DNA of 64,000 nt from an uncultured Flavobacteriaceae bacterium (GTDB lineage Bacteria; Bacteroidota; Bacteroidia; Flavobacteriales; Flavobacteriaceae), in NCBI GenBank assembly GCA_947493175.1, contig CANLQD010000003.1:868001-932000 (forward strand), written 5' to 3'. Positions within the stretch are counted from its first letter, which is position 1. Every line of letters begins with the position of its first letter. Positions 1 through 64,000 of this stretch are shown here, in pieces. The notes under the pieces are model-generated. The model was given only the letters and a program-made list of their open reading frames with translations, made no database searches and had not been told where the DNA came from. Position numbers and translations under genes: made by a program.

Positions 1-1
1 T

Positions 2-352
2 GCCGAAACTCGAGGGGACGGTATCGTTTGTTCCAACCAAAGTAGTTTTACGGTGACCGTAGATCCCTCGAGTTGTGAAAATATTGATTTGACCTCACTT
101 CCTACTTTTTTCACCCCAAATAATGATGGCTCTAACGACCTTTGGGATATCTCCTCTTTAGCGGGAAGCGATACACAAATAACGATCTTCAATCGCTATG
201 GACAGCTTTTGGAACAGCTAGACCCAAATGTGGTGCAAGGATGGGACGGTCGATATCAGGGAACCGAGCTGCCCTCCAGCGACTATTGGTATCGCTATAC
301 AGATCCGGAAACCGGACGAGACGTCAAAGGCCACTTTACGTTAAAGCGTTAA
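2..352 (+). CDS. C-terminal end of a T9SS type B sorting-domain protein (partial)
   Basis: The frame is open to the left edge, so only the last ~116 residues are present. The tail has the pattern of the gliding-motility-associated (type B) sorting domain: a FFTPNNDGSNDLWDI segment, then IFNRYGQLL, GWDGRYQGTELPSSDYW and a final GHFTLKR. In this family the domain directs export of large surface proteins through the type IX secretion system. Upstream residues (SSFTVTVDPSSC) look like the end of an immunoglobulin-like repeat. The cargo function cannot be told from this fragment. Its stop codon shares bases with the stop of the convergent activase gene. Confidence 0.9.
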   Translation, partial: AETRGDGIVCSNQSSFTVTVDPSSCENIDLTSLPTFFTPNNDGSNDLWDISSLAGSDTQITIFNRYGQLLEQLDPNVVQGWDGRYQGTELPSSDYWYRYTDPETGRDVKGHFTLKR

Positions 353-1248
353 TTGATTACCGGGACTTTAAGTTTCTTTAGTTTTTCGACCATCGTTCCA
401 AGCTTTTCGGTATGTAAACTCTTGGTATCTTGGAAACCATTATTTTGTACTAGCTGGGGGTACTTGCCTAACCAGTAGTTCTCATACGGCATGAGCTCAA
501 TGGCCGAAACCGACGGATGCCGATGGTAAAAATCACCAATGGATTCTAAAAAATCATCAGTATCGTTGATTCCAGGCACCATAGGGAAACGTACCCTTAC
601 CAAGGCACCTTGGGACAATAAAAACTGAAGATTTTTTAAAATTCTATGGTTGTCTTTCCCCGTGTACTTCTTATGTTCCGAGGCATTGAACAGTTTCATA
701 TCAAAAAGATATAAGTCCGTAACCGGCAATGACGCCTTTAAATGACGTTTACTACAATAGCCAGAGGTATCGACACAGGTATGGATCCCCTTATTTTTTG
801 CTTCTTTCAGCAATGCCAACGTAAATTGGGGTTGAGCGAGCGGTTCGCCGCCTGAAATTGTAAGACCGCCCTCTTTTCCATAAAACTTCTGATCACGTTC
901 TACCACTGTCATTATTTCTTCAACTCCCACCCATTTTCCAAGTACTGTAAATTGCTCTTCTTCACAAACAGTAAAGGCCTCTTGAACCGTTTCTTTTCCC
1001 TCAGGACCGCTGAACTCATAATTCTGGTTGACCCTAACACCTTTTTCCTTTGTTATCCTGCGCAGTCTTTGGGTAAGTTGCTCGGGCCCCTCCCCTATCT
1101 TGGAAATTATTTGTACCCGAAACGATTTTGATTCGGGATTATGGCACCAGGCACAGTTCAATGGACATCCCTTTAAAAAAACCGTTGTTCGAATACCGGG
1201 ACCATTGGTAAGCGCCCCTCTTTGAACATCAAAGACCAAACCTTTCAT
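349..1248 (-). CDS. Glycyl-radical enzyme activating protein (radical SAM)
   Basis: This 299-residue radical SAM protein would install the glycyl radical on the enzyme encoded 33 nt upstream. Residues 28-35 hold the CxxxCxxC cluster motif (GCPLNCAWC), preceded by NGPGIRTTVFLKG, which is typical of PFL- and dehydratase-type activases. The GGEPLAQ and VDTSG segments of the radical SAM barrel follow. Most activases of CutC- or glycerol-dehydratase-like enzymes carry a two-cluster ferredoxin insert after the CxxxCxxC. Here residues ~46-105 contain only one cysteine, so the auxiliary clusters must be missing. The pairing with the neighbouring radical enzyme makes the role secure, while the substrate is unknown. 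Confidence 0.9.
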   Translation of the reverse strand: MKGLVFDVQRGALTNGPGIRTTVFLKGCPLNCAWCHNPESKSFRVQIISKIGEGPEQLTQRLRRITKEKGVRVNQNYEFSGPEGKETVQEAFTVCEEEQFTVLGKWVGVEEIMTVVERDQKFYGKEGGLTISGGEPLAQPQFTLALLKEAKNKGIHTCVDTSGYCSKRHLKASLPVTDLYLFDMKLFNASEHKKYTGKDNHRILKNLQFLLSQGALVRVRFPMVPGINDTDDFLESIGDFYHRHPSVSAIELMPYENYWLGKYPQLVQNNGFQDTKSLHTEKLGTMVEKLKKLKVPVIN

Positions 1249-1281
1249 TTTCTTCTTTTTAGAGACCTTTATAGCCTAAGT

Positions 1282-3567
1282 TCAATACAAGGTTCGAGCC
1301 AGTATTTCTAGCTGGGTTTCCTTTCTCAGTTCAACAAAACGAGCACTAAACCCGCCTACCCGAACCACCAAATTGGTATATTTCTCCGGCGTTATCATAG
1401 CCTGTTCCAAATCGTTTCTATCGACAACGGTGAGCATGGCCTGTGCCCCACCGTTATCAAAATATCCATTCAACAAGACATTTAACTTCTTCCGATATCT
1501 GACAAACCAGTCTTTCGAAAACTTTATGTTTTGTACTGCTCCTGCATGAATATCGGTCCGGGGTTTTAGAAGCGAATTCAACAAAGCGGTTATTCCGTTT
1601 TTGTCGGCTCCATGATACGCTGCATTCCCGTTATTCAAACTTTCATATGCTTTGCGACCATCTGCCGTGGCAAGCGTATGTTTTCCCAAATCGGTATTAG
1701 CGTCGTTGTTAATCACCACAATTAGGTAGTTGTCCAACCCAACTAACGAAGCTTGCTTTTGAGTGGTCAAACACAAATGTTCGTGGAGTTTGGTCATCAT
1801 TGCGTCGGCCCGATCATCATCATTTCCATACTTAGGTGCATTCAACAACCATTTCCGTTGCAATTCATATCCATCAAAATCGGCTTGCAACAGTTGCAAC
1901 AGTTCAGCTATTGTAAGTTTTTCCTCTTCGTAAACAAGTTGTTTGATTGCCGTAAGGCTATCTGCTGCATTTACATTGCCGTAGGCCTCCAAAGTACCTC
2001 CTAAATAGCGGACTCCACCTTCAAAAATGGGCTTTCCCCTTTCGATACAGTCATCATATAGTATCGAATAGTATAAAAAAGGTGCCATTTCAGCCGCATA
2101 TTCGTATTCCAATTTTTCTTGCAAAGCCAATGCCTCCACATGCCTTTCTACCTGTTTCTTATAAGCCGCCAAAAGACTTTCAAAGGTTCTAAATGGTTTT
2201 TTGGCGATGGTCCTAACTCCGGCTCCTTTACCGGTAATGAGATCTATGCCTTTATACAAGGTTACTTCCAATGCCTTGGCAAGGTTGATGACTCCGCTCG
2301 GGGTCCCAAAACTTTTATGGTTCAGTATATACTCACCACAACCAAAGGGTACATAATCCTTTGCGTCTTCCATTGGAACCTGAAATGCCTTTTGTACCGA
2401 AGGTATGTTCACATCGTCGTTGTACAACATGGGATATACATAACCGGTCGCAAGCACATCCATGGCCTTTTCCCGTAAAATCGGATTCATCCCTTTATAA
2501 AGCCGCAGCGTAAGTTGGGGTAGCACGCTTCGCTCCCTTTTAGAGGCCTCCATTGCGATCAACGCAAAAGAATCGGCGGCTGCTTCGTTGGTTCTTCCCC
2601 GACCGCCGACAATTACACGGCCGTCGTACACCGTTTTGCGGGCATCCATAAGTCGCCATAGCGATTGCAAATAACCAATTGCGGTTTCTTCGTTCAAAGT
2701 ACCATTGGCCAGGTCATTCATATAAAAATCCCCCAGATACAAATCCATTCTGCCATAATTCTGGGCTCCCGAAATAACAGTATACAAGTAACTGAGCTGA
2801 CAAGCCTGATGAAGATTATCAGGCGGTTTAGAAGCAATATGTTCAAGCGTTCCTATCAAAAGAGCTACTGTACCAGCTGCTGCCCCTTTTGGAGAAACGG
2901 GCAACCGTTTTAGATAATCTGCATACTGCAGGCATACGATACTTAAGACTTCCAAAGCCGAATACATGGCCTCAAAAAGCAATTTTGAGTCATCGCGGGC
3001 GACCGAACCAGCTTCTTTTACCTCTTTTTGCAAGCCGCCGATACCTTTTATCATCAATTTTTTAAAATCCAGTTGCGCGCCAGACATGCGGTACAAGGGA
3101 AATGCAATTCCCGATTGCCCGATCCAATCATCACTTGGCAAAAGTTCAGAAAGCCAATCGGGGTATTTCGCCCTAGTTAAATCATTGGAGTCATGATGCT
3201 CCCAATAGTGCTTTATGTTTTCGATACGATGCTTGTCTTTTTGAGAGACACCTTTGGACAATTCATCAAGTTGTTCGGTATCGCAGTAGTAGCCGAAGCC
3301 ACCTTTCTTTGAATACACCTGCGGTGTAAACCCCAATGGTGGCAATTTGGCCCGCCCCACAAATAGATCTCCCTCTTGCCATGGCATGAACATCAACGGT
3401 GTTTGTAACCAATGTATTGCAGCTTCACATGCGTTCTTGTCTTTTTCGAGTAGTTCCTTATGTAATTCGGTAATATTACAAAGCGCTCGAATTATTTCAG
3501 TGGGATCATCTTGAAAAAAATCCATCTGATCGCTATTTGTGGCAAGTGAAGAAATAACACTGTTCAT
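1282..3567 (-). CDS. Glycyl radical enzyme (PFL superfamily, substrate unknown)
   Basis: The C-terminal RVGGFSARFVEL loop carries the glycyl radical (Gly ~739 of 761) and PFGCGEYILNH carries the active-site cysteine (Cys ~410). Formate acetyltransferase has a Cys-Cys pair; here there is one cysteine followed two residues later by Glu, the Cys-x-Glu arrangement of eliminases, dehydratases and some decarboxylases. A pyruvate formate-lyase function is therefore unlikely. The frame stays open up to 3771, but the extra 68 residues are a hydrophobic stretch unlike family members, so the ATG at 3567 is preferred. The activase gene follows 33 nt downstream. An oxygen-sensitive enzyme implies anoxic metabolism. 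Confidence 0.87.
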   Translation of the reverse strand: MNSVISSLATNSDQMDFFQDDPTEIIRALCNITELHKELLEKDKNACEAAIHWLQTPLMFMPWQEGDLFVGRAKLPPLGFTPQVYSKKGGFGYYCDTEQLDELSKGVSQKDKHRIENIKHYWEHHDSNDLTRAKYPDWLSELLPSDDWIGQSGIAFPLYRMSGAQLDFKKLMIKGIGGLQKEVKEAGSVARDDSKLLFEAMYSALEVLSIVCLQYADYLKRLPVSPKGAAAGTVALLIGTLEHIASKPPDNLHQACQLSYLYTVISGAQNYGRMDLYLGDFYMNDLANGTLNEETAIGYLQSLWRLMDARKTVYDGRVIVGGRGRTNEAAADSFALIAMEASKRERSVLPQLTLRLYKGMNPILREKAMDVLATGYVYPMLYNDDVNIPSVQKAFQVPMEDAKDYVPFGCGEYILNHKSFGTPSGVINLAKALEVTLYKGIDLITGKGAGVRTIAKKPFRTFESLLAAYKKQVERHVEALALQEKLEYEYAAEMAPFLYYSILYDDCIERGKPIFEGGVRYLGGTLEAYGNVNAADSLTAIKQLVYEEEKLTIAELLQLLQADFDGYELQRKWLLNAPKYGNDDDRADAMMTKLHEHLCLTTQKQASLVGLDNYLIVVINNDANTDLGKHTLATADGRKAYESLNNGNAAYHGADKNGITALLNSLLKPRTDIHAGAVQNIKFSKDWFVRYRKKLNVLLNGYFDNGGAQAMLTVVDRNDLEQAMITPEKYTNLVVRVGGFSARFVELRKETQLEILARTLY

Positions 3568-3824
3568 GACTATTGCATCTATGTTCAAAAACCCATACCG
3601 AACTAAGTTGGAAAGGTATAGGATTACATGTATAAAAAAGATGATTAAAGTCAGGAACAGGTCAATAACCGGATATTTCCAGTATAGGCACCTAGCCCCA
3701 TCTAAATGACCATTCCCTGGTAGGCCGATCATAAAAGCAGTAGGGTTCACAACAAGTTCGGCCCAATTCACAACAACTAATTTCCCACCCCCTATAAAGG
3801 GCTTATTTTAGTTTGCTCAACTTT

Positions 3825-3840
3825 TTCCCTTGTTAGGGAA
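3825..3840 (+). promoter_or_regulatory. TTCCCT-TGTT-AGGGAA palindrome upstream of the metzincin gene
   Basis: A perfect 6-bp inverted repeat with a 4-nt spacer, 21 nt before the ATG at 3862. It resembles the TCCCT-N6-AGGGA palindromes of the downstream island but has a shorter spacer, so membership of that family is tentative. A possible box TTAGTTTG (one mismatch to TAnnTTTG) lies just upstream at 3808-3815. Confidence 0.4.
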
Positions 3841-3861
3841 CTATTCAGCTAAAATCCGACC

Positions 3862-4860
3862 ATGAAAAAAATCTACCTTCTTGTATCTGTATTTATTGTC
3901 TTTTCTTGTAGTGAGGACAATGACAACGCAAACGATGAAATTGAAAACACAGCCCCCATCTTTGGCTCGCTTGTCTTCGAAATTCCCGAACATAGTGAAG
4001 CCGGTACGGCCATTGGAAACGTAAACGCGACCGATGCGGAAAACGATGATTTGATCTTCAGTCTGGATACCGACCTAGATGTTAGCATTGACGAAACTAC
4101 AGGAGCACTTACAACAGGGGAAGATTTACTTTTAGATTTTGAAACCACGAACAGTTTGTCGGCCGAAGTTACCGTTTTTGATGGAAAACAATTGGTAGAC
4201 GGTACCATCACCATTAATCTAACGGACATTAACGAATATGAAGCCCTCTCTGACGAGCAGCGTGAATTGATCGAATATTTTCAATACTTAACTCTGTGGC
4301 AAGGACCTAGTAGTACGCCATTGAACTTTACCAGTCGTTGGGAAGAACCTATGAAACTTTATTTAGACGGACAAATATCTACCCAATTTAGGGCCAATGT
4401 CGAAACGGTTCTAGAAGAATACAATGTACTTTTTGAGAATAGTGATTTCAACATCAGCTTGGTGCAAACACTTGAGGAATCGAACGCACACCTCTACTTT
4501 GGGGAAGCGGCCGATATAGAGGAGCTATGGGCCGATGTGTTTGAAATCATCGATGGAAAAACCTTTTCAGGCTATGCCATAACCGCTAACAACAACTCCG
4601 TGTTAAGCAATAGTAGGATATGGGTTTCCAATCCGCTCGCCATACTTTTTAAACATGAATTGGGTCATGCCCTTGGGTTCGGTCATTCGGATAAATGCGA
4701 TATGGAAAACAGTTTTATGTGTTCGAATATAGACCCGGAACATGACTTTTTGGAAGTTGAAAAAAGCATTATCCAATACGCCTATGATAATGAGTTTTCA
4801 GCGGGATCGTCTGCATCGGAAATCGAACTATTCCTAGCCAACCAACTTATTTTAGAATAG
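3862..4860 (+). CDS. Lipoprotein with cadherin-like repeat and metzincin zinc protease domain
   Basis: This 332-residue exported protein opens with a lipoprotein signal (VFIVFSC). Residues ~30-128 form a cadherin-like repeat (PIFGSLVFEIPEHSEAGT, NATDAENDD, DETTGALTT, LDFET). The C-terminal half has HELGHALGFGH, the HExxHxxGxxH zinc motif of metzincins, followed by a likely Met-turn in CDMENSFMC. It is thus a predicted surface-anchored zinc endopeptidase related to matrixin-like proteases, acting outside the cell. The first Cys after the signal is followed by SEDND, a surface-export-like acidic stretch common in Bacteroidota. The gene is monocistronic, divergent from the glycyl radical enzyme, and ends in an intrinsic terminator. 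The target is unknown. Confidence 0.85.
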   Translation: MKKIYLLVSVFIVFSCSEDNDNANDEIENTAPIFGSLVFEIPEHSEAGTAIGNVNATDAENDDLIFSLDTDLDVSIDETTGALTTGEDLLLDFETTNSLSAEVTVFDGKQLVDGTITINLTDINEYEALSDEQRELIEYFQYLTLWQGPSSTPLNFTSRWEEPMKLYLDGQISTQFRANVETVLEEYNVLFENSDFNISLVQTLEESNAHLYFGEAADIEELWADVFEIIDGKTFSGYAITANNNSVLSNSRIWVSNPLAILFKHELGHALGFGHSDKCDMENSFMCSNIDPEHDFLEVEKSIIQYAYDNEFSAGSSASEIELFLANQLILE

Positions 4861-4882
4861 CAAAAGATCTTAGAAACTGTAT

Positions 4883-4923
4883 GGGAGACCGATTATCACA
4901 TGAATAGACGGTCTCCCTTTTTT
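4883..4923 (+). terminator. Intrinsic terminator after the metzincin gene
   Basis: A 9-bp perfect stem (GGGAGACCG at 4883-4891 pairing with CGGTCTCCC at 4909-4917) is followed by six T residues. The right arm also encodes the last codons of the convergent gene that ends at 4896. Confidence 0.9.
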
Positions 4924-5420
4924 ATTCTTTTTTCGCTCCCAAGTTCGTAGAGGCTTCCTTTTACGGAGCTTTCCAAGGCTTCAATATTTGTAGTTTTCCC
5001 CGTTTTATCTTCAATGACTTTGATACCATAACGCGTCTTTTCGAGGGCAGCGAGGTACTCTTGGTAGACTACATAAGTATAGCCCTCGTTTTCAAAATAG
5101 AGATAACCGATGTGCATTCCTTCATTTGTTTTCCCTCCGCCTCGTAGGTAGTTCGAAAAGAAGAAACGTTCCCAGCTCTCGGTTTTCTCCTTCGGAAATT
5201 CCAATGCTACTTTTTGGGCACTTCCATAGCGGTATACCAAGTAGGTGTCGGCAGTATCCTTCGCTACCGTCAGGATTTTTTCGTTTTTGGTCTTAAAACC
5301 AATGACGATCTTTTCATTCTTTAGCACTTGTGACGCAACACCGAAACACCCTACAAATAAAAAAAGGATGAAAAACGTATGCGCCCTATTAATCAAGAAA
5401 ACTCCCTGAAGTCGTTTCAT
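4896..5420 (-). CDS. Exported hypothetical protein
   Basis: This 174-residue protein has an N-terminal hydrophobic segment (FFILFLFVGCFGVASQ) that reads as a signal peptide. The rest is soluble with alternating short beta-like stretches and no motif I recognise. Its ATG overlaps the stop of the MORN-repeat gene by 4 nt (ATGA), so it is probably translationally coupled and works with that protein. The last six residues lie inside the convergent terminator stem. No function is assigned. Confidence 0.75.
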   Translation of the reverse strand: MKRLQGVFLINRAHTFFILFLFVGCFGVASQVLKNEKIVIGFKTKNEKILTVAKDTADTYLVYRYGSAQKVALEFPKEKTESWERFFFSNYLRGGGKTNEGMHIGYLYFENEGYTYVVYQEYLAALEKTRYGIKVIEDKTGKTTNIEALESSVKGSLYELGSEKRIKKGDRLFM

Positions 5421-8011
5421 TTTCGATATAGGATAGAGGGTCTAATATACTCCCAATCAACATTAAGTTTGTTGATATATACCACGACCGAACCGGGAGT
5501 TAGCACTTCTTCGGCGGTTAGTACCACTGCACCCTCCAAACTTATGAATTGCACATGAAGCTTATTCGCTTTTCTCGTTAGCTCCACATAGGCTATTGTA
5601 TTGTCTTGGTAACTAGGAAGCAAACGGATGGTTCCAGAAATCAACTTTCCTTTTTTGAAGACCGCCCTTCTCGTTTCCTTGCCCGTTTTGTTAAAGGCGA
5701 TTACCAATCCGTCCAAATTGCCATTAGCGGTAGTATACGAAAGTTGTTTTAGGGCTGTCTCGGCGTTGTAAACAGTCGTTGTACTCTTTAGGATTTGCCC
5801 ATGATCATAGGATGTGACCGTTTTTCCATCTTCGTCGACCGTTTCTTTTCTGGTCATTGCACCATCTACAAAAGTTTCCTTGTTCATAAAACCACCATAG
5901 CCTGTGGTGATGCGATCGCCGTTCTTTGGTGCGCCCATATCATACGTCATGGTTCCTAATCTGGCCCCATTCTCATCATAGTAGGTGGCCACACCATTCA
6001 ACACCCCTTTCGAAAATCGTTCGGTTCGTTTCAAAACCCCTTTGTAACTGTAATAGTTGAAATCGCCTTCTTCCTTATCAGCTACATATTGTCCTTCTTC
6101 TAAAACCGTTCCATTATAGTCTAATTTCTTATAGGGGCCATTTCGTTTTCCTTCTTTGAATGTGTATGAGCTTCGCTTTTGATAATCGTAGGCCATACCC
6201 TCCCAAGGCTTTTGGTCTTTAAAGGTAAGTTTCCCCAGTACTTCTCCATCCTCTGAATAAAAAGTAGCACAGCAGTTTGCATCGATTTCTTCCAACAAAA
6301 CTGGGTTTATTTGACCGTATTCTTTTTCTTTTCCATAAGTATAGCGCTTTAAACGGATGGTTTGGCCCGATTTCCGCTCTTCCATTTGCTCAATTTGATC
6401 CGAGTCACCAAAAAACTTGTACAAGGTTCCTTCTTTCTTTTCGTAGTCATAGGTTCCTATTTGGTTCCCTTCCATATCATAGAAAGTGCCAACGGTTTCC
6501 GCATACTTTTTAAACAAAACCTCTGATTGCTTTTTCCCGTTGCTATAAAAACGAATTTCCTTTACCTTTTCGTAACCATCCGCAGCGAATTGTTCTATCA
6601 ACTTAAAAGTTTTGTGCTTGTCTTTCCCCACCAAACGTTTTCGATAACCAGTGCGTTCTGCCAGTACTCCCTGTACATACCTATCAATACTGGTGATACT
6701 GCCATCGGAATAACTCATACTATACCGTTCCCCTTCGAAAGGTGTGGGATAGCCGTCTTTATCTTGTAACTGTAATTCGCCCAAGACATTCGCATCTTTG
6801 TCATAATAAGTTTCGAGAACCGTTGTCTTTCTTACTTGCGGAAGTGTACTTTTGGGATAGTACTGAATTTCTTCTACCAATTCACCTTGGCGATACGTAG
6901 CCTTCCCATCTCGTCGCGTCTCGGTTCCCTCAAAAGGCCGATAGTCTTTGTAGACCATACGTGCTATTTCCTTACCAGCTTCATCATAACTTATTTGCAA
7001 TTCCCTTGAACCATTTTTGTAAGTGGTCTCGCTTTTTAGTTTTCCATTGTCGTGATGCAAGGTTTCCCGGGTCATAGTACCATTTTCATAGGACCTGGAG
7101 GTTTGGATCAAGTCTGTTTTTTCGCTTCTTTTGCCATACACAAAAAACATTTCGGTTCCGCTTATCGGTTTTAAACGATCTCTATCCAATTCATAGGTTA
7201 CTTCCCCTATTTCTTTTCCATCTTTTGCATAGAACGTTTTGATCCAAGTGGAATCCTTTTTCACTTCTTCCCGTATCTGACCGTTTGCATAGTATGTAGC
7301 CGTGAGCAACTGTCGACCAAAGGGGGAATACAGTATTTCTTTGACTCGCATGGGTTGATAATAATAGAATACCTCAACGCCTTGATAACTACCATTTGGC
7401 AGTATGGTACGCTCACCTATAAGCTTGCCTTGGGTATCGTAGTACTTTGATAGGTAACGCGGATTTTTCTTGGTACTGTAGTATTCATATCGAATTCCAT
7501 TGATATGCTCGTCATAAAAGATTTCTTTCAAGGAATCTCCCTTTTTGTTCAAATACATTCGTAGGCTTCCGGTCGGAGTGTTTCTTTCGCCGGAAACAAT
7601 GTAGCCGTTGGCATAGTTCGAAACTAGTTTTTCCTCCCCAAGAAATGAAATAAACTCTCCTTCAAGGCGATTGTCCCGATAATTTGCCTTCTGAAACAGA
7701 CTACCGTCTTCATTATACCATGTTACCGTACCCTCCCATATATCTTTCGTTTTATTCTTTGACCATGCATTCATCTGTAGTTGGCCGGAAATATAGTAAT
7801 CTTGTACCCGGAACAAATTGCCCTCTTCTTGAATTGGTGGCCTATAAAAAGCGGCACTATCCTTAACGGTAGGTTTCCATTTTGCATCATAATAGAGGGT
7901 ATCTTGCTGGGCAATGCCTGCGAAATGAAACACGCAAAACAAGAAAACAAGGCTGATTTTTCGTAAAAATCCCCATACGTGTTTGATAGGCATTGTGGAG
8001 GAAGTATTCAT
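5417..8011 (-). CDS. Exported MORN-repeat protein (YwqK-like)
   Basis: The 864-residue product begins with a signal peptide (ISLVFLFCVFHFAGIAQ) and then consists of many degenerate repeats of the MORN type 2 pattern: YYxNGxxxxE, YDExGxxxG and similar, for instance YYANGQIREEV and FYDMEGNQIGTYDYEKKEG. Such repeats form the YwqK family, annotated as antitoxin or immunity in Bacillus and common as exported proteins in Bacteroidota. At 864 residues this is far longer than YwqK itself. Whether it acts as immunity or as a structural surface protein is inference. A possible promoter box lies at 8038-8045, and the 174-residue exported protein is coupled downstream. Confidence 0.8.
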   Translation of the reverse strand: MNTSSTMPIKHVWGFLRKISLVFLFCVFHFAGIAQQDTLYYDAKWKPTVKDSAAFYRPPIQEEGNLFRVQDYYISGQLQMNAWSKNKTKDIWEGTVTWYNEDGSLFQKANYRDNRLEGEFISFLGEEKLVSNYANGYIVSGERNTPTGSLRMYLNKKGDSLKEIFYDEHINGIRYEYYSTKKNPRYLSKYYDTQGKLIGERTILPNGSYQGVEVFYYYQPMRVKEILYSPFGRQLLTATYYANGQIREEVKKDSTWIKTFYAKDGKEIGEVTYELDRDRLKPISGTEMFFVYGKRSEKTDLIQTSRSYENGTMTRETLHHDNGKLKSETTYKNGSRELQISYDEAGKEIARMVYKDYRPFEGTETRRDGKATYRQGELVEEIQYYPKSTLPQVRKTTVLETYYDKDANVLGELQLQDKDGYPTPFEGERYSMSYSDGSITSIDRYVQGVLAERTGYRKRLVGKDKHKTFKLIEQFAADGYEKVKEIRFYSNGKKQSEVLFKKYAETVGTFYDMEGNQIGTYDYEKKEGTLYKFFGDSDQIEQMEERKSGQTIRLKRYTYGKEKEYGQINPVLLEEIDANCCATFYSEDGEVLGKLTFKDQKPWEGMAYDYQKRSSYTFKEGKRNGPYKKLDYNGTVLEEGQYVADKEEGDFNYYSYKGVLKRTERFSKGVLNGVATYYDENGARLGTMTYDMGAPKNGDRITTGYGGFMNKETFVDGAMTRKETVDEDGKTVTSYDHGQILKSTTTVYNAETALKQLSYTTANGNLDGLVIAFNKTGKETRRAVFKKGKLISGTIRLLPSYQDNTIAYVELTRKANKLHVQFISLEGAVVLTAEEVLTPGSVVVYINKLNVDWEYIRPSILYRK

Positions 8012-8037
8012 AAAACAATTTTTTGTTTGTTACGAAG

Positions 8038-8045
8038 CAAAATTA
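8038..8045 (-). promoter_or_regulatory. Putative -7 promoter box TAATTTTG
   Basis: An exact match to the flavobacterial TAnnTTTG consensus on the minus strand, 26 nt before the start at 8011. I see no clear TTTG -33 partner, so confidence is moderate. Confidence 0.45.
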
Positions 8046-8112
8046 CCAACTTAACGGTGTTCGTACATCACTGAATTCAGTTAAACCGGCATATTGGTCT
8101 GCACCAAGGAAT

Positions 8113-9153
8113 TTAATCAGAACTACTCACAAGTTGAAAGTATCCGAGTTCATACTTATTTTCGTAAGCCTTTCCTATTTTAAAACCAGTACTGAACATG
8201 GATGCGAAAACACGATCTAATTGAACAGTGTCATTATCAGGTCCTATTTTCTCCTGAATCAAATTCTTGATTTCCCTTTCCGAAAGTCCTTCTCTTTTAA
8301 AGTAAGGGGTAAAATCATGGGACTGTAGTTGTTCATAAAACTCCTTCGTACAGAAGAAGATAAGTTGTCCCCCGTAGCGGGTATATCCTGTAAGTGGGAG
8401 TGTGCTATTTACTTTCGCATCGCGCAGATAATAGGTAGACCCACTTTCTTTAAGAACCAATAAGGGTGATGGCTCCGTACTATTGGCGGCGTTGTCGTTC
8501 ATTCGAAAACCTCTAAAATCGGATAGCCCGTTGGCAATTCTTTGGGCAAACCCCTTTCCATACTCATGGGCATTGAAAATTGTGTCTTTTTCGGAAACCA
8601 ATAAAGGTGGGCAATACAGTGTAAAATGATAGTCATACCCGTCAGCATCTACTTCGGTCTCACGAGCGATAAATATGTTCGCCATTCTTTCCAAAGAGTC
8701 TTTTTGTTTTAAGAATGCGGTTCTTGGTTCGTAAATAGACTTATACTCCAATGGGCGCCCATACGCCCTCAAATTACCGACTTTAAAGGTTTTGAATTTT
8801 CTAGCCAGTCTTGTATGCACTAAAGTATTATTTTCAAAAACGCGTATTCCATGGACACTCCCACCCTCACCTGGCAGATAGTTCATCCAGCTAACATCTG
8901 TTTCTATTTTACATATATTTTCCGACAGCACAGCGGTGTCATCGATTAAAACCGGGGGTGTTTGGTCATCTATTACAATGGCGTACTTTCCAGAGGACAA
9001 GTCCATATTTTCAAAAAAATCACCCTCTTTTGAACCCGTGATTTTTTCGAAAGAATCGACAATCCCATTTTTAACATAAGACACACAGGCCCTTACTAAT
9101 AGAAAGAGGGTCAGTGCTACAACAAGCAGTATTAGAATTGTCCTGAGTTTCAT
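8113..9153 (-). CDS. Membrane-anchored hypothetical protein
   Basis: This 346-residue protein has a single N-terminal transmembrane anchor (residues ~4-22, TILILLVVALTLFLLVRAC) and a long exported or periplasmic domain without a motif I recognise. Its start lies 5 nt after the stop of the 296-residue gene at 9159, so the two appear to be co-transcribed with the macro-domain and ankyrin genes further upstream. No function is assigned. Confidence 0.75.
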   Translation of the reverse strand: MKLRTILILLVVALTLFLLVRACVSYVKNGIVDSFEKITGSKEGDFFENMDLSSGKYAIVIDDQTPPVLIDDTAVLSENICKIETDVSWMNYLPGEGGSVHGIRVFENNTLVHTRLARKFKTFKVGNLRAYGRPLEYKSIYEPRTAFLKQKDSLERMANIFIARETEVDADGYDYHFTLYCPPLLVSEKDTIFNAHEYGKGFAQRIANGLSDFRGFRMNDNAANSTEPSPLLVLKESGSTYYLRDAKVNSTLPLTGYTRYGGQLIFFCTKEFYEQLQSHDFTPYFKREGLSEREIKNLIQEKIGPDNDTVQLDRVFASMFSTGFKIGKAYENKYELGYFQLVSSSD

Positions 9154-9158
9154 TTTTT

Positions 9159-10049
9159 TTACTTTTCTACCTGTTTTTTCATATCCTGCAAATAGGGTAT
9201 GAATCCCTCTACATCCTGATAGTTTTGGTTATGCCAGTATACCGTTCCTTTTGATAGATGGTCCGGTGTTTCATCCGTAGTCAAATATAAGGTATGGTAC
9301 CCCTCGGCATGTATTACTAGCTCTGAATAGTCTTTCATTCTGGGGGCATCCCGTTCAAAAAACCGAGATTGTCCCCAAGTACCGAGATACACATCAAAAT
9401 CTTCAAACTTATAATGTGGGTTATTGCTATCTAAGTTTCGATAGGTTTGGCGATCTCCATTCTTGAAGATGAACTTCCTTACTTTTTCAAAATCTTTCTT
9501 TGAAAAAGTTGTAGAAATATCTACAAACTTCTCAGCTTCCAGTTCTTTCCAATCTTCCAACAAACTGTACATCCCTTGAAACGGATACTCCTTTCGTTTC
9601 ATTTGAAATTTCACCTCTTGTCCTGCATCGAACCGAAGGTAACGCCCATCGATTCTTCCTGTTTGCAGGTCATACTGATAGTCTTTCATGTACGGATAAC
9701 TTAAATTCCCCTCCCCATCCGCATAAAAAGAGATTTTACGTAAATCCTTGATGTCTTTATACTGTAGATAGAGAATGGCATTAAGCTTGCCATCTTCTTC
9801 AAAGAAATGTTTGGAGGTCATCGCAAGTGACCCTAGATCCGCGTTGAGCATTTGGGTACGCAATAGTGAATCAAGACCGGATTTGGCTTCATTTCGATAT
9901 TGCTCTAGACTATAGATATCCTGTTGGCGGAGTACGATCTGTTTGGTCTGTGTGTTTATTTCAATCTCCGCAGATTTTGCGCCAATAGGGATGTCTTCTG
10001 TAGATAAGAATGAAACCAGTGCAAAGACTAAAATCTTTATTTCTTCCAT
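9159..10049 (-). CDS. Hypothetical protein, probably exported
   Basis: This 296-residue protein has a short hydrophobic N-terminus (ILVFALVSFLS) that may be a weak signal peptide. The body mixes charged and aromatic beta-like stretches, and no family is recognised. The start overlaps the end of the macro-domain gene by 13 nt, which indicates translational coupling. It is part of the 8.1-13.1 kb minus-strand gene run. A shorter form from an internal ATG cannot be excluded. Confidence 0.7.
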   Translation of the reverse strand: MEEIKILVFALVSFLSTEDIPIGAKSAEIEINTQTKQIVLRQQDIYSLEQYRNEAKSGLDSLLRTQMLNADLGSLAMTSKHFFEEDGKLNAILYLQYKDIKDLRKISFYADGEGNLSYPYMKDYQYDLQTGRIDGRYLRFDAGQEVKFQMKRKEYPFQGMYSLLEDWKELEAEKFVDISTTFSKKDFEKVRKFIFKNGDRQTYRNLDSNNPHYKFEDFDVYLGTWGQSRFFERDAPRMKDYSELVIHAEGYHTLYLTTDETPDHLSKGTVYWHNQNYQDVEGFIPYLQDMKKQVEK

Positions 10050-10567
10050 GCGTTCTTTTTTAATTCCAATTGGGTGGTAAATCCTTCAAAATAGGCCTCA
10101 TTGTAACAGTAGAACTGTATTTCTCTCAACTTATCGCAGGAAAGAGCGCTATCGATCCCTATGCGAATAACCTCCGAAACGGGATAACCGAAAACACCGT
10201 GGCTTAAACTTGGAATGCGCACGGTAAATGCTCCAAATTCAATCGCCTTGGAGAAGATACTATGGTAAAAATTTTCTAGTTGTTTCTGGTCATTTTCTTC
10301 CTGTGACGCTTCTAAAACGGCATACATTAAACTTGCTTGTTGGCCGTTTTCCTCTGGTATGATGTAAACATCACCATACGCTACCTTGCTTTTATCCGGG
10401 ATGATGCTTCGTTCTGCTCGTAGTTGATAGCGATGGTTATAGATGACATAGTCCAATGATCTATGGACACCGGAGGTTTCTAGCCCTCGGCCTACCGGAG
10501 CCACGATGATGTCGACATTTCTTTTGGTAATGTCCTCGGTTTTATCAAAAATCTTGATATTCCGCAT
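10037..10567 (-). CDS. Macro-domain-like protein
   Basis: The 176-residue product matches the fold pattern of macro domains, which bind ADP-ribose: VDIIVAPVG (strand and loop 1), then GVHRSLDYVIY, a later AIEFGAFTVRIPSLSHGVFGYP that matches the canonical second loop (S-x-G-[IV]-[FY]-G-[YF]-P), and a C-terminal strand REIQFYCYN. The usual NAAN with catalytic Asn in loop 1 is replaced by APVGRG, so it may bind rather than hydrolyse ADP-ribose. It lies between an ankyrin and HExxH protein and an exported hypothetical gene. Family assignment comes from motif reading only. Confidence 0.7.
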   Translation of the reverse strand: MRNIKIFDKTEDITKRNVDIIVAPVGRGLETSGVHRSLDYVIYNHRYQLRAERSIIPDKSKVAYGDVYIIPEENGQQASLMYAVLEASQEENDQKQLENFYHSIFSKAIEFGAFTVRIPSLSHGVFGYPVSEVIRIGIDSALSCDKLREIQFYCYNEAYFEGFTTQLELKKNAWKK

Positions 10568-10568
10568 A

Positions 10569-12014
10569 TTACAGGTATCTCCTAGCCTTTAGAAACTTGA
10601 CCATTTTCGGATGTATTTCGTGCCGGGTCATTTTGCGAATCGGCTTTGTTTTGGCCCCATTTTTTACAAGAAAAGTGACCATCTGGGTGTCGTTGTTCAT
10701 CACAGCCGCGCAGATGGGGGTTTTATCGAATTTCAGGTATAGCCCCGATTTGATTTCGGTATTGGCTCCAGCTTTTATCAAAAAATCCACGACCTCGATG
10801 TTCCCGGTTTCCACAGCAACCTCCAAAATGCTTTTTCCATTCCCGGCTACACGATCTAAGGTCGCACCTAATTTGAGGAGGTATGTGATTAGGGCGATAT
10901 TTTCTTTTTTACAGGCTTCCATCAAGGGCAAGCAGTCCATTAATTCTCCTGGTTCGGAGTAATCGATATCCGCATTGTAGCGCAGTAGCAATTCGATTAA
11001 ATCAACACTGCCGCGTAGTACCGCTATGCTGAGGGGGGTACCGCCAATATCCACAAAATTGGGAGATACCCCACGTTCCAAAAGGGTTTCGACAGTATCC
11101 AAATCGACCTGATAACAGGCCTGTACCAAATCTTTTCGTAATTCTTTCAAGGTGTTTGCCGAAAGGTCAGTGTCTTTAACGGTCTTCTTTTCAACGGTAC
11201 GTTCCAAAGTTTCCTGCACCGATGTATTAATGGTCTTTTTCCAGAATACGGTAGCATCCTTTTTGTTGTTGTTCGATTGTAGGTATGCCAAACTACGTTC
11301 GAAATATTTCCGAACAGAAGCATCTAGATGTTTTGTATAAGGCTGTTCCCCCTCTTTCTTTTTCAACGATAAAGAGGCCATGGCATAAGCGCTGACCTGT
11401 TCGGGCAAATACCCTTGGCTTTGCATTTGCCAGCCAAAACCGCTATTGAGACCGGATGCAAATTGAAATTTTGCGTTGGCAATAAATATACCGAAGCCAT
11501 AAACGATTGCCGTAAGATCTGTAAGGTACTCGTTATTTTCAATGATTCGGTGCTCCCCTAACAATTTTTCATGGGCCAACTCATGGCTTATGGTCGCAAT
11601 TAAACTCTCAGGATGTTTAAGTTGCCCTCGCTCTATTCTTATGAGCGTCTTGCCTGCTTGTTTTTGGTAGGTGCCAGCAGCTCCGGAAGACTTCCCGAAA
11701 ATATCGGCGGAAGTGGTCACAATAGTGCCATCGTCCAAGGTCTGGGTATCCTCGGAATAAAACTCCAGTTGCACTTTCCCTTGGGGAATTTGCATTGATG
11801 CCATACAGCGTTTTAGGATGAATTCGGCATCTGTTTCTGAACCATCGAATTCCCGATCAAAAAAAGCTGCGGTAGGTTCCACTGTTGTCACGGACAACAA
11901 CGTTTCCTCCCCCAAACTTTCCCTTAAGAACGAGAGCGATTCTTCTACCCAAACTTGGTCTTCAGGGGTAATCGGCAACTTTGGTTTTTTCTTCCAGAAC
12001 ATGTATGGTTTCAT
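10569..12014 (-). CDS. Ankyrin-repeat protein with HExxH (putative metallopeptidase-like) domain
   Basis: The 481-residue protein (ATG at 12014, preferred over 12047 because it begins MKPYMFWKKK) has two parts. Residues ~1-230 contain TISHELAHEKLLGEH, an HExxH zinc-ligand motif, followed ~14 residues later by NEYLTDLTA, a possible third ligand as in gluzincin-like domains. Residues ~300-470 are about five ankyrin repeats (TPLSIAVLRGSVDLIELLLRY, KSILEVAVETGNIEVVDFL). No signal peptide is seen, so it is probably cytoplasmic. Ankyrin proteins in such clusters are often immunity or scaffold proteins. Proteolytic activity is only inferred from the motif. Confidence 0.75.
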   Translation of the reverse strand: MKPYMFWKKKPKLPITPEDQVWVEESLSFLRESLGEETLLSVTTVEPTAAFFDREFDGSETDAEFILKRCMASMQIPQGKVQLEFYSEDTQTLDDGTIVTTSADIFGKSSGAAGTYQKQAGKTLIRIERGQLKHPESLIATISHELAHEKLLGEHRIIENNEYLTDLTAIVYGFGIFIANAKFQFASGLNSGFGWQMQSQGYLPEQVSAYAMASLSLKKKEGEQPYTKHLDASVRKYFERSLAYLQSNNNKKDATVFWKKTINTSVQETLERTVEKKTVKDTDLSANTLKELRKDLVQACYQVDLDTVETLLERGVSPNFVDIGGTPLSIAVLRGSVDLIELLLRYNADIDYSEPGELMDCLPLMEACKKENIALITYLLKLGATLDRVAGNGKSILEVAVETGNIEVVDFLIKAGANTEIKSGLYLKFDKTPICAAVMNNDTQMVTFLVKNGAKTKPIRKMTRHEIHPKMVKFLKARRYL

Positions 12015-12048
12015 TTTTTTTCTGCCTGCTTGCAGTGGTCCATGCATC

Positions 12049-12291
12049 TTAGAGATTGTCTAAAAATTGGGTCCAAATTTCATAGGGAAAACTGTATTTA
12101 TCAGGTCCATCGTGCACATCATAGATGTCGATGGGAGTTTTCAAGCCTTTGTAAAAAAATCCGTTCCGCATTGAATGTGCTCCAAATCCCTTTAATTGGA
12201 GGCGCCCATTTTCCTGTGTTGTCCAAGAGATACTTTCATTAATCGTATAACTCAAAAGGGATTTTAGTGTTTTTATTGTCTTAATCTTCAT
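12049..12291 (-). CDS. Small hypothetical protein
   Basis: The 80-residue product starts at the ATG at 12291, which overlaps the stop of the short frame upstream (TGATG). That junction is a classic coupling arrangement and is why this start is chosen over 12378. No motif is recognised; it has a charged N-terminus and a C-terminal aromatic region. Given the defect upstream, it may be the tail of a once larger protein, but as it stands it is a complete frame ending 1 nt before the region of the ankyrin gene start. Confidence 0.55.
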   Translation of the reverse strand: MKIKTIKTLKSLLSYTINESISWTTQENGRLQLKGFGAHSMRNGFFYKGLKTPIDIYDVHDGPDKYSFPYEIWTQFLDNL

Positions 12292-12513
12292 CAAAAGGTC
12301 TGTACCGTATAATTGTTGGTCACCGGCAAATCGATTCGAACGGTCTCGAAATTCCACGAATGTTTCTCTCCTTCCCAAACCGATTCTTTAGGTTCTTTGC
12401 GATATATAAATTCACCTTTTAGCAAGGCAAGGGTCTCTCTGCCCAGTGCGTGCTGCCCGCAACCGTATAACCATTTCCAAAAGTCTTTTTCCCTAAAACT
12501 CTTTATTCATCAT
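12291..12513 (-). pseudogene. Small gene with an apparent +1 frameshift in a T4 run near its start
   Basis: Two ATGs at 12508-12513 open a frame (MMNKEF) that stops after six codons. Removing one T from the four-T run (positions 12495-12498, read on the minus strand) joins it to a 67-codon frame with protein-like composition (for example REKDFWKWLYGCGQHALG and WNFETVRIDLPVTNN) that has no start of its own and ends in the TGATG junction with the next gene. The total is 223 nt, one more than a multiple of three. It could be a pseudogene, a sequencing error or slippage. Product family unknown. Confidence 0.6.
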
Positions 12514-12548
12514 CGCTGTGTTTAGCTATCAGTTAACCTTACTACTTC

Positions 12549-13103
12549 CTAGTATACGATTTCATACGTATCGAAAAGTTGTTCAACCCTACTATAAAAT
12601 ACATTGGGCAAACCTTCGGTATAGGCATAATAATCAGGTGCCGGAATCGTTTTTCCTTTTAATTTTTCATACATCACAGAGGGAACTTCTCGAACCATTT
12701 GCATATCTGTTCGTTTGGCCGTCCAATCGGTTTCTTGATTTATCTCTATATTCTTAGAATCGAATGCCAGTGTGTTTTTAAGATAAAAACCATTGCAGTA
12801 CTTTGCCTCTATTTCCGCTATGTAGTCAAACATTTCAATAGCCCAAGCATGCTCTTTCAGGCAATCTTCACGATTGCGGAATTGCTTGTAAAAGTATGGT
12901 TCCGACATCCAATAAGCTGCCAATACAATAGCTTTATCCGTTTCTGGATTGTTTTTAATCCTATTTAATAAATGCGTATTGGAGTCCCAGTTGGAGGTAA
13001 TTAACGCGTAATAAGTCTCCTCTGCAGAAGCGATTGCCAAGAAATCTTCCCAAATCTTGTTTTCGAGTTGTTGGTACTTTTTTTCGCTTATTCTTTTTTT
13101 CAT
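12549..13103 (-). CDS. DUF4274-like protein
   Basis: The 184-residue protein has a segment (residues ~33-72) reading LITSNWDSNTHLLNRI, then TDKAIVLAAYWMS. It resembles the DUF4274 pattern of an N-W-D turn, a following helix, and a T/D-x-A-x-x-x-x-Y-W helix. DUF4274 proteins are found in polymorphic-toxin immunity clusters. No signal peptide is present. It heads the 12-13 kb gene run, and a short AGGGTA-GTT-TACCCT palindrome lies 18 nt upstream of the ATG. The assignment is tentative. Confidence 0.65.
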   Translation of the reverse strand: MKKRISEKKYQQLENKIWEDFLAIASAEETYYALITSNWDSNTHLLNRIKNNPETDKAIVLAAYWMSEPYFYKQFRNREDCLKEHAWAIEMFDYIAEIEAKYCNGFYLKNTLAFDSKNIEINQETDWTAKRTDMQMVREVPSVMYEKLKGKTIPAPDYYAYTEGLPNVFYSRVEQLFDTYEIVY

Positions 13104-13121
13104 CGTCTGTTAAGTAGCATT

Positions 13122-13136
13122 AGGGTAGTTTACCCT
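13122..13136 (-). promoter_or_regulatory. AGGGTA-GTT-TACCCT palindrome
   Basis: A perfect 6-bp inverted repeat with a 3-nt spacer, 18 nt upstream of the start at 13103. The arms are in the opposite order to the TCCCT...AGGGA family, so it is treated separately. It may be an operator. Confidence 0.3.
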
Positions 13137-13151
13137 CCCAAAATTAAACTC

Positions 13152-13608
13152 CTATGTAAATTCCAATACTAGTTGTTCTAGAAAAGTAAAAAAACCGCGT
13201 TTTCTGGTTCTATCGCAGTTGTCAGCATGCAGCGGTTCTTCATTCGACATATCTTCAGAACGATGGGCATATACCAAATAGCTTTTATTAAGCTCAAACA
13301 CTACATCACATAATCTGGTTTCTTCAATGATTATGTGCTTTTTTGAAATAAGTGTCTTTCTACCCTTATGGATCTGTTTCACTTCAAAAATATATGCAAA
13401 CTTTGCATTTGAACCCGCGAATTTATAAGCACTCTTATCGGTAACGTCTCTCTTTTCAACTACTTTTCCGAGGAAGACCACGTCTGCATTTTTTTGATTT
13501 TCAAGTATCCCCACCGGCCTGCATGAGCAGGCACTTGTAACGAAAACCGACAAACCAAAAAATACCAACTATATAATATTTAAGATTACTTCTTTTATGA
13601 AATTGCAT
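13152..13608 (-). CDS. Exported CxC protein with an apparent frameshift in its signal peptide
   Basis: The main frame (13152-13568) begins directly after a stop codon and has only a TTG start. Its mature part begins SACSCRPVG, followed by ADVVFLGKVVEK, which resembles the TIMP/netrin-like pattern of a CxC start and a beta strand. An ATG at 13606-13608 opens MQFHKRSNLKYYIVGIF in another frame. Deleting one base from the A6 run at 13557-13562 joins them into a normal basic plus hydrophobic signal peptide ending before the CSC. A real frameshift mutation or a homopolymer read error are both possible. Confidence 0.6.
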
Positions 13609-14012
13609 TTTTTGTTCTTAGGGGTATCCAAAAAGTTCTGATTACTATGATGATCTAAACTGTATCAAATGCCTCTTGCATTTCATTCGCCACTCATTTG
13701 CCTTTTTGTCCGTATCAATGTGCCAGTAATTTAATTCCTTTTTAAAACAATTGTTCATACAGACAGACTATAGAGCAATGTTTAAACTTGTAAAGGCAAG
13801 GTAAGGCCTCATGCGATATATGGGATAACAAGGTATTTCACTTCTGGATTTATTCGTATTACATACCGAACAAATTTAGGGCTTGCCATATGTGGATTTA
13901 TCCCAGAAAACAGGGAATATTAAAACGCCTGTCACTTCACGTTTAGAACTATCTGATACAACCGTTGGACTAATATTGTTGCGGTTATTTATTGTTGCAT
14001 GCCCCCTCTCAA
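13609..14012. other. Gene-free stretch
   Basis: About 400 nt without a convincing reading frame. It is AT-rich and the only structure I see is the degenerate TCCCA-N6-AGGGA palindrome at 13901-13916. Confidence 0.5.
13901..13916 (-). promoter_or_regulatory. TCCCA-N6-AGGGA island palindrome (degenerate copy)
   Basis: Minus-strand reading is TCCCTGTTTTCTGGGA. It matches the island palindrome with one mismatch in the second arm. It is ~290 nt from the next minus-strand start, farther than the other copies. Confidence 0.35.
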
Positions 14013-14624
14013 CTAAAAGGAATCGGTTTGTGTGCCGATGGCTGCTTCATGGTATTCATATCTATTGCCAGCTTCGTCGGTTCGTACTCCTAAAATCATG
14101 TCGTGTACATAGATAGCCGTGCTATCCGGAAAAGGTTTTACACTTGTGTAGGTCTTAAGTTTAGTACGTTCTTTTTGATTGTTTTCATAATAATACGTCC
14201 CCAAAGAGAGGCTATTTCCTTTAATCCTGAACTGTGTTCTTAAAACACCGTCACCCGGAATTCTATAAATACGCTTATCGTCTTCAAATTCTTTTGCTAC
14301 CCCATCTTCCTGACCATAAATGACTTTGATGTAACCTCTGTAGTTATTTGGGATGATAAAAACATCATCTGAAGGTTCGTTGATATAAATGAAAGCACAG
14401 AAGGCCATTATCGGACTCATTCCGATGAGCGTTTGCCAAAGTTTAAATCTTGGTAGTCTTTTCGTGATACCGGAAATCAATAAAAAGAAAATTCCGATTC
14501 CTATGGTATAGAAGTACAGTAATGTCGGGTACCATTGGCCTGCGAACATCAAAACACTCATCACCAATCCAGCGATTAGGTAAAGTAATCCGATAATTCC
14601 GAGGGGTGTTTTAAGGTTTCTCAT
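14013..14624 (-). CDS. Membrane protein with DUF6843-like C-terminal domain
   Basis: The 203-residue protein has three predicted transmembrane segments (residues ~8-27, 38-54 and 65-80), then a soluble domain with VFIIPNNYRGYIKVIYGQ and YRIPGDGVLRTQF. That pattern of an IP-x-x-Y-x-G strand followed by a P-x-x-G-x-L-x-T turn resembles DUF6843, seen in Bacteroidota membrane proteins. Function is unknown. The gene stands alone between two gene-poor stretches. Family assignment is from memory of the pattern and should be treated as moderate. Confidence 0.7.
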   Translation of the reverse strand: MRNLKTPLGIIGLLYLIAGLVMSVLMFAGQWYPTLLYFYTIGIGIFFLLISGITKRLPRFKLWQTLIGMSPIMAFCAFIYINEPSDDVFIIPNNYRGYIKVIYGQEDGVAKEFEDDKRIYRIPGDGVLRTQFRIKGNSLSLGTYYYENNQKERTKLKTYTSVKPFPDSTAIYVHDMILGVRTDEAGNRYEYHEAAIGTQTDSF

Positions 14625-14932
14625 TTAGATTTATGTTGCTACTACAAGAAAAAGAACCGTTGAATTAGAAGACTTGGTGTTGTTAGAATCGTGGTTGTTA
14701 AAACGTGATTTTACTGGATCTTATTGCGATGACAAAACCAAAATACAATGGCTACCGAACGGTTTAACACAACTAGTTGGCCTATTAAATATCCTATTAT
14801 ACCTGCCTTTTCTAACCTACTTGCAAAAAAACAAACTATAACACAAAACGTATCAATATGGTAATCGGAGGGCTTTTGCCATTTTCTCTTTATGTTTCTA
14901 CAAGTTAAACGTGAAACATACTACGGAAATTT
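14625..14932. other. Gene-free stretch
   Basis: About 308 nt upstream of the membrane gene at 14013. I see no credible reading frame, strong hairpin or promoter box. Confidence 0.45.
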
Positions 14933-15124
14933 TTAGGGCGCTCCGGGCATCAACAAAAAATATACAACAATTAGAATGGGTACAACGGCCAAAATATACC
15001 ACACTTTTTTAACTTTTTTTCTCTTCATTTTTCGATATATCCATATCGACAATAGTATCGGTAATCCGATGGTTACAACGGGAATCAAAAAGAAAATAAG
15101 GTTATAAAAAAACTCGTTCATCAA
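14933..15124 (-). CDS. Small two-helix membrane protein
   Basis: The 63-residue product has two hydrophobic helices (residues ~7-29 and ~43-59) separated by a strongly basic linker (YRKMKRKKVKK), which predicts a hairpin with the loop on the cytoplasmic side. No family is recognised. A TCCCTG...CAGGGA palindrome lies 67 nt upstream of the start. The coding character (clear helices, basic loop) supports a real gene. Confidence 0.6.
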   Translation of the reverse strand: MMNEFFYNLIFFLIPVVTIGLPILLSIWIYRKMKRKKVKKVWYILAVVPILIVVYFLLMPGAP

Positions 15125-15190
15125 TTTTCAGATTTTGTCTGATCGATATGCTGTATTATATCGTATTAACGGGAAAACCAATATTCTACA

Positions 15191-15206
15191 TCCCTGCAAA
15201 CAGGGA
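15191..15206 (-). promoter_or_regulatory. TCCCT-N6-AGGGA island palindrome
   Basis: TCCCTG-CAAA-CAGGGA, a perfect 6-bp inverted repeat. It lies 67 nt upstream of the small membrane protein gene start at 15124, on the side expected for an operator. Confidence 0.45.
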
Positions 15207-15228
15207 ATTATTGACCTCTATACTTAAT

Positions 15229-15645
15229 CTACCAATAGGCACCCGACAAAAAGGTCATCCGTAGAAAGCTAACGATACTCTCTTCGGTTAATTTCAAAGG
15301 GGCTTCCAAATCGTTGACCTCATCATCATTGATAAAAACCAGGTAAAGGCCATCTTTATGTGCTAGTAGCGCATTTTCAATAGCGGTTTCCTCGTGAGCC
15401 AACGTCTTGTTGACCGTATCGCCAAAAACTATTTTTCCCGTCTCTCCCTGGTCCTGTATTTCAGCCGGACTTAAAAAAGGGAGTATGGTAACCCCCTCGT
15501 GTTTTTCGTTGTACCGTCTTACTTCGTGGCGCACACATGCTTCGATCAGCTCCTTTAATGTTTCAGGCTTGCTATCGAGAGTGATTTGCAACTGTTTTAT
15601 CTTTTTTTTGCCGAGACGTTTGAATTGTAGGGTCAATTGGTTCAT
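15229..15645 (-). CDS. Hypothetical protein
   Basis: The 138-residue soluble protein starts MNQLTLQFKRLGKKKIKQLQI, followed by a helix (ETLKELIEACVRHEVRRYN) and a segment TGKIVFGDTVNKTLAHEETAIENAL. No signal peptide and no family I recognise. It is the last gene of a run with the 15.6, 16.6, 17.2 and 22.3 kb genes, with its start 6 nt after the preceding stop. Co-location downstream of the DUF4132 giant gene suggests a shared system. Confidence 0.75.
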   Translation of the reverse strand: MNQLTLQFKRLGKKKIKQLQITLDSKPETLKELIEACVRHEVRRYNEKHEGVTILPFLSPAEIQDQGETGKIVFGDTVNKTLAHEETAIENALLAHKDGLYLVFINDDEVNDLEAPLKLTEESIVSFLRMTFLSGAYW

Positions 15646-15651
15646 AGGGTA

Positions 15652-16338
15652 TTATTGACTTGGTTTATATTTTTGATAGGTGGTCACACCTTCTGACCAT
15701 GCCACCTGCATTTCTTGCGGGTCCAATTTCTTGATGACCCCTTTGGTTACTTGACCATGTTTTACGAAGAGTGTAATGGTATCTTTTACAATGGTATAAC
15801 TGATATAGCGGTTTCCTTCCACCCCAAAAACATACAACCCGTAATGATTGAATCTTAAACCGTTCAAATCCTCCGTTCCGTTTTTGAGCCAAGCGCCTTG
15901 TAAATCCTCTTTTGTAAACTTACAATCAATAATTGTATCGTACTGTTGACCTTTCATAGGCTTTTGTGCTTGCAAGACCAACTCGCGGTTAACATGCCCC
16001 TTTAGTACCACGGAGCTTGAGTCTTGTCTAAGAATAGGTGAAAACATGCGTTTCCCACCCATGTACCACTCCATCACCAAAGAGTCCGATATATAGCCGG
16101 GCTTTTCTAAGTGTAATTCCAGTATGTATCCTTTTTTACCAGGCTTTTCCCGTACTATTTTAAAAAAACCATTTTTATCGGTCAGCACCGATGGGTTGCC
16201 CACCTCACCTGAACGCACTCGGACCGATGGTACCGTCCTGCCCAATTCGTCGACCACAATACCCGAATAGTAGTGACTCCATTTTGGAGCACAGGATACC
16301 AATAATAGTACTGCCGCTAAAAATATGTGCTTTTTCAT
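15652..16338 (-). CDS. Lipoprotein with carboxypeptidase-regulatory-like domain
   Basis: The 228-residue product has a lipoprotein signal (FLAAVLLLVSC) and then SGIVVDELGRTVPSVRV...VLTDKNGFFKIV, the pattern of a carboxypeptidase D regulatory-like beta-sandwich (about residues 25-100). The C-terminal half (GAWLKNGTEDLNGLRFNHYGLYVFG) resembles lipocalin-like small barrels. It is predicted to sit in the outer or inner membrane by its lipid. Its ATG overlaps the stop of the broken small gene upstream (ATGA). Confidence 0.78.
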   Translation of the reverse strand: MKKHIFLAAVLLLVSCAPKWSHYYSGIVVDELGRTVPSVRVRSGEVGNPSVLTDKNGFFKIVREKPGKKGYILELHLEKPGYISDSLVMEWYMGGKRMFSPILRQDSSSVVLKGHVNRELVLQAQKPMKGQQYDTIIDCKFTKEDLQGAWLKNGTEDLNGLRFNHYGLYVFGVEGNRYISYTIVKDTITLFVKHGQVTKGVIKKLDPQEMQVAWSEGVTTYQKYKPSQ

Positions 16339-16565
16339 TTACCATCAACTTTGAAATCGTTAGACGCTTGTAAAATTTCTTCGTATACTTCCATGGTCAT
16401 CTCTCTTAAAACTAAACAATACGGTAGTTCTTTGTCTTCCTTTCTGAGGATTAAAAATAAGTAAGCAGTCTTTTCCGTTCACCTATAAAAAATATGTTCA
16501 TAGCTTCGGGTATACCTAGATTCTCTTTTTGGCACCTCAAAAATATTTCGCATTCTTTGGCTCAT
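16335..16565 (-). pseudogene. Small gene with in-frame stop (interrupted, ~76 codons)
   Basis: One frame runs from the ATG at 16565 for 28 codons (to YEHIFYR), meets a TGA, then continues for 47 codons (TEKTAYLFLILRKEDKE...) to a TGA that overlaps the next ATG. Reading with one T fewer in the T6 run and one A more in the following A4 run gives a smoother junction (HIFIGERKKTAYLFLILRKE) with no stop, so two compensating homopolymer errors are an alternative to a nonsense mutation. The coupling to the downstream lipoprotein supports a real former gene. Confidence 0.5.
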
Positions 16566-16584
16566 TTTGAAGTGGGAATAGGCA

Positions 16585-17211
16585 TTATCGAATCTCTGCC
16601 AACTCCCATTCTTGGTACATTTTAAAAGCTATCATCTTTTTCCCTTCATGCTCAAAGACGAACTTTCCGTCACGCTCTGCCATCAGGTGAAACCTTGTCT
16701 TGAATTTCGATTCCAAAAAAGCGTCCAGGCTAAGCATGTCATAATATCTGGTTTCCTCAACGGCCCAACGTAGGTATGAAATACCATAATCAAAATAGTC
16801 CTTGCTATTTCCACAGAGACGTGGATACTCAGAAGGCGAAAACGTAGGTTCTGGATTGTAGCTGAAATTGATGATCAGCTCCGTATCGGTTACTTCGTCT
16901 GTATTTTCACCCCGCCTTAACTCCTGTCTAATCTTATTTGCGTCGCCATTGATATATCCGGTTAGGTTCATTGTTGAGATCAAAGCTCCTTTTGCTACCA
17001 TGGGTCCACTCATATGTTTCAAGACCTTGAATATAAAATAACTTGTTGCCACATGACATGGTGTTCCACCTTCTTCTACGAGGGCCACCTTGGCCGTGGT
17101 CAACTCCAAGGTATCCGAGTCGACGTTCTGACCATATACATTTCCTCCTAAGTTCATTAGAATTGCCATCATCAAAATTTCACCTATTCTACGGCATATT
17201 TTTTTCATCAT
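16585..17211 (-). CDS. Exported hypothetical protein
   Basis: Starting at 17211 the product is 208 residues with a basic N-terminus, a hydrophobic stretch (IGEILMMAILMNLGG) and a likely cleavage at VYGQ, a signal peptide for export across the inner membrane. The mature part has two cysteines (TPCHVATSYF and RLCGNS). A longer frame to 17280 would overlap the DUF4132 gene and put the signal inside, so it is rejected. It lies 10 nt downstream of that gene's stop and is probably in the same transcript. No family recognised. Confidence 0.75.
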   Translation of the reverse strand: MMKKICRRIGEILMMAILMNLGGNVYGQNVDSDTLELTTAKVALVEEGGTPCHVATSYFIFKVLKHMSGPMVAKGALISTMNLTGYINGDANKIRQELRRGENTDEVTDTELIINFSYNPEPTFSPSEYPRLCGNSKDYFDYGISYLRWAVEETRYYDMLSLDAFLESKFKTRFHLMAERDGKFVFEHEGKKMIAFKMYQEWELAEIR

Positions 17212-17221
17212 TTTCCCGGTA

Positions 17222-20200
17222 CTATCCCTTGTTAATTTGAGCCAATACCGTAGGGTCTTGAATCTTATGGTCTTCGGCAAATAACTTCATTTTTGAAATC
17301 AACTCCGCTGTTTTGGGGTCGTCATCTACAAAGGGTAAGAACATACGGCCACGATGTTGGCTATGTACGGGAATAATATTCAGGGCCAGCCCTTTTTTAC
17401 TCACATTGGCACTCCCCAGATGAATGCTATATTCACCTAACGTACCTGTAATAACAATATGACGTTCTTTCACATCAACATTGTCGAGCTTGAACAGACG
17501 GGCCGATTCTTTGGCCAGTACCCCTCGCATTTCCATGGTACTGTGACTTGCCTCGGGGTCTACGCCTCCAACGTGTGCAACACTAACTACCAAATCTACA
17601 TCGCGCATGACCTCACTAAACACAACCGGCGGAATTTCTTCCATCGGTAAGGGTTTGTAATCTTTTAAGGAATGGAAACATACGTACTCCAAAGTTGGTG
17701 CTTCTACATCGGCAGGGGAAAACCAATCGGCCATGGCGTACATGGTAGCGATAAACCCATGTTTGTGATACACTTTTTGGAGTCCGTCTTCCCGATTCAC
17801 CGTCCACCCTCGGGTTCGCAATAACGCAACGGTCTTTTTAGGCTGAATTTGATGCCCTTGGTATCGTTCGGAACGGTAACTGCGCTCGCGCTCATCTTCG
17901 GTCATCACGTACAACTCCCTAAAAACTTGTTTAAAGGGTTGTACGATACGGTTTTCGAAGAGGTATTTTTGATAGCTATCCCACTGAACCGCTTCGTACA
18001 GATGGGAGGCATGGGCAATAACAAGATGGTCGGTAGCTTGTAAAGTATGCTGCTTTCCATCGGTACCGACCAATATACCTTCTCTATAAAATCCCGATAC
18101 GTTAGTATTCGGATTAATCAACACCAGTTTACCCAACATCGCTTTCACCACCGGATGCCGCATGATCTTTTCTATTTCTATAGCATCAAAGGCATCTTCA
18201 CGAATCATCGCATTTTCCAACGACAAACGTGTTCTCGAATACTGTTTGGCCAAGTAACTCTTACCTTCTTTAAGCAGTGCCACTTTTTTATCTTTTTTGT
18301 ACTTGGCCGGAATGGTCTTTTGTGCTTTCTCCCCCTTGTACACAACGATATCGGCCTTGCCCTGTTCATTTACCACCAGCTTTATCGTTACATCATCAAA
18401 GGTGACCGTATCGTTCTCCATGATTTTTTCAGTGGCTTTGCCCTCCATGGCCCAACCAAAACGTATGCGGTCTTCAAAGCCTGCATTTCTTGACAGGTTG
18501 TCCAAGGCAATCTCAGCGGCATTTCGTTCACTTTCTTGACGTTGTGCCCCAAACTGTTTGCTTTCCTTTATAAAATTTTGAATCAGGTTATAGCGGCTCA
18601 ATAGATCTTTTTCAGCATTCGCCTTGCTTAGCGGGATAAGACCCAAAGCCCTTAAATAGTCTTTATCGCGCTTTTCCTTTATTTTCTTGAGGGTAGCGGT
18701 GATTTTTACTTCCCCCAACATGACGCTGGAATACAATTTCACCTGCCGGTGCCCATTGCCATGCGAAATGTATTTTGCCGCATCGTGCAGAATTTTCCAA
18801 TTGGCTTTTCCCAAATTTTGATATACTCGGTTGAACCAATCGATATCAATCGCACCTTTTGCCAAGTCGTTTTTAGGAATATTGGAATAACGAGAAACAA
18901 TGGTTTCTTTCTGGGCGCTCATATAATCGGATGCATGTGCGTGAAACCACCAAATTGCTCCCTCTAAGCCATCAATATCTAAATAGCGGCCTATCCATGC
19001 TGCCCATTGGGTCGCATAACAGGCTACTTCCATCAAACGTTTTTTAGGGATCTTAGCTCCTTGGATCCCCTTGGCGAACGATTCATAGGTATCGGTTGCA
19101 GCGGGTATACTTAAACCTAAAATGGTACTAAAGTTCGCCTTCTTACTATCTCTGTGGTAGCTGTATCCCCGATCTAGGTTTTCTTTCCCTAAACGCTCTA
19201 AAATTTGAAACACATATGATGCTCCTTCTACCTCTACGAAACTCGAAATGAATTCGGAAGCTTCTGTGGATAAGTCGCCCCGTTCTAACTCTACCTGAAG
19301 CAGATTCTTTTTTAAACGAGCCATTTTGGTAACCGTCAATAGCTGGTCTTTGTATCTTTTTGTGCGATAGTTCACACCACCATCCAACAAGCGGAACAGG
19401 TCTGGTTGATACAATGCCTGAAAAAGTAAATTGTCCTCTGGCAAAATTCCTTTTTCGTAAAGGCCCAATACCAAATGTATATGAGGTGGATTTATCTGTC
19501 GGTCTTGATTTTTTTTATCGGTCACCATTTTTACATCGGTAACGATCTTTGGGAACCCAAGCCGTTGTGCAAAAAGATAAAAATGTAGATCATAGTATCG
19601 TTTCACTAGCTTGGTATCGACTGCCATTAAAGTGTTCAATTCATTATCGGAGAGCCAAAATCCCGCCTGAGATACCAAATTTGTCCATAAAATAGCACTA
19701 CTGTGTTGGTATCGAGGTATTTTTATATTTCTTGTTTTAAACACTTCGGGACACCGAGCGATCATATCTTCCAAAACATCTATCTTGTATTTGATAAGTG
19801 TTAGCTCATCCTTGTTTGCTTGGTGTAATGCCGATACAATGGTTGCTATTTTTCGATTGATACTATTATATGCACCTTTCTTATCAATTTTTAAACCTTC
19901 CAAGTCCGGATAGTACGACTTAATGAAATCGGCCATTTCATAGTACCGAACAAAAGGTTCTCTGTAGGCATTCAAATAGAACAATGCATAAAACATTTCA
20001 AAATCGTTCAAGTTGCTTTGGGCATACCAGTCTTTCCAAACTGTGGCCAGGGGCAAATCGTTTAGATAGTCCTGTGCCGTAAAACCTTTTTGATTCCGGG
20101 TTTTAGGCTGTACAACCTCGTTCAACAAAACTGTTTCCACAGCACCTTGATACCCCTCGTATTCGTATTCATGATTTCGGTTCGCCTCAAAGATTTCTAT

Positions 20201-22294
20201 CAGCTCATTTATTTGGGAAATGGTCTTTTTTTCGTCGACCAACCCTTTCATACGAAATCGTGATTTCGATTTCATGAGACCAAACAGTTGTTTTTTCTCC
20301 TCGAACTTTGGGAGTGGCTTGATCAAAGGGGTAATGTTATCGTAATCGATGGCCCCGAAGCCATTTGCAAAGCAAAATTCACTGGTCGGCCCCTTAGAGA
20401 ACTTAGCCAGAAATACTTCCTCGTTCTTGTTAAGGTTTTTTCGTTCTTGATAGTCGGTAACTAGTTCTGATACGAATTTTGGATAACGGTCCTCGTCTTC
20501 GAGAACGGTCAATATTTCCAAACCGGCCAAACGTTGTTCTATTTTAGGGGATGCCACTAAACTTTTGGTGGTAGTTTTTAATTTCCCCTCAGGTTGTTGT
20601 ACAAGCAATTCAATGGTATGCTTTCGCAGGTCTTTCCCTTTTCTGGCAAGCAATTCCTCAAGCAGCGCCAGTTCTTCCCGTTCCAAATCCATATGGCGAA
20701 AACCTTGTATACCAGTGGCCATAACGGCCCCGTTACGGTCTTTGACGGCCTGTTGTAGCAATAGGCGTTGCCAAGCGTCTTTTTTGAGTTCCAACCTGGG
20801 GATTTCTTTCCGATTTCCTTGGTAATAGTGTCTTGAAAGTGAATAGGTATAGTGTTTTGGAAAAACTTTTCGCATAAAGGCTTCTCTAGCCCGACTTGGC
20901 AGTTTTGCCAAATCTTGGGCCAATAAAATCATTTGCGCTTCTTTGCCATAACGAATCAAATAGTTATAAAAGTAATAGGGTGTAATCTGATACTTCTTCC
21001 ATTCGAAAACCGTACCGCCGAACCACTTACCATCTGCCGGTAGCTGATCGGCAGTCTGCTTTACTTTTTCGAAAAACTCATTCGTCCATTCAAAGGCGGG
21101 AGCATTCACCAGCATCCAATAGTCGAGCTCTATATCTCGCCCCCAATTGGCTTGCATGTAGGGCACCAGTTCATGTTTGGTACGTACCGTTTCATATATA
21201 AAAAACAGTGCCAACAACTTCTTCTCTTTGGGTATCCCTGCATCAAAAACCAGTTCAAAAGCTTGGGAATTGGTTGTTGTCACATTGGTCAAGGCTTTTG
21301 ACCAAAGAGCGATATATACTTCTAGATGATCCTTGCTTTTAAGTGCCTCTGTGGCCTTTTCAGGCTCATCCATAAAGCTCGCCGCCAACGCTAACGTTCG
21401 CTTGATTGTTGCCTTTTTAGGAGCGTCCCAGCCAAAACCGAACCAGGTGTCTACAGCGCGGACCACACTGCTAAACCGAACCAAATCCTGTTCTAAAATC
21501 GTATTGATCAAATAGCGCAATGCTCCCAGATGCGTTTCGTCCAAGGTTTCCAAGATGGTCTGTCGCAACCCTTCTTGCCGTTGTGCGGCCAACAACAAAC
21601 TTTCCACCAATTTCCAATTCTCTTTCTTATCAGTGAGCAAGAGTGCTTTTATGATGTCTCTTGAAACGGTGCCCACTTCATCTTCGCCCTGAACAATGTC
21701 GGTGACGACCTGTTGTAATTCTGTATGCCCTTCTTGTAGTACTACCGCAAACAGATAGGCATTGGCCATATTGCGATAATACCCGTTCAACTGTGCTTGC
21801 TCTGTAAAGCTACAATCGGCGAAACCGTATGAAGAGGTGTTGCAAAGGGTTCGCAAACGCACGATGGCTTGTTGCATGTGGTTTGTATTTGGCGCCATAC
21901 GAAAAGGCCGCCTATGATGTCCCGATTGATAAGGGAGCGTCATTGAAAGTTTCCAAATCTTGGAAATGTACGGGGCCCGCAAATCACCGTAAAGTAATCG
22001 AGCCATTTTTTCACCTTCTTTGGAGTCCCAAGGATTTAAAGATAAATCTTTCCCAAAGGCATCGATATACAGTTGTATAACCGTTGTGTTATCGGACCTG
22101 TTAGGAATTTTGTTGGTAAGTAACTTCCCCAGGGTTTGATATGGTTTTGAAAAACTGCCAAACGACTCGTTTTTAAAATCGAATTTCCTTTTGTTCTTTA
22201 AAATGGTTTCTACCTGTTCTTTTGAAATCATCGACGGTAACTTTTCTTTTAGTTTTTCACTTTGATCTATTGTATCAATGCTTTTACTTTCCAA
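17222..22294 (-). CDS. Giant DUF4132-family protein
   Basis: The 1690-residue protein is mostly alpha-helical repeat-like sequence, with a C-terminal third that matches the DUF4132/MolR pattern: RGWTVNREDGLQKVYHKHG, VVFSEVMRDVDLVVSVAHVG, EYSIHLGSANVSKKGLALNI and a final HRGRMFLPFVDDDPKTAE. DUF4132 proteins (E. coli YehI and relatives) occur with WGR, AAA and vWA genes in putative conflict or stress systems. No WGR domain or signal peptide is seen. The first ATG (22294) overlaps the upstream gene by 28 nt; an alternative at 22231 would not. This gene anchors the 15.2-22.9 kb operon. Confidence 0.85.
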   Translation of the reverse strand: MESKSIDTIDQSEKLKEKLPSMISKEQVETILKNKRKFDFKNESFGSFSKPYQTLGKLLTNKIPNRSDNTTVIQLYIDAFGKDLSLNPWDSKEGEKMARLLYGDLRAPYISKIWKLSMTLPYQSGHHRRPFRMAPNTNHMQQAIVRLRTLCNTSSYGFADCSFTEQAQLNGYYRNMANAYLFAVVLQEGHTELQQVVTDIVQGEDEVGTVSRDIIKALLLTDKKENWKLVESLLLAAQRQEGLRQTILETLDETHLGALRYLINTILEQDLVRFSSVVRAVDTWFGFGWDAPKKATIKRTLALAASFMDEPEKATEALKSKDHLEVYIALWSKALTNVTTTNSQAFELVFDAGIPKEKKLLALFFIYETVRTKHELVPYMQANWGRDIELDYWMLVNAPAFEWTNEFFEKVKQTADQLPADGKWFGGTVFEWKKYQITPYYFYNYLIRYGKEAQMILLAQDLAKLPSRAREAFMRKVFPKHYTYSLSRHYYQGNRKEIPRLELKKDAWQRLLLQQAVKDRNGAVMATGIQGFRHMDLEREELALLEELLARKGKDLRKHTIELLVQQPEGKLKTTTKSLVASPKIEQRLAGLEILTVLEDEDRYPKFVSELVTDYQERKNLNKNEEVFLAKFSKGPTSEFCFANGFGAIDYDNITPLIKPLPKFEEKKQLFGLMKSKSRFRMKGLVDEKKTISQINELIEIFEANRNHEYEYEGYQGAVETVLLNEVVQPKTRNQKGFTAQDYLNDLPLATVWKDWYAQSNLNDFEMFYALFYLNAYREPFVRYYEMADFIKSYYPDLEGLKIDKKGAYNSINRKIATIVSALHQANKDELTLIKYKIDVLEDMIARCPEVFKTRNIKIPRYQHSSAILWTNLVSQAGFWLSDNELNTLMAVDTKLVKRYYDLHFYLFAQRLGFPKIVTDVKMVTDKKNQDRQINPPHIHLVLGLYEKGILPEDNLLFQALYQPDLFRLLDGGVNYRTKRYKDQLLTVTKMARLKKNLLQVELERGDLSTEASEFISSFVEVEGASYVFQILERLGKENLDRGYSYHRDSKKANFSTILGLSIPAATDTYESFAKGIQGAKIPKKRLMEVACYATQWAAWIGRYLDIDGLEGAIWWFHAHASDYMSAQKETIVSRYSNIPKNDLAKGAIDIDWFNRVYQNLGKANWKILHDAAKYISHGNGHRQVKLYSSVMLGEVKITATLKKIKEKRDKDYLRALGLIPLSKANAEKDLLSRYNLIQNFIKESKQFGAQRQESERNAAEIALDNLSRNAGFEDRIRFGWAMEGKATEKIMENDTVTFDDVTIKLVVNEQGKADIVVYKGEKAQKTIPAKYKKDKKVALLKEGKSYLAKQYSRTRLSLENAMIREDAFDAIEIEKIMRHPVVKAMLGKLVLINPNTNVSGFYREGILVGTDGKQHTLQATDHLVIAHASHLYEAVQWDSYQKYLFENRIVQPFKQVFRELYVMTEDERERSYRSERYQGHQIQPKKTVALLRTRGWTVNREDGLQKVYHKHGFIATMYAMADWFSPADVEAPTLEYVCFHSLKDYKPLPMEEIPPVVFSEVMRDVDLVVSVAHVGGVDPEASHSTMEMRGVLAKESARLFKLDNVDVKERHIVITGTLGEYSIHLGSANVSKKGLALNIIPVHSQHRGRMFLPFVDDDPKTAELISKMKLFAEDHKIQDPTVLAQINKG

Positions 22295-22854
22295 TGGGTG
22301 ATGGCATGTACCAACTCTTTGTAATGCTTATCGAACCTTGCATTAGGTGTTACGGCATACTGCTGCATGTATTGCTCCTTTTCCTGAAGGGCATATTCCA
22401 AAAAATGTACAACACATGTTATTTGTGGGGTATTCAGTAACGAGAATCGGTCTCTCGAATAGTCCGATTCGAGTTGATATGTTAGGGCGAACCGCACTTC
22501 TGGCGGAAAATGTTTGAAGGTTTTATCCTCATGTAATTCATCTTCCTCGGCCAAAAAAACCTCTAAATCGAACAACAAAAGAAGTCCCAAGTGAAAACGC
22601 ATTCCCTTAGCATCAAAAAAAGATAGGGAGCTATTGCACTTATAGAGATCTACTATTGGAATTTTTTGCCAATCTTCACGTTCATCTTTTGTTTTTAACC
22701 GATTGTATTCAGTCATGTCCTGAATTCTGTCGTCCAATGCCCGACCTTCCCAAAGACCCACACCATCTTCCAATGTAACACCTTCGAACGCTTTATAAAT
22801 TTCTCCGATTAGTTGGGTTTTGGTCAAGGTTGTGGCTTTAATGGTGTGGTGCAA
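22267..22854 (-). CDS. DUF6714-like protein
   Basis: The 195-residue protein has the layout of DUF6714: an N-terminal IGEIYKAFEGVTL helix, a W-x-x-I segment, FFDAKGMRFHLGLLLLFDLEV in the middle (a [YF]-[YH]-L-P-like helix) and a C-terminal QITCVVHFLEYALQ helix. No signal peptide. It overlaps the start of the DUF4132 gene by 28 nt, which implies coupling. It begins the operon; a TCCCT palindrome lies 65 nt upstream of the ATG. Function unknown. Confidence 0.7.
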   Translation of the reverse strand: MHHTIKATTLTKTQLIGEIYKAFEGVTLEDGVGLWEGRALDDRIQDMTEYNRLKTKDEREDWQKIPIVDLYKCNSSLSFFDAKGMRFHLGLLLLFDLEVFLAEEDELHEDKTFKHFPPEVRFALTYQLESDYSRDRFSLLNTPQITCVVHFLEYALQEKEQYMQQYAVTPNARFDKHYKELVHAITHWKVKALIQ

Positions 22855-22918
22855 TCTTTCCTATTACTTCAGAAACAAGGCACGACCTAAAATTAGCGTA
22901 ATAACGTATTTTGAAGCA

Positions 22919-22932
22919 CCCTGTTTTCAGGG
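22919..22932 (-). promoter_or_regulatory. CCCT-N6-AGGG island palindrome
   Basis: Minus-strand reading is CCCTGAAAACAGGG. It lies 64 nt upstream of the 22854 start, heading the DUF6714/DUF4132 operon. Confidence 0.45.
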
Positions 22933-22952
22933 AAAATAGATGCTAGGAAGGG

Positions 22953-23453
22953 TTATTTCAATAAGGTTTCAATATGATGTACCATATCCTGTAGCTCGGG
23001 CTGGTAGAGTTTGCCAATAAAATGAGGGTTCTCTTTCCTATATTTTTCCAACATGGAAGAACCGCGCGCTTTGGAGTACGTAATATTCGCTATTCGATCG
23101 CACAGTTTTATGAAGGTGGCATTAGGTGTATCTCTAATTCCCTGATAGTATTTGTCATTGGCACGCTCACTTCTAGTTCTACCCTTTTCGTTCGTGAGCG
23201 CATAGGCGAGCTCTGCCACTGTTGCATTGGTGTGTTCCAGAACGTCGTTATACGTTTCCCTGGCATCTTCAATAATATCATGTACCCAACAACCGCAATA
23301 CACATTCTCCCTCTCGGACTCTTCTACCAAATGAATGAACATTTGAGCCACTTCATAGACCATATTCAAATGGAAAGTATAAGGTTTCTCATCATATTCA
23401 TGATTTACTTGTAAATGACGGTCGGTAGCATACTCTATGGTTTTTTGTAACAT
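22953..23453 (-). CDS. HD-domain phosphohydrolase (MESH1/SpoT-hydrolase-like)
   Basis: The 166-residue protein has the metal-binding pattern of small HD hydrolases: YTFHLNMV (first His), CGCWVHDIIEDARETY (HDxxED) and a later KLCDRIANI (Asp). The HDxxED form is that of (p)ppGpp hydrolases such as SpoT and stand-alone MESH1. It could therefore remove the alarmone or a related nucleotide, although substrate is inference. It is a single gene, with a 70-nt gap including the CCCT palindrome on its downstream side. Confidence 0.82.
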   Translation of the reverse strand: MLQKTIEYATDRHLQVNHEYDEKPYTFHLNMVYEVAQMFIHLVEESERENVYCGCWVHDIIEDARETYNDVLEHTNATVAELAYALTNEKGRTRSERANDKYYQGIRDTPNATFIKLCDRIANITYSKARGSSMLEKYRKENPHFIGKLYQPELQDMVHHIETLLK

Positions 23454-23615
23454 AACCTGATGTTTTTAAGTATCATCAAAGCGTTCTTAGTATTGCTCTC
23501 TCCAAATCGACATGTAGGCTATCAGCATAGGTGACTTTTTTATATCCTTCATGAGCTCCAAAAGTATACTGCCGACTTTGACGGTTCTAGAAGAACTAGT
23601 TTCACATCCTTTTGT

Positions 23616-24758
23616 TCAACGCTCGCTTCGTTCTTCGGGCAGTAAATCGTTCTTGAACGGATTTTTGACAAATGGAAATGCAAATTGTTTTAAAAATCCC
23701 TTTGGAAAGGAAGCATCGACCAAACCGGTTCCACTGGGCCATTCGTTGCCGGGCAGGTAATAGGTTCCGAAAATTTTATCAATAAACGGAAATACAACAG
23801 CAAAGTTTTTACCGTAGTGCTCCGGTTCTTTACAGTGATGCCAGTGGTGGTACTGTGGTGTGGTAATGATATACTTCAAGAATCCAAAGTTGATATTCGT
23901 ATTGGCATGGATCAACACCGCATGAACAGCTATAAAAACGATATAAACATTAAAAGTAAGGGTCGAGAAGCCAAGGACGTATAACGGAATATACGACATG
24001 CTCCTGGTAAAAAATATGTCGATAAAATGGGTACGGGAGCCCGCCAGCCAATCCATGTTCTCCGTAGAATGGTGAATGGAGTGAAATCGCCATAGAAAAT
24101 AATGGGAGTGAAAAATACGATGTGCCCAGTATTGAAACAGGTCGGTCACGACCAATGCCAACAAGAGCTCTACTACAAAGGGAAGTCCGTTTACCCATGT
24201 GTGCACACTTTCCAAGTTCATCCAGCCAAAAAAGGCCACGGCCGGTTTTTTGGTCAGCACCCCGAACAATTGAATGGCCAAATGACTGATACCAAAATAA
24301 ATAAGATCTGTGCGCCATTCTTCATGAAACTTTGACTGCAACTTGTTTTTGGGAAAGGCCAATTCTATAGGTACGAAAATCAAGACCATGACCAAAAGAT
24401 CCAGAATCAACCAGTCCAATCCAAGGCTCCAATTCATCTTTTCGACGGCGCGTCCCTCTACGGTCAAACCTCCTAGCAGCACGGCCATAGTGCCCAAGGC
24501 CACTCCGACCACTGCCAGTTTTTTATTTTTGGCAAGCAATATACTTACCAAGGCAAAAAGGAAGGTCGCAATAATGGCCCCCAGCATAAGATTCTCCACC
24601 ATTGAAGGGGTATATAGCTCACGAAACTCCGGAGTGGTCAATTGCTCCGGAAACTTAAAGCACAGGATACCCGCTAGTGACAGCGCACCGAGGAATATGG
24701 ATACTGCTCCGCTGATTTTACCTTCGCCGACGCGCATGCGTTTTGTATGACTCTCCAT
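23616..24758 (-). CDS. Sterol desaturase / fatty acid hydroxylase family membrane protein
   Basis: The 380-residue protein has several transmembrane helices and the histidine clusters of the fatty acid hydroxylase superfamily: HRIFH (residues ~213-217), HSIHHS (~226-231) and TPQYHHWHH (~303-311). These bind a di-iron centre that oxidises lipid C-H bonds in the membrane. The first ~130 residues add four more hydrophobic helices, an N-terminal extension seen in some bacterial members. Substrate unknown; it may modify lipids such as ornithine or hopanoid-like lipids. It stands alone within the island. Confidence 0.88.
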   Translation of the reverse strand: MESHTKRMRVGEGKISGAVSIFLGALSLAGILCFKFPEQLTTPEFRELYTPSMVENLMLGAIIATFLFALVSILLAKNKKLAVVGVALGTMAVLLGGLTVEGRAVEKMNWSLGLDWLILDLLVMVLIFVPIELAFPKNKLQSKFHEEWRTDLIYFGISHLAIQLFGVLTKKPAVAFFGWMNLESVHTWVNGLPFVVELLLALVVTDLFQYWAHRIFHSHYFLWRFHSIHHSTENMDWLAGSRTHFIDIFFTRSMSYIPLYVLGFSTLTFNVYIVFIAVHAVLIHANTNINFGFLKYIITTPQYHHWHHCKEPEHYGKNFAVVFPFIDKIFGTYYLPGNEWPSGTGLVDASFPKGFLKQFAFPFVKNPFKNDLLPEERSER

Positions 24759-24936
24759 TTCTTTTACTTTGGGTTATGGTTGGTTTAATCTAATATGCTT
24801 TGATAATCAACGCTTCGAATGCAAGGTTAATTGTATCTTTCGCTATTGTTTAGGCTTAATTACCCTTGGCACCTATACCTTTTTGATTCAAAGCAATAGC
24901 CTTTTCGATTCGTTCGCTCCTTATAAAACCCTCATT

Positions 24937-25347
24937 TCATGGCCAAGGCCCTAGGATGATAAACGCTTCTTTTTGTTCCCATTCGCTATCATCAACAAGA
25001 AAACAATTACCTTGATCATATAGTAAACTGTAATAAGGATCATCTGGTTTTTCGGGATGCACAAAATCAATCACTATTTTCAATCGAAGTGTCTCGGATA
25101 GAACTTTCGCTATCTTTTGCTGATAGTATTTCACCACTGCTTCGTTGGTTTCGGTCAAAACTATTTCCAAAGGGTAGGCATTAGAAAAATCGGTCACCAG
25201 ATAAAACCCCATACCATTAGGTTTTGGATGCATACTATTCTCATCATCGGAATACATATTGATATAGAACCAGTCTTTTTCCGAAAAGTTGTTTTCAAAA
25301 AATCGGAGCAAAGCTTCGGGGCTCAGTTTTTTATTTACAAGAATCAT
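24937..25347 (-). CDS. Hypothetical protein
   Basis: The 136-residue soluble protein begins MILVNKKLSPEALLRFFENNF and ends EWEQKEAFIILGPWP. It has no signal peptide and no motif I recognise. It starts 18 nt after the stop of the leucine-rich-repeat gene and is probably co-transcribed with it. Small soluble partners next to LRR/DUF proteins are typical of immunity-like clusters, but function is not assigned. Confidence 0.72.
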   Translation of the reverse strand: MILVNKKLSPEALLRFFENNFSEKDWFYINMYSDDENSMHPKPNGMGFYLVTDFSNAYPLEIVLTETNEAVVKYYQQKIAKVLSETLRLKIVIDFVHPEKPDDPYYSLLYDQGNCFLVDDSEWEQKEAFIILGPWP

Positions 25348-25364
25348 TCAATAAACTTGTTCAA

Positions 25365-27119
25365 TCAATAATTGGCGACTTTGATTTTCCGAGTTCTCAG
25401 TTCGTTGACCAGTTCCTTAGAAAAGTTCATTTTGTTGGTAGCCTTTAAGTTGGGCAGATATTGAATATCTTCGATAGACTTTACATCAAACTGCTCATCC
25501 TCCCCATCCCAGAATGGAATGATCTGACGGTAGATTTCATCTCCACCATCCGGTTTTAATTCCTTAATATCGATGAGCAGTTCCATTGGGATTTCCAACT
25601 CCCGAAAATAGACCTCTGCCTCGGGGATACGATCGTAGCCCTCTTTCTCTATATCAATTTTGCGTTTTTTATAGGATTTTACGAAGCCCCAGATATCAAA
25701 TTTGGGCACCAATACCTGATCGATATACATGAGCCTGTTAACAACCATTAATTTGAAATTAAAATCGTTCTCGAACTTAAAATTACCTTTGGGATAGGTT
25801 TCTAATTTCGCTTTTGCCTTTGGGTCATAGAGTGCCTGATTGCGCATTTCTACTTTCACTACTTTTTTAGGCAGTTTCAAGAGACCCCCCGGAAGACTTG
25901 TAAACGGATTCTTTTGAAGGCGCAGTTCCTGGAGGTCTGATAGGGTAGCTATCGAATCTGGTAGGGAAGTAAGCCCTGTTTGAGTAACATCCAATATTTC
26001 AAGATGCGGCAGTTTCCCAATCCATTCCGGGAGCGCCTGTAACGGATTCCCATTTAACCGCAGTATTCTAAGATGCTTCAATTTTAATAGTGCCTCGGGT
26101 AAAACCTTCACTTGATTGTGCTCCAAATTCAACTCTTCTAATTGCTGTAGCAGACCAATTTCTTCGGGAATATCAAAGAAATTACAATTGGATACATCCA
26201 ATGTCTTGAGGCTTTTCAACTGTACGATTTCACTCCAATCGGATATTGCATGACCAGTAAAACTAAAATAGCGAAGACTTTTTAGGGTATACAGTTCTAA
26301 AGGTATTTGATGAAAGACTTTCCTGTCGGGATACCCATCGGTAATCGATATACTCAGATCGACTATATATGGTAATTGAGGTACGGCATTGAGAAGCTCA
26401 TTCGAAAGCCCGCCTACATTATCCAATGAAAGGGCCTTCAGGTTTTTGAATTGCACTAGTTTTTCCGGACTTAAATCCTTGACCGATTGTTTGTAAATGG
26501 CAAGTGATTTCAGATTGGTACAACGAAATAGTTCTTGCGGTATTTCAAAACCATAACCTATGTATTGTTTTAAGACAAACGGCCCGAACTCACTAGAGCT
26601 TGCGAGGTTATAGATATCTGAATAATAAGCTCTAGGATGCTTTTTTGCATAAGCGAGTACTTCTTCGAGATAGCGGTTCTTGTCCACTTTTGCCGCATAC
26701 GGGTTGGTACTGTTGTAATCGTCATCGGTACAGTAGCCGTAGACTTCGCTATTACCCAATCTTCCCAATCGTTCTTTTAGGGTGCTGCGCAAACCCCTGC
26801 GCAAGACGATGTCGTCATACAATTCTCGAAACTGATGTGAAGTACTCAACTTCAAGAGCCCACCAAGACCTGTTCCCAAAAACCCCCTAAACTCTTTTTT
26901 ACTTAAGGCGACCAACCGTATTTCGAACATGAACTCCCCTTTCTGCGCAGGGTCATGAGAAGGTCGGGTCGGGGGAATTATTTGACAGACGGAGTACAAT
27001 TCCTGGCCATACCCATCATTCTCTTTAAAGAAGATATCCCCAAACGGCGTATGTCCGAGGACGGTTCGCTTTTTATGATCCTGTATGACCGTATCCAAGA
27101 TTTTATTTTCTAAGACCAT
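25365..27119 (-). CDS. Leucine-rich-repeat protein with DUF6892-like C-terminus
   Basis: The 584-residue protein has about ten leucine-rich repeats from residue ~190 to ~425 (LKALSLDNVGG, LEELNLEHNQVKVLPEALLKL, LRILRLNGNPLQALPEWIGKL). After them, FNFKLMVVNRLMYI, DGGDEIYRQIIPFWDGEDEQFDV and LPNLKATNKM match the DUF6892 pattern. No signal peptide, so probably cytoplasmic and protein-binding. It shares repeat style with the 855-residue LRR/DUF1963 protein at 30.3 kb. Role unknown. Confidence 0.8.
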   Translation of the reverse strand: MVLENKILDTVIQDHKKRTVLGHTPFGDIFFKENDGYGQELYSVCQIIPPTRPSHDPAQKGEFMFEIRLVALSKKEFRGFLGTGLGGLLKLSTSHQFRELYDDIVLRRGLRSTLKERLGRLGNSEVYGYCTDDDYNSTNPYAAKVDKNRYLEEVLAYAKKHPRAYYSDIYNLASSSEFGPFVLKQYIGYGFEIPQELFRCTNLKSLAIYKQSVKDLSPEKLVQFKNLKALSLDNVGGLSNELLNAVPQLPYIVDLSISITDGYPDRKVFHQIPLELYTLKSLRYFSFTGHAISDWSEIVQLKSLKTLDVSNCNFFDIPEEIGLLQQLEELNLEHNQVKVLPEALLKLKHLRILRLNGNPLQALPEWIGKLPHLEILDVTQTGLTSLPDSIATLSDLQELRLQKNPFTSLPGGLLKLPKKVVKVEMRNQALYDPKAKAKLETYPKGNFKFENDFNFKLMVVNRLMYIDQVLVPKFDIWGFVKSYKKRKIDIEKEGYDRIPEAEVYFRELEIPMELLIDIKELKPDGGDEIYRQIIPFWDGEDEQFDVKSIEDIQYLPNLKATNKMNFSKELVNELRTRKIKVANY

Positions 27120-27149
27120 ACCTAGTAACTTTATAGTAGGACAAATAGA

Positions 27150-27803
27150 TTAAAAAGAAATTCCCCCCATCACTTCCTCGAGCTTAGCAATACCTGCGTC
27201 ATCATCGGCACGTAAAAGCATACCGAACCCAAAACCGTTTAGTAAGGTAAGATAATAATGCTCTTTATAAGAAGCGCCCCCGTCGGTTCGAACTCCGGTC
27301 AATTTATAAAAAGTAGTGCCTCCAACGCGTTCCTTTTCATAATCTTCCGAATCAAGGGTAACGCTCGGGTTGGCCTTCGATTCTTTTACTGTTTGTGCCA
27401 TATAGTCCTCCAAATCGTCGATCTGGGCACCTTCTATATAGGCGAGGTTCTCGGCATAAAGGAAAATAGTCGGGTTGTCTTGCTGGCCATTTTCGATATC
27501 CTTCTTATTCAGCATAAACAAGAACGATTCTTGAACACCCTCATGAGGTTGTGCTATACGCTGTTTGCTTTCGTAAGCGCTTTGGGCCAACCGAACAAAT
27601 TCTTCCCTATTCACTTTGGCCCATTGCTCGGCAAAGGTATCGTCGTAGTGCCAACCTTTGGGCATAGGCCATTCCATTCCGAAGAATTTATTAATGTAGA
27701 CCCCTTCTTCCACAAGGCCCCAATCGAAATTATCCCGTACTTGATTACAATTGGTGGTCGAAAATACTAGAAGTGTTAGCACTATAAACTTTAAACTTTT
27801 CAT
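27150..27803 (-). CDS. Lipoprotein, unknown function
   Basis: The 217-residue product has a lipoprotein signal ending STTNC (Cys at ~19), followed by a domain reading GLVEEGVYINKFFGMEWPMPKGWHYDD and a C-terminal LNGFGFGMLLRAD strand. The layout resembles small periplasmic beta-sandwich proteins that bind unknown partners. It lies 30 nt downstream in the transcript direction of nothing coding; the LRR gene is the next gene after it on the minus strand. No family assigned. Confidence 0.75.
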   Translation of the reverse strand: MKSLKFIVLTLLVFSTTNCNQVRDNFDWGLVEEGVYINKFFGMEWPMPKGWHYDDTFAEQWAKVNREEFVRLAQSAYESKQRIAQPHEGVQESFLFMLNKKDIENGQQDNPTIFLYAENLAYIEGAQIDDLEDYMAQTVKESKANPSVTLDSEDYEKERVGGTTFYKLTGVRTDGGASYKEHYYLTLLNGFGFGMLLRADDDAGIAKLEEVMGGISF

Positions 27804-27992
27804 ATTGGTTATTTTCCTTCAGATTTCATATTAAACTATGCTACTATAAAAGTACCGGTAAAAGAATCATCTAATATCCCTAAAAACCACGAAAGTCACC
27901 CCCCACTTCATGGTATTGAATTATTCATTTTTTTCGCTTTTGAGCCTACCCTCCCGAGTATAATGGGCCGTTAACACTTTTTAAAGCATCGT

Positions 27993-29156
27993 TTAGTGTT
28001 CGAGTCTTTCTTTTTTCGGAAAGAAGAGATTATAAGGGTCGTAGGATCCTTTTATATAATAATTACCCAGTCCGTCGTTGTAAAAAGAAAGCAGTTTTTC
28101 CTTGTCTCCGTTTTCGAGGGGTTGAAGTGCCCGATAGGAATCATCGGTGAAAAATTCATTTCCATTTTGGCAAATGATATAGACTAAAGGTGCTCGCATC
28201 GTTTTTAGATCAGCTCTTGCGCAACCCAACATATCCTCTAGAAATTGAAGTTGTTCCTTCGGTGGGAGATTGGAAAGAGACTTTTCTGTCTGTACCATTA
28301 AAAGCTGTGCTTGGTTATTGGTCTGTAACATATAGGTGGTGAGACTATCGATGCCGAAGGTTTCGCAACGACCTGCTTTTTCCGATAGCCTGTAAAAAGG
28401 CGAATTCAAATCGATATTGTGTTTTAACTCATAATGCGTATTAATCAATTCAAAACGTTGCTCTGCAAACATTCTATCTTTTGCCGCGGCTATAAATTCA
28501 GGATACATCTTTGTAAGAAAAGCCAAATCATCCGGATACCGGTACGCCAACAATTCGTAGTAGGCTTTATCAATTTCTTCCAAGACTTTGAAATACCTAT
28601 TAAACCTTGGCGTTCGATACGATGTGTAATTCGGAACAGAGTCTGTCAAAGGTGTATGGTTTGCGATATCGGTAAAAGCATCTTCCAACACCTCAAGTTT
28701 GGTATATAGGTCATCTCGTACCCTAAAAGTACCAAACACTTGTTGGAACTGGTAGCTTACTGGAAGAATATCTTGCAACTGGTAACCGTAGAATCTGTTC
28801 TTATTTTCAACGTCCCTATCAAAAACATTCATGGTACGTATGAGCCCATCATGCAGTTTGTAGAATTCAGCCACGGTATATCTAGGGTGTACTACGGTAT
28901 CCCGTGTATGGTTCAAGGTGAGCCGGGCATAATGCTTGTTGTACCAATAGGCATTGTCCCGAAGGAGTTCATAGGTATTTCTCATGTGGTATGCCAGCCA
29001 TTTTACGCTTTCCTTTTGCTGCTGCGACGTTTGTTTTTTCAGATCGTAACGGTCTTTGAAAAAATAGGTGCCTATCCCAACACTTAGGGCCAGTATAAGG
29101 CTTAATAAAACAATAGATACCCTGAGGTATTTTTCGGATTTTGTCGTTTTTTCCAT
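27993..29156 (-). CDS. Membrane-anchored protein, paralogue A1
   Basis: Starting at the ATG at 29156 (4 nt after the preceding stop; the longer frame to 29204 runs into that gene), the product is 387 residues with one N-terminal transmembrane helix (VSIVLLSLILALSVGIGTYFF). It is a close relative of the next gene: both share LTLNHTRDTV-x-H-x-x-YTVAEF, then a TYPDF/MYPEF-x-x-AAK motif. Tandem duplication is clear. The extracytoplasmic domain is helical and of unknown function. Confidence 0.78.
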   Translation of the reverse strand: MEKTTKSEKYLRVSIVLLSLILALSVGIGTYFFKDRYDLKKQTSQQQKESVKWLAYHMRNTYELLRDNAYWYNKHYARLTLNHTRDTVVHPRYTVAEFYKLHDGLIRTMNVFDRDVENKNRFYGYQLQDILPVSYQFQQVFGTFRVRDDLYTKLEVLEDAFTDIANHTPLTDSVPNYTSYRTPRFNRYFKVLEEIDKAYYELLAYRYPDDLAFLTKMYPEFIAAAKDRMFAEQRFELINTHYELKHNIDLNSPFYRLSEKAGRCETFGIDSLTTYMLQTNNQAQLLMVQTEKSLSNLPPKEQLQFLEDMLGCARADLKTMRAPLVYIICQNGNEFFTDDSYRALQPLENGDKEKLLSFYNDGLGNYYIKGSYDPYNLFFPKKERLEH

Positions 29157-29160
29157 ATCC

Positions 29161-30315
29161 TCACTTTTCTTTTTCTTCTTCATATCGTGGGTAATACACA
29201 TCAAACACCTTGTAATTCCCGGTTACGTAATACCGTTTCAAATCATCATTATAAAATTGAAGTATTTCGGCATCGTCCCCTTCCAACACATGGGGATACA
29301 ATACCTTGTTGACATCACTTGCGTAATAATATCCGGTATCGCATCCGACATGATAGTAGCGTTGTTTTTCTATTTCACCTGGGGGTACCAAAGCATCTAA
29401 TTCGCTCAAAAAGGACAATCGTTGGTCGTCTGTCATCGGATAGATTTCCTTGTCTGTATAAGAGGCTATTAACGTTTTATCATGGTTCGTATAAACACTA
29501 TACAACGTAGTGGTAGTATCTGCCGCGTTTTTACCGGGCATTATCCTGATATCTTTTTCAGGCCGTATGCTATCTAGTTTCAGCGCATAAAAGGCGTTGA
29601 TGACCCTTATTGTTTGCTCTCCGAACAGTTGTTTCTTGGCGGCTTCCATAAAATCCGGATAGGTATTTACCAAAAACTTCAAATCTGTCGGGTATCTGTA
29701 CTCCAGCATATCATAAAGTGTTCTGTCCATGATTCTCAAAAGTTCAAAATAGGGTAGAAAAAGGGAATGTACATCGCTGTATGATACTTTCACCATATCC
29801 GTTCCCTTTGTTTTGCTCAAAATATAGTAATATAACCTGTCTAACTCCTGCATATCCTCAAAGAACTGCTCTTTAGTCCTACAGGTGCCTATGAGGTTTT
29901 GTGATTGGTATTCGGGAGAAAAAATACCGGTTAACTGGGATATATGAAACCCGTTTAAAAATCTATCGTCCCTGCCTATACTGTTCACATTACTACTGAG
30001 GGCACGATGAAATTGCACGAACTCGGCTACGGTATATTCTCGATGTTCAACCGTATCCCGGGTGTGGTTCAACGTGAGCTTGGCAAATTGTTCGTTCCAC
30101 CAAGGCGCAATGGATTTTAGTAATTCATATTCGCGTTTCACATCACTATAAATGTAACCTACGGCTTCCTTTCTTTGTTCCTCGGCCAAACGCTCCTTTT
30201 CTTTGGTATTGTTATAATCAATAATTACTACCGTTAACAAACCTATTCCTAGAATCACCAAGATTACCAACACGGTTACGATGGTATTTTGCCGTTTATT
30301 TGTTTGTTCTGTCAT
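29161..30315 (-). CDS. Membrane-anchored protein, paralogue A2
   Basis: The 384-residue product has an N-terminal transmembrane helix (IVTVLVILVILGIGLLTVVII) and the shared LTLNHTRDTVEHREYTVAEF region of paralogue A1. It is 12 nt from the stop of the LRR/DUF1963 gene and 4 nt from A1, which implies one transcript. Function unknown. Divergence outside the shared motifs is large, so the duplication is probably not recent. Confidence 0.78.
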   Translation of the reverse strand: MTEQTNKRQNTIVTVLVILVILGIGLLTVVIIDYNNTKEKERLAEEQRKEAVGYIYSDVKREYELLKSIAPWWNEQFAKLTLNHTRDTVEHREYTVAEFVQFHRALSSNVNSIGRDDRFLNGFHISQLTGIFSPEYQSQNLIGTCRTKEQFFEDMQELDRLYYYILSKTKGTDMVKVSYSDVHSLFLPYFELLRIMDRTLYDMLEYRYPTDLKFLVNTYPDFMEAAKKQLFGEQTIRVINAFYALKLDSIRPEKDIRIMPGKNAADTTTTLYSVYTNHDKTLIASYTDKEIYPMTDDQRLSFLSELDALVPPGEIEKQRYYHVGCDTGYYYASDVNKVLYPHVLEGDDAEILQFYNDDLKRYYVTGNYKVFDVYYPRYEEEKEK

Positions 30316-30327
30316 TGTTATTGTTTT

Positions 30328-32895
30328 TTAACTGCTCTCTAGGGTCACATATACATTACTGAAGTCCTGTTTTGCCAAATCGCTCTTATGGATGACGAAG
30401 AACAAATCACCGGCATCACTCCATTGCATATCCCCCGCAGAGGTAACAGTAAGCAATACGACCCAATCTTGTGGATTCCCCTTTAATCCAAGTGAAGCCT
30501 GTAATTCAGGGGATTCGTGCTGGGTAAACCCATAATTGTTGACAGCGTATTCAAAAAGATTTTGTTGGTTGATCGGGGTTTCGAAACGGTCGTATAGTTC
30601 TTCCAATAGGTCTTCGTCATCCTTCAGCTTTTCTGCGGCTCCCAAAAACAAATGGGTATTGACATAGCTGGCGTAAAAAGAGGGGGCACTATTCATTTTT
30701 TGAGCGGATGCTTGATAGCCTTGATAGCCGCCACCGATCATTTCGGAATAATCGTCTTCTGTAAACTCGAATCTTTTTCCAGACAATAGTTTACTTGTAT
30801 CTTTCACATAGAGAACCTTACCGGGCCTATTGGTGCCGCCATAGATGCTGTGAATGGTTTCCAAAAAAAAGAACAGTACACCGGTACGTGGCAGGTAGTC
30901 TTGCAAATGGGCAATAGCCCCACAATTAATCTGCCCAAGAAATTCATATACATAATCTTCCTTATCATCACGCCAATTCTCTCCAAACCGTGGGTAGGAA
31001 ATCGTTTCGGGCAAATCGGGCATACCACCGAAGCGATGGTTACCGATAGCTGTATAGTCTTCTTCAACCGTGTGCTTAAAACCAATACTTTTCTTGACCA
31101 TTGATTTAAGTGCTGCTGCATGTTCCTCCAATTTGTTGGCTGCTATAACGGTATCTAGTTCCGGTATCAGTTCCTTATCGTTCTCCGCCCAGAAAACCGC
31201 ATCGTCCCATGTTAAGAGACCGGTGCCATCGGCACCTTCATAATCAAAATTCAGCAACCGCGATTTATCTTCTATGGACAGCTTTATCTCTTCTATCTTA
31301 TTAAACGCCTCAGGCAAGGTTTCCAACGGGTTCTGTTCCAAGTCGATTTTCTTTAAATTAGGCTGGGCCGCCAATGCCTCTGGAAGGGTTTTCAATTGGT
31401 TTTTGTCTAACGATATGCTTTGCAACGCAGGTAATTCTATTGTCTGCGGCACAGTTGTCAAGAGGTTTGAGGATAGCCATAGGTACTTGAGTTTAGGAAG
31501 GGTCCAAATACTATTGGGAACCGTTTTTAGCAAGCAACCATTAATCGATAGCTGCTCGAGTTCTTTTAACGTTCCCAAAGCTTCCGGAAGTGCTTCTACT
31601 GCTGCCCCGTTCAAATGAAAGCTGGTCAGTTTTTGTAACTGCCCAATTTCATCGGATATTTCTATCAAGGGCATTTTTTCCGTATCCAAATAGTTAGAAC
31701 GTTTTGAAATACTTAAATTTTCTAGGTTGTTAAAAGTGAAAATAGCTCGGGGAAGTTTTTGGAACGTTGGATTTTCGATGTACAGAAAACGTACTTCCTC
31801 GGGGCTGGCCGTTTCGGTTTCTTCCATAGTGGTGAAACGGTAGTCTTTCCAATGTAACGTATCGGTATCGAATTTTTTATAGACCGTTATCGGGAAACTC
31901 TTGTTGTGATAGCTTTTGGTCATTTCCCCCTTCAACAGTACCCAGCCATCCTCGAATTGGGCTACGCCATTAAAATCCAATCGATAATCGAAGCCTTCTG
32001 TCCTGCTGTGCAAAAACAAGGGCGCATTGGTCTTCCCTTCCTCGAAATGCAACTTCCCAGTAGGCACTCCATTGTGGTGGATACCCTTCGCCGGAATCAC
32101 CATACGAACCAGACCATTCCCTGGATAATCGTCCAGGACCTCGGCCTTCTCAGCCTGCTTAGCCTGTTTTGTCCGGGCTTGTATAGTAACGACCAACTCT
32201 CCAGAAAAAGACCCAATCTGCATATGGGTCTCCTCTTCTAGAATATCAAAATCAAAATCACCTACTTGAAAAATCTCCTTTCCATCGGCAGGAATTTCCG
32301 TCGTATACACTTTTTTTTCAGGCTCGATATTGGTAATGCTGGCTAGTTTTTCTTGATAGGCCCGTTCTTCTTCCTCAAGCACAATCAAATGGGTTCGCCA
32401 AGCCTGTAAGCGGGTATGGGTATCGCCCGTGATTTCCAAAGATTCCATTGCGCCTATCGCCCAAGCTTCTAGATTCCCATCCGTTGTTTTTTCATGAACC
32501 GCTCTGAACTCCAGATAATGATCATCATCCAATATAATGGCCGCGAATAAATAGTTGATCTTGAAATGCGTCTTCTGAAAAGGTGTATCGGTATGGGCTT
32601 TGATCATATAAGCATCAAAACCTTTAAAACTTCTATTTTCCCCACTAAGTTTTTCTGATTTAAAGTAGATGGAAAGACAGGAGTCCTCAAACCGCTCTTG
32701 CCAGGTATCCCCCTCATAAATTTTGCCATCAAGGTCGTTCTTTCTTAAAATCACCACACTAATCAAGGGCCATTGATTTTCATATATCGCATCGCGATCT
32801 TCCGTCCAGACCCCAACGTCGGATTGGTCTCTCACCTTAAAAGCTTCAGGTATTTGAATCTTAAAAAGTGAATGTGTTATCTGTTTCATTTTCAT
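30328..32895 (-). CDS. LRR protein with C-terminal DUF1963 (YwqG-like) domain
   Basis: The 855-residue protein has three parts: an N-terminal ~150-residue region (SLFKIQIPEAFKV...FDAYMIKAHTDTPF), a set of leucine-rich repeats at ~390-550 (LTSFHLNGAAVEALPEALGTL), and a C-terminal ~260-residue YwqG-like domain with NHRFGGMPDLPETISYP, FLGQINCGAI, GVLFFFLE and a final DMQWSDAGDLFFVIHKSDL. YwqG is encoded with the YwqJ toxin and YwqK in Bacillus, and DUF1963 domains are frequent in immunity clusters. Cytoplasmic location is inferred from the lack of a signal peptide. Binding partner unknown. Confidence 0.85.
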   Translation of the reverse strand: MKMKQITHSLFKIQIPEAFKVRDQSDVGVWTEDRDAIYENQWPLISVVILRKNDLDGKIYEGDTWQERFEDSCLSIYFKSEKLSGENRSFKGFDAYMIKAHTDTPFQKTHFKINYLFAAIILDDDHYLEFRAVHEKTTDGNLEAWAIGAMESLEITGDTHTRLQAWRTHLIVLEEEERAYQEKLASITNIEPEKKVYTTEIPADGKEIFQVGDFDFDILEEETHMQIGSFSGELVVTIQARTKQAKQAEKAEVLDDYPGNGLVRMVIPAKGIHHNGVPTGKLHFEEGKTNAPLFLHSRTEGFDYRLDFNGVAQFEDGWVLLKGEMTKSYHNKSFPITVYKKFDTDTLHWKDYRFTTMEETETASPEEVRFLYIENPTFQKLPRAIFTFNNLENLSISKRSNYLDTEKMPLIEISDEIGQLQKLTSFHLNGAAVEALPEALGTLKELEQLSINGCLLKTVPNSIWTLPKLKYLWLSSNLLTTVPQTIELPALQSISLDKNQLKTLPEALAAQPNLKKIDLEQNPLETLPEAFNKIEEIKLSIEDKSRLLNFDYEGADGTGLLTWDDAVFWAENDKELIPELDTVIAANKLEEHAAALKSMVKKSIGFKHTVEEDYTAIGNHRFGGMPDLPETISYPRFGENWRDDKEDYVYEFLGQINCGAIAHLQDYLPRTGVLFFFLETIHSIYGGTNRPGKVLYVKDTSKLLSGKRFEFTEDDYSEMIGGGYQGYQASAQKMNSAPSFYASYVNTHLFLGAAEKLKDDEDLLEELYDRFETPINQQNLFEYAVNNYGFTQHESPELQASLGLKGNPQDWVVLLTVTSAGDMQWSDAGDLFFVIHKSDLAKQDFSNVYVTLESS

Positions 32896-32957
32896 ACTTC
32901 TTGTGCTAGGGTGTGATAATTATCCTTTAGTCTAAATTCTATTTTGCAAACCTCCTA

Positions 32958-33863
32958 TTATTCTTTGGCTACAAATAATCTGGTAGCACCCTCTAATTTT
33001 ACTTCGCTAAGCTTGTCAGACACTTTCATAGTCAACACCAACGAAGCATTAAAATCATATGCTTCATCACCTATCAATTGAAACGTCATGGTTACATCCC
33101 CCCTTTTCAATTCATCGGCTTCTCCCTTCTTGATGAAAAACCCGGTATTGTCTATGACATTGTTGCCCAACGAATCGGTAATCGTATAATCTAACTCCAG
33201 TTTTACGCCCTCTTCTGAAGGGGTAAAACCTGCTACATCTTTGAAAACCAAACTCACCCTTTCGCCCATGACTACCGTGTTATCGGTAATAACGGTTTGC
33301 CGATCTTCCGAAAACAGATATACCCTCGAGTAGTCGAGACCGTCCTTGACAACTTCGATATAAGGGTTGTTTATGATTTTAAAATCCATTTCCGTTTGTA
33401 ACACATGATCACTCCTTGTATCGCGAACCCTACAATAAAGAGTGTATGTTTCCCCTATTGCTACCTTCTCATCAAACGCTAACATGAAATTAAATGACGA
33501 CTCCAAGATGGGTGGAACCAAATCATCGGAACCAAACAGGTTTTGTTGTGAAAAAATGGAATCCCCTTTCTTGGAAACCAGTGTAACATCTAAATTGGGG
33601 TAGTATTTTTCATCTGCTGAAGTTAGCCCATCCAGTTCACTAAATACCACGTATATCTGTTGCCCGTATTGGTAGATGGGATCGAACAAAATGCCTTCCC
33701 CATTCGAAACAACGATTGCTTTGGCATGAATGCCCTGCTCTTTGAGCACTATGGTTCGCGGAATGACTTCGGTAGTTTGGCCGCATAAACCAAAAGGCGC
33801 TATGAGCAGTACCATACAAACCATCAGTAAACTTGGTATTTTATTGGTCGAAGGTCTTACCAT
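32958..33863 (-). CDS. Exported protein, paralogue B2
   Basis: The 301-residue product has a signal peptide ending FGLCGQ. Two beta-rich halves repeat a common layout, each with a YQYGQQIYVVFSELDGLTSAD-like opening and an R-x-T-V-V-T/T-D-N strand. It is a paralogue of the next gene: matching segments include GQ-x-IY-x-x-F-x-x-x-D-G and V-x-D-T-x-S-x-x-V. Start is 1 nt after that gene's stop. Extracytoplasmic function unknown; it may form adhesive or binding surfaces. Confidence 0.75.
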   Translation of the reverse strand: MVRPSTNKIPSLLMVCMVLLIAPFGLCGQTTEVIPRTIVLKEQGIHAKAIVVSNGEGILFDPIYQYGQQIYVVFSELDGLTSADEKYYPNLDVTLVSKKGDSIFSQQNLFGSDDLVPPILESSFNFMLAFDEKVAIGETYTLYCRVRDTRSDHVLQTEMDFKIINNPYIEVVKDGLDYSRVYLFSEDRQTVITDNTVVMGERVSLVFKDVAGFTPSEEGVKLELDYTITDSLGNNVIDNTGFFIKKGEADELKRGDVTMTFQLIGDEAYDFNASLVLTMKVSDKLSEVKLEGATRLFVAKE

Positions 33864-33864
33864 C

Positions 33865-34736
33865 TTAATTTACTGTATTTACATTGGCTTCGACCGTTAT
33901 TTTGTCATCATTGGTTTTATCCCAAACCTCGACCTTCCATTTAAGGGGGTTAGCCACATTCCCTTTCTTAATTCTTAGTGTGGAGGCCAACCCTTTTTTT
34001 ACTTCGGCATCGGTGAGCGTTCTATTAGCCAATAAATCGGGCCTGTTCAAAATAATCTGGCCATCGGCATCGGTCACTATCGCCGACATCCCTAGGTTGG
34101 TTCTACCTTCTACAACTTCATAACCCTCCAAGCCCTGCAAATCGAACAACATATTCGTTTCAAAAGGAATTTCTCCATTGGTGACCACTGTACGGGAGTC
34201 CTGATTAAAAATATAGGTCTCTTTTGCCAGCAGCCCCTCTTCTTTAATACGTACGTTCGGATCTTTTTTCAATTCCAATTCTAACTCGGAATAAAAGACT
34301 GCTTCACTTTTGGTGTCCGAAACTGTATAGACCACGGTATACTCGGTACCAGATTGTATAGGGGTGGCTAGCATTACATGACCGTTCAGTGTGCGTAAAG
34401 AGGCATCAAGACCTTTTCCGCCCAGCATGTTTTCGTTCCACAACACCGTATCGCCTGCTTTAGATAGCACCAGCACCTGCATCTCTGGAAAAAACTGTTT
34501 ATTCTCGATCACAAAACCGTCCATGTTCACAAAGTTGGTATAGATTTTCTGTCCATATAGAAAAGTATTATCGGTTACTTTCCCATCCCCATCGGCTATA
34601 TAAACCTCCTTTGCAGAAAGACCGTCGCCACGGGTGGTAAGCCCTGTCGTCAAATCTTTGCTAACGGACTGATTGAAGTTACAGCCCAAAAAAGGCCAAG
34701 GATGATGGCTACTGAAATATGTTTAAAGTTCTTCAT
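33865..34736 (-). CDS. Lipoprotein, paralogue B1, with apparent frameshift in the signal peptide
   Basis: The main frame (to 34689) opens only with TTG at GCNFNQSVSK. An ATG at 34734-34736 begins MKNFKHISVAIILGLF in another frame. Adding one base to the A6 run at 34688-34693 joins them to MKNFKHISVAIILGLFLGCNF, a textbook lipoprotein signal ending LFLGC. Total length 872 is one short of a multiple of three. The mature part is related to paralogue B2. A mutation, a phase-variable tract or a read error could each explain it. Confidence 0.7.
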
Positions 34737-34740
34737 AATA

Positions 34741-35151
34741 CTATCTTAAACCTGGTCCGCCAATGGTCATTTTAACGAACGAATGAAACTCTTTTCTAAA
34801 CTCCTTTTTATCCAGCCCGTGTTTTTCGGCACTCGTGTTCAACGCTTTTTTCAATTTTCTCAGGGTGGAAAAAAACACCCCTGCCAATACCAACAGGGCA
34901 ACCACAAAGGCCCCCATAATCGAAGCCATAACGGTTTTTATTGTATTCAATTCATCTATTGGAAAACGCTTTCCCGCAACAAAAAAATTGTATCCTACTA
35001 TAACCGCCAATACCCCTAACATGATGTACCGGAAGTATTTGAATTTTGCGGCATAATTTACATAGCCGGCAATAAGCGGTTCCATCTCAGGTCTTGGTAT
35101 TTTCGGTAATAACCGAAGATTTTCATTAGCGGTTGCCTTTTTATCCATCAT
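34741..35151 (-). CDS. Two-helix membrane protein, paralogue C2
   Basis: The 136-residue product has two transmembrane helices (residues ~43-58 and ~72-94) flanked by a basic C-terminal tail (LRKLKKALNTSAEKHGLDKKEFRKEF). It resembles the 140-residue gene at 36944: both start with IP-x-x-E-hydrophobic and have a GLDKKEFRKE / NLDRGKTRKE tail. Gap to lipoprotein B1 is 4 nt, so it is in the same transcript. Function unknown. Confidence 0.75.
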   Translation of the reverse strand: MMDKKATANENLRLLPKIPRPEMEPLIAGYVNYAAKFKYFRYIMLGVLAVIVGYNFFVAGKRFPIDELNTIKTVMASIMGAFVVALLVLAGVFFSTLRKLKKALNTSAEKHGLDKKEFRKEFHSFVKMTIGGPGLR

Positions 35152-35184
35152 TTCAATTGTTTACTTGTGGTGATATGAAACGTG

Positions 35185-36798
35185 CTATTTTTGATCAAAA
35201 TAGCTACGGTCAAAGCTCAATAGTTCATTTAACACAGGGCAATCGTTTAAAACACTCTGCGCCGTCGCCATCCAGGCTTCTTTTACGGGGTGCTTCTTGT
35301 TCTCCACTCTTTTCATAGCTTCCCTGGCCAACTCTTTGGCGCGTTCAACATTATTTAGTTCCCACTCGTGAATAGCGTATACCAAGTACACTTCTATCTC
35401 ATTCAAAAAAAAACGATGGGTGTACTGCATGTCTTCCCGATATGCAAGCGCTTCTTGAAGCGACATTTCGAAATTGTTGAACAGCGGTTTTTCAAACTCC
35501 GCCAATAGCTTATGCCCATGTTTTTTGAAGCATTCAAAAAAATTATCAATGTGCTTTTTTAGGGTCTTTTCACTGTTTTTAAGATTCAATTTCCATCCTC
35601 CGAAGTAGCCTAGGCTTTTGTTGGTGTCATTTTCTTTCTCTGGCATAACCGAGGTCAAGGTCTCAAAAAAATGAACACATTCGGGTTTATGCACCGCAGT
35701 TCTTCCCTGCCATCTGTTTAATTTGCCCATTTGTACGCCAATTTTGGGATATAGTATTTTCAGATCTTCCGTATTAGCCTCCAACAACAGGTATACATGC
35801 AGATCGGTATCCAAAGCAATACCGGTTTCTCCGCGAAATTGATGATAGTACAGCCATTTATGCCCATACTCATAGGATTCGTTCCAGACCAATTTCCAAG
35901 TTTTCGCTCCAAGATGCCACTCCACTGCCTCTGGAACGAGTTGTAGTTTTTGATTTCTTAAGGGATCCGGTCGAACAGCTTCTGTGTAGGCTCTTCGCAA
36001 TGTTTGCTCGTCCGTTTCAAAATCGAGCAGCCATTTTATGCAGAACAACCGCTCCGTTCGATGTTCTTCTTCTGCTATTTCCGATAATACCGGAGTTGCC
36101 AACTGCCCCCAATCATTATTGACATCTGGATTTGAAAACAACTCGCTGTTCTTTCCGATTCGACGAATTTCGTTGACCTCTTTCTGTTCTATAAACTCTA
36201 AAAAAGCATCGGGAAAACCTTCTTTGGGCCCTAAATCATATCCTACCAAATTAACGAGCAGTGCATACCAATCCTGTAACAAGGGCTTGCTATTTTGTCG
36301 CTTGGCTTCCGCCAGCAACTTCCAAATGAGACAACTCACTTTGAAGGTGCTGGGGGCGGTAGATTCCTTTTCTGGCAGTACATTCTTCTCACAGAGTCTA
36401 CGCCAGAAGGTGGTTCCCGCATCGGCATATAAAAAAATAACCCCTTTTTCTTCCCTAGCATATACGGAATCGTGTTCTTTTCCTATTTCGGAAGGGAGCC
36501 AGTAGGTTTTTTTAACATCCAAACTTTGGAAATAGTCGGTATGTTTTTCATAGTCCGGATGTTCTTCCAACGGTACGCGATAGGTAAACTTTAGTTCCAG
36601 CAAGGTATCTATGAGCCTAAAATGGGTATACCCCGTATCGAACCGACACTGAAAATCGTATAGGTTATAGAGAAAATCACGCTTATTAGTAGCTGTAAAA
36701 TTGGAATTTGCTACCAAATGAACGGAATCTTCGATTAAACCCTCTATTTCGTGCATTGACATAGACCGATGTATTGCTTCGTTTTTATAGTGCCACAA
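35185..36798 (-). CDS. Hypothetical protein
   Basis: The 537-residue soluble protein has no signal peptide, no transmembrane helix and no motif I recognise. Composition is aromatic- and charge-rich (for example TYWLPSEIGKEHDSVY and SLGYFGGWKLNLKNSEKTL). An alternative ATG at 36762 would place a possible promoter box CAACTTTG (one mismatch) upstream; both starts are plausible. The TCCCT palindrome at 36825 lies just upstream. It heads the 32.9-36.8 kb transcript. Confidence 0.72.
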   Translation of the reverse strand: MWHYKNEAIHRSMSMHEIEGLIEDSVHLVANSNFTATNKRDFLYNLYDFQCRFDTGYTHFRLIDTLLELKFTYRVPLEEHPDYEKHTDYFQSLDVKKTYWLPSEIGKEHDSVYAREEKGVIFLYADAGTTFWRRLCEKNVLPEKESTAPSTFKVSCLIWKLLAEAKRQNSKPLLQDWYALLVNLVGYDLGPKEGFPDAFLEFIEQKEVNEIRRIGKNSELFSNPDVNNDWGQLATPVLSEIAEEEHRTERLFCIKWLLDFETDEQTLRRAYTEAVRPDPLRNQKLQLVPEAVEWHLGAKTWKLVWNESYEYGHKWLYYHQFRGETGIALDTDLHVYLLLEANTEDLKILYPKIGVQMGKLNRWQGRTAVHKPECVHFFETLTSVMPEKENDTNKSLGYFGGWKLNLKNSEKTLKKHIDNFFECFKKHGHKLLAEFEKPLFNNFEMSLQEALAYREDMQYTHRFFLNEIEVYLVYAIHEWELNNVERAKELAREAMKRVENKKHPVKEAWMATAQSVLNDCPVLNELLSFDRSYFDQK

Positions 36799-36824
36799 AG
36801 TTGTTGTTGCAATGTAAAGATGGC

Positions 36825-36842
36825 ATCCCTTAATTCAGGGAT
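36825..36842 (-). promoter_or_regulatory. ATCCCT-N6-AGGGAT island palindrome
   Basis: A perfect 6-bp inverted repeat with a 6-nt spacer, 26 nt upstream of the 36798 start (62 nt from the alternative start at 36762). Confidence 0.5.
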
Positions 36843-36943
36843 TTTGTTGTGTTGATGTTATATGTTATGTTGTTTGCCAGCGTACTTATGAAAATACCAT
36901 GCATCTCTCTTCCCGTTTCAAAGTTTAATGCCTTTTTACCATC

Positions 36944-37366
36944 TTAAACTCCGTAGCCTCCGTAATTACCAACTAGAAATGTCTTTAACTCTTTTCTGGT
37001 CTTTCCCCTGTCCAAATTATTTTTCAGGCAGACCTTTTTTACCGTATTAACAACTCTTAGACGCCCCCTTATCAAAATAATTATAAACGCAAAAGCAGGA
37101 ATTAAAAATAAAACCATGATTCCTATCATCATATGTTGAAGCGTTGCATTATACATATCCGAGACAACAAAAAAATTATGAAAACAAACAACTATAACCA
37201 CAACAAAGAATGTCATTCGCACCATTTTAGTTTCTTTATGGGTATAAACAGTATATTGGTTTATTAAATCCTGTAGTTCAATTTCCGGAATTCTGAACAG
37301 CATAGGAAATGTGCCTTTCTCAAAGCCGAACAAGGGTGAGTTTATATTTTTTCTATTCCTATTCAT
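36944..37366 (-). CDS. Two-helix membrane protein, paralogue C1
   Basis: The 140-residue product has two predicted transmembrane helices (residues ~50-68 and ~80-100) and a basic tail. Its layout matches the 136-residue gene at 34741 (see there), indicating an old duplication around the 537-residue gene. No further motif is seen. A perfect AATCCCT-N6-AGGGATT palindrome lies 50 nt upstream. Confidence 0.72.
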   Translation of the reverse strand: MNRNRKNINSPLFGFEKGTFPMLFRIPEIELQDLINQYTVYTHKETKMVRMTFFVVVIVVCFHNFFVVSDMYNATLQHMMIGIMVLFLIPAFAFIIILIRGRLRVVNTVKKVCLKNNLDRGKTRKELKTFLVGNYGGYGV

Positions 37367-37416
37367 CTAATTACAAACTATTAAAACGTAAAGTTCTTAA
37401 ATCTCGCTAGTAAACA

Positions 37417-37436
37417 AATCCCTTATTTCAGGGATT
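37417..37436 (-). promoter_or_regulatory. AATCCCT-N6-AGGGATT island palindrome
   Basis: A perfect 7-bp inverted repeat, the best copy in the window. It overlaps the stop codon of the gene ending at 37428 and lies 50 nt upstream of the 37366 start. Confidence 0.5.
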
Positions 37437-37859
37437 CTTAGGTACTTTTTTAAACCCCAAAAACAAAAGACCCGTACTATAAACAAATAAACCTGAACCT
37501 AGCACCCACAACCCCTTCCCTTCACGAACAAACAGCTCCCAAAAAACCTCGGAGGGCAACCAAGTTGTGCCAAATTCGCCACGAGCTTCATATGCAATTT
37601 GAAACCCTATAAAAAGATAAATCACTGAAAACGTTATCAATACCAACGTCATCAATAGTCGTTTTGCTTTTAAAAACCGGGCTGTGAAAAACGCCGAAAA
37701 ACCGTAGAAAATGCATACAATACTGATAGGAGCATAAAGATGGGGTTTGGCATTATAAAATTCCAGGTCCTTCAAAAGTAATTTGGCATAAACCAACAGG
37801 CTAGAAAACAGTAGCAGTACGCCAAAAATTGTAAAAAAGATGCTTCTTGACCACCTCAT
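37428..37859 (-). CDS. Four-helix membrane protein
   Basis: The 143-residue product has four predicted transmembrane helices and short basic loops. No motif is recognised. Its ATG abuts the stop of the small exported protein gene at 37860, so they are coupled, and its own stop lies inside the palindrome at 37417-37436. Confidence 0.72.
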   Translation of the reverse strand: MRWSRSIFFTIFGVLLLFSSLLVYAKLLLKDLEFYNAKPHLYAPISIVCIFYGFSAFFTARFLKAKRLLMTLVLITFSVIYLFIGFQIAYEARGEFGTTWLPSEVFWELFVREGKGLWVLGSGLFVYSTGLLFLGFKKVPKNP

Positions 37860-38285
37860 TTACTGCGTCTCCTTACGTTTTGATACTTTGACCACCTCCA
37901 ATTCCAAAATTGCACCTTTTATTTTAGGCAAATAAACTATCTCATAATCAAATTGGTAATCTGCTATTTTATCCCCGGTCAGGGCCAGGGTCAAATACCC
38001 TTCTTTCAGGTTCCAAGTACCTCTTTTTAGTATGAAAGCACCAACCGGACACTCGCCAATTTCTTCATCCGATAGTTTTTGGGTCAATGTATTATTATTT
38101 TCAAAATGGAAAACGTATTGTCCTGAAACTCTGGTGGATTTTTTGAAAATTAGGGTATCCTCCGGAAAAAACCCACCTTCGATCCAGTCTAGTTCCCATG
38201 TTCCTTGAAGCTGCGATGCTGTCAATGTCTGAGCGTTCGAGTCCATAACAAAAAAAGTTAAAAGTAGTAGGAATGTATGTTTCAT
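37860..38285 (-). CDS. Exported lipocalin-like protein
   Basis: The 141-residue product has a signal peptide (FLLLLTFFVMDSNAQ) and a body opening LQGTWELDWIEGG, the G-x-W start of lipocalin-like beta-barrels, with a later RGTWNLKEGYLTLAL repeat of the same pattern. Small lipocalin-like proteins in Bacteroidota bind hydrophobic ligands in the periplasm; the ligand here is unknown. It sits between the SecD-P1-like and membrane protein genes in a run that begins near 40.1 kb. Confidence 0.72.
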   Translation of the reverse strand: MKHTFLLLLTFFVMDSNAQTLTASQLQGTWELDWIEGGFFPEDTLIFKKSTRVSGQYVFHFENNNTLTQKLSDEEIGECPVGAFILKRGTWNLKEGYLTLALTGDKIADYQFDYEIVYLPKIKGAILELEVVKVSKRKETQ

Positions 38286-38294
38286 GCGATATTG

Positions 38295-39374
38295 TTATTT
38301 TTCTAATCCGCTTTTAAAATTCCCCAAGAAGAAGTTATTGGGTTCTGTGAAGAATCTTAATGCTTCCTTTTTTACTGGTAATTCAAACCCTAACTGTAGA
38401 TGTCTATGGTGATTCCAGCCCATAGCTTGCCGACCTACAAAACGGACTTTTGCCACTCCGTCTTCGATTCCTATGATACAAAAACTATAAGGTGTAAAAA
38501 CAACATCGGCTACATCACTTTTAAATGAATCGATTATGTCGTCAAGGTCTTGAATTTTCTCTAATTGAATCCGCCCATTTTTTTCCCGTTGCTTTATCCA
38601 CCCATCATTTTTAAATGCTTTTACCAAATCGTTTTCATTGAAAAAGGTTAATAGCGAAGCCTGTCTTCCGGTCTCTATGTTTACAGTTACCACACCCAAA
38701 CCGCTGCCCATTGGACCACAAGCCGATTCGGAAGCCTCCCCATACTCATAACTATAATAAGTACCGATCAACGATAACGGATTGTAATACGACTCAAAGA
38801 ACACCCTACAATCCGAATCGGGAGCAAGCTCACGATCCATAAAAACTTCATGGTCTTTTTCTGTATTGTAAAGCTCAAGCGTTTTATAGGTTGCCCTGCT
38901 CTTATAGATATCAAAATCATCTTTCGAATACAATGGTTTTTTCCCCATTTGTCTCAAGAGGGCATTGCGTACGGCCCTAGCCTTTTTATAGTCAAAACCC
39001 GAAACGAAAAACATTCCGTTGGTGATGGGCATGCTTATGTTGGGCGTAGTAATCAATTTATCGCCAAAAAGCAGGGCCATTTGTGTAGGAGCTTGCTGCT
39101 GTGTGAAACTTTTGAATTTTTCAGTACCCGAATCGGTCAATTCAAATGCGATGTCGTAGGCGCCACCGTAGACTGCAGGTTGCGTTTGTACATTTTTAAC
39201 ATCATCAAGAACCAGTATGGGTTGGTGTACTACATAAAAACCAGAAGTGCCGTCCAATCCCTTTACCCACTTTCCATCGGACGTTTCATCAACTTGATAA
39301 AAGCCAATAGCTTGGTTTTGAGAAAAGCTACATAAAGTCGTAAAGAAAGCTAAAAAAAGAAACGTATTTCTCAT
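38295..39374 (-). CDS. Exported protein with SecD-P1-like N-terminal domain
   Basis: The 359-residue product has a signal peptide (FLFLAFFTTLCSFSQ). Residues ~55-145 read VLDDVKNVQTQP...YDIAFELTDSGTEKFKSFT..ALLFGDKLITTPNISMPI.GMFFVSGFDYKKARAVRNAL, the pattern of the periplasmic P1 head of SecD/SecDF (D-x-x-V, hydrophobic strand, P-x-I, I-x-G). It has no transmembrane channel, so the domain is used on its own. The remaining ~200 residues are not recognised. Role in protein export is not implied. Confidence 0.72.
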   Translation of the reverse strand: MRNTFLFLAFFTTLCSFSQNQAIGFYQVDETSDGKWVKGLDGTSGFYVVHQPILVLDDVKNVQTQPAVYGGAYDIAFELTDSGTEKFKSFTQQQAPTQMALLFGDKLITTPNISMPITNGMFFVSGFDYKKARAVRNALLRQMGKKPLYSKDDFDIYKSRATYKTLELYNTEKDHEVFMDRELAPDSDCRVFFESYYNPLSLIGTYYSYEYGEASESACGPMGSGLGVVTVNIETGRQASLLTFFNENDLVKAFKNDGWIKQREKNGRIQLEKIQDLDDIIDSFKSDVADVVFTPYSFCIIGIEDGVAKVRFVGRQAMGWNHHRHLQLGFELPVKKEALRFFTEPNNFFLGNFKSGLEK

Positions 39375-39390
39375 CTAGGATTTTAAAGAA

Positions 39391-40020
39391 TTACCGTTCG
39401 TAATAGGAAACATACAAAACGGCCATTTTTTTATAATAGGGGGCATCCTTTATATCCGTATTTGCATATTCCTTGAACTTTTTGTAGACATTTTGATACT
39501 TTTCCTCTTCCGTGCTATATGTATAGGCGCCCGCTAATAAATACTGATTTGCCGCTACCATCCAATCTTCTCCGCCTTCCTCCAACTGTAGGCCGACTTC
39601 AAGGTACATTTCAGATTGCATATAGTTGCCCCTTTGATTGTATAGCAAGCCGAGCATGATATTGGCACGGCCGTGTTTTTCATATTTCTCTATTGCTCCT
39701 AAATAGGCCCGTTCCGCCTCTTCGGCAATTTTATTTGCACTTTTGGACATGGGGTTTTCCGTGGCAGTCGATAATGCCGGTTGCAACAACATCGTCAGAA
39801 TACGGCCATAATCGAATCTTCTGTTCGAATCTTCAGGTTCATCAAGCACGTCTTGCTGCTCTTCCCTAAATTTCGGCAGGTGTTGCGTGGCTATCTCGTT
39901 CTTCTCTCGCGCTTGGGAAATCCATTCGTCCAATGTTTCCTTTTCAATAGGTTTAAAATCTACTTGGGAAATTGCTATTTGCGCTATCAAGGCTATGGTC
40001 AATAGGGTCACTGTTTTCAT
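39391..40020 (-). CDS. Exported TPR-like protein
   Basis: The 209-residue product has a signal peptide (TLLTIALIAQIAISQ). Residues ~100-180 contain two to three tetratricopeptide-like helical pairs (AYLGAIEKYEKHGRANIMLGLLYNQRGNYMQSEMYLEVGLQL). It is probably a periplasmic protein-binding scaffold. It starts 5 nt after the SHOCT microprotein stop, in the same transcript. Confidence 0.75.
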   Translation of the reverse strand: MKTVTLLTIALIAQIAISQVDFKPIEKETLDEWISQAREKNEIATQHLPKFREEQQDVLDEPEDSNRRFDYGRILTMLLQPALSTATENPMSKSANKIAEEAERAYLGAIEKYEKHGRANIMLGLLYNQRGNYMQSEMYLEVGLQLEEGGEDWMVAANQYLLAGAYTYSTEEEKYQNVYKKFKEYANTDIKDAPYYKKMAVLYVSYYER

Positions 40021-40025
40021 ACTGT

Positions 40026-40166
40026 TTACATTTGGTCTAAAAGTTGTTGTTTCTTGGCTTTAAATTCTTCTTCGGATATTAAATCATCTTCAAAAAGAGC
40101 TTTCAATTCTTTTAATTTTATACGAATATCGGTTTGTGCGGATAGAACTTTTTCTTCGTTAAACAT
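40026..40166 (-). CDS. SHOCT-domain microprotein
   Basis: A 46-residue frame with an ATG at 40166 reads ...IRIKLKELKALFEDDLIS, then EEEFKAKKQQLLDQM: the short C-terminal (SHOCT) pattern of L-x-x-L-x-x-G/D-x-I-S-x-E-E-F-x-x-K-K-x-x-L. SHOCT domains are small oligomerisation modules usually at the C-terminus of larger proteins; here it stands alone. It is the first gene of the 40.1-37.4 kb run, with a TCCC palindrome 69 nt upstream. Confidence 0.8.
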   Translation of the reverse strand: MFNEEKVLSAQTDIRIKLKELKALFEDDLISEEEFKAKKQQLLDQM

Positions 40167-40235
40167 TATCCTATGGTATCGCCATTTTTTATATTCAAGT
40201 TAGACGCAAGTTAGCAACTGTGATTGCCAAATACC

Positions 40236-40252
40236 ATCCCATTTTTCAGGGG
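40236..40252 (-). promoter_or_regulatory. ATCCCA-N6-AGGGG island palindrome (degenerate)
   Basis: Minus-strand reading is CCCCTGAAAAATGGGAT. It is a degenerate copy (mismatch in one arm) of the island palindrome, 69 nt upstream of the SHOCT start. Confidence 0.35.
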
Positions 40253-40382
40253 TTTTCTTTTAATCGCTTATCGGATGCGCTAGCATTAACAAAACAGGTT
40301 TAAGTACTAAATATTGTCGCATAGGTAAAGTAGTTTCTCCGGTAGGCGGGTAATATTTGAAAAGACTATAAACCACACTAAA

Positions 40383-40400
40383 TTTCAATAATTTTTGAAA
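40383..40400 (+). promoter_or_regulatory. GbsR-type operator copy 1
   Basis: TTTCA and TGAAA arms separated by 8 nt, continuing GTTTAAAAATA. The same arms, spacing and flank recur at 40947-40966, so it is likely the binding site of the adjacent regulator. It covers the putative -33 region. Confidence 0.55.
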
Positions 40401-40423
40401 GTTTAAAAATAATAGTATATTTG
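40394..40423 (+). promoter_or_regulatory. Putative promoter of the GbsR-type gene
   Basis: TTTG at 40394-40397 and TATATTTG at 40416-40423 fit the flavobacterial -33 (TTTG) and -7 (TAnnTTTG) boxes with 18 nt between. The -7 box ends 4 nt before the ATG, so the transcript would be leaderless or nearly so. Confidence 0.5.
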
Positions 40424-40427
40424 TTCT

Positions 40428-40931
40428 ATGGAATATTTAGAAGCCAAAGAAAAGTTCATCAGTACTTGGGGAAGTCTCGGTACCCTTTGGGGAATCAATA
40501 AGGCCATGGCGCAGATACAGGCGTTACTTTTTATATCGACCAAACCGTTGTCAACTGAACAAATTATGGAAGAACTTAAGATTTCGAGAGGTAATACCAG
40601 CATGAATGTGCGACAGCTTATCGACTGGGGAATTGTTACCAAGGAATTGATTCCAGGAGAGCGCAGGGAGTATTTCTCGACCGAAAAAGATGTGCAAGAA
40701 TTGGCTCGTATCATCGCCAAGGAGCGAAGTCGAAGAGAAATTCGACCTGTGATCAAAACCTTGGAGGAAGTAAGTAGCATCAAAGATGACGGAACCGCAG
40801 CGACCAAGGAATTTATTCAACAAACCAAGGCCTTGCACGATTTGGCCGATACAGCGGACAGTATGCTGGGGAAACTCGTCAACCAAAAACAAAATTGGCT
40901 GACCAAGTCTATCCTTAAAATGTTCAAATAA
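40428..40931 (+). CDS. GbsR/MarR-family transcriptional regulator
   Basis: The 167-residue protein opens EYLEAKEKFISTWGSLGTLWGIN, the start signature of GbsR-type regulators, followed by a winged helix-turn-helix (STKPLSTEQIMEELKISRGNTSMNVRQLIDWGIVTKEL, then a wing with EYF). Members act as repressors. Two near-identical inverted repeats flank the gene: one on its own promoter and one before the next gene, so it likely controls itself and the operon. The ligand is unknown. Confidence 0.85.
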   Translation: MEYLEAKEKFISTWGSLGTLWGINKAMAQIQALLFISTKPLSTEQIMEELKISRGNTSMNVRQLIDWGIVTKELIPGERREYFSTEKDVQELARIIAKERSRREIRPVIKTLEEVSSIKDDGTAATKEFIQQTKALHDLADTADSMLGKLVNQKQNWLTKSILKMFK

Positions 40932-40946
40932 AAATTTTAATTATAT

Positions 40947-40966
40947 CTTTCAATATTTTCTGAAAG
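40947..40966 (+). promoter_or_regulatory. GbsR-type operator copy 2
   Basis: CTTTCA-N8-TGAAAG, followed by TTTTAAATATA. The spacing and flanking bases match copy 1 and it lies 17 nt before the start of the next gene, so that gene and its downstream operon may be repressed by the same protein. Confidence 0.55.
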
Positions 40967-40983
40967 TTTTAAATATATATAAA

Positions 40984-41424
40984 ATGAATTATATCGTCCC
41001 ACATTGGCTCATTATCCTAGGCGGTATCGGCCAAATTTTTACAGCGCTTATTTACCCATATATTCGGCATCGAGTGTTTGATTGGTATACCGATGTAAAA
41101 CAGTTAAAACCGTTGAACCAAGAGATTGCGAAAACGTATGGTCGTTACATTCAAGGGTTGAACTTTTCATTTGGTCTCATTGCCCTATTGCTCACCAAAG
41201 ACCTACAAAACGGCACCAGCCTGGCCCTTGCACTCTCTGGCCTGGTCGCTGCCTACTGGATTGGAAAGGTGGCTACTCAAATCGCCTATTATCCCATGTA
41301 CGAAATTCCGAAAGAGCCCATTTTCAAAATCGGCAGTTACTGTATGAACGCTTTGTTTACCCTGTTCGCAGTCGTATATGCCTGGCTCTTTGTAATCAAC
41401 TGCAAGCTTTATTTGAATTTTTAA
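40984..41424 (+). CDS. Four-helix membrane protein
   Basis: The 146-residue product has four predicted transmembrane helices (starting LIILGGIGQIFTALIYP and ending LFTLFAVVYAWLF), with a soluble loop of basic and aromatic residues (KQLKPLNQEIAKTYGRYIQG). No family is assigned. It follows the operator at 40947 and precedes a methyltransferase by 10 nt, so it is the first gene of the regulated operon. Confidence 0.75.
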   Translation: MNYIVPHWLIILGGIGQIFTALIYPYIRHRVFDWYTDVKQLKPLNQEIAKTYGRYIQGLNFSFGLIALLLTKDLQNGTSLALALSGLVAAYWIGKVATQIAYYPMYEIPKEPIFKIGSYCMNALFTLFAVVYAWLFVINCKLYLNF

Positions 41425-41434
41425 GCCCAATTGT

Positions 41435-42322
41435 ATGAAAACGATACCACTTAGCACAACACATTACACATCGGAAAGGGATTCCCAAAACACCCTGAAC
41501 ATCGTTGATTTTTATAACGAAGCAACTGAGGACTATGCGTTCTGGAGCAAAGATTTCAACATGCATTTTGGTTACTTCTCCGGTTCGGGCACTAATATCT
41601 TCAAAAGAGATAGTATGTTGAACGAGATGAACCGCCAAGTACTCAAGCGGTTGGGATTGCCCGTTCAAAAAGCACTTTTGGCCGATCTTGGTTGTGGCAT
41701 GGGCGGCACCATGCGATATGCCCTTAAGGATCATAAGAACCTTGCGGCATTCGGCGTTACATTATCCGAGTTTCAGCAAAAGGAAGGCAATCGACTTCTT
41801 AACAATTTGAAAGGCACCATATTGAAAGAGAACTTCAATGACACCAGCTTTTCTTCCAATATGTTTGACGGAGCTGTCGCCATGGAAAGCTTTTGTCATT
41901 CAGGTCATCATAAAAAAGCTTTCCAGGAAGCCTATCGGATTTTAAAACCCGGAGGTAAACTGGTCATTGCCGACGCATTCCTTAAAAAATCACCTCAAGA
42001 GTTGTGCTATGGCAGCAAGCTATCCTATAAAAAGCTCTGTAATCACTGGAGTTTGGAACAATTGGGAACCATTGATAACGTTAAAGAACAATTGAAAGAA
42101 ATAGGTTTCTTGGAAGTGGTTGTTGAAGATATTTCCTTTCGTGTAGCACCCTCGGTATTGCATGTACCATTCGCCATATGTGGCTTTATGCTCCAAAAGC
42201 TATTGGGCTCCGGTAGCCTAAAAAAAGAAAGCCTGCACAACCTAAAGGGTTCCTTTTACGCACTGTTATCCGGACTACATATGAAAAGCTTTGGGTACTA
42301 CCTCATCACCTGTAAAAAATAA
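41435..42322 (+). CDS. SAM-dependent methyltransferase (class I)
   Basis: The 295-residue protein has the class I motifs LLADLGCGMGGTMRYA (motif I), FDGAVAMESFCH (post-I/II) and AYRILKPGGKLVIAD (motif III). It is similar in layout to sterol or tocopherol-like C/O-methyltransferases of the Methyltransf_11 type. Neighbours are a membrane protein and a TIGR01777 epimerase; a lipid or quinone-like substrate is conceivable but unproven. It is co-transcribed with both genes (gaps 10 and 6 nt). Confidence 0.83.
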   Translation: MKTIPLSTTHYTSERDSQNTLNIVDFYNEATEDYAFWSKDFNMHFGYFSGSGTNIFKRDSMLNEMNRQVLKRLGLPVQKALLADLGCGMGGTMRYALKDHKNLAAFGVTLSEFQQKEGNRLLNNLKGTILKENFNDTSFSSNMFDGAVAMESFCHSGHHKKAFQEAYRILKPGGKLVIADAFLKKSPQELCYGSKLSYKKLCNHWSLEQLGTIDNVKEQLKEIGFLEVVVEDISFRVAPSVLHVPFAICGFMLQKLLGSGSLKKESLHNLKGSFYALLSGLHMKSFGYYLITCKK

Positions 42323-42328
42323 AATTCC

Positions 42329-43234
42329 ATGAAAAAACTTGTCATTGCCGGAGGAACCGGCTTTCTAGGTCGGGCCTGTGTCGATTATTTTAAATCTAAC
42401 TATGACCGAATCGTGGTTTTGACCCGTAACACGCCTTCAACCATCAACAACATCACCTATGCGCAATGGGATGCCAAGACCCTTGGTGAATGGAGCCGGC
42501 ATTTGCATGACTGCCATACCCTTATTAATCTCACGGGACGTTCAGTAGATTGCCGATATACCGAGACCAATAAAAAAGCAATTCTAAACTCTAGAACCGA
42601 TTCGACCTTGGTCTTGGGCAAAGCAGTGGCAAAAGCGAAAATACCACCGAAAATATGGCTTAATTCCTCTACAGCTACCATTTATCGTCACTCATTGGAT
42701 ACTAAAATGGATGAGCATTCCGGCGAAATCGGCACCGGTTTTTCGGTCGATGTAGCGAAAGCTTGGGAGGACACTTTTTTTTCACAGGAAACCCCCTCGA
42801 CCCGAAAAATAGCACTCCGAACCAGTATCGTTTTGGGAAAGAACGGAGGCGCCCTTACCCCCATCAAACATTTGGCAAAAATTGGTTTTGGGGGCAAACA
42901 GGGGCCTGGAAACCAAAAATTCAGTTGGATTCATATAGACGATTTTGTACGCAGCGTCAAATTCATCATTGATAGCCCAAAAATCGAAGGTCCTGTAAAT
43001 CTTGTTGCCCCAAAGCCAACCACCAATGCCCAGCTCATGGAAACGGTTCGAAAGGTAGTGGGGATCCCATTTGGCATTCCGTTGCCAAAACCACTTTTAG
43101 CAATAGGGGCCCGGATTATACAAACAGAGACCGAATTGGTGCTTAAAAGCAGGAACGTGGTACCTTCCAAGCTGATTGAATACGGATTTAAATTTCAATA
43201 TGGGTCGCTACCCGATGCCCTGGAAGCCTCGTAA
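42329..43234 (+). CDS. TIGR01777-family NAD-dependent epimerase/SDR
   Basis: The 301-residue protein has the Rossmann start IAGGTGFLGRACVDYF, the TIGR01777-specific INLTGRSVDCRY and NSRTDSTLVLG segments and a KIALRTSIVLG strand. A Domain-1731-like C-terminus is present (PKPLLAIGA, VVPSKLIEYGFKF). Members are linked to SDR39U1; substrates are unknown. It ends the GbsR operon and its stop abuts the stop of the convergent rhodanese gene. Confidence 0.88.
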   Translation: MKKLVIAGGTGFLGRACVDYFKSNYDRIVVLTRNTPSTINNITYAQWDAKTLGEWSRHLHDCHTLINLTGRSVDCRYTETNKKAILNSRTDSTLVLGKAVAKAKIPPKIWLNSSTATIYRHSLDTKMDEHSGEIGTGFSVDVAKAWEDTFFSQETPSTRKIALRTSIVLGKNGGALTPIKHLAKIGFGGKQGPGNQKFSWIHIDDFVRSVKFIIDSPKIEGPVNLVAPKPTTNAQLMETVRKVVGIPFGIPLPKPLLAIGARIIQTETELVLKSRNVVPSKLIEYGFKFQYGSLPDALEAS

Positions 43235-43597
43235 TTACCCTTGGTCCTTACGTTCCTTGTAAGCCTCATACCCCCCTTCCAAATTCACCACATCTTGATA
43301 TCCCATCGCCTTCAGTTTTTCTTGGGCTTTGGCGCTACGACCTCCCATTTTACAATAGAGATAGATGGTCTTTGTTTTATCGATTGCGTCAAATTGCCGT
43401 GCAAAATCTGCATCGAACCAATTGATGTTCATAGCATTTTCGAGATGGCCTGCCGAAAACTCTTCCGGGGTACGGACATCTACTAAAACAACACTTTCGA
43501 GTTCTTTTTGTGAAACTTCTGTGATAGGTTTTGACGACTTTTGGGAACAAGCGAAATTAGTCAATAAAAAAAGAAGGAATACATACTGTACTTTCAT
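43235..43597 (-). CDS. Rhodanese-like lipoprotein
   Basis: The 120-residue product has a lipoprotein signal ending LTNFAC and a single rhodanese domain with VLVDVRTPEEFSAGHLENAMNIN, the active-site loop IYLYCKMGGRS (Cys nucleophile) and NLEGGYEAYK. It transfers or binds sulfane sulfur in the periplasm. The ATG at 43597 is preferred to the TTG at 43603. Convergent with the epimerase gene. Confidence 0.88.
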   Translation of the reverse strand: MKVQYVFLLFLLTNFACSQKSSKPITEVSQKELESVVLVDVRTPEEFSAGHLENAMNINWFDADFARQFDAIDKTKTIYLYCKMGGRSAKAQEKLKAMGYQDVVNLEGGYEAYKERKDQG

Positions 43598-43644
43598 CAC
43601 CAACGGGTTTTATCCAAAATTAATCATATTCACTAAAATTCCAT

Positions 43645-43652
43645 TACATTTG
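43645..43652 (+). promoter_or_regulatory. Putative -7 promoter box TACATTTG
   Basis: An exact TAnnTTTG match, 18 nt before the sigma-factor ATG at 43671. I find no matching TTTG at -33. Confidence 0.45.
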
Positions 43653-43670
43653 AGACTTCTAAAGAATAGC

Positions 43671-44231
43671 ATGGTGCAGCACGAGCTACATCCCGATAAC
43701 TGGGTCGATAATTATGCCGACTACCTCTTCAATTATGCCGTTGGAAGGGTCAGCGATAGTGAAATTGCCAAAGATTTAGTACAGGAAACTTTTTTTGCGG
43801 GCCTCAACTCGGCCAAAAACTACAAAGGGGATGCTGCGGAGCGTACCTGGCTCATTGCGATTCTAAAAAGAAAAGTAATCGACTACTACCGAAAGATCAA
43901 TTCCAAAAAGGGAAAGGCCGAAGTACGCATGAACTATAGCAATGGTAGCGATTCGGAGGGAGATTGGCTCGAGGAGCAGGTTGCCGACCCGTTTAGCACG
44001 CTCGAAAACGATGCCATCGAAAATGAAGAACTCGGTTCTGCCATTTATGATTGTATCGGAAAATTACCCAAGAAACAAGCCCTGGTATTTAATATGAAAA
44101 CGATACAGGGCATAAGTACCGAAGACATTTGTAAGGAGTTGGGGATTAACCCGTCCAACTTGTGGGTAATGATCCATCGCGCACGAACTGCGTTGATGGG
44201 ATGCCTCAACCAAAATTGGTTCAACATATGA
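43671..44231 (+). CDS. ECF-type RNA polymerase sigma factor
   Basis: The 186-residue protein starts at the ATG at 43671 (longer frames run into the rhodanese gene on the opposite strand). Region 2 reads DYLFNYAVGRVSDSEIAKDLVQETFFAGL, and region 4 has CIGKLPKKQALVFNMKTIQGIS, then STEDICKELGINPSNLWVMIHRARTALM. This is the arrangement of ECF sigma factors that direct transcription of a regulon under a linked anti-sigma factor. It overlaps the next gene by 4 nt (ATGA). Confidence 0.88.
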   Translation: MVQHELHPDNWVDNYADYLFNYAVGRVSDSEIAKDLVQETFFAGLNSAKNYKGDAAERTWLIAILKRKVIDYYRKINSKKGKAEVRMNYSNGSDSEGDWLEEQVADPFSTLENDAIENEELGSAIYDCIGKLPKKQALVFNMKTIQGISTEDICKELGINPSNLWVMIHRARTALMGCLNQNWFNI

Positions 44232-44458
44232 TGATTTCTTGCGAAAAAGCGACCATTCTCTGCAATAAAACCCAATATGGGGAGGCTAGTTTTCTGGAAA
44301 AACTTCAACTTAAGTTTCACCTCTTCATGTGCAAGACCTGTTCTTCCTTCTCCAAAAAGAATACAGAACTCACCTCGCTTTGTCAGAAAGCGAACCTGAA
44401 CGGTCTCTCGACTTCCGAAAAAGAACAAATGAAGACCGCGCTACAGAAAAAGGACTAG
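44228..44458 (+). CDS. Small zinc-binding putative anti-sigma factor
   Basis: The 76-residue product has cysteines at SCEKATILCNK near the start, a central LQLKFHLFMCKTCSSF with the H-x-x-x-C-x-x-C zinc pattern of ZAS/zf-HC2 anti-sigma domains, and no transmembrane helix. Placed directly after and overlapping the ECF sigma gene (ATGATG), it most likely holds that factor inactive, possibly by a redox-sensitive zinc site. Soluble anti-sigma proteins of this size are known for ECF factors. Confidence 0.75.
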   Translation: MMISCEKATILCNKTQYGEASFLEKLQLKFHLFMCKTCSSFSKKNTELTSLCQKANLNGLSTSEKEQMKTALQKKD

Positions 44459-44470
44459 GAGCAACTTTAC

Positions 44471-45292
44471 CTACCAATAAGCCATTCCCAATAAAATGCT
44501 ATACCAAAAAATAGGAATCGCCTCTACCCAGAAAGAAGCAAAATAGCGAGATTGCTTTGTATTGGTGAATAGTAAAGCCATCCCTAACACAAGGCATAGC
44601 AGCGATTTCCCGATCAGCTCCATTTGGGAAACACGGTCTTTTATAAAAGTTAATAGGAACAAAACAACCAATGTAAAAACTGCCAACCATTTCGTTGTTA
44701 CTACTCCATATCGCTGCGGCAATGTCTTTAAGTCGGGAGCATCATAGGTCAAATCCCTTATTTCAAAAGGCACCAATAACACCAGCACCAACAGCAATCG
44801 CTGAACAAACTCTATAGAAACATCCCATGACAACATTTTTCCCACCTCAACAACCGGTAGGAATACCGTCACACCGGCCCAGACCAAGGCCACAAGCACT
44901 ATTTTGAGTCCACCCCAACTCCGTAAATTTTTGGTTCCCGGTAAAACCGGCAATGCATAAAGCCCCGTTAGCGCTAGTAACAATGCAATACCGAACCAAG
45001 TCTCTGTTCTTAGAAAGAATGCGAAATACGTAGCGATTAGGAGACAGCTGATGCTTAAAAATTGAATATTTTTATGATATCTATTGGCTACCTTGATATA
45101 CTTTTCGGCTTCCACTCCGTACTTCACGAAATTATAGCAAGATATCGATGCAAAAAATAGGAAAAAAGCAAGGGGGTCAGGAATAGAAATGTTCAATATA
45201 AGACCAGAACATCCAACAAGTGAAAATACGGCCAAAGCCACGTGTACACTGGCATCTAGATAGAAATCAAAAATACGCCGCAGCCACTTCAT
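44471..45292 (-). CDS. UbiA-like prenyltransferase-family membrane protein
   Basis: The 273-residue protein has eight to nine predicted transmembrane helices. RDLTYDAPDLKTLPQRYG resembles the second UbiA aspartate-rich motif (D-x-x-x-D-x-x-x-x-x-T-L-P-x-x-x-G). The first motif normally contains N-D-x-x-D; here the corresponding YNFVKYGVEAEKY lacks aspartates, so prenyl-transfer activity is doubtful. The gene is convergent to the anti-sigma gene and divergent from gcvP. Confidence 0.72.
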   Translation of the reverse strand: MKWLRRIFDFYLDASVHVALAVFSLVGCSGLILNISIPDPLAFFLFFASISCYNFVKYGVEAEKYIKVANRYHKNIQFLSISCLLIATYFAFFLRTETWFGIALLLALTGLYALPVLPGTKNLRSWGGLKIVLVALVWAGVTVFLPVVEVGKMLSWDVSIEFVQRLLLVLVLLVPFEIRDLTYDAPDLKTLPQRYGVVTTKWLAVFTLVVLFLLTFIKDRVSQMELIGKSLLCLVLGMALLFTNTKQSRYFASFWVEAIPIFWYSILLGMAYW

Positions 45293-45388
45293 TAAACAAA
45301 AGTAGCCAAACTGTTTATAACCGTTGATTTTAGTTAAAAACTTTAGTGCCGTTGGTCGATAAAGCGATAATTTAAAGGCAATTAATGC

Positions 45389-45396
45389 CTAATTTT
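45389..45396 (+). promoter_or_regulatory. Putative -7 promoter box of gcvP
   Basis: TAATTTTG, an exact match to TAnnTTTG, 25 nt before the gcvP ATG. No TTTG -33 box at proper distance. Confidence 0.45.
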
Positions 45397-45421
45397 GCAC
45401 AACTAATTCAAAATTCGCTTT

Positions 45422-48271
<2,850 letters not shown>

Positions 48272-48297
48272 GTATTTTAAAAAGTCTAACGTTTAAG

Positions 48298-48328
48298 GGC
48301 CTTTGCACACTAATGCAAAGGCCTTTTT
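48298..48328 (+). terminator. Intrinsic terminator after gcvP
   Basis: A perfect 10-bp stem (GGCCTTTGCA / TGCAAAGGCC) with a 6-nt loop, followed by a T5 run. Confidence 0.92.
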
Positions 48329-48374
48329 CATATTAGATCTATGGTTAAACGTACCGGTGGGCATCGTATTCATT

Positions 48375-48392
48375 TATTATGCATGCATAATA
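48375..48392 (+). promoter_or_regulatory. 18-bp perfect palindrome upstream of the KASIII-like gene
   Basis: TATTATGCATGCATAATA, a perfect palindrome 47 nt before the ATG at 48440. It is likely an operator for an unknown dimeric regulator. Confidence 0.4.
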
Positions 48393-48439
48393 TTTGATAG
48401 ACTACTTACTATCTTGGAGGGATACAAACATCCCCTAAT

Positions 48440-49498
48440 ATGAAAATAGCGATAACCGGCACAGGGTCTTACATTCCGGCGGTGTCTATTCCAAACACTA
48501 ATTTTGCGGAACATGAATTTCTGAATGCGGACGGCAGCCCTTTTAAACATTCGAACGGACTCATTATTGAAAAATTCGAGGCAATTACTGGCATTTCGAA
48601 GAGACGCTACGCTGAAAAACACCTTAAAACCTCGGATATCGCTTTTTTGGCAGCAGAAAAGGCCATTCACGATGCCAATCTCGACAAAGAAGAACTCGAC
48701 CATATTATTGTTGCCCATAACTTCGGTGACGTCACTAGCGAGCAATATCAATCAGATACACTTCCTAGCCTGGCCTCAAGAGTAAAGCACCTACTTCGAA
48801 TTCAAAATCCCACCTGTGTGGCATACGACCTGATATTTGGTTGTCCAGGCTGGATACAGGGAATGATACAGGCAAGCGCTTTCATCAAAAGTGGTATCGC
48901 CAAAAAATGTTTGGTCATAGGGGCCGAAACACTTTCCCGTGTAATAGACCCCCATGACCGCGATTCTATGATTTATTCCGATGGAGCCGGGGCCACAATT
49001 CTCGAAGCGACCAACGAGGGTGGTTGCATTTTAGCACAAAAAGCGGCCACGTATGCCCGAGACGAAGCCTTTTTTCTGTTTTTCGGAAAATCATATGCCA
49101 GAACAACCGATCAAGAGACCCGATACATAAAAATGTACGGTCGAAAGATTTATGAGTTTGCGGTAACGCATGTACCACAAGCTATGAAGGCTGCCTTAGA
49201 CGATAGTGGTGTAGGGATACAGGCCGTAAAAAAAATATTCATTCATCAGGCAAACGAGAAAATGGATGCAGCTATCCTCCAACGCTTCTACGGGCTCTAC
49301 GATTGCTCGCCCCCATCGGGTGTGATGCCCATGAATATTTACGAATTAGGGAACAGTTCGGTAGCGACCATCCCTACCTTATTCGATATGGTCAGGAAAG
49401 GAAAGTTAGAAAATCAATCCGTCACAAAAGGAGATGTTGTTATCTTTGCCAGCGTTGGGGCCGGAATGAACATTAATGCCATTGTCTATCAAGTATAG
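48440..49498 (+). CDS. 3-oxoacyl-ACP synthase III-like (FabH family) protein
   Basis: The 352-residue protein has the KAS III triad: Cys ~135 in LIFGCPGW, His ~269 in FIHQANEKM and Asn ~305 in ELGNSSVATIP. It condenses an acyl group with malonyl-ACP or a similar extender. It is ~30 residues longer than housekeeping FabH and sits apart from fatty acid genes, next to a methyltransferase and a glycosyltransferase, so a secondary or lipid-modifying role is more likely than primary FabH. It opens MKIAITGTGSYIPAV. Confidence 0.85.
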   Translation: MKIAITGTGSYIPAVSIPNTNFAEHEFLNADGSPFKHSNGLIIEKFEAITGISKRRYAEKHLKTSDIAFLAAEKAIHDANLDKEELDHIIVAHNFGDVTSEQYQSDTLPSLASRVKHLLRIQNPTCVAYDLIFGCPGWIQGMIQASAFIKSGIAKKCLVIGAETLSRVIDPHDRDSMIYSDGAGATILEATNEGGCILAQKAATYARDEAFFLFFGKSYARTTDQETRYIKMYGRKIYEFAVTHVPQAMKAALDDSGVGIQAVKKIFIHQANEKMDAAILQRFYGLYDCSPPSGVMPMNIYELGNSSVATIPTLFDMVRKGKLENQSVTKGDVVIFASVGAGMNINAIVYQV

Positions 49499-49562
49499 TC
49501 GTTAGTTACAAGTTTCCTATTTCGACCTCGACCGAATAACGGTTAGCACTAGAAACTAAGTC

Positions 49563-50084
49563 ATGTACGAACAAACCTATCCGAGCAAACGCTTTCAAAA
49601 TACCCTTTCGTTTCTAGAAAAACATATTCCCAAAGAAGACCCCATTTTGGATTTGGGAGTCGCCAATCCCTTCTCAAAAATCATGACCGAACAAGGATAT
49701 ATGGTAGAAAACACTTTGGGTGAGGATTTAGACATTACGTTTGATGCGGTACGGAATTCAACAGCGAAAGTCGTCACCGCTTTCGAAATTTTTGAACACC
49801 TAATAGCGCCATTCAATGTATTAAGGGAAGTAAAGGCCGAAAAATTAGTAGCAAGTATTCCTTTAAGGTTATGGTTTTCTCCTGCGTATCGTAGCAAGAC
49901 CGATCCGTGGGACCGGCACTACCACGAGTTCGAAGATTGGCAATTTGATTGGCTTTTGGAAAAAGCAGGTTGGGAAATCAAGGATCGTATGAAATGGACC
50001 AATCCTGTTAAAAAGCTAGGCATACGTCCATTCCTTCGGAGTTTTACACCGCGTTATTATATTGTTTACGCAGAAAAAAAGTAA
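49563..50084 (+). CDS. Short methyltransferase-domain protein
   Basis: The 173-residue protein has a reduced class I pattern: DPILDLGVANPFSKIM (motif I with an NP insertion), VVTAFEIFEHLIAP (acidic turn with F-E-H) and a C-terminal RHYHEFEDWQFDWLLEKAGW. It is shorter than typical SAM methyltransferases but keeps the SAM-binding half. It follows the KASIII-like gene by 64 nt and precedes a glycosyltransferase; the three may form one pathway, but the acceptor is unknown. Confidence 0.75.
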   Translation: MYEQTYPSKRFQNTLSFLEKHIPKEDPILDLGVANPFSKIMTEQGYMVENTLGEDLDITFDAVRNSTAKVVTAFEIFEHLIAPFNVLREVKAEKLVASIPLRLWFSPAYRSKTDPWDRHYHEFEDWQFDWLLEKAGWEIKDRMKWTNPVKKLGIRPFLRSFTPRYYIVYAEKK

Positions 50085-50144
50085 CGGAGCAAAACTAAAA
50101 CCCATTTTTTTCAGTTTAAACATAGAACTGACCGCCTACATACC

Positions 50145-50996
50145 ATGCGCTGCTATATTATCATACCTGCCCATAATGAGGAAGCTTTTTTGGCCGATAC
50201 CTTGGATTCCGTGCTCCGGCAGACCCTATTACCTAAAAAAGTTGTCATTGTAAATGACCATTCTACCGACGGTACCGAGGCTATTATTAATGAATATGCT
50301 ACAAGACATTCCATTTTTCAAAAAATAAACACAACTTCCTCGACCATACATATGCCGGGCAGTAAAGTAGTGAATGCTTTTAACAAGGGAAGGGAGCAAC
50401 TCGACGATGATTATAACTTTTTGGTGAAGCTCGATGCGGATATTATTTTACCTGATCACTATTTGGAAAAGATCGCTTATGCTTTTAACGGCAATCCCAA
50501 AGTAGGCATAGCAGGCGGATTCGCCTACGAACAAGATGCAGAAGGCGTATGGAAACGCAACCATCCTATGAACGACGACCACGTGCGAGGCGCCTTCAAG
50601 GCCTACTCCAAAAACTGCTTCAAAACTATTGGCGGCCTTAAATCGGCAATGGGCTGGGATACGGTCGACGAACTATTGGCAAGATTCCACGGCTATGAAA
50701 TACACACAGATGAGAGCTTAAAGGCCAAACACTTACGCCCTGTTGGAAAAGCGTATAATAAAAGGGCAAAGCTGCTACAAGGCAAGGCTATGTACGGCAT
50801 GCGATACGGTTACTGGATTACGATGATCGCTTCGCTAAAAATGGCCTGGAAACAGCGAAAAATGAACGCCTTCTTTGATAATATGGAAGGGTATCTGCAG
50901 GCAGAAAGAGAACAGGAACCCTATTTGGTCTCTGAGGAAGAGGGTAAATTCATTAGAAACTGGCGATGGAAACGTATAAAACAGAAATTTGGTTAA
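50145..50996 (+). CDS. Family 2 glycosyltransferase
   Basis: The 283-residue protein has YIIIPAHNEEAFLADTLDSVLRQT, VVIVNDHSTDGT and the KLDADIIL acid cluster of GT-A inverting glycosyltransferases, which use nucleotide sugars. A C-terminal basic region (KAYNKRAKLLQGKAMYGMRYG) is typical of members acting on lipids at the membrane. Substrate unknown. Confidence 0.88.
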   Translation: MRCYIIIPAHNEEAFLADTLDSVLRQTLLPKKVVIVNDHSTDGTEAIINEYATRHSIFQKINTTSSTIHMPGSKVVNAFNKGREQLDDDYNFLVKLDADIILPDHYLEKIAYAFNGNPKVGIAGGFAYEQDAEGVWKRNHPMNDDHVRGAFKAYSKNCFKTIGGLKSAMGWDTVDELLARFHGYEIHTDESLKAKHLRPVGKAYNKRAKLLQGKAMYGMRYGYWITMIASLKMAWKQRKMNAFFDNMEGYLQAEREQEPYLVSEEEGKFIRNWRWKRIKQKFG

Positions 50997-51322
50997 CGGC
51001 AGGGCCAATATGTCGTGCTAATTACTCGATCCATATCCGGAAAACAAAACCTCCATTTAAAACACCATCACTGGTTTACTTACATACACCTGTGGGAATG
51101 CAAGTTTTACGCATTGAACTTATCTTGAGTTCATTTAAACAATTACCGACCTTACCAATTACCACTATAATTTGAGAAGGTGCCTTTTATTGATAACACC
51201 TGTTCCAAGGCTCTTTGGAATGTGCACAAAAGCCTAAAAATTATAGACCCTTTTTGGTAAAAACGTCTAACCGTTCGATTCGGAAATAAAAAATTTCTTG
51301 AAACCGACTATACCAGAGTCAA

Positions 51323-51357
51323 GCCCTGCCCGAACTTACCATTCGGTACAGGCGGGC
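51323..51357. repeat. Imperfect palindromic intergenic repeat
   Basis: Outer GCCC/GGGC and inner CCGAA/TTCGG arms around CTTACCA. It resembles palindromic sequences that recur between genes in many Bacteroidota; that likeness is from memory. Confidence 0.5.
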
Positions 51358-51415
51358 AAAGGGGTATTTCGCCAGTTTCATCCCAACGGCCATACGGAAC
51401 AAAAATTTTGTATTT

Positions 51416-51467
51416 TACCTCACCCAGAACTGCCGAAAATGGCAGTTCTGACCTCTCCTTTGGAGAG
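51416..51467. repeat. Composite hairpin repeat
   Basis: A 9-bp stem (AGAACTGCC / GGCAGTTCT, 51426-51449) inside a CCTCACCC...CCTCTCCTTTGGAGAG frame, with a second stem CTCTCC-TTT-GGAGAG (51453-51467). The outer frame resembles the common CCTCACCC...CTCTCC-GGAGAG intergenic repeat of Bacteroidota, here with a hairpin inserted. Confidence 0.55.
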
Positions 51468-51552
51468 ATGAACCGGAAACCCAAGGCAGAGCCATGGGGA
51501 ATTATTCGGATTGAAAGGAATTCACTTTAATAGCTTCATTGCGTTGTAACTG

Positions 51553-52506
51553 CTAAAACAAGGCCGAAGCAATGGCCTTGATATTGTCCGACTTTCCCAT
51601 AGAGTAATAGTGCAATACAGGAACCCCTGCTTCTTTTAGTTCTTTTGATTGGTTAATGGCCCATTCGACCCCCACTTGCCTTACCTCTTTATTAGTTTTG
51701 CACGACTCCACCGCATCGATCAGGTCTTGTGGAAGATCGATCCGGAATACTTGGGGCAGCAGTTGCAAATGACGCTTCACGGCAATCGGCTTGATTCCGG
51801 GTATAATAGGCACATCAATGCCTATTTCCTTGGCCGCCTCTACAAACTTTAAATACTTATGGTTATCAAAGAACATCTGGGTTACGATATAGTCGGCTCC
51901 TGCGTCTACCTTCTCTTTCAAACGCATTAAATCGGTCTTCAGGGAAGGGGCCTCGAGATGCTTTTCGGGATAGCCCCCAACTCCAATACAAAAATTGGCG
52001 CAATTATCGGTTTCCACTGCATCATGAAGATACTGACCGCAGTTTAGTTTCTGAATTTGCCGTACCAAATCTATCGTAAACTCGTGTCCTCCTTTGGTTG
52101 GCACAAAATACTTTTCATCCTTCATCGCATCGCCGCGAAGGGCCATCACATTATCGATCCCCAAGTAATGACAATCGACCAAGAGGTATTCGGTCTCTTC
52201 CTTGGTAAATCCGCCACATAGCACATGGGGTACCGTGTCTACATCATATTTATGCTTTATCGAAGCACAGATCCCCAAGGTTCCGGGCCGCATACGGGTC
52301 AATTTTTTGTCCAGGAGTCCACCCCGTTCAATATACACGTACTCCTCGCGCGAGGTAGTTACATCGATAAAGGGCGGTTTAAATTCCATCAAGGGATCTA
52401 TATTGTTATACAGCTCCCGGATACTGCGTCCCTTTACGGGTGGTATAATTTCAAAGGAAAACAATGTCTTCCCCTTCGCTTTTTCTATATGGTCTGTTAC
52501 TTTCAT
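51553..52506 (-). CDS. metF: 5,10-methylenetetrahydrofolate reductase
   Basis: The 317-residue flavoprotein reduces methylene-THF to 5-methyl-THF, the methyl donor for MetH. Marks are TLFSFEIIPP at the start, GIDNVMALRGDAM, a FVPTKGG segment and DAGADYIVTQMFFD. Length is normal. It is separated from metH by 222 nt holding palindromic repeats, so it may be co-transcribed and attenuated there. It probably belongs to the SAM-riboswitch operon. Confidence 0.96.
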   Translation of the reverse strand: MKVTDHIEKAKGKTLFSFEIIPPVKGRSIRELYNNIDPLMEFKPPFIDVTTSREEYVYIERGGLLDKKLTRMRPGTLGICASIKHKYDVDTVPHVLCGGFTKEETEYLLVDCHYLGIDNVMALRGDAMKDEKYFVPTKGGHEFTIDLVRQIQKLNCGQYLHDAVETDNCANFCIGVGGYPEKHLEAPSLKTDLMRLKEKVDAGADYIVTQMFFDNHKYLKFVEAAKEIGIDVPIIPGIKPIAVKRHLQLLPQVFRIDLPQDLIDAVESCKTNKEVRQVGVEWAINQSKELKEAGVPVLHYYSMGKSDNIKAIASALF

Positions 52507-52511
52507 ATATG

Positions 52512-52526
52512 CTGAACTTGTTTCAG
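52512..52526. repeat. CTGAA-N5-TTCAG palindrome
   Basis: Lies in the metH-metF gap, 6 nt before the metF start. It matches the widespread flavobacterial TGCTGAAC-TTGTTTCAG-type repeat, from memory. Confidence 0.4.
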
Positions 52527-52556
52527 TATCTCTTCAAATCTGCAGCCCCATGTTTT

Positions 52557-52662
52557 GGGCGTTACCGCTGACGAAAGCTTTTGCTTTGTCAGGGTCGAGC
52601 TTTCGGCAGTCGCTTCCCGACCCATCGGGAGAGCTTCAACAATGCCTCTATCCCTAACGCGC
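52557..52662. repeat. Structured REP-like element with two hairpins
   Basis: A ~106-nt element bounded by GCGTTA and TAACGC as inverted ends. Inside are a 5' hairpin (CTGACGAAAGC-TTTT-GCTTTGTCAG) and a 3' hairpin (CTTCCCGA-CCCA-TCGGGAGAG). The ends and internal layout fit a dispersed Bacteroidota intergenic repeat. It is located between metH-C and metF and may act as terminator or mRNA-stability element. Confidence 0.6.
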
Positions 52663-52728
52663 ACCTTTCAATAGGCATGCTGCAAGGCCCTAAAATTTCT
52701 AAAACCTCCGAGGTCTTTATATTTAGAA

Positions 52729-55416
52729 CTAGTTATCGGCTATATTCGGCGCCAACCACTTGGTGGCCTTCTCGATGCTGATTCCCTTTCGATCGGCGAA
52801 ATCCCGAACTTGATCTTCCTTTATTTTTCCCAATCCAAAATAACGGGCTTCCGGGTTTCCAAAATAGTACCCACTGACCGAAGCTGCCGGCCACATGGCA
52901 AGACTTTCCGTTAGTTGTACCCCAATTTGCTCCTCCACCTGCAACACCTCCCAGATAGTCAGTTTTTCCAAATGATCCGGACAGGCCGGGTAGCCAGGTG
53001 CGGGCCGTATCCCCTTATACGACTCTTTGATCAATTCCTCGTTGCTCAAGTCTTCATTTATCGCATATCCCCAATGGGTGGTCCGTACCTCTTTATGAAG
53101 GTATTCTGCAAAGGCTTCTGCCAACCTATCGGCCAAGGCCTTGATCATGATCGAACTATAATCATCCAATTGCTTCTCATAGGCTGTTGCCAGTTCTGCG
53201 GTACCAAAGCCTGTGGTTACACAAAAGCAGCCGATGTAATCCTGAATTCCAGATTCTTTGGGAGCGATAAAATCGGACAGTGCATAATCTGGCACACCTT
53301 CCTTTCTTTGCAATTGTTGGCGTAAGGTGCGAAAAACGACCTTTTTTTCACCAACATTGACCTCGATGTCGTCATTGACGCTGTAGGCAGGAAAAAGCCC
53401 AAAAATACCCTTGGCGGTCAGTTGTTTCTCGGCAAGTACCGTTTTTAACATTTCTTGCGCATCCCCGAACAATTCCGTCGCCTGTGTACCAACCACAGTA
53501 TCGGTCAAGATATCCGGATACTTGCCGTGAAGGTCCCAACTTCTGAAAAAAGGTGTCCAATCAATAAACGGTACCAACTTCTCCAAGTTAAGCTCTTCAA
53601 TTACCTGAATACCTAATTGTTTAGGTTTTACAATATCAGAAGTTCCCCAATCGATTCTGAATTTATTGGCCCTTGCCGCCGCTAAGGTTTTATATTCCTT
53701 TTGAACGGAACGTTTTAAAAACTTGTCCCGGAATACCTGGTAGTCGTCTTTGACCGTTTTTTTATAACCGTCCCTAGTCTCTTTTTGCAACAGATCACCT
53801 ACAACCGTAACGGCCCTTGAAGCATCATTTACATGAACCACCGAGGCCTCATATTGCGGATCGATCTTTACCGCGGTATGGGCCTTGCTGGTAGTAGCAC
53901 CACCGATCAGCAATGGGATTTTGAAATTCTTCCGTTGCATTTCCTTTGCCAAATGTACCATCTCATCGAGCGATGGCGTAATCAATCCGCTTAACCCGAT
54001 GATATCTACCTTGTGTTCAATGGCAGCTTCAATAATTTTTTCGGGAGGCACCATCACCCCTAAGTCCACAATATCATAATTGTTGCAAGCTAGGACCACA
54101 CTTACAATATTTTTTCCGATGTCATGAACGTCTCCCTTAACGGTCGCCATCAAAATTTTTCCTGCGCCCTCCGCTTCCCCATCTTGGGGATTGGCCAATT
54201 TTTCTTCTTCGATGTATGGAAGCAAATACGCAACCGCCTTTTTCATTACTCGGGCGGACTTCACAACCTGGGGCAAGAACATTTTTCCACTTCCGAACAA
54301 ATCGCCCACCACGTTCATCCCGGTCATTAGATGCCCCTCGATAACTTCTATGGGTTTATTTACACTGGTTCGGGCCTCTTCAACATCTTCCTCGATATAT
54401 TGGTCTATCCCTTTGACCAATGCCCTAGTAATCCGCTCTTGCAACGATTCTTCCCTCCAAGAAAGGTCCACTCTGCTTTCCTTTGCTTTTCCGACCACCG
54501 ATTCGGCAAAATCCAGGAGCCGCTCCGTGGCATCGTCTCGGCGATTGAGAATCACATCTTCTACATGCTCCAACAAATCTTTCGGAATATCATCATAAAC
54601 CTCGAGCATGGTAGGGTTTACGATACCCATATTCATTCCTGCTTTTATGGCATGGTATAGGAATACCGAGTGCATCGCTTCCCTCACAGGATTGTTGCCC
54701 CTGAAACTGAACGAAACATTGCTAACACCGCCGCTCACACTACAATGGGGCAAATTCTCGCGCACCCATTTGGTGGCTTCAATAAAATCAAGAGCGTTGC
54801 GTTTGTGCTCTTCCATTCCGGTTGCAACCGGAAATATATTCAGGTCAAAAATGATATCCTCTGGCGGAAAACCCACTTTGTTGACCAAAACATCATACGA
54901 CCGTTTTGATATTTCTAAACGTCGCTCGTAGTTATCGGCCTGACCTACCTCATCAAATGCCATCACGATTACCGCGGCACCATATCGTTTAATAAGTTTG
55001 GCCTGTTGTATAAATTGTTCCTCCCCTTCCTTAAGACTAATGGAATTGACCACGCATTTACCCTGTACCACCTGAAGTCCGGCCTCGATGATATCCCATT
55101 TAGAGCTATCGATCATAATAGGCACCCTAGCAATATCGGGTTCGGCAATAACAAGGTTCAGGAATTTTACCATCGCTTCCCTACCGTCGATCAGGCCATC
55201 GTCCATATTAATATCGATGATCTGCGCACCTCCTTCTACTTGTTCCCTGGCCACATCAAGCGCCTCTTCGAACTTTTCTTCCTTTACCAATCGGAGAAAT
55301 TTCTTTGAACCTGCTACATTGGTGCGCTCCCCAACGTTGATGAAATTGCTTTCCGGGGTCACTACCAAAGGTTCAAGCCCTGATAACTTTAGGTATTTAG
55401 GTTTTGCTTCACTCAT
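52729..55416 (-). CDS. metH: Methionine synthase, cobalamin- and activation-domain part (MetH C-terminal)
   Basis: The 895-residue protein holds the folate-binding ([14 protein letters not shown]), cap, B12-binding ([10 protein letters not shown]) and SAM-activation ([16 protein letters not shown]) domains. It transfers the methyl group from methyl-THF to cobalamin and, with the N-terminal subunit, to homocysteine. In most bacteria these are one chain; the homocysteine-binding domain is the separate gene at 55694. The start overlaps the stop of the small ABM gene by 1 nt (TAATG). Ends at the REP-like element. Confidence 0.96.
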
Positions 55417-55697
55417 TATTGATAGTGCAATACGTTAGGAAAAGGTTCGTAAAAATGATGCAGTAGTTTTTTCCATTCCCGATATTGTTCCGATTGCCGA
55501 AATCCGATTTCATGATCTTCCAGGGTTTTCCAATTGACCAATAATAAATATCGATTTTCCTCCTCTATACATCTTTTTAAGCTATGCGAAACGTAGCCTT
55601 TCATGGAGGAAAGAATGGAAGTCGCCTTTTCAAAGTTTTGTTCAAAATCCAAGGAATGTCCAGTTTTTATGTGCAAATCCGCTACTTCCAGAATCAT
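55416..55697 (-). CDS. Antibiotic-biosynthesis-monooxygenase-like small protein
   Basis: The 93-residue protein has the dimeric alpha-beta barrel pattern of ABM-type proteins: [22 protein letters not shown], a central [10 protein letters not shown] strand, [19 protein letters not shown] and [13 protein letters not shown] proteins are monooxygenases or stress-linked binders. It is fused into the metH operon by overlapping stops and starts (ATGA and TAATG), so it has been kept with the pathway. Why is unknown. Confidence 0.82.
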
Positions 55698-56704
55698 ACC
55701 ACAACATTTTGGCGCCCTATCGTCCGTGGCTTGTAATCCTTGACCAAGTCTGCGATTGCAGTAATGTGCTCGGGGGTGGTTCCACAACACCCTCCGACAA
55801 TATTTACCAGATTTTTTTCTACATATTCGGCTATCTGGGCAGCCATTTGTTCTGGTGTCTCGTCATAAGCTCCAAAAGCGTTCGGCAAACCGGCATTCGG
55901 ATGCGCAGAAACAGCGTATTCGGTTCGGTTCGATAGGACCTCTAAATGAGGCACTAACTGACTGGCGCCTAGGGCACAATTGAAACCTACGGATAGCATC
56001 GGAATATGGGAAATCGAAATCAAAAAAGCCTCCGCTGTCTGTCCCGACAACGTTCTTCCTGAAGCATCGGTAATCGTACCACTTACCATGATGGGCACGT
56101 CAATGTTACGTTCTTCCTTTACCTCCTCTATCGCAAACAAAGCAGCCTTTGCATTAAGCGTATCAAAAATGGTCTCCACCAAAAGAATATCTACCCCGCC
56201 ATCTAATAAAGCTTCTACCTGTTCTTTATAAGCAATTCGAAGTTCATTGAATGAAATGGCCCTAAAACCCGGGTCGTTCACATCGGGAGACATGCTGGCC
56301 GTCTTGTTGGTAGGCCCAATACTGCCGGCCACAAAACGCGGTTTATGGGGCTCCTTGGCCGTGAAATCATCCGCTACTTTTCGCGCTATTTTTGCCGATT
56401 CGTAGTTAAGCTCGTAAACGAGTTCCTCCATATGATAATCCGCCATGGCAATGGTGGTTCCAGAAAAGGTGTTCGTCTCCACAATATCGGCTCCTGCTTC
56501 AAAATACTTGGCGTGTACGGTCGCAATAGCATCGGGTTGGGTCAACGATAGCAAATCGTTGTTTCCCTGTAGTGGATGTTCCCAATTCTTAAAGCGTTCG
56601 CCTCGAAAGTCGGCCTCCTGAAATTTATAACGTTGTAGCATGGTACCCATGGCACCATCCAATACAAGAATACGTTCTCTTAAGATGTTTTGAATCTTGT
56701 TCAT
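55694..56704 (-). CDS. metH: Homocysteine S-methyltransferase domain (MetH N-terminal)
   Basis: The 336-residue protein is the zinc-dependent homocysteine-binding subunit: [15 protein letters not shown] at the start, [13 protein letters not shown], and zinc ligands in VGFNCALGA and [13 protein letters not shown] (Cys-Cys pair). It accepts the methyl group from methylcobalamin on the C-terminal protein. Separate MetH halves are a known arrangement in Bacteroidota. The gene is first in an operon under a SAM-I riboswitch and is coupled to the ABM gene. Confidence 0.95.
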
Positions 56705-56811
56705 TGATCAATTGCTAAATACCCACGTTGCCTTTATTGCCCAACATGTGCTTGTGTTGTGTTATTTTCCGAATGATACCAAGTAAGGAAAGAAGCGAAG
56801 AAACGCTTTAT

Positions 56812-56946
56812 GTTATCTGCCTAGTTACCGAGATAAACCCGGAACGGGTAGAATGTAGCACCTTCTCAGGTCCCGACGGGCATCGGAATAAACCAAAGGG
56901 TTGCTAAGGCTTCAAAGGGTCTAATCCCTCCACCTTTCTTGATAAC
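56812..56946 (-). ncRNA. SAM-I (S-box) riboswitch upstream of the metH operon
   Basis: The minus strand reads AGTTATCAAGAAAGGTGGAG, GGATTAGACCC, then TTTGAAGCC..AGCAACCC, later GGTGCTACATTCTACC, and ends CAGATAAC, which pairs with the opening GTTATC (P1 closing helix). These match the conserved S-box core including the GGUGGAGGGA and GCAACC segments and the GGUGCUA strand. High SAM would turn off metH. Downstream, a weak 5-bp stem AAGCG/CGCTT (56793-56808) followed by a pyrimidine stretch may serve as part of the expression platform. Confidence 0.93.
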
Positions 56947-56974
56947 TGAATTCAGGTTTTTAATGAACTGGTTA

Positions 56975-57005
56975 CAAAGTAACGTCACCTGCTGTTTAAA
57001 AACAA
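56975..57005 (-). promoter_or_regulatory. Putative promoter of the metH operon
   Basis: On the minus strand TTG at 57003-57005 and TTACTTTG at 56975-56982 (one mismatch to TAnnTTTG) are 20 nt apart, just upstream of the riboswitch. Confidence 0.35.
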
Positions 57006-57210
57006 GGAAAGTGATCGCTTTTTAGTGGTAATGCGACAAATGGCAGCCAACCATCGATACATGGTTAGACCTTGGGCAGAGTTATTTGGTGAACATACCG
57101 TTTTCGTTTCAAAAACTGCGGGGGACAGTACCACAAAGGACCTAACGAAGTTTTAATTAGGAACCTGATCAGGGAACGGTACGCCCGATAGTTCTTCGAA
57201 TATCCTTTTC

Positions 57211-57251
57211 AAAAAACAAGACCCTCGGATCTACCAATACCAAGGGCCTTG
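57211..57251 (-). terminator. Intrinsic terminator of the sulfur-assimilation operon
   Basis: The minus strand forms a 12-bp stem with one or two weak pairs (CAAGGCCCTTGG at 57251-57240 with CCGAGGGTCTTG at 57228-57217), followed by T6. Confidence 0.88.
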
Positions 57252-57304
57252 ACACTAAATGGATAGTATTGAAACAACCTTAGGAACTGTTTTACAACAG
57301 TCTC

Positions 57305-58366
57305 TTAGGCAATACTTTGCACCACCTCTTTCTTTGCTTCTTTTTTGCTACCGTCGAAACCTTCGACCCCTCCTACAGTAGTATACTTCATTACGAAGCG
57401 TTTTCCCGGGTTGATGATTTGATAGGCATACTGGCACATTACGGCCGCTTCGTGAAAACCTGAAAGTATCAGTTTTAATTTACCTTCATAGGTATTCACA
57501 TCCCCAATCGCAAATACACCCGGAATATTGGTCTGGTAGTCCTTGGCATTGTTGACCTTAATGGCATTCTTTTCGATTTCAAGGCCCCAGTCCCCAATGG
57601 GTCCAAGCTTTGGAGAAAGCCCGAACAAGGGAATAAAGGCATCGGTTTCTACATAAGTCTCTCCCTTATTGGCATCTTTGTGCTTAATAACAACTGCTTC
57701 TAGATGCTCGTCTCCATAAAGCTTTTTCACCTCTGCTTCGGTATACAACTTAATTTTCCCCAATTTTGCCAATTCGCTAGCTTTTTCTACCGAATCAAGT
57801 GCTCCCCTAAATTCATTTCTTCGGTGTACCAATGAAACCTCAGAAGCTATCTCAGCAAGAAAAATAGACCAATCTAAGGCAGAATCTCCACCTCCTGCAA
57901 TGACCACCTTTTTATTGCGATAGATTTCGGGATCTTTTACGATGTATGCCACACCTCGTTCCTCAAAATCTAGGATATTCTCAATGGGAGGCTTGCGTGG
58001 TTCGAAAGAGCCAAGTCCGCCAGCAATCACCACAACAGGTGCTTGGTGTTGGGTTCCTTTATTCGTGGTCACTACAAATGTCCCGTCTTCTAACCTGTCC
58101 AAGGTCTCCGCTCGTTCCCCTAACGTAAAGCCTGGGTCAAAAGGCCGTATCTGCTCTAATAGATTGGTGACCAGATCTCCCGCCAATATTTCCGGAAAAG
58201 CGGGAATATCGTAAATCGGTTTTTTAGGATAAATTTCCGAACACTGTCCGCCCGGTTGGGGAAGCGCGTCGATCAAATGGCATTTGAGTTTTAGGAGTCC
58301 GGCTTCGAAAACCGTAAAAAGTCCGGTCGGTCCTGCACCAATAATGAGAATATCTGTTTGAATCAT
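57305..58366 (-). CDS. Ferredoxin-NADP reductase, thioredoxin-reductase-like
   Basis: The 353-residue flavoprotein (ATG at 58366; a GTG start would add seven residues) has FAD and NADPH sites (IIGAGPTGLF, VVIAGGGDSALDW and IGDVNTYEGKLKLIL) but no CxxC between them, the type known from YumC-like ferredoxin reductases. It likely regenerates reduced ferredoxin for the sulfite reductase two genes upstream. It is the last gene of the operon and is followed by a terminator. Confidence 0.85.
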   Translation of the reverse strand: MIQTDILIIGAGPTGLFTVFEAGLLKLKCHLIDALPQPGGQCSEIYPKKPIYDIPAFPEILAGDLVTNLLEQIRPFDPGFTLGERAETLDRLEDGTFVVTTNKGTQHQAPVVVIAGGLGSFEPRKPPIENILDFEERGVAYIVKDPEIYRNKKVVIAGGGDSALDWSIFLAEIASEVSLVHRRNEFRGALDSVEKASELAKLGKIKLYTEAEVKKLYGDEHLEAVVIKHKDANKGETYVETDAFIPLFGLSPKLGPIGDWGLEIEKNAIKVNNAKDYQTNIPGVFAIGDVNTYEGKLKLILSGFHEAAVMCQYAYQIINPGKRFVMKYTTVGGVEGFDGSKKEAKKEVVQSIA

Positions 58367-58428
58367 ATTTGTGTTTTTCAGCTTCACCGGAAGCTATTGT
58401 CTATTTTGTTCTATTTGTATTTGAAATC

Positions 58429-59256
58429 TTAACTGTTGACTGTCATTGGTTCGTTTTTGGCAATCGTTTTTGACAAGTCGCTCACAGCCTGCCGATGTCT
58501 CACCACCTCTCCTATGATAATAATTGCGGGATTCGACAACTGTTTCTTTTTTACTTCGTCGGCAATCGATCCAATCGTGCCGACCGCTATCTTCTCGTTC
58601 GCCAGGGTGCCATTTTGAATGATGGCGATAGGGGTTTGCTTCTTTCCTGCTTTTTCAAACAATGAAACGATTTCGGCGAGCTTGCTCATTCCCATCAAGA
58701 TTACGACGGTAGCGTTGCTTTTTGCCGCTAATCGCACATCGGATGATAAACGGTGATTCTTGGTGGTTCCCGTAATGACCCAAAAGCTTTCGGTAAAACC
58801 CCGTTTGGTTACAGGTATATGTTGTGAGGCAGGCACTGCCAAACAAGATGATATGCCGGGAACCATCGCCACCTCTAGACCATGGGCCGCCGCATACTCC
58901 ATTTCCTCGGCACCACGACCGAATACAAAAGGATCACCTCCCTTTAAACGTACGACATGACCATGCGAATTCGCCCTATTCACGATGAGCTCATTGATTT
59001 GCTGCTGTTGGTAGGAATAGCACCCCTTGCGTTTCCCCACAAAGATCTGATCCGCCTGGGGTGCATATTCCATCAACTTGGGGTCGATCAATGCGTCATA
59101 CAATACTACATCGGCAGTTTGCAATGCCCTTATAGCCTTGAGTGTAATGAGTTCTATATCCCCTGGCCCCGCACCAACCACCGTTAGCTTTCCTACCCTC
59201 CTTGTTTCTCCGGAAGTGGTCGCGTTTAAACCAGTATAATTTGTGGTATGTGTCAT
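58429..59256 (-). CDS. cobA: Uroporphyrinogen-III C-methyltransferase
   Basis: The 275-residue SAM enzyme methylates uroporphyrinogen III to precorrin-2, the entry to siroheme used by the sulfite reductase. Marks are LTVVGAGPGDIELITLKA, VVLYDALID, VRLKGGDPFVFGRG and VPGISS. It starts 1 nt after the sulfite-reductase stop. The next step (precorrin-2 dehydrogenase and ferrochelatase, often a neighbouring gene) is not found in this window. Confidence 0.95.
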   Translation of the reverse strand: MTHTTNYTGLNATTSGETRRVGKLTVVGAGPGDIELITLKAIRALQTADVVLYDALIDPKLMEYAPQADQIFVGKRKGCYSYQQQQINELIVNRANSHGHVVRLKGGDPFVFGRGAEEMEYAAAHGLEVAMVPGISSCLAVPASQHIPVTKRGFTESFWVITGTTKNHRLSSDVRLAAKSNATVVILMGMSKLAEIVSLFEKAGKKQTPIAIIQNGTLANEKIAVGTIGSIADEVKKKQLSNPAIIIIGEVVRHRQAVSDLSKTIAKNEPMTVNS

Positions 59257-59257
59257 T

Positions 59258-61348
59258 TTAAACTTCTTGAAGTTCCAAGGTTCGATACTGCTCGGCGGCT
59301 TTCAAAAAATCTAGGGCATCATTCATATACACTTTTGCAAAAGGTTCGGTCGGAGCGTTCTTATTCAACTGCAGTACCAAATCTTCAAAGGAACCTTGTA
59401 GCGATAATTTTCCTGCGCTGATAAATTTGGCATCAAAATCCTTGATAATACTTGCATGGGTATTGGTCTTTGTCTTTTCGGCGGTTAATAAAGCCTTGGC
59501 GGCATTGACCATCGAAGCATAGGAATGATAGATGCTCGCCGCCCATTTTCCTTCTTCAAAAGTGGCCTGGGCACGTTGCATTTTTTCCTCACTCTCCAGC
59601 AACAGTGTCGCTACTAAGTCAATAACTACGCCTGCACATTCCCCAACACCGATCGCTTTTTCATATTTCTTGGTAGTACCCCAGTCGATGAAGTCCTCCG
59701 GTGTTAGATTATCTGTACTGGTCAATGGTTTTAACAATTCGTAGAAATAGGGCTCCCCTTTTTCGGCGTAATAGGCCGCATAGCCCAGTTCATCGCTATG
59801 TTGTTGGTAATCGTCTAAAATAAGGCGCAAGGCCTGCGGACCTCGTTTACTGGGAATTTTCACTACTTTGTCGGCAAACCTGCCTTGACCATTTCCAAAG
59901 TTGCCACCTCCTAAAAGCACTTGCAGGGCAGGAGCTACCAATTTGTCTTTTGTACGAATGCTCATTCCCTGAAAACCGATATGCGCCATGGTATGCTGTC
60001 CGCAGGCGTTCATACAGCCGCTTATTTTAATGACCACATCGGAGTTATGAATGTACTGCGGATATTCCGTTTTAATGACCCGCTCTAATTCTGCCGCGAT
60101 ACCCGTACTGCTTGCAATACCCAAATTACAGGTATCCGTTCCGGGGCAAGCCGTTATGTCCAGTGCCTTGTTATAGCCAGCTTCCGTAAAACCTAATTTT
60201 TTCAATTCCGAATAGAAAAAAGGAACCGATGCCTTCGGTACAAAAGGAATCAGGATATTTTGTCGTAACGATAGTCGAAGCTCTCCCGCAGCATATTTCT
60301 CCACTAGATCTGCCAATAAGCGTGCTTTATCGGTATAAAAATCTCCCAACAATACTTTTATTCCTATGGCCACATAACCCTTTTGCTTTTGGGGCACCAA
60401 ATTGGTCGCCTTCCATTCTTTAAAGGCAGTTTCGTCTGTAATTTGGACATTAGGTATTTCTGCCAAACTATTCTTGACCGTCGGATATCCTTCTACGTTA
60501 ATTGCTACAGATTCGTGCGGAATCGCCAACCGTTCTTCCTCTAGAAGTGTTTTGAAACCTTCCAAGCCTATATCTTTCAACAAAAACTTCATTCTTGCTT
60601 TCGCCCTGCTTTTACGCTCCCCATAACGGTCGAACACTCGAATGACCCCTTCCATCAGTGGAATTATCTGATCTGAAGGCAAGAATTCGAACAAAACATC
60701 GGCATGTCGTGGCTGCGAACCGAGCCCGCCTCCGAGCATTACTTTAAAACCTATGACCCCATTTTGGATTTTAGCGATAAACCCTAAATCGTGCATGTAC
60801 GACAAGCCGGTATCGGCGTCACTTGCCGAAAAGGACACTTTGAACTTTCTCCCCATTTCCTGACCAATCGGATTGCGAAGAAAATACTTGAAAATAGCAT
60901 CGGCGTAGGGCGAAACATCAAAAGGCTCATTGATGTCGATACCGGCTGTTTCACTTGCCGTTACATTTCGTACGGTATTGCCACAAGCTTCTCGCAGGGT
61001 CACTTCATCCTTTTCGAGCTCAGCCCACAGTTCAGGCGTACGGTCCAGATCTACATAATGTATTTGAATATCCTGCCTTGTAGTGATGTGTAAACGTCCG
61101 GTAGAGTACTCGTCCGATACGTCGCAAATGCGCCGAAGTTGTCGGCTTGTGACCTTACCATAAGGCAGCTTTATGCGAATCATTTGAACTCCCTGTTGTC
61201 GCTGTCCGTACACACCTCGTGCCAAACGAAGGCTTCTGAACTTTTCCTCATCGATGGTTCCTTCCCGAAACTGTCTTATTTTCGCCTCCAACTCCACAAT
61301 GTCTCTCTCGACCAATGGATTCTCTATCTCTGTTCTGAAGCTCTGCAT
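59258..61348 (-). CDS. Siroheme-dependent sulfite/nitrite reductase with HEPN-like tail
   Basis: The 696-residue enzyme reduces sulfite to sulfide. Siroheme-4Fe4S ligands are visible: CPGTDTC (Cys 401 and 407) and GCMNAC (Cys 445 and 449). Duplicate ferredoxin-like and reductase halves come first. The last ~120 residues (from LLESEEKMQRAQATFEEGKW) resemble a HEPN-like helical domain (KWAASIYHSYASMVNAAKALL), a fusion known from Bacteroidota. Its location between cysN and cobA indicates the sulfite role. Confidence 0.93.
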   Translation of the reverse strand: MQSFRTEIENPLVERDIVELEAKIRQFREGTIDEEKFRSLRLARGVYGQRQQGVQMIRIKLPYGKVTSRQLRRICDVSDEYSTGRLHITTRQDIQIHYVDLDRTPELWAELEKDEVTLREACGNTVRNVTASETAGIDINEPFDVSPYADAIFKYFLRNPIGQEMGRKFKVSFSASDADTGLSYMHDLGFIAKIQNGVIGFKVMLGGGLGSQPRHADVLFEFLPSDQIIPLMEGVIRVFDRYGERKSRAKARMKFLLKDIGLEGFKTLLEEERLAIPHESVAINVEGYPTVKNSLAEIPNVQITDETAFKEWKATNLVPQKQKGYVAIGIKVLLGDFYTDKARLLADLVEKYAAGELRLSLRQNILIPFVPKASVPFFYSELKKLGFTEAGYNKALDITACPGTDTCNLGIASSTGIAAELERVIKTEYPQYIHNSDVVIKISGCMNACGQHTMAHIGFQGMSIRTKDKLVAPALQVLLGGGNFGNGQGRFADKVVKIPSKRGPQALRLILDDYQQHSDELGYAAYYAEKGEPYFYELLKPLTSTDNLTPEDFIDWGTTKKYEKAIGVGECAGVVIDLVATLLLESEEKMQRAQATFEEGKWAASIYHSYASMVNAAKALLTAEKTKTNTHASIIKDFDAKFISAGKLSLQGSFEDLVLQLNKNAPTEPFAKVYMNDALDFLKAAEQYRTLELQEV

Positions 61349-61384
61349 TGTTTTGAATTTTTAAATTCGATATTTTATTCTATA

Positions 61385-61407
61385 TAACCTATAGATTTTA
61401 TAGGTTA
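61385..61407 (-). promoter_or_regulatory. TAACCTATA-N5-TATAGGTTA palindrome
   Basis: A perfect 9-bp inverted repeat with a 5-nt spacer, 36 nt upstream of the sulfite-reductase start. It may be the operator of a regulator of sulfur assimilation; which one is not known. Confidence 0.5.
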
Positions 61408-61496
61408 TTAATGTTTAGTATTGAAAATCGAAATACTATACCCGGTAGGTTCCCTAAGGTTCAAATGGATATCCGCGAAAGCGAATATGACCATAC

Positions 61497-62744
61497 TTAA
61501 CTAATAAACCCTGCCCCTACCGTACTGTTCGATTGGGTATCGATTAGGATAAACGATCCATTTGTACGATGCTCCTTGAATGAATCAAAATAGATGGGCC
61601 TGTTAAGTTTAAAACTAACTTCGGCAATATCATTCATTCCGAGGGTATCACTCTTGGCATCTACACCTGAATAATCGGGTGCTATCCTGTGATGTACTGC
61701 ATCGACCTTGGCCAAAACCTTGTTCACACCGTGTTGCAGGATGTATTTTTTTCCTGCCGATAGTGTTTGTGAATCCATCCAAGAAATCGTTGCGGTGAAC
61801 TGTTTTTCAATGGTGGGCAAATCGTTCACCTTTACCAACATATCGCCCCTACTCAGGTTGATCTCATCTTCAAGTGTAATGGTTACCGATGAGCGTCGGG
61901 CCGCCGTTTGATACTTCTTATCATGAAAATAAATCTCCTTGATCCTGGATTTTGTTTGTGACGGTAGGGCCACCACCTCATCCCCTACACTTAGTTGCCC
62001 CCCATAGACCTTTCCGGCAAATCCCCGAAAATCATGATGTGCATCGGTTTTGGGTCGAATTACATATTGCACCGGAAATCTTGGGGTACCAGTGTTGTAA
62101 ACATCCGATCGATCCAATGTTTCAAAATGTTCAAGTAATGTGGTACCGGTATACCATGGGGTCCGTTCCGAGCGATGTACTACATTGTCCCCTTTCAGCG
62201 CACTTACCGGAATGAATGTGATTTTCTGGTCCTGATACTCCCGTTTGGCCATTAGCTTTTCAAAATCGGCCTTGATTTCATTGTATCGTGCTTCGGAATA
62301 ATCTACCAAATCCATTTTATTGATAGCCACTACTACGTCTTTGATCCGCAATAGATTATTGATAAAGAAATGACGGTTGGTCTGTTCTATAACTCCTTTT
62401 CGGGCATCGATCAAAATAACGGCCGCTTGTGAAGTAGATGCTCCCGTCACCATATTCCTAGTATATTCAACATGGCCTGGGGTATCGGCGATGATATAGC
62501 TTTTCGTACTGGTCGAAAAATAAATATGCGCCACATCGATTGTGATGCCCTGTTCCCTTTCGGCTACCAGTCCGTCAGTAGCCAACGAAAAATCAAGGTA
62601 ATCGTAACCATTCTTCTTACTTGTGTTTTTGATTGCCTCAAGCTTATCGGTCGTCAAGGATTTTGTATCGTACAAAATTCTACCGATCAGGGTGCTTTTA
62701 CCATCGTCTACACTTCCCGCTGTTGCTATTTTTAATACTTCCAT
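61497..62744 (-). CDS. cysN: Sulfate adenylyltransferase, large subunit (GTPase)
   Basis: The 415-residue subunit couples GTP hydrolysis to adenylation of sulfate by CysD. G motifs are GSVDDGKSTLIG, DTPGHVEYTRNM and NKMDLVDY. The ATG at 62744 is preferred to the TTG at 62753. No fused APS kinase domain is seen, so APS is reduced directly or a separate kinase exists. It follows cysD by 81 nt. Confidence 0.96.
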   Translation of the reverse strand: MEVLKIATAGSVDDGKSTLIGRILYDTKSLTTDKLEAIKNTSKKNGYDYLDFSLATDGLVAEREQGITIDVAHIYFSTSTKSYIIADTPGHVEYTRNMVTGASTSQAAVILIDARKGVIEQTNRHFFINNLLRIKDVVVAINKMDLVDYSEARYNEIKADFEKLMAKREYQDQKITFIPVSALKGDNVVHRSERTPWYTGTTLLEHFETLDRSDVYNTGTPRFPVQYVIRPKTDAHHDFRGFAGKVYGGQLSVGDEVVALPSQTKSRIKEIYFHDKKYQTAARRSSVTITLEDEINLSRGDMLVKVNDLPTIEKQFTATISWMDSQTLSAGKKYILQHGVNKVLAKVDAVHHRIAPDYSGVDAKSDTLGMNDIAEVSFKLNRPIYFDSFKEHRTNGSFILIDTQSNSTVGAGFIS

Positions 62745-62825
62745 ATTATTCAATGTTCGTTAGGCATTTGTAGTAAACGGTAGCTGGCAAGAAAACTACC
62801 AACCGTTACTGACGACTGCCAACTT

Positions 62826-63725
62826 TTAAAAATATCCTTGTTGTTTTCTTTTCTCCATGGCTGCTTCGGAGCGTTTATCGTCGATGCGTGCACCTCTTTC
62901 TGATATGGTCGACTCCCTTATTTCCTGCACCACCGAAGCAATATCTTTCGCATCGGAAAAAACGGCAGCCGTGCAACTCATATCCCCAACGGTTCGGAAA
63001 CGAACCATACGCTCCAACACCTCTTCGTCTTCTTCTTGATATACATAATCGGAATGTGACCAAATCAAACCATCGCGCAAAAAGACCTTTCTTTTGTGTG
63101 CGAAGTAAATAGAGGGAATCTCGATATCCTCTTCTTTGATATACGACCAAACATCTAACTCTGTCCAGTTAGATATGGGAAATACCCGCACGTTCTGTCC
63201 GAGTTCAATTTGTCCGTTTAGCATATCGAACAACTCGGGGCGTTGGTTTTTTTCGTCCCACTGACCGAAATCGTCCCGCACCGAGAAGATGCGCTCCTTG
63301 GCCCGTGCCTTTTCTTCGTCTCTACGAGCACCTCCGATACAGGCATCGAACTTGAATTCCTCAATTGCATCCAATAAGGTCGTGGTCTGCAATGAATTTC
63401 TACTGGAGTACCTTCCCGACTCTTCCTTGACTTTGCCTTGATCAATGGAATCCTGCACTTTCCGTACAATCAATTCCAATCCCAACTCTTCGACCAAACG
63501 ATCGCGAAACTCAATAGTTTCCGGAAAATTATGCCCTGTATCGATATGCATCAAAGGAAAAGGAATCTTGGCCGGCCAAAAGGCTTTTTGGGCCAAGCGC
63601 ACCAAGGTAATGGAATCTTTCCCGCCTGAAAATAAGAGAACCGGACGTTCGAATTGTGCAGCCACCTCCCGAAGGATATAGATAGCTTCGTTCTCAAGTG
63701 GGTTGATATGTGATGTATCTTTCAT
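62826..63725 (-). CDS. cysD: Sulfate adenylyltransferase, small subunit
   Basis: The 299-residue subunit contains the PP-loop SGGKDSITLVRLA, DTGHNFPETIEFRDRLV and DACIGGARRDEEKARAKER, which binds ATP and sulfate to make APS. It is complete and standard in length. It lies between cysH and cysN. Confidence 0.97.
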   Translation of the reverse strand: MKDTSHINPLENEAIYILREVAAQFERPVLLFSGGKDSITLVRLAQKAFWPAKIPFPLMHIDTGHNFPETIEFRDRLVEELGLELIVRKVQDSIDQGKVKEESGRYSSRNSLQTTTLLDAIEEFKFDACIGGARRDEEKARAKERIFSVRDDFGQWDEKNQRPELFDMLNGQIELGQNVRVFPISNWTELDVWSYIKEEDIEIPSIYFAHKRKVFLRDGLIWSHSDYVYQEEDEEVLERMVRFRTVGDMSCTAAVFSDAKDIASVVQEIRESTISERGARIDDKRSEAAMEKRKQQGYF

Positions 63726-63832
63726 GTTAAAATTCAGGTTTCAAGCGCAAGATTCAAGTTCAAAAATGATTTTTTCGCTTTTAGTTCTTGCTTTTATTGT
63801 CATTATCTGCTGTCTAATGCTTTTTGCGTTTT

Positions 63833-64000
63833 TTAGGTATGTAAACCGCACTCTCGATTTCCCAACACCTTGGTGGGATCGAAATATTGATGTTCGTTAG
63901 GCAAATTGCGTTCTCTCAAATAGGCATCTAACTGAGTATCGCTCCAATAGTAAAACGGACTCACTTTCAATACCCCGTCTTTACTTAGGCTAAGAATATC
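63833..64000 (-). CDS. cysH: Phosphoadenylyl-sulfate reductase (C-terminal part)
   Basis: The frame is open to the right edge and gives the last 55 residues, ending VLGNRECGLHT. The ECGLH tail is the catalytic cysteine motif of APS/PAPS reductases, and KVSPFYYWSDTQLDAYLRE matches the conserved P-x-x-x-W region. Reduces activated sulfate to sulfite, feeding the reductase at 59258. Confidence 0.92.
   Translation of the reverse strand, partial: DILSLSKDGVLKVSPFYYWSDTQLDAYLRERNLPNEHQYFDPTKVLGNRECGLHT

Follow-up and report, generated by a model that had tools for sequence, protein, structure and literature searches.

Conserved twin inverted repeats as putative operators of a GbsR-type regulator in Flavobacteriaceae and related Bacteroidota

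The window analyzed in this study is a stretch of 64,000 nucleotides from the genome of an uncultured Flavobacteriaceae bacterium. On its plus strand, the gene of a GbsR/MarR-type regulator of 167 amino acids (40428..40931) is followed by an operon of three genes on the same strand. The first encodes a membrane protein of 146 amino acids (40984..41424), which has neither a Pfam nor an NCBIfam match and is assigned here to a family called mem18. The second encodes a CMAS-like SAM-dependent methyltransferase of 295 amino acids (41435..42322), recognized by a family match, and the third a TIGR01777-family NAD-dependent oxidoreductase of 301 amino acids with Epimerase and DUF1731 domains (42329..43234; 263.9 bits, cut-off 207.35). 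The gaps between the operon genes are only 10 and 6 bp. A fold search with the 146-aa membrane protein gave no PDB match at E <= 0.001, the rows for TMEM35A, the sigma-2 receptor, and EBP having E values of 0.6-2.3. Beyond the operon, a rhodanese gene on the minus strand (43235-43603) is followed by the gene of an ECF sigma factor (43671-44228) and by a short Cys-rich ORF (the span of the two being 43671-44458), which I take to be ZAS-like. Next to it on the minus strand, a protein of 273 amino acids (44471-45292), read by eye as presumably UbiA-like, has no Pfam match and keeps its place in 22 family loci including the window.

The inverted repeat TTTCA-N8-TGAAA occurs exactly twice in the window, with the same spacing on both sides of the regulator gene, just as the first-pass annotation had described it. 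The core of the upstream copy (O1) lies at 40383-40400 and that of the downstream copy (O2) at 40948-40965, which is 16 bp past the stop codon of the regulator gene and 18 bp ahead of the next ATG. The flanks had been called equal too; this is true of the right side, where TGAAAGTTT is identical in O1 and O2, but not of the left side (AAA versus ATC). The full operator can be written as a putative site of about 26 bp, AAACTTTCA-N8-TGAAAGTTT, which places O1 at 40379..40404 and O2 at 40944..40969 with no strand assigned. The window count of the bare core is not decisive by itself. Shuffled windows contained 0.27 copies on average, and two or more copies were found in 6 of 100 shuffles. In the entire genome of 5.8 Mb, the core occurs 31 times versus 20 times for the reversed control, and this mild over-representation is weak evidence that would also suit chance AT-rich repeats. 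A motif scan of the genome had been proposed in the first-pass annotation, with the reservation that the motif might turn out to be common in random intergenic DNA. The core alone comes near to that, but for the longer site this is not so: CTTTCA-N8-TGAAAGTTT, with up to one mismatch allowed, was located only three times genome-wide, namely at O1, at O2, and inside a coding sequence which I take to encode a peptidyl-prolyl isomerase. Thus, the flanked form is specific and the core, with its 31 copies, is not.

For scoring, 261 sites from other loci served to train a weight matrix, with the window and its nearest relatives (L046 and L173) left out. O1 scored 31.0 bits and O2 30.7 bits, the training median being 31.9 bits. 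Fifteen other cores of the same genome, scored with their flanks by the 26-bp matrix, reached 11.8 bits at most, and the best of them overlaps the end of an ORF. For the other 14 cores, of which only 18 bp were scored, the maximum was 18.5 versus 25.9 and 24.2 for O1 and O2; among the training sites, the 5% point is 19.5 and the minimum 12.9, so that 18.5 falls between the two. With these scores, a large regulon in this genome is without support, and no target was found beyond the regulator-containing operon among the 31 core places. The regulon of the first-pass annotation must be narrowed to this extent. The tie between operator and regulator holds across species, as described below, but in this genome it covers a single operon including the regulator gene, as far as found.

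What kind of regulator is encoded between the two sites? The protein matches MarR_2 of Pfam (37.8 bits, cut-off 27) and has an N-terminal winged helix-turn-helix. An AlphaFold monomer model was made from the window and related-locus sequences (mean pLDDT 83.3); it shows helices and two strands as in a winged helix-turn-helix, with a pLDDT of 93-97 for residues 31-70. When a profile of 47 relatives was used, the nearest solved chain was MJ223 (1KU9), with an E value of 3.7e-25 over profile positions 3-152. Foldseek with the model also gave 1ku9_A as the best match (E 1.1e-9, TM 0.53/0.58, rmsd 6.2), and the likeness includes the C-terminal helical domain. MJ223 is the template that was used for GbsR (PMC6207618). 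Since MJ223 is thus the best match both by sequence and by predicted fold, the regulator can be assigned to the GbsR type of the MarR superfamily, which agrees with the first-pass annotation. The palindromic site suggests that it acts as a homodimer.

The best NCBIfam match of the regulator is the choline regulator CudC (NF047500), with 46.3 bits against a cut-off of 218, so that the protein does not qualify as that equivalog; it is the only CudC-family match in its genome. The GbsR of Bacillus subtilis has an aromatic cage of six Phe residues near the linker (PMC6207618). The regulator has five Phe residues in its translation, none of them in the linker (residues 88-107). Therefore, a six-Phe cage within one regulator chain would not be possible, as judged from the translation rather than from a residue-by-residue alignment with GbsR. 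Betaine synthesis or Opu genes, which adjoin the regulators of the osmostress GbsR/CudC subgroup, are not adjacent here, where the operon comprises genes for a membrane protein, a methyltransferase, and a TIGR01777 oxidoreductase. Because there are five Phe residues and none in the linker, as against a cage of six, the label GbsR-type should not be taken to imply osmotic or choline control, at least as the sequence reads.

How far does the arrangement extend? Of 120 family genomes, 37 contain a homolog of the regulator, which is strong in 26 (including the window); at E <= 1e-15, a homolog was detected in 128 of 395 class genomes. The comparison covered 146 loci: the window together with 25 loci of the family search, 40 class loci picked by hand from the 128 genomes (about one or two per family, with four from the window's own family), and 80 loci of named genomes, which are the best 80 of at least 583, mostly Flavobacteriaceae by title and biased to close relatives. 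The loci were selected by regulator similarity, the start codons were chosen by a script, and the ORF labels are coarse. No two regulator genes of the 146 loci are identical in DNA. The core lies within 130 bp upstream of the regulator gene in 138 of the 146 loci, and 129 have it no more than 150 bp downstream. A contig end accounts for one of the eight loci lacking the upstream core (L065). Of the spacers from 4 to 13 that were compared, only 8 recurs, while those of 4-7 and 9-13 are each present in at most one locus. When the bases of the same stretches were shuffled, the core appeared on average in 0 loci upstream and in 0.15 downstream. Such positional conservation, with one place and one spacer in 138 of 146 loci, refutes the reading as chance AT-rich repeats, which I regard as practically negligible in spite of the modest excess of the bare core. 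In the class set, the core is present upstream in 33 of 40 loci, and downstream in 24 within 150 bp and in 30 within 700 bp. In the named set (best 80 of at least 583), it is present upstream in all 80 and downstream in 79. When sorted by identity to the window protein, the upstream core was found in none of three loci below 40%, 6 of 7 at 40-45%, 19 of 22 at 45-50%, and 113 of 114 above 50%, the single miss in the last group being, by elimination, the contig end. It is this conservation across related loci that decides the matter, and the original observation as a whole is confirmed by it. Since the twin-site arrangement recurs in many related bacteria, it is very likely to be a real switch of a repressor and neighboring membrane/lipid-type genes.

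A few loci deviate from the common layout. In one locus (L052), a third operator-like core (4893-4910) separates the first cargo gene from the gene after it, as if the site had been duplicated with an inserted gene. Two loci have distant homologs of about 150 amino acids; one of them (L073) has no core, and the core of the other (L072) is about 4 kb away. The sizes of the genes following these two homologs suggest what I take to be an RND-type efflux system. In a plasmid search, 178 records had GbsR-type homologs, with identities below 60%.

It is conceivable that the sites belong to a different regulator which merely shares the locus, and six of the 94 family genomes with no strong homolog do have a strict 22-bp site, one each. 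However, 21 of the 26 family genomes with a strong homolog have strict 22-bp sites, and 30 of the 31 places in these genomes are at the regulator. Similarly, a strict 24-bp palindrome is present in 42 of 128 class genomes with a homolog versus 3 of 267 with none (Fisher 8e-20); two of these three are listed as 81% and 59% complete. Counted from positions, 40 of the 55 places of the 24-bp palindrome adjoin a regulator gene. In 18 stretches from other classes of the phylum, the four highest-scoring homologs (L280, L289, L290, and L291) have the site at -34 to -45, while the remaining 14, mostly a longer paralog, have no good upstream copy. A core at -65 in L287, with a GC-richer spacer, is probably there by chance, and the cores of L279 and L288 are further upstream. 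The longer GbsR-type paralog (about 190-200 amino acids; L281-L284, L286, and L292) has no operator, and the start of the gene that follows it is presumably of the yraN type. As the site accompanies the closest homologs and not the more distant paralogs, a different regulator is very improbable. Judging from this distribution, O1 and O2 are very probably the operators of the regulator encoded between them.

The sigma-A promoters of Bacteroidota have the consensus TTTG/TAnnTTTG (PMC6847099). A predicted promoter of this kind, P1 (TTTG-N18-TATATTTG; 40394..40423, plus strand), precedes the regulator gene. Its TTTG (40394-40397) is inside the first repeat and TATATTTG (40416-40423) comes 18 nt later, so that the upstream repeat does lie at the regulator's own -33 region, as had been claimed. 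TAnnTTTG is found 13-18 nt past the core in 126 of the 138 O1 loci, and a TTG inside the repeat, 17-23 nt before TAnnTTTG, in 107 of them. The -7 G is 3-5 nt from the script-chosen start codon in 102 of the 127 loci with TAnnTTTG, and in the window 4 nt lie between this G and the ATG. Many transcripts of Flavobacterium johnsoniae start 4-5 nt after the -7 box (PMC6847099). For these two reasons, the regulator mRNA would be leaderless or nearly so, a prediction that depends on the script-chosen start codons. This conserved feature would be unusual, because leaderless transcripts made up only 5.5% of the mRNAs examined in F. psychrophilum (PMC9723704).

The second repeat had been described as preceding the operon. 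Its position is correct, but it has no recognizable sigma-A promoter and may block read-through instead of controlling a second promoter. In the stretch that starts 60 bp ahead of the stop codon of the regulator gene and ends at the following ATG, TTG-N17-23-TAnnTTTG, which represents the sigma-A consensus only, was found in none of the 129 O2 loci, and TAnnTTTG was found in only one. At the final spacer position, directly ahead of TGAAA, 33 of 56 O2 sites have C and 50 of 58 O1 sites have T, as if O1, not O2, must supply the TTG of the -33 element. Since O2 has no such promoter, either the operon would be read through from P1 with elongation blocked at O2, or another sigma factor would act at O2. 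In the latter case O2 would cover an independent promoter, for example of the ECF sigma factor mentioned above, and two promoters would be repressed. Of 66 loci, 22 have an ECF sigma gene behind the operon, and all of these belong to the 26 family loci; in the named set, at least 47 of the 80 loci have it there. The sequence from the stop codon to O2 also includes an AT-rich block that is conserved in part, and flavobacteria have promoter classes besides sigma-A (PMC9723704). On the other hand, no ECF sigma gene was detected in the stretch examined of the class loci, 30 of which have O2 within 700 bp, and the distance from the O2 core to the first ATG is only 16-20 nt in 96 of 129 loci. A second sigma factor is thus unlikely but deserves to be kept in mind.

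Two further readings concern the nature of O2. A 32-nt stretch of O2 is able to fold into a 6-bp hairpin (-4.1 kcal/mol, z -2.57) followed by TTTT, and might be an attenuator or terminator in the RNA rather than a protein site. This fits badly because O1, which has nearly the same sequence, precedes the predicted start and would not be part of the RNA; moreover, the z-score of the hairpin with flanks is -0.94, and a terminator scan found nothing at O2. I find a hairpin hardly credible. It may also be imagined that the dimers at O1 and O2 interact and loop out the regulator gene, given that the O1-O2 distance is 562-573 bp in at least 79 of 128 loci. However, this distance largely follows from the fixed gene length, the 46 distinct distances show no clear 10.5-bp phasing (R 0.15), and the nearest downstream core of six class loci is 286-439 bp past the stop codon. 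Looping is distinctly improbable.

What lies behind O2? The cargo differs between species, even within one genus (the window versus L046), but appears to come from one recurring set: a CMAS-like methyltransferase, the TIGR01777 oxidoreductase, small membrane proteins, and DUF2071, DCC1-like, and DoxX-like proteins. The families were assigned by phmmer at E <= 1e-4, and the counts for the 80 named loci are lower bounds, with genes taken up to the first large opposite ORF, a sigma gene, or 5.5 kb. There were at least 44 TIGR01777-like genes, 38 CMAS-like methyltransferase genes, 33 of mem11a, 34 of mem11b, 31 of mem18, 28 SRPBCC-like genes, 17 and 3 DUF2071-like genes (at least, with two queries), 12 DCC1-like genes, 4 desaturase genes, and 3 DoxX-like genes. 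The labels SRPBCC-like and, for the homologs, CMAS-like are my own assumption. Representatives have Pfam support as DoxX_3, DUF2071, DCC1-like, FA_desaturase, and methyltransferase; those of mem11a, mem11b, and the SRPBCC-like family had no match above the Pfam cut-off, including none for the SRPBCC domain. A further family of small membrane proteins (a single-linkage cluster of 68, median 112 amino acids) is often the first behind O2. When 66 loci were compared, O2 (within 700 bp) was accompanied by a recognized gene of the set in 53, three have only O2, one has only a gene of the set, and nine have neither; the presence of O2 thus seems to go with that of the gene set.

Strict sites away from the regulator were also inspected. 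Of the 16 such sites (L296-L311; all 15 class sites of the 24-bp form and one family site of the 22-bp form), three are beside a mem11a-mem11b pair: L302, which has two cores, L303, and L307, where the start of the called ORF overlaps the site. The other 13 have no recognized set gene adjoining. It is likely, because of these three, that the operator sometimes accompanies genes of the set elsewhere, while most stray strict sites lie outside this pattern. L296, L309, and L310, three genomes of one genus with one off-locus site each, might represent a conserved extra target.

The sequences compared here show the sites and how they are conserved, the link with the regulator and with the gene set, and the overlap of O1 with a consensus promoter, and the following mechanism is proposed on this basis. 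A dimer of the regulator would bind the 26-bp site. On O1, it would cover the -33 element of the regulator's own sigma-A promoter and shut off the leaderless mRNA, which would amount to simple autorepression by promoter occlusion. O2 would be in the transcribed gap between the regulator gene and the first operon gene, where no separate sigma-A promoter was found. The most likely source of operon transcription is read-through from P1, and a dimer bound at O2 may be a second gate, a roadblock that would keep cargo expression below regulator expression until a ligand releases the protein. The target would be one operon whose genes are drawn from a recurring but exchangeable membrane/lipid-type set. 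I hold the reading as a whole, an O1-occluded autorepressor with an O2 roadblock gating read-through into one operon, to be probable; the roadblock step is put forward with modest confidence. Counted against the reading are the restriction of the promoter search at O2 to the sigma-A consensus, the lower figures of the wider class set, the 13 off-locus sites lacking a set gene, the three O2-only class loci and the one set-only locus, and the six family genomes that have one strict 22-bp site each and no strong homolog.

Precedents for both placements are GbsR and OpcR of B. subtilis, which belong to the same family by sequence and, through MJ223/1KU9 as the nearest solved chain, by predicted fold. 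Both have AT-rich inverted-repeat operators; OpcR covers the -35 region, and GbsR is a roadblock downstream of the transcription start (PMC7396694). Unlike in that pair, both placements serve one regulator at one locus here. The core spacer is 8 bp versus 4 bp for B. subtilis GbsR, the six-Phe cage is missing, and the cargo does not consist of choline/betaine genes. GbsR proteins of the CydE type (cydAB of Alishewanella) are described as likewise lacking the aromatic cage and having an adjoining target, with sulfate reported as the inducer (PMC6207618), but no oxidase genes were recognized at the window locus. The same source states of the GbsR-type members of Bacteroidetes that "no consistent picture emerges" from their neighborhoods (PMC6207618). 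The window regulator probably belongs with those proteins, to which it is likened by description and not by sequence; in contrast to that account, the present comparison defines a common operator and a gene set that recurs. In one open-access library, no such gene set was described in the titles and abstract starts of the matches, and nothing matched "TIGR01777 + Bacteroidetes + operon" or COG1090/COG3361/COG3011/COG1510. The light-induced LitR clusters of Pseudomonas have the furan-fatty-acid gene ufaM and a dehydrogenase gene near the regulator (PMC9758184). LitR is of another regulator family, and a link of the gene set to light response is a lead only.

Tentatively, it is possible that the system is a widespread and mostly single-target switch of Bacteroidota, in which a leaderless autorepressor and a promoterless O2 gate form a fixed cassette with swappable genes behind it, and that it serves an undescribed kind of membrane adaptation. 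The members examined appear to share one operator, one architecture, and one recurring gene set, in which several genes are of unassigned function. With a precise DNA site, a reporter-ready promoter, and a candidate pathway, the ligand and the function would be directly testable. If O2 is a promoterless roadblock, the arrangement would be a compact natural way to separate the levels of the regulator and its cargo from one promoter.
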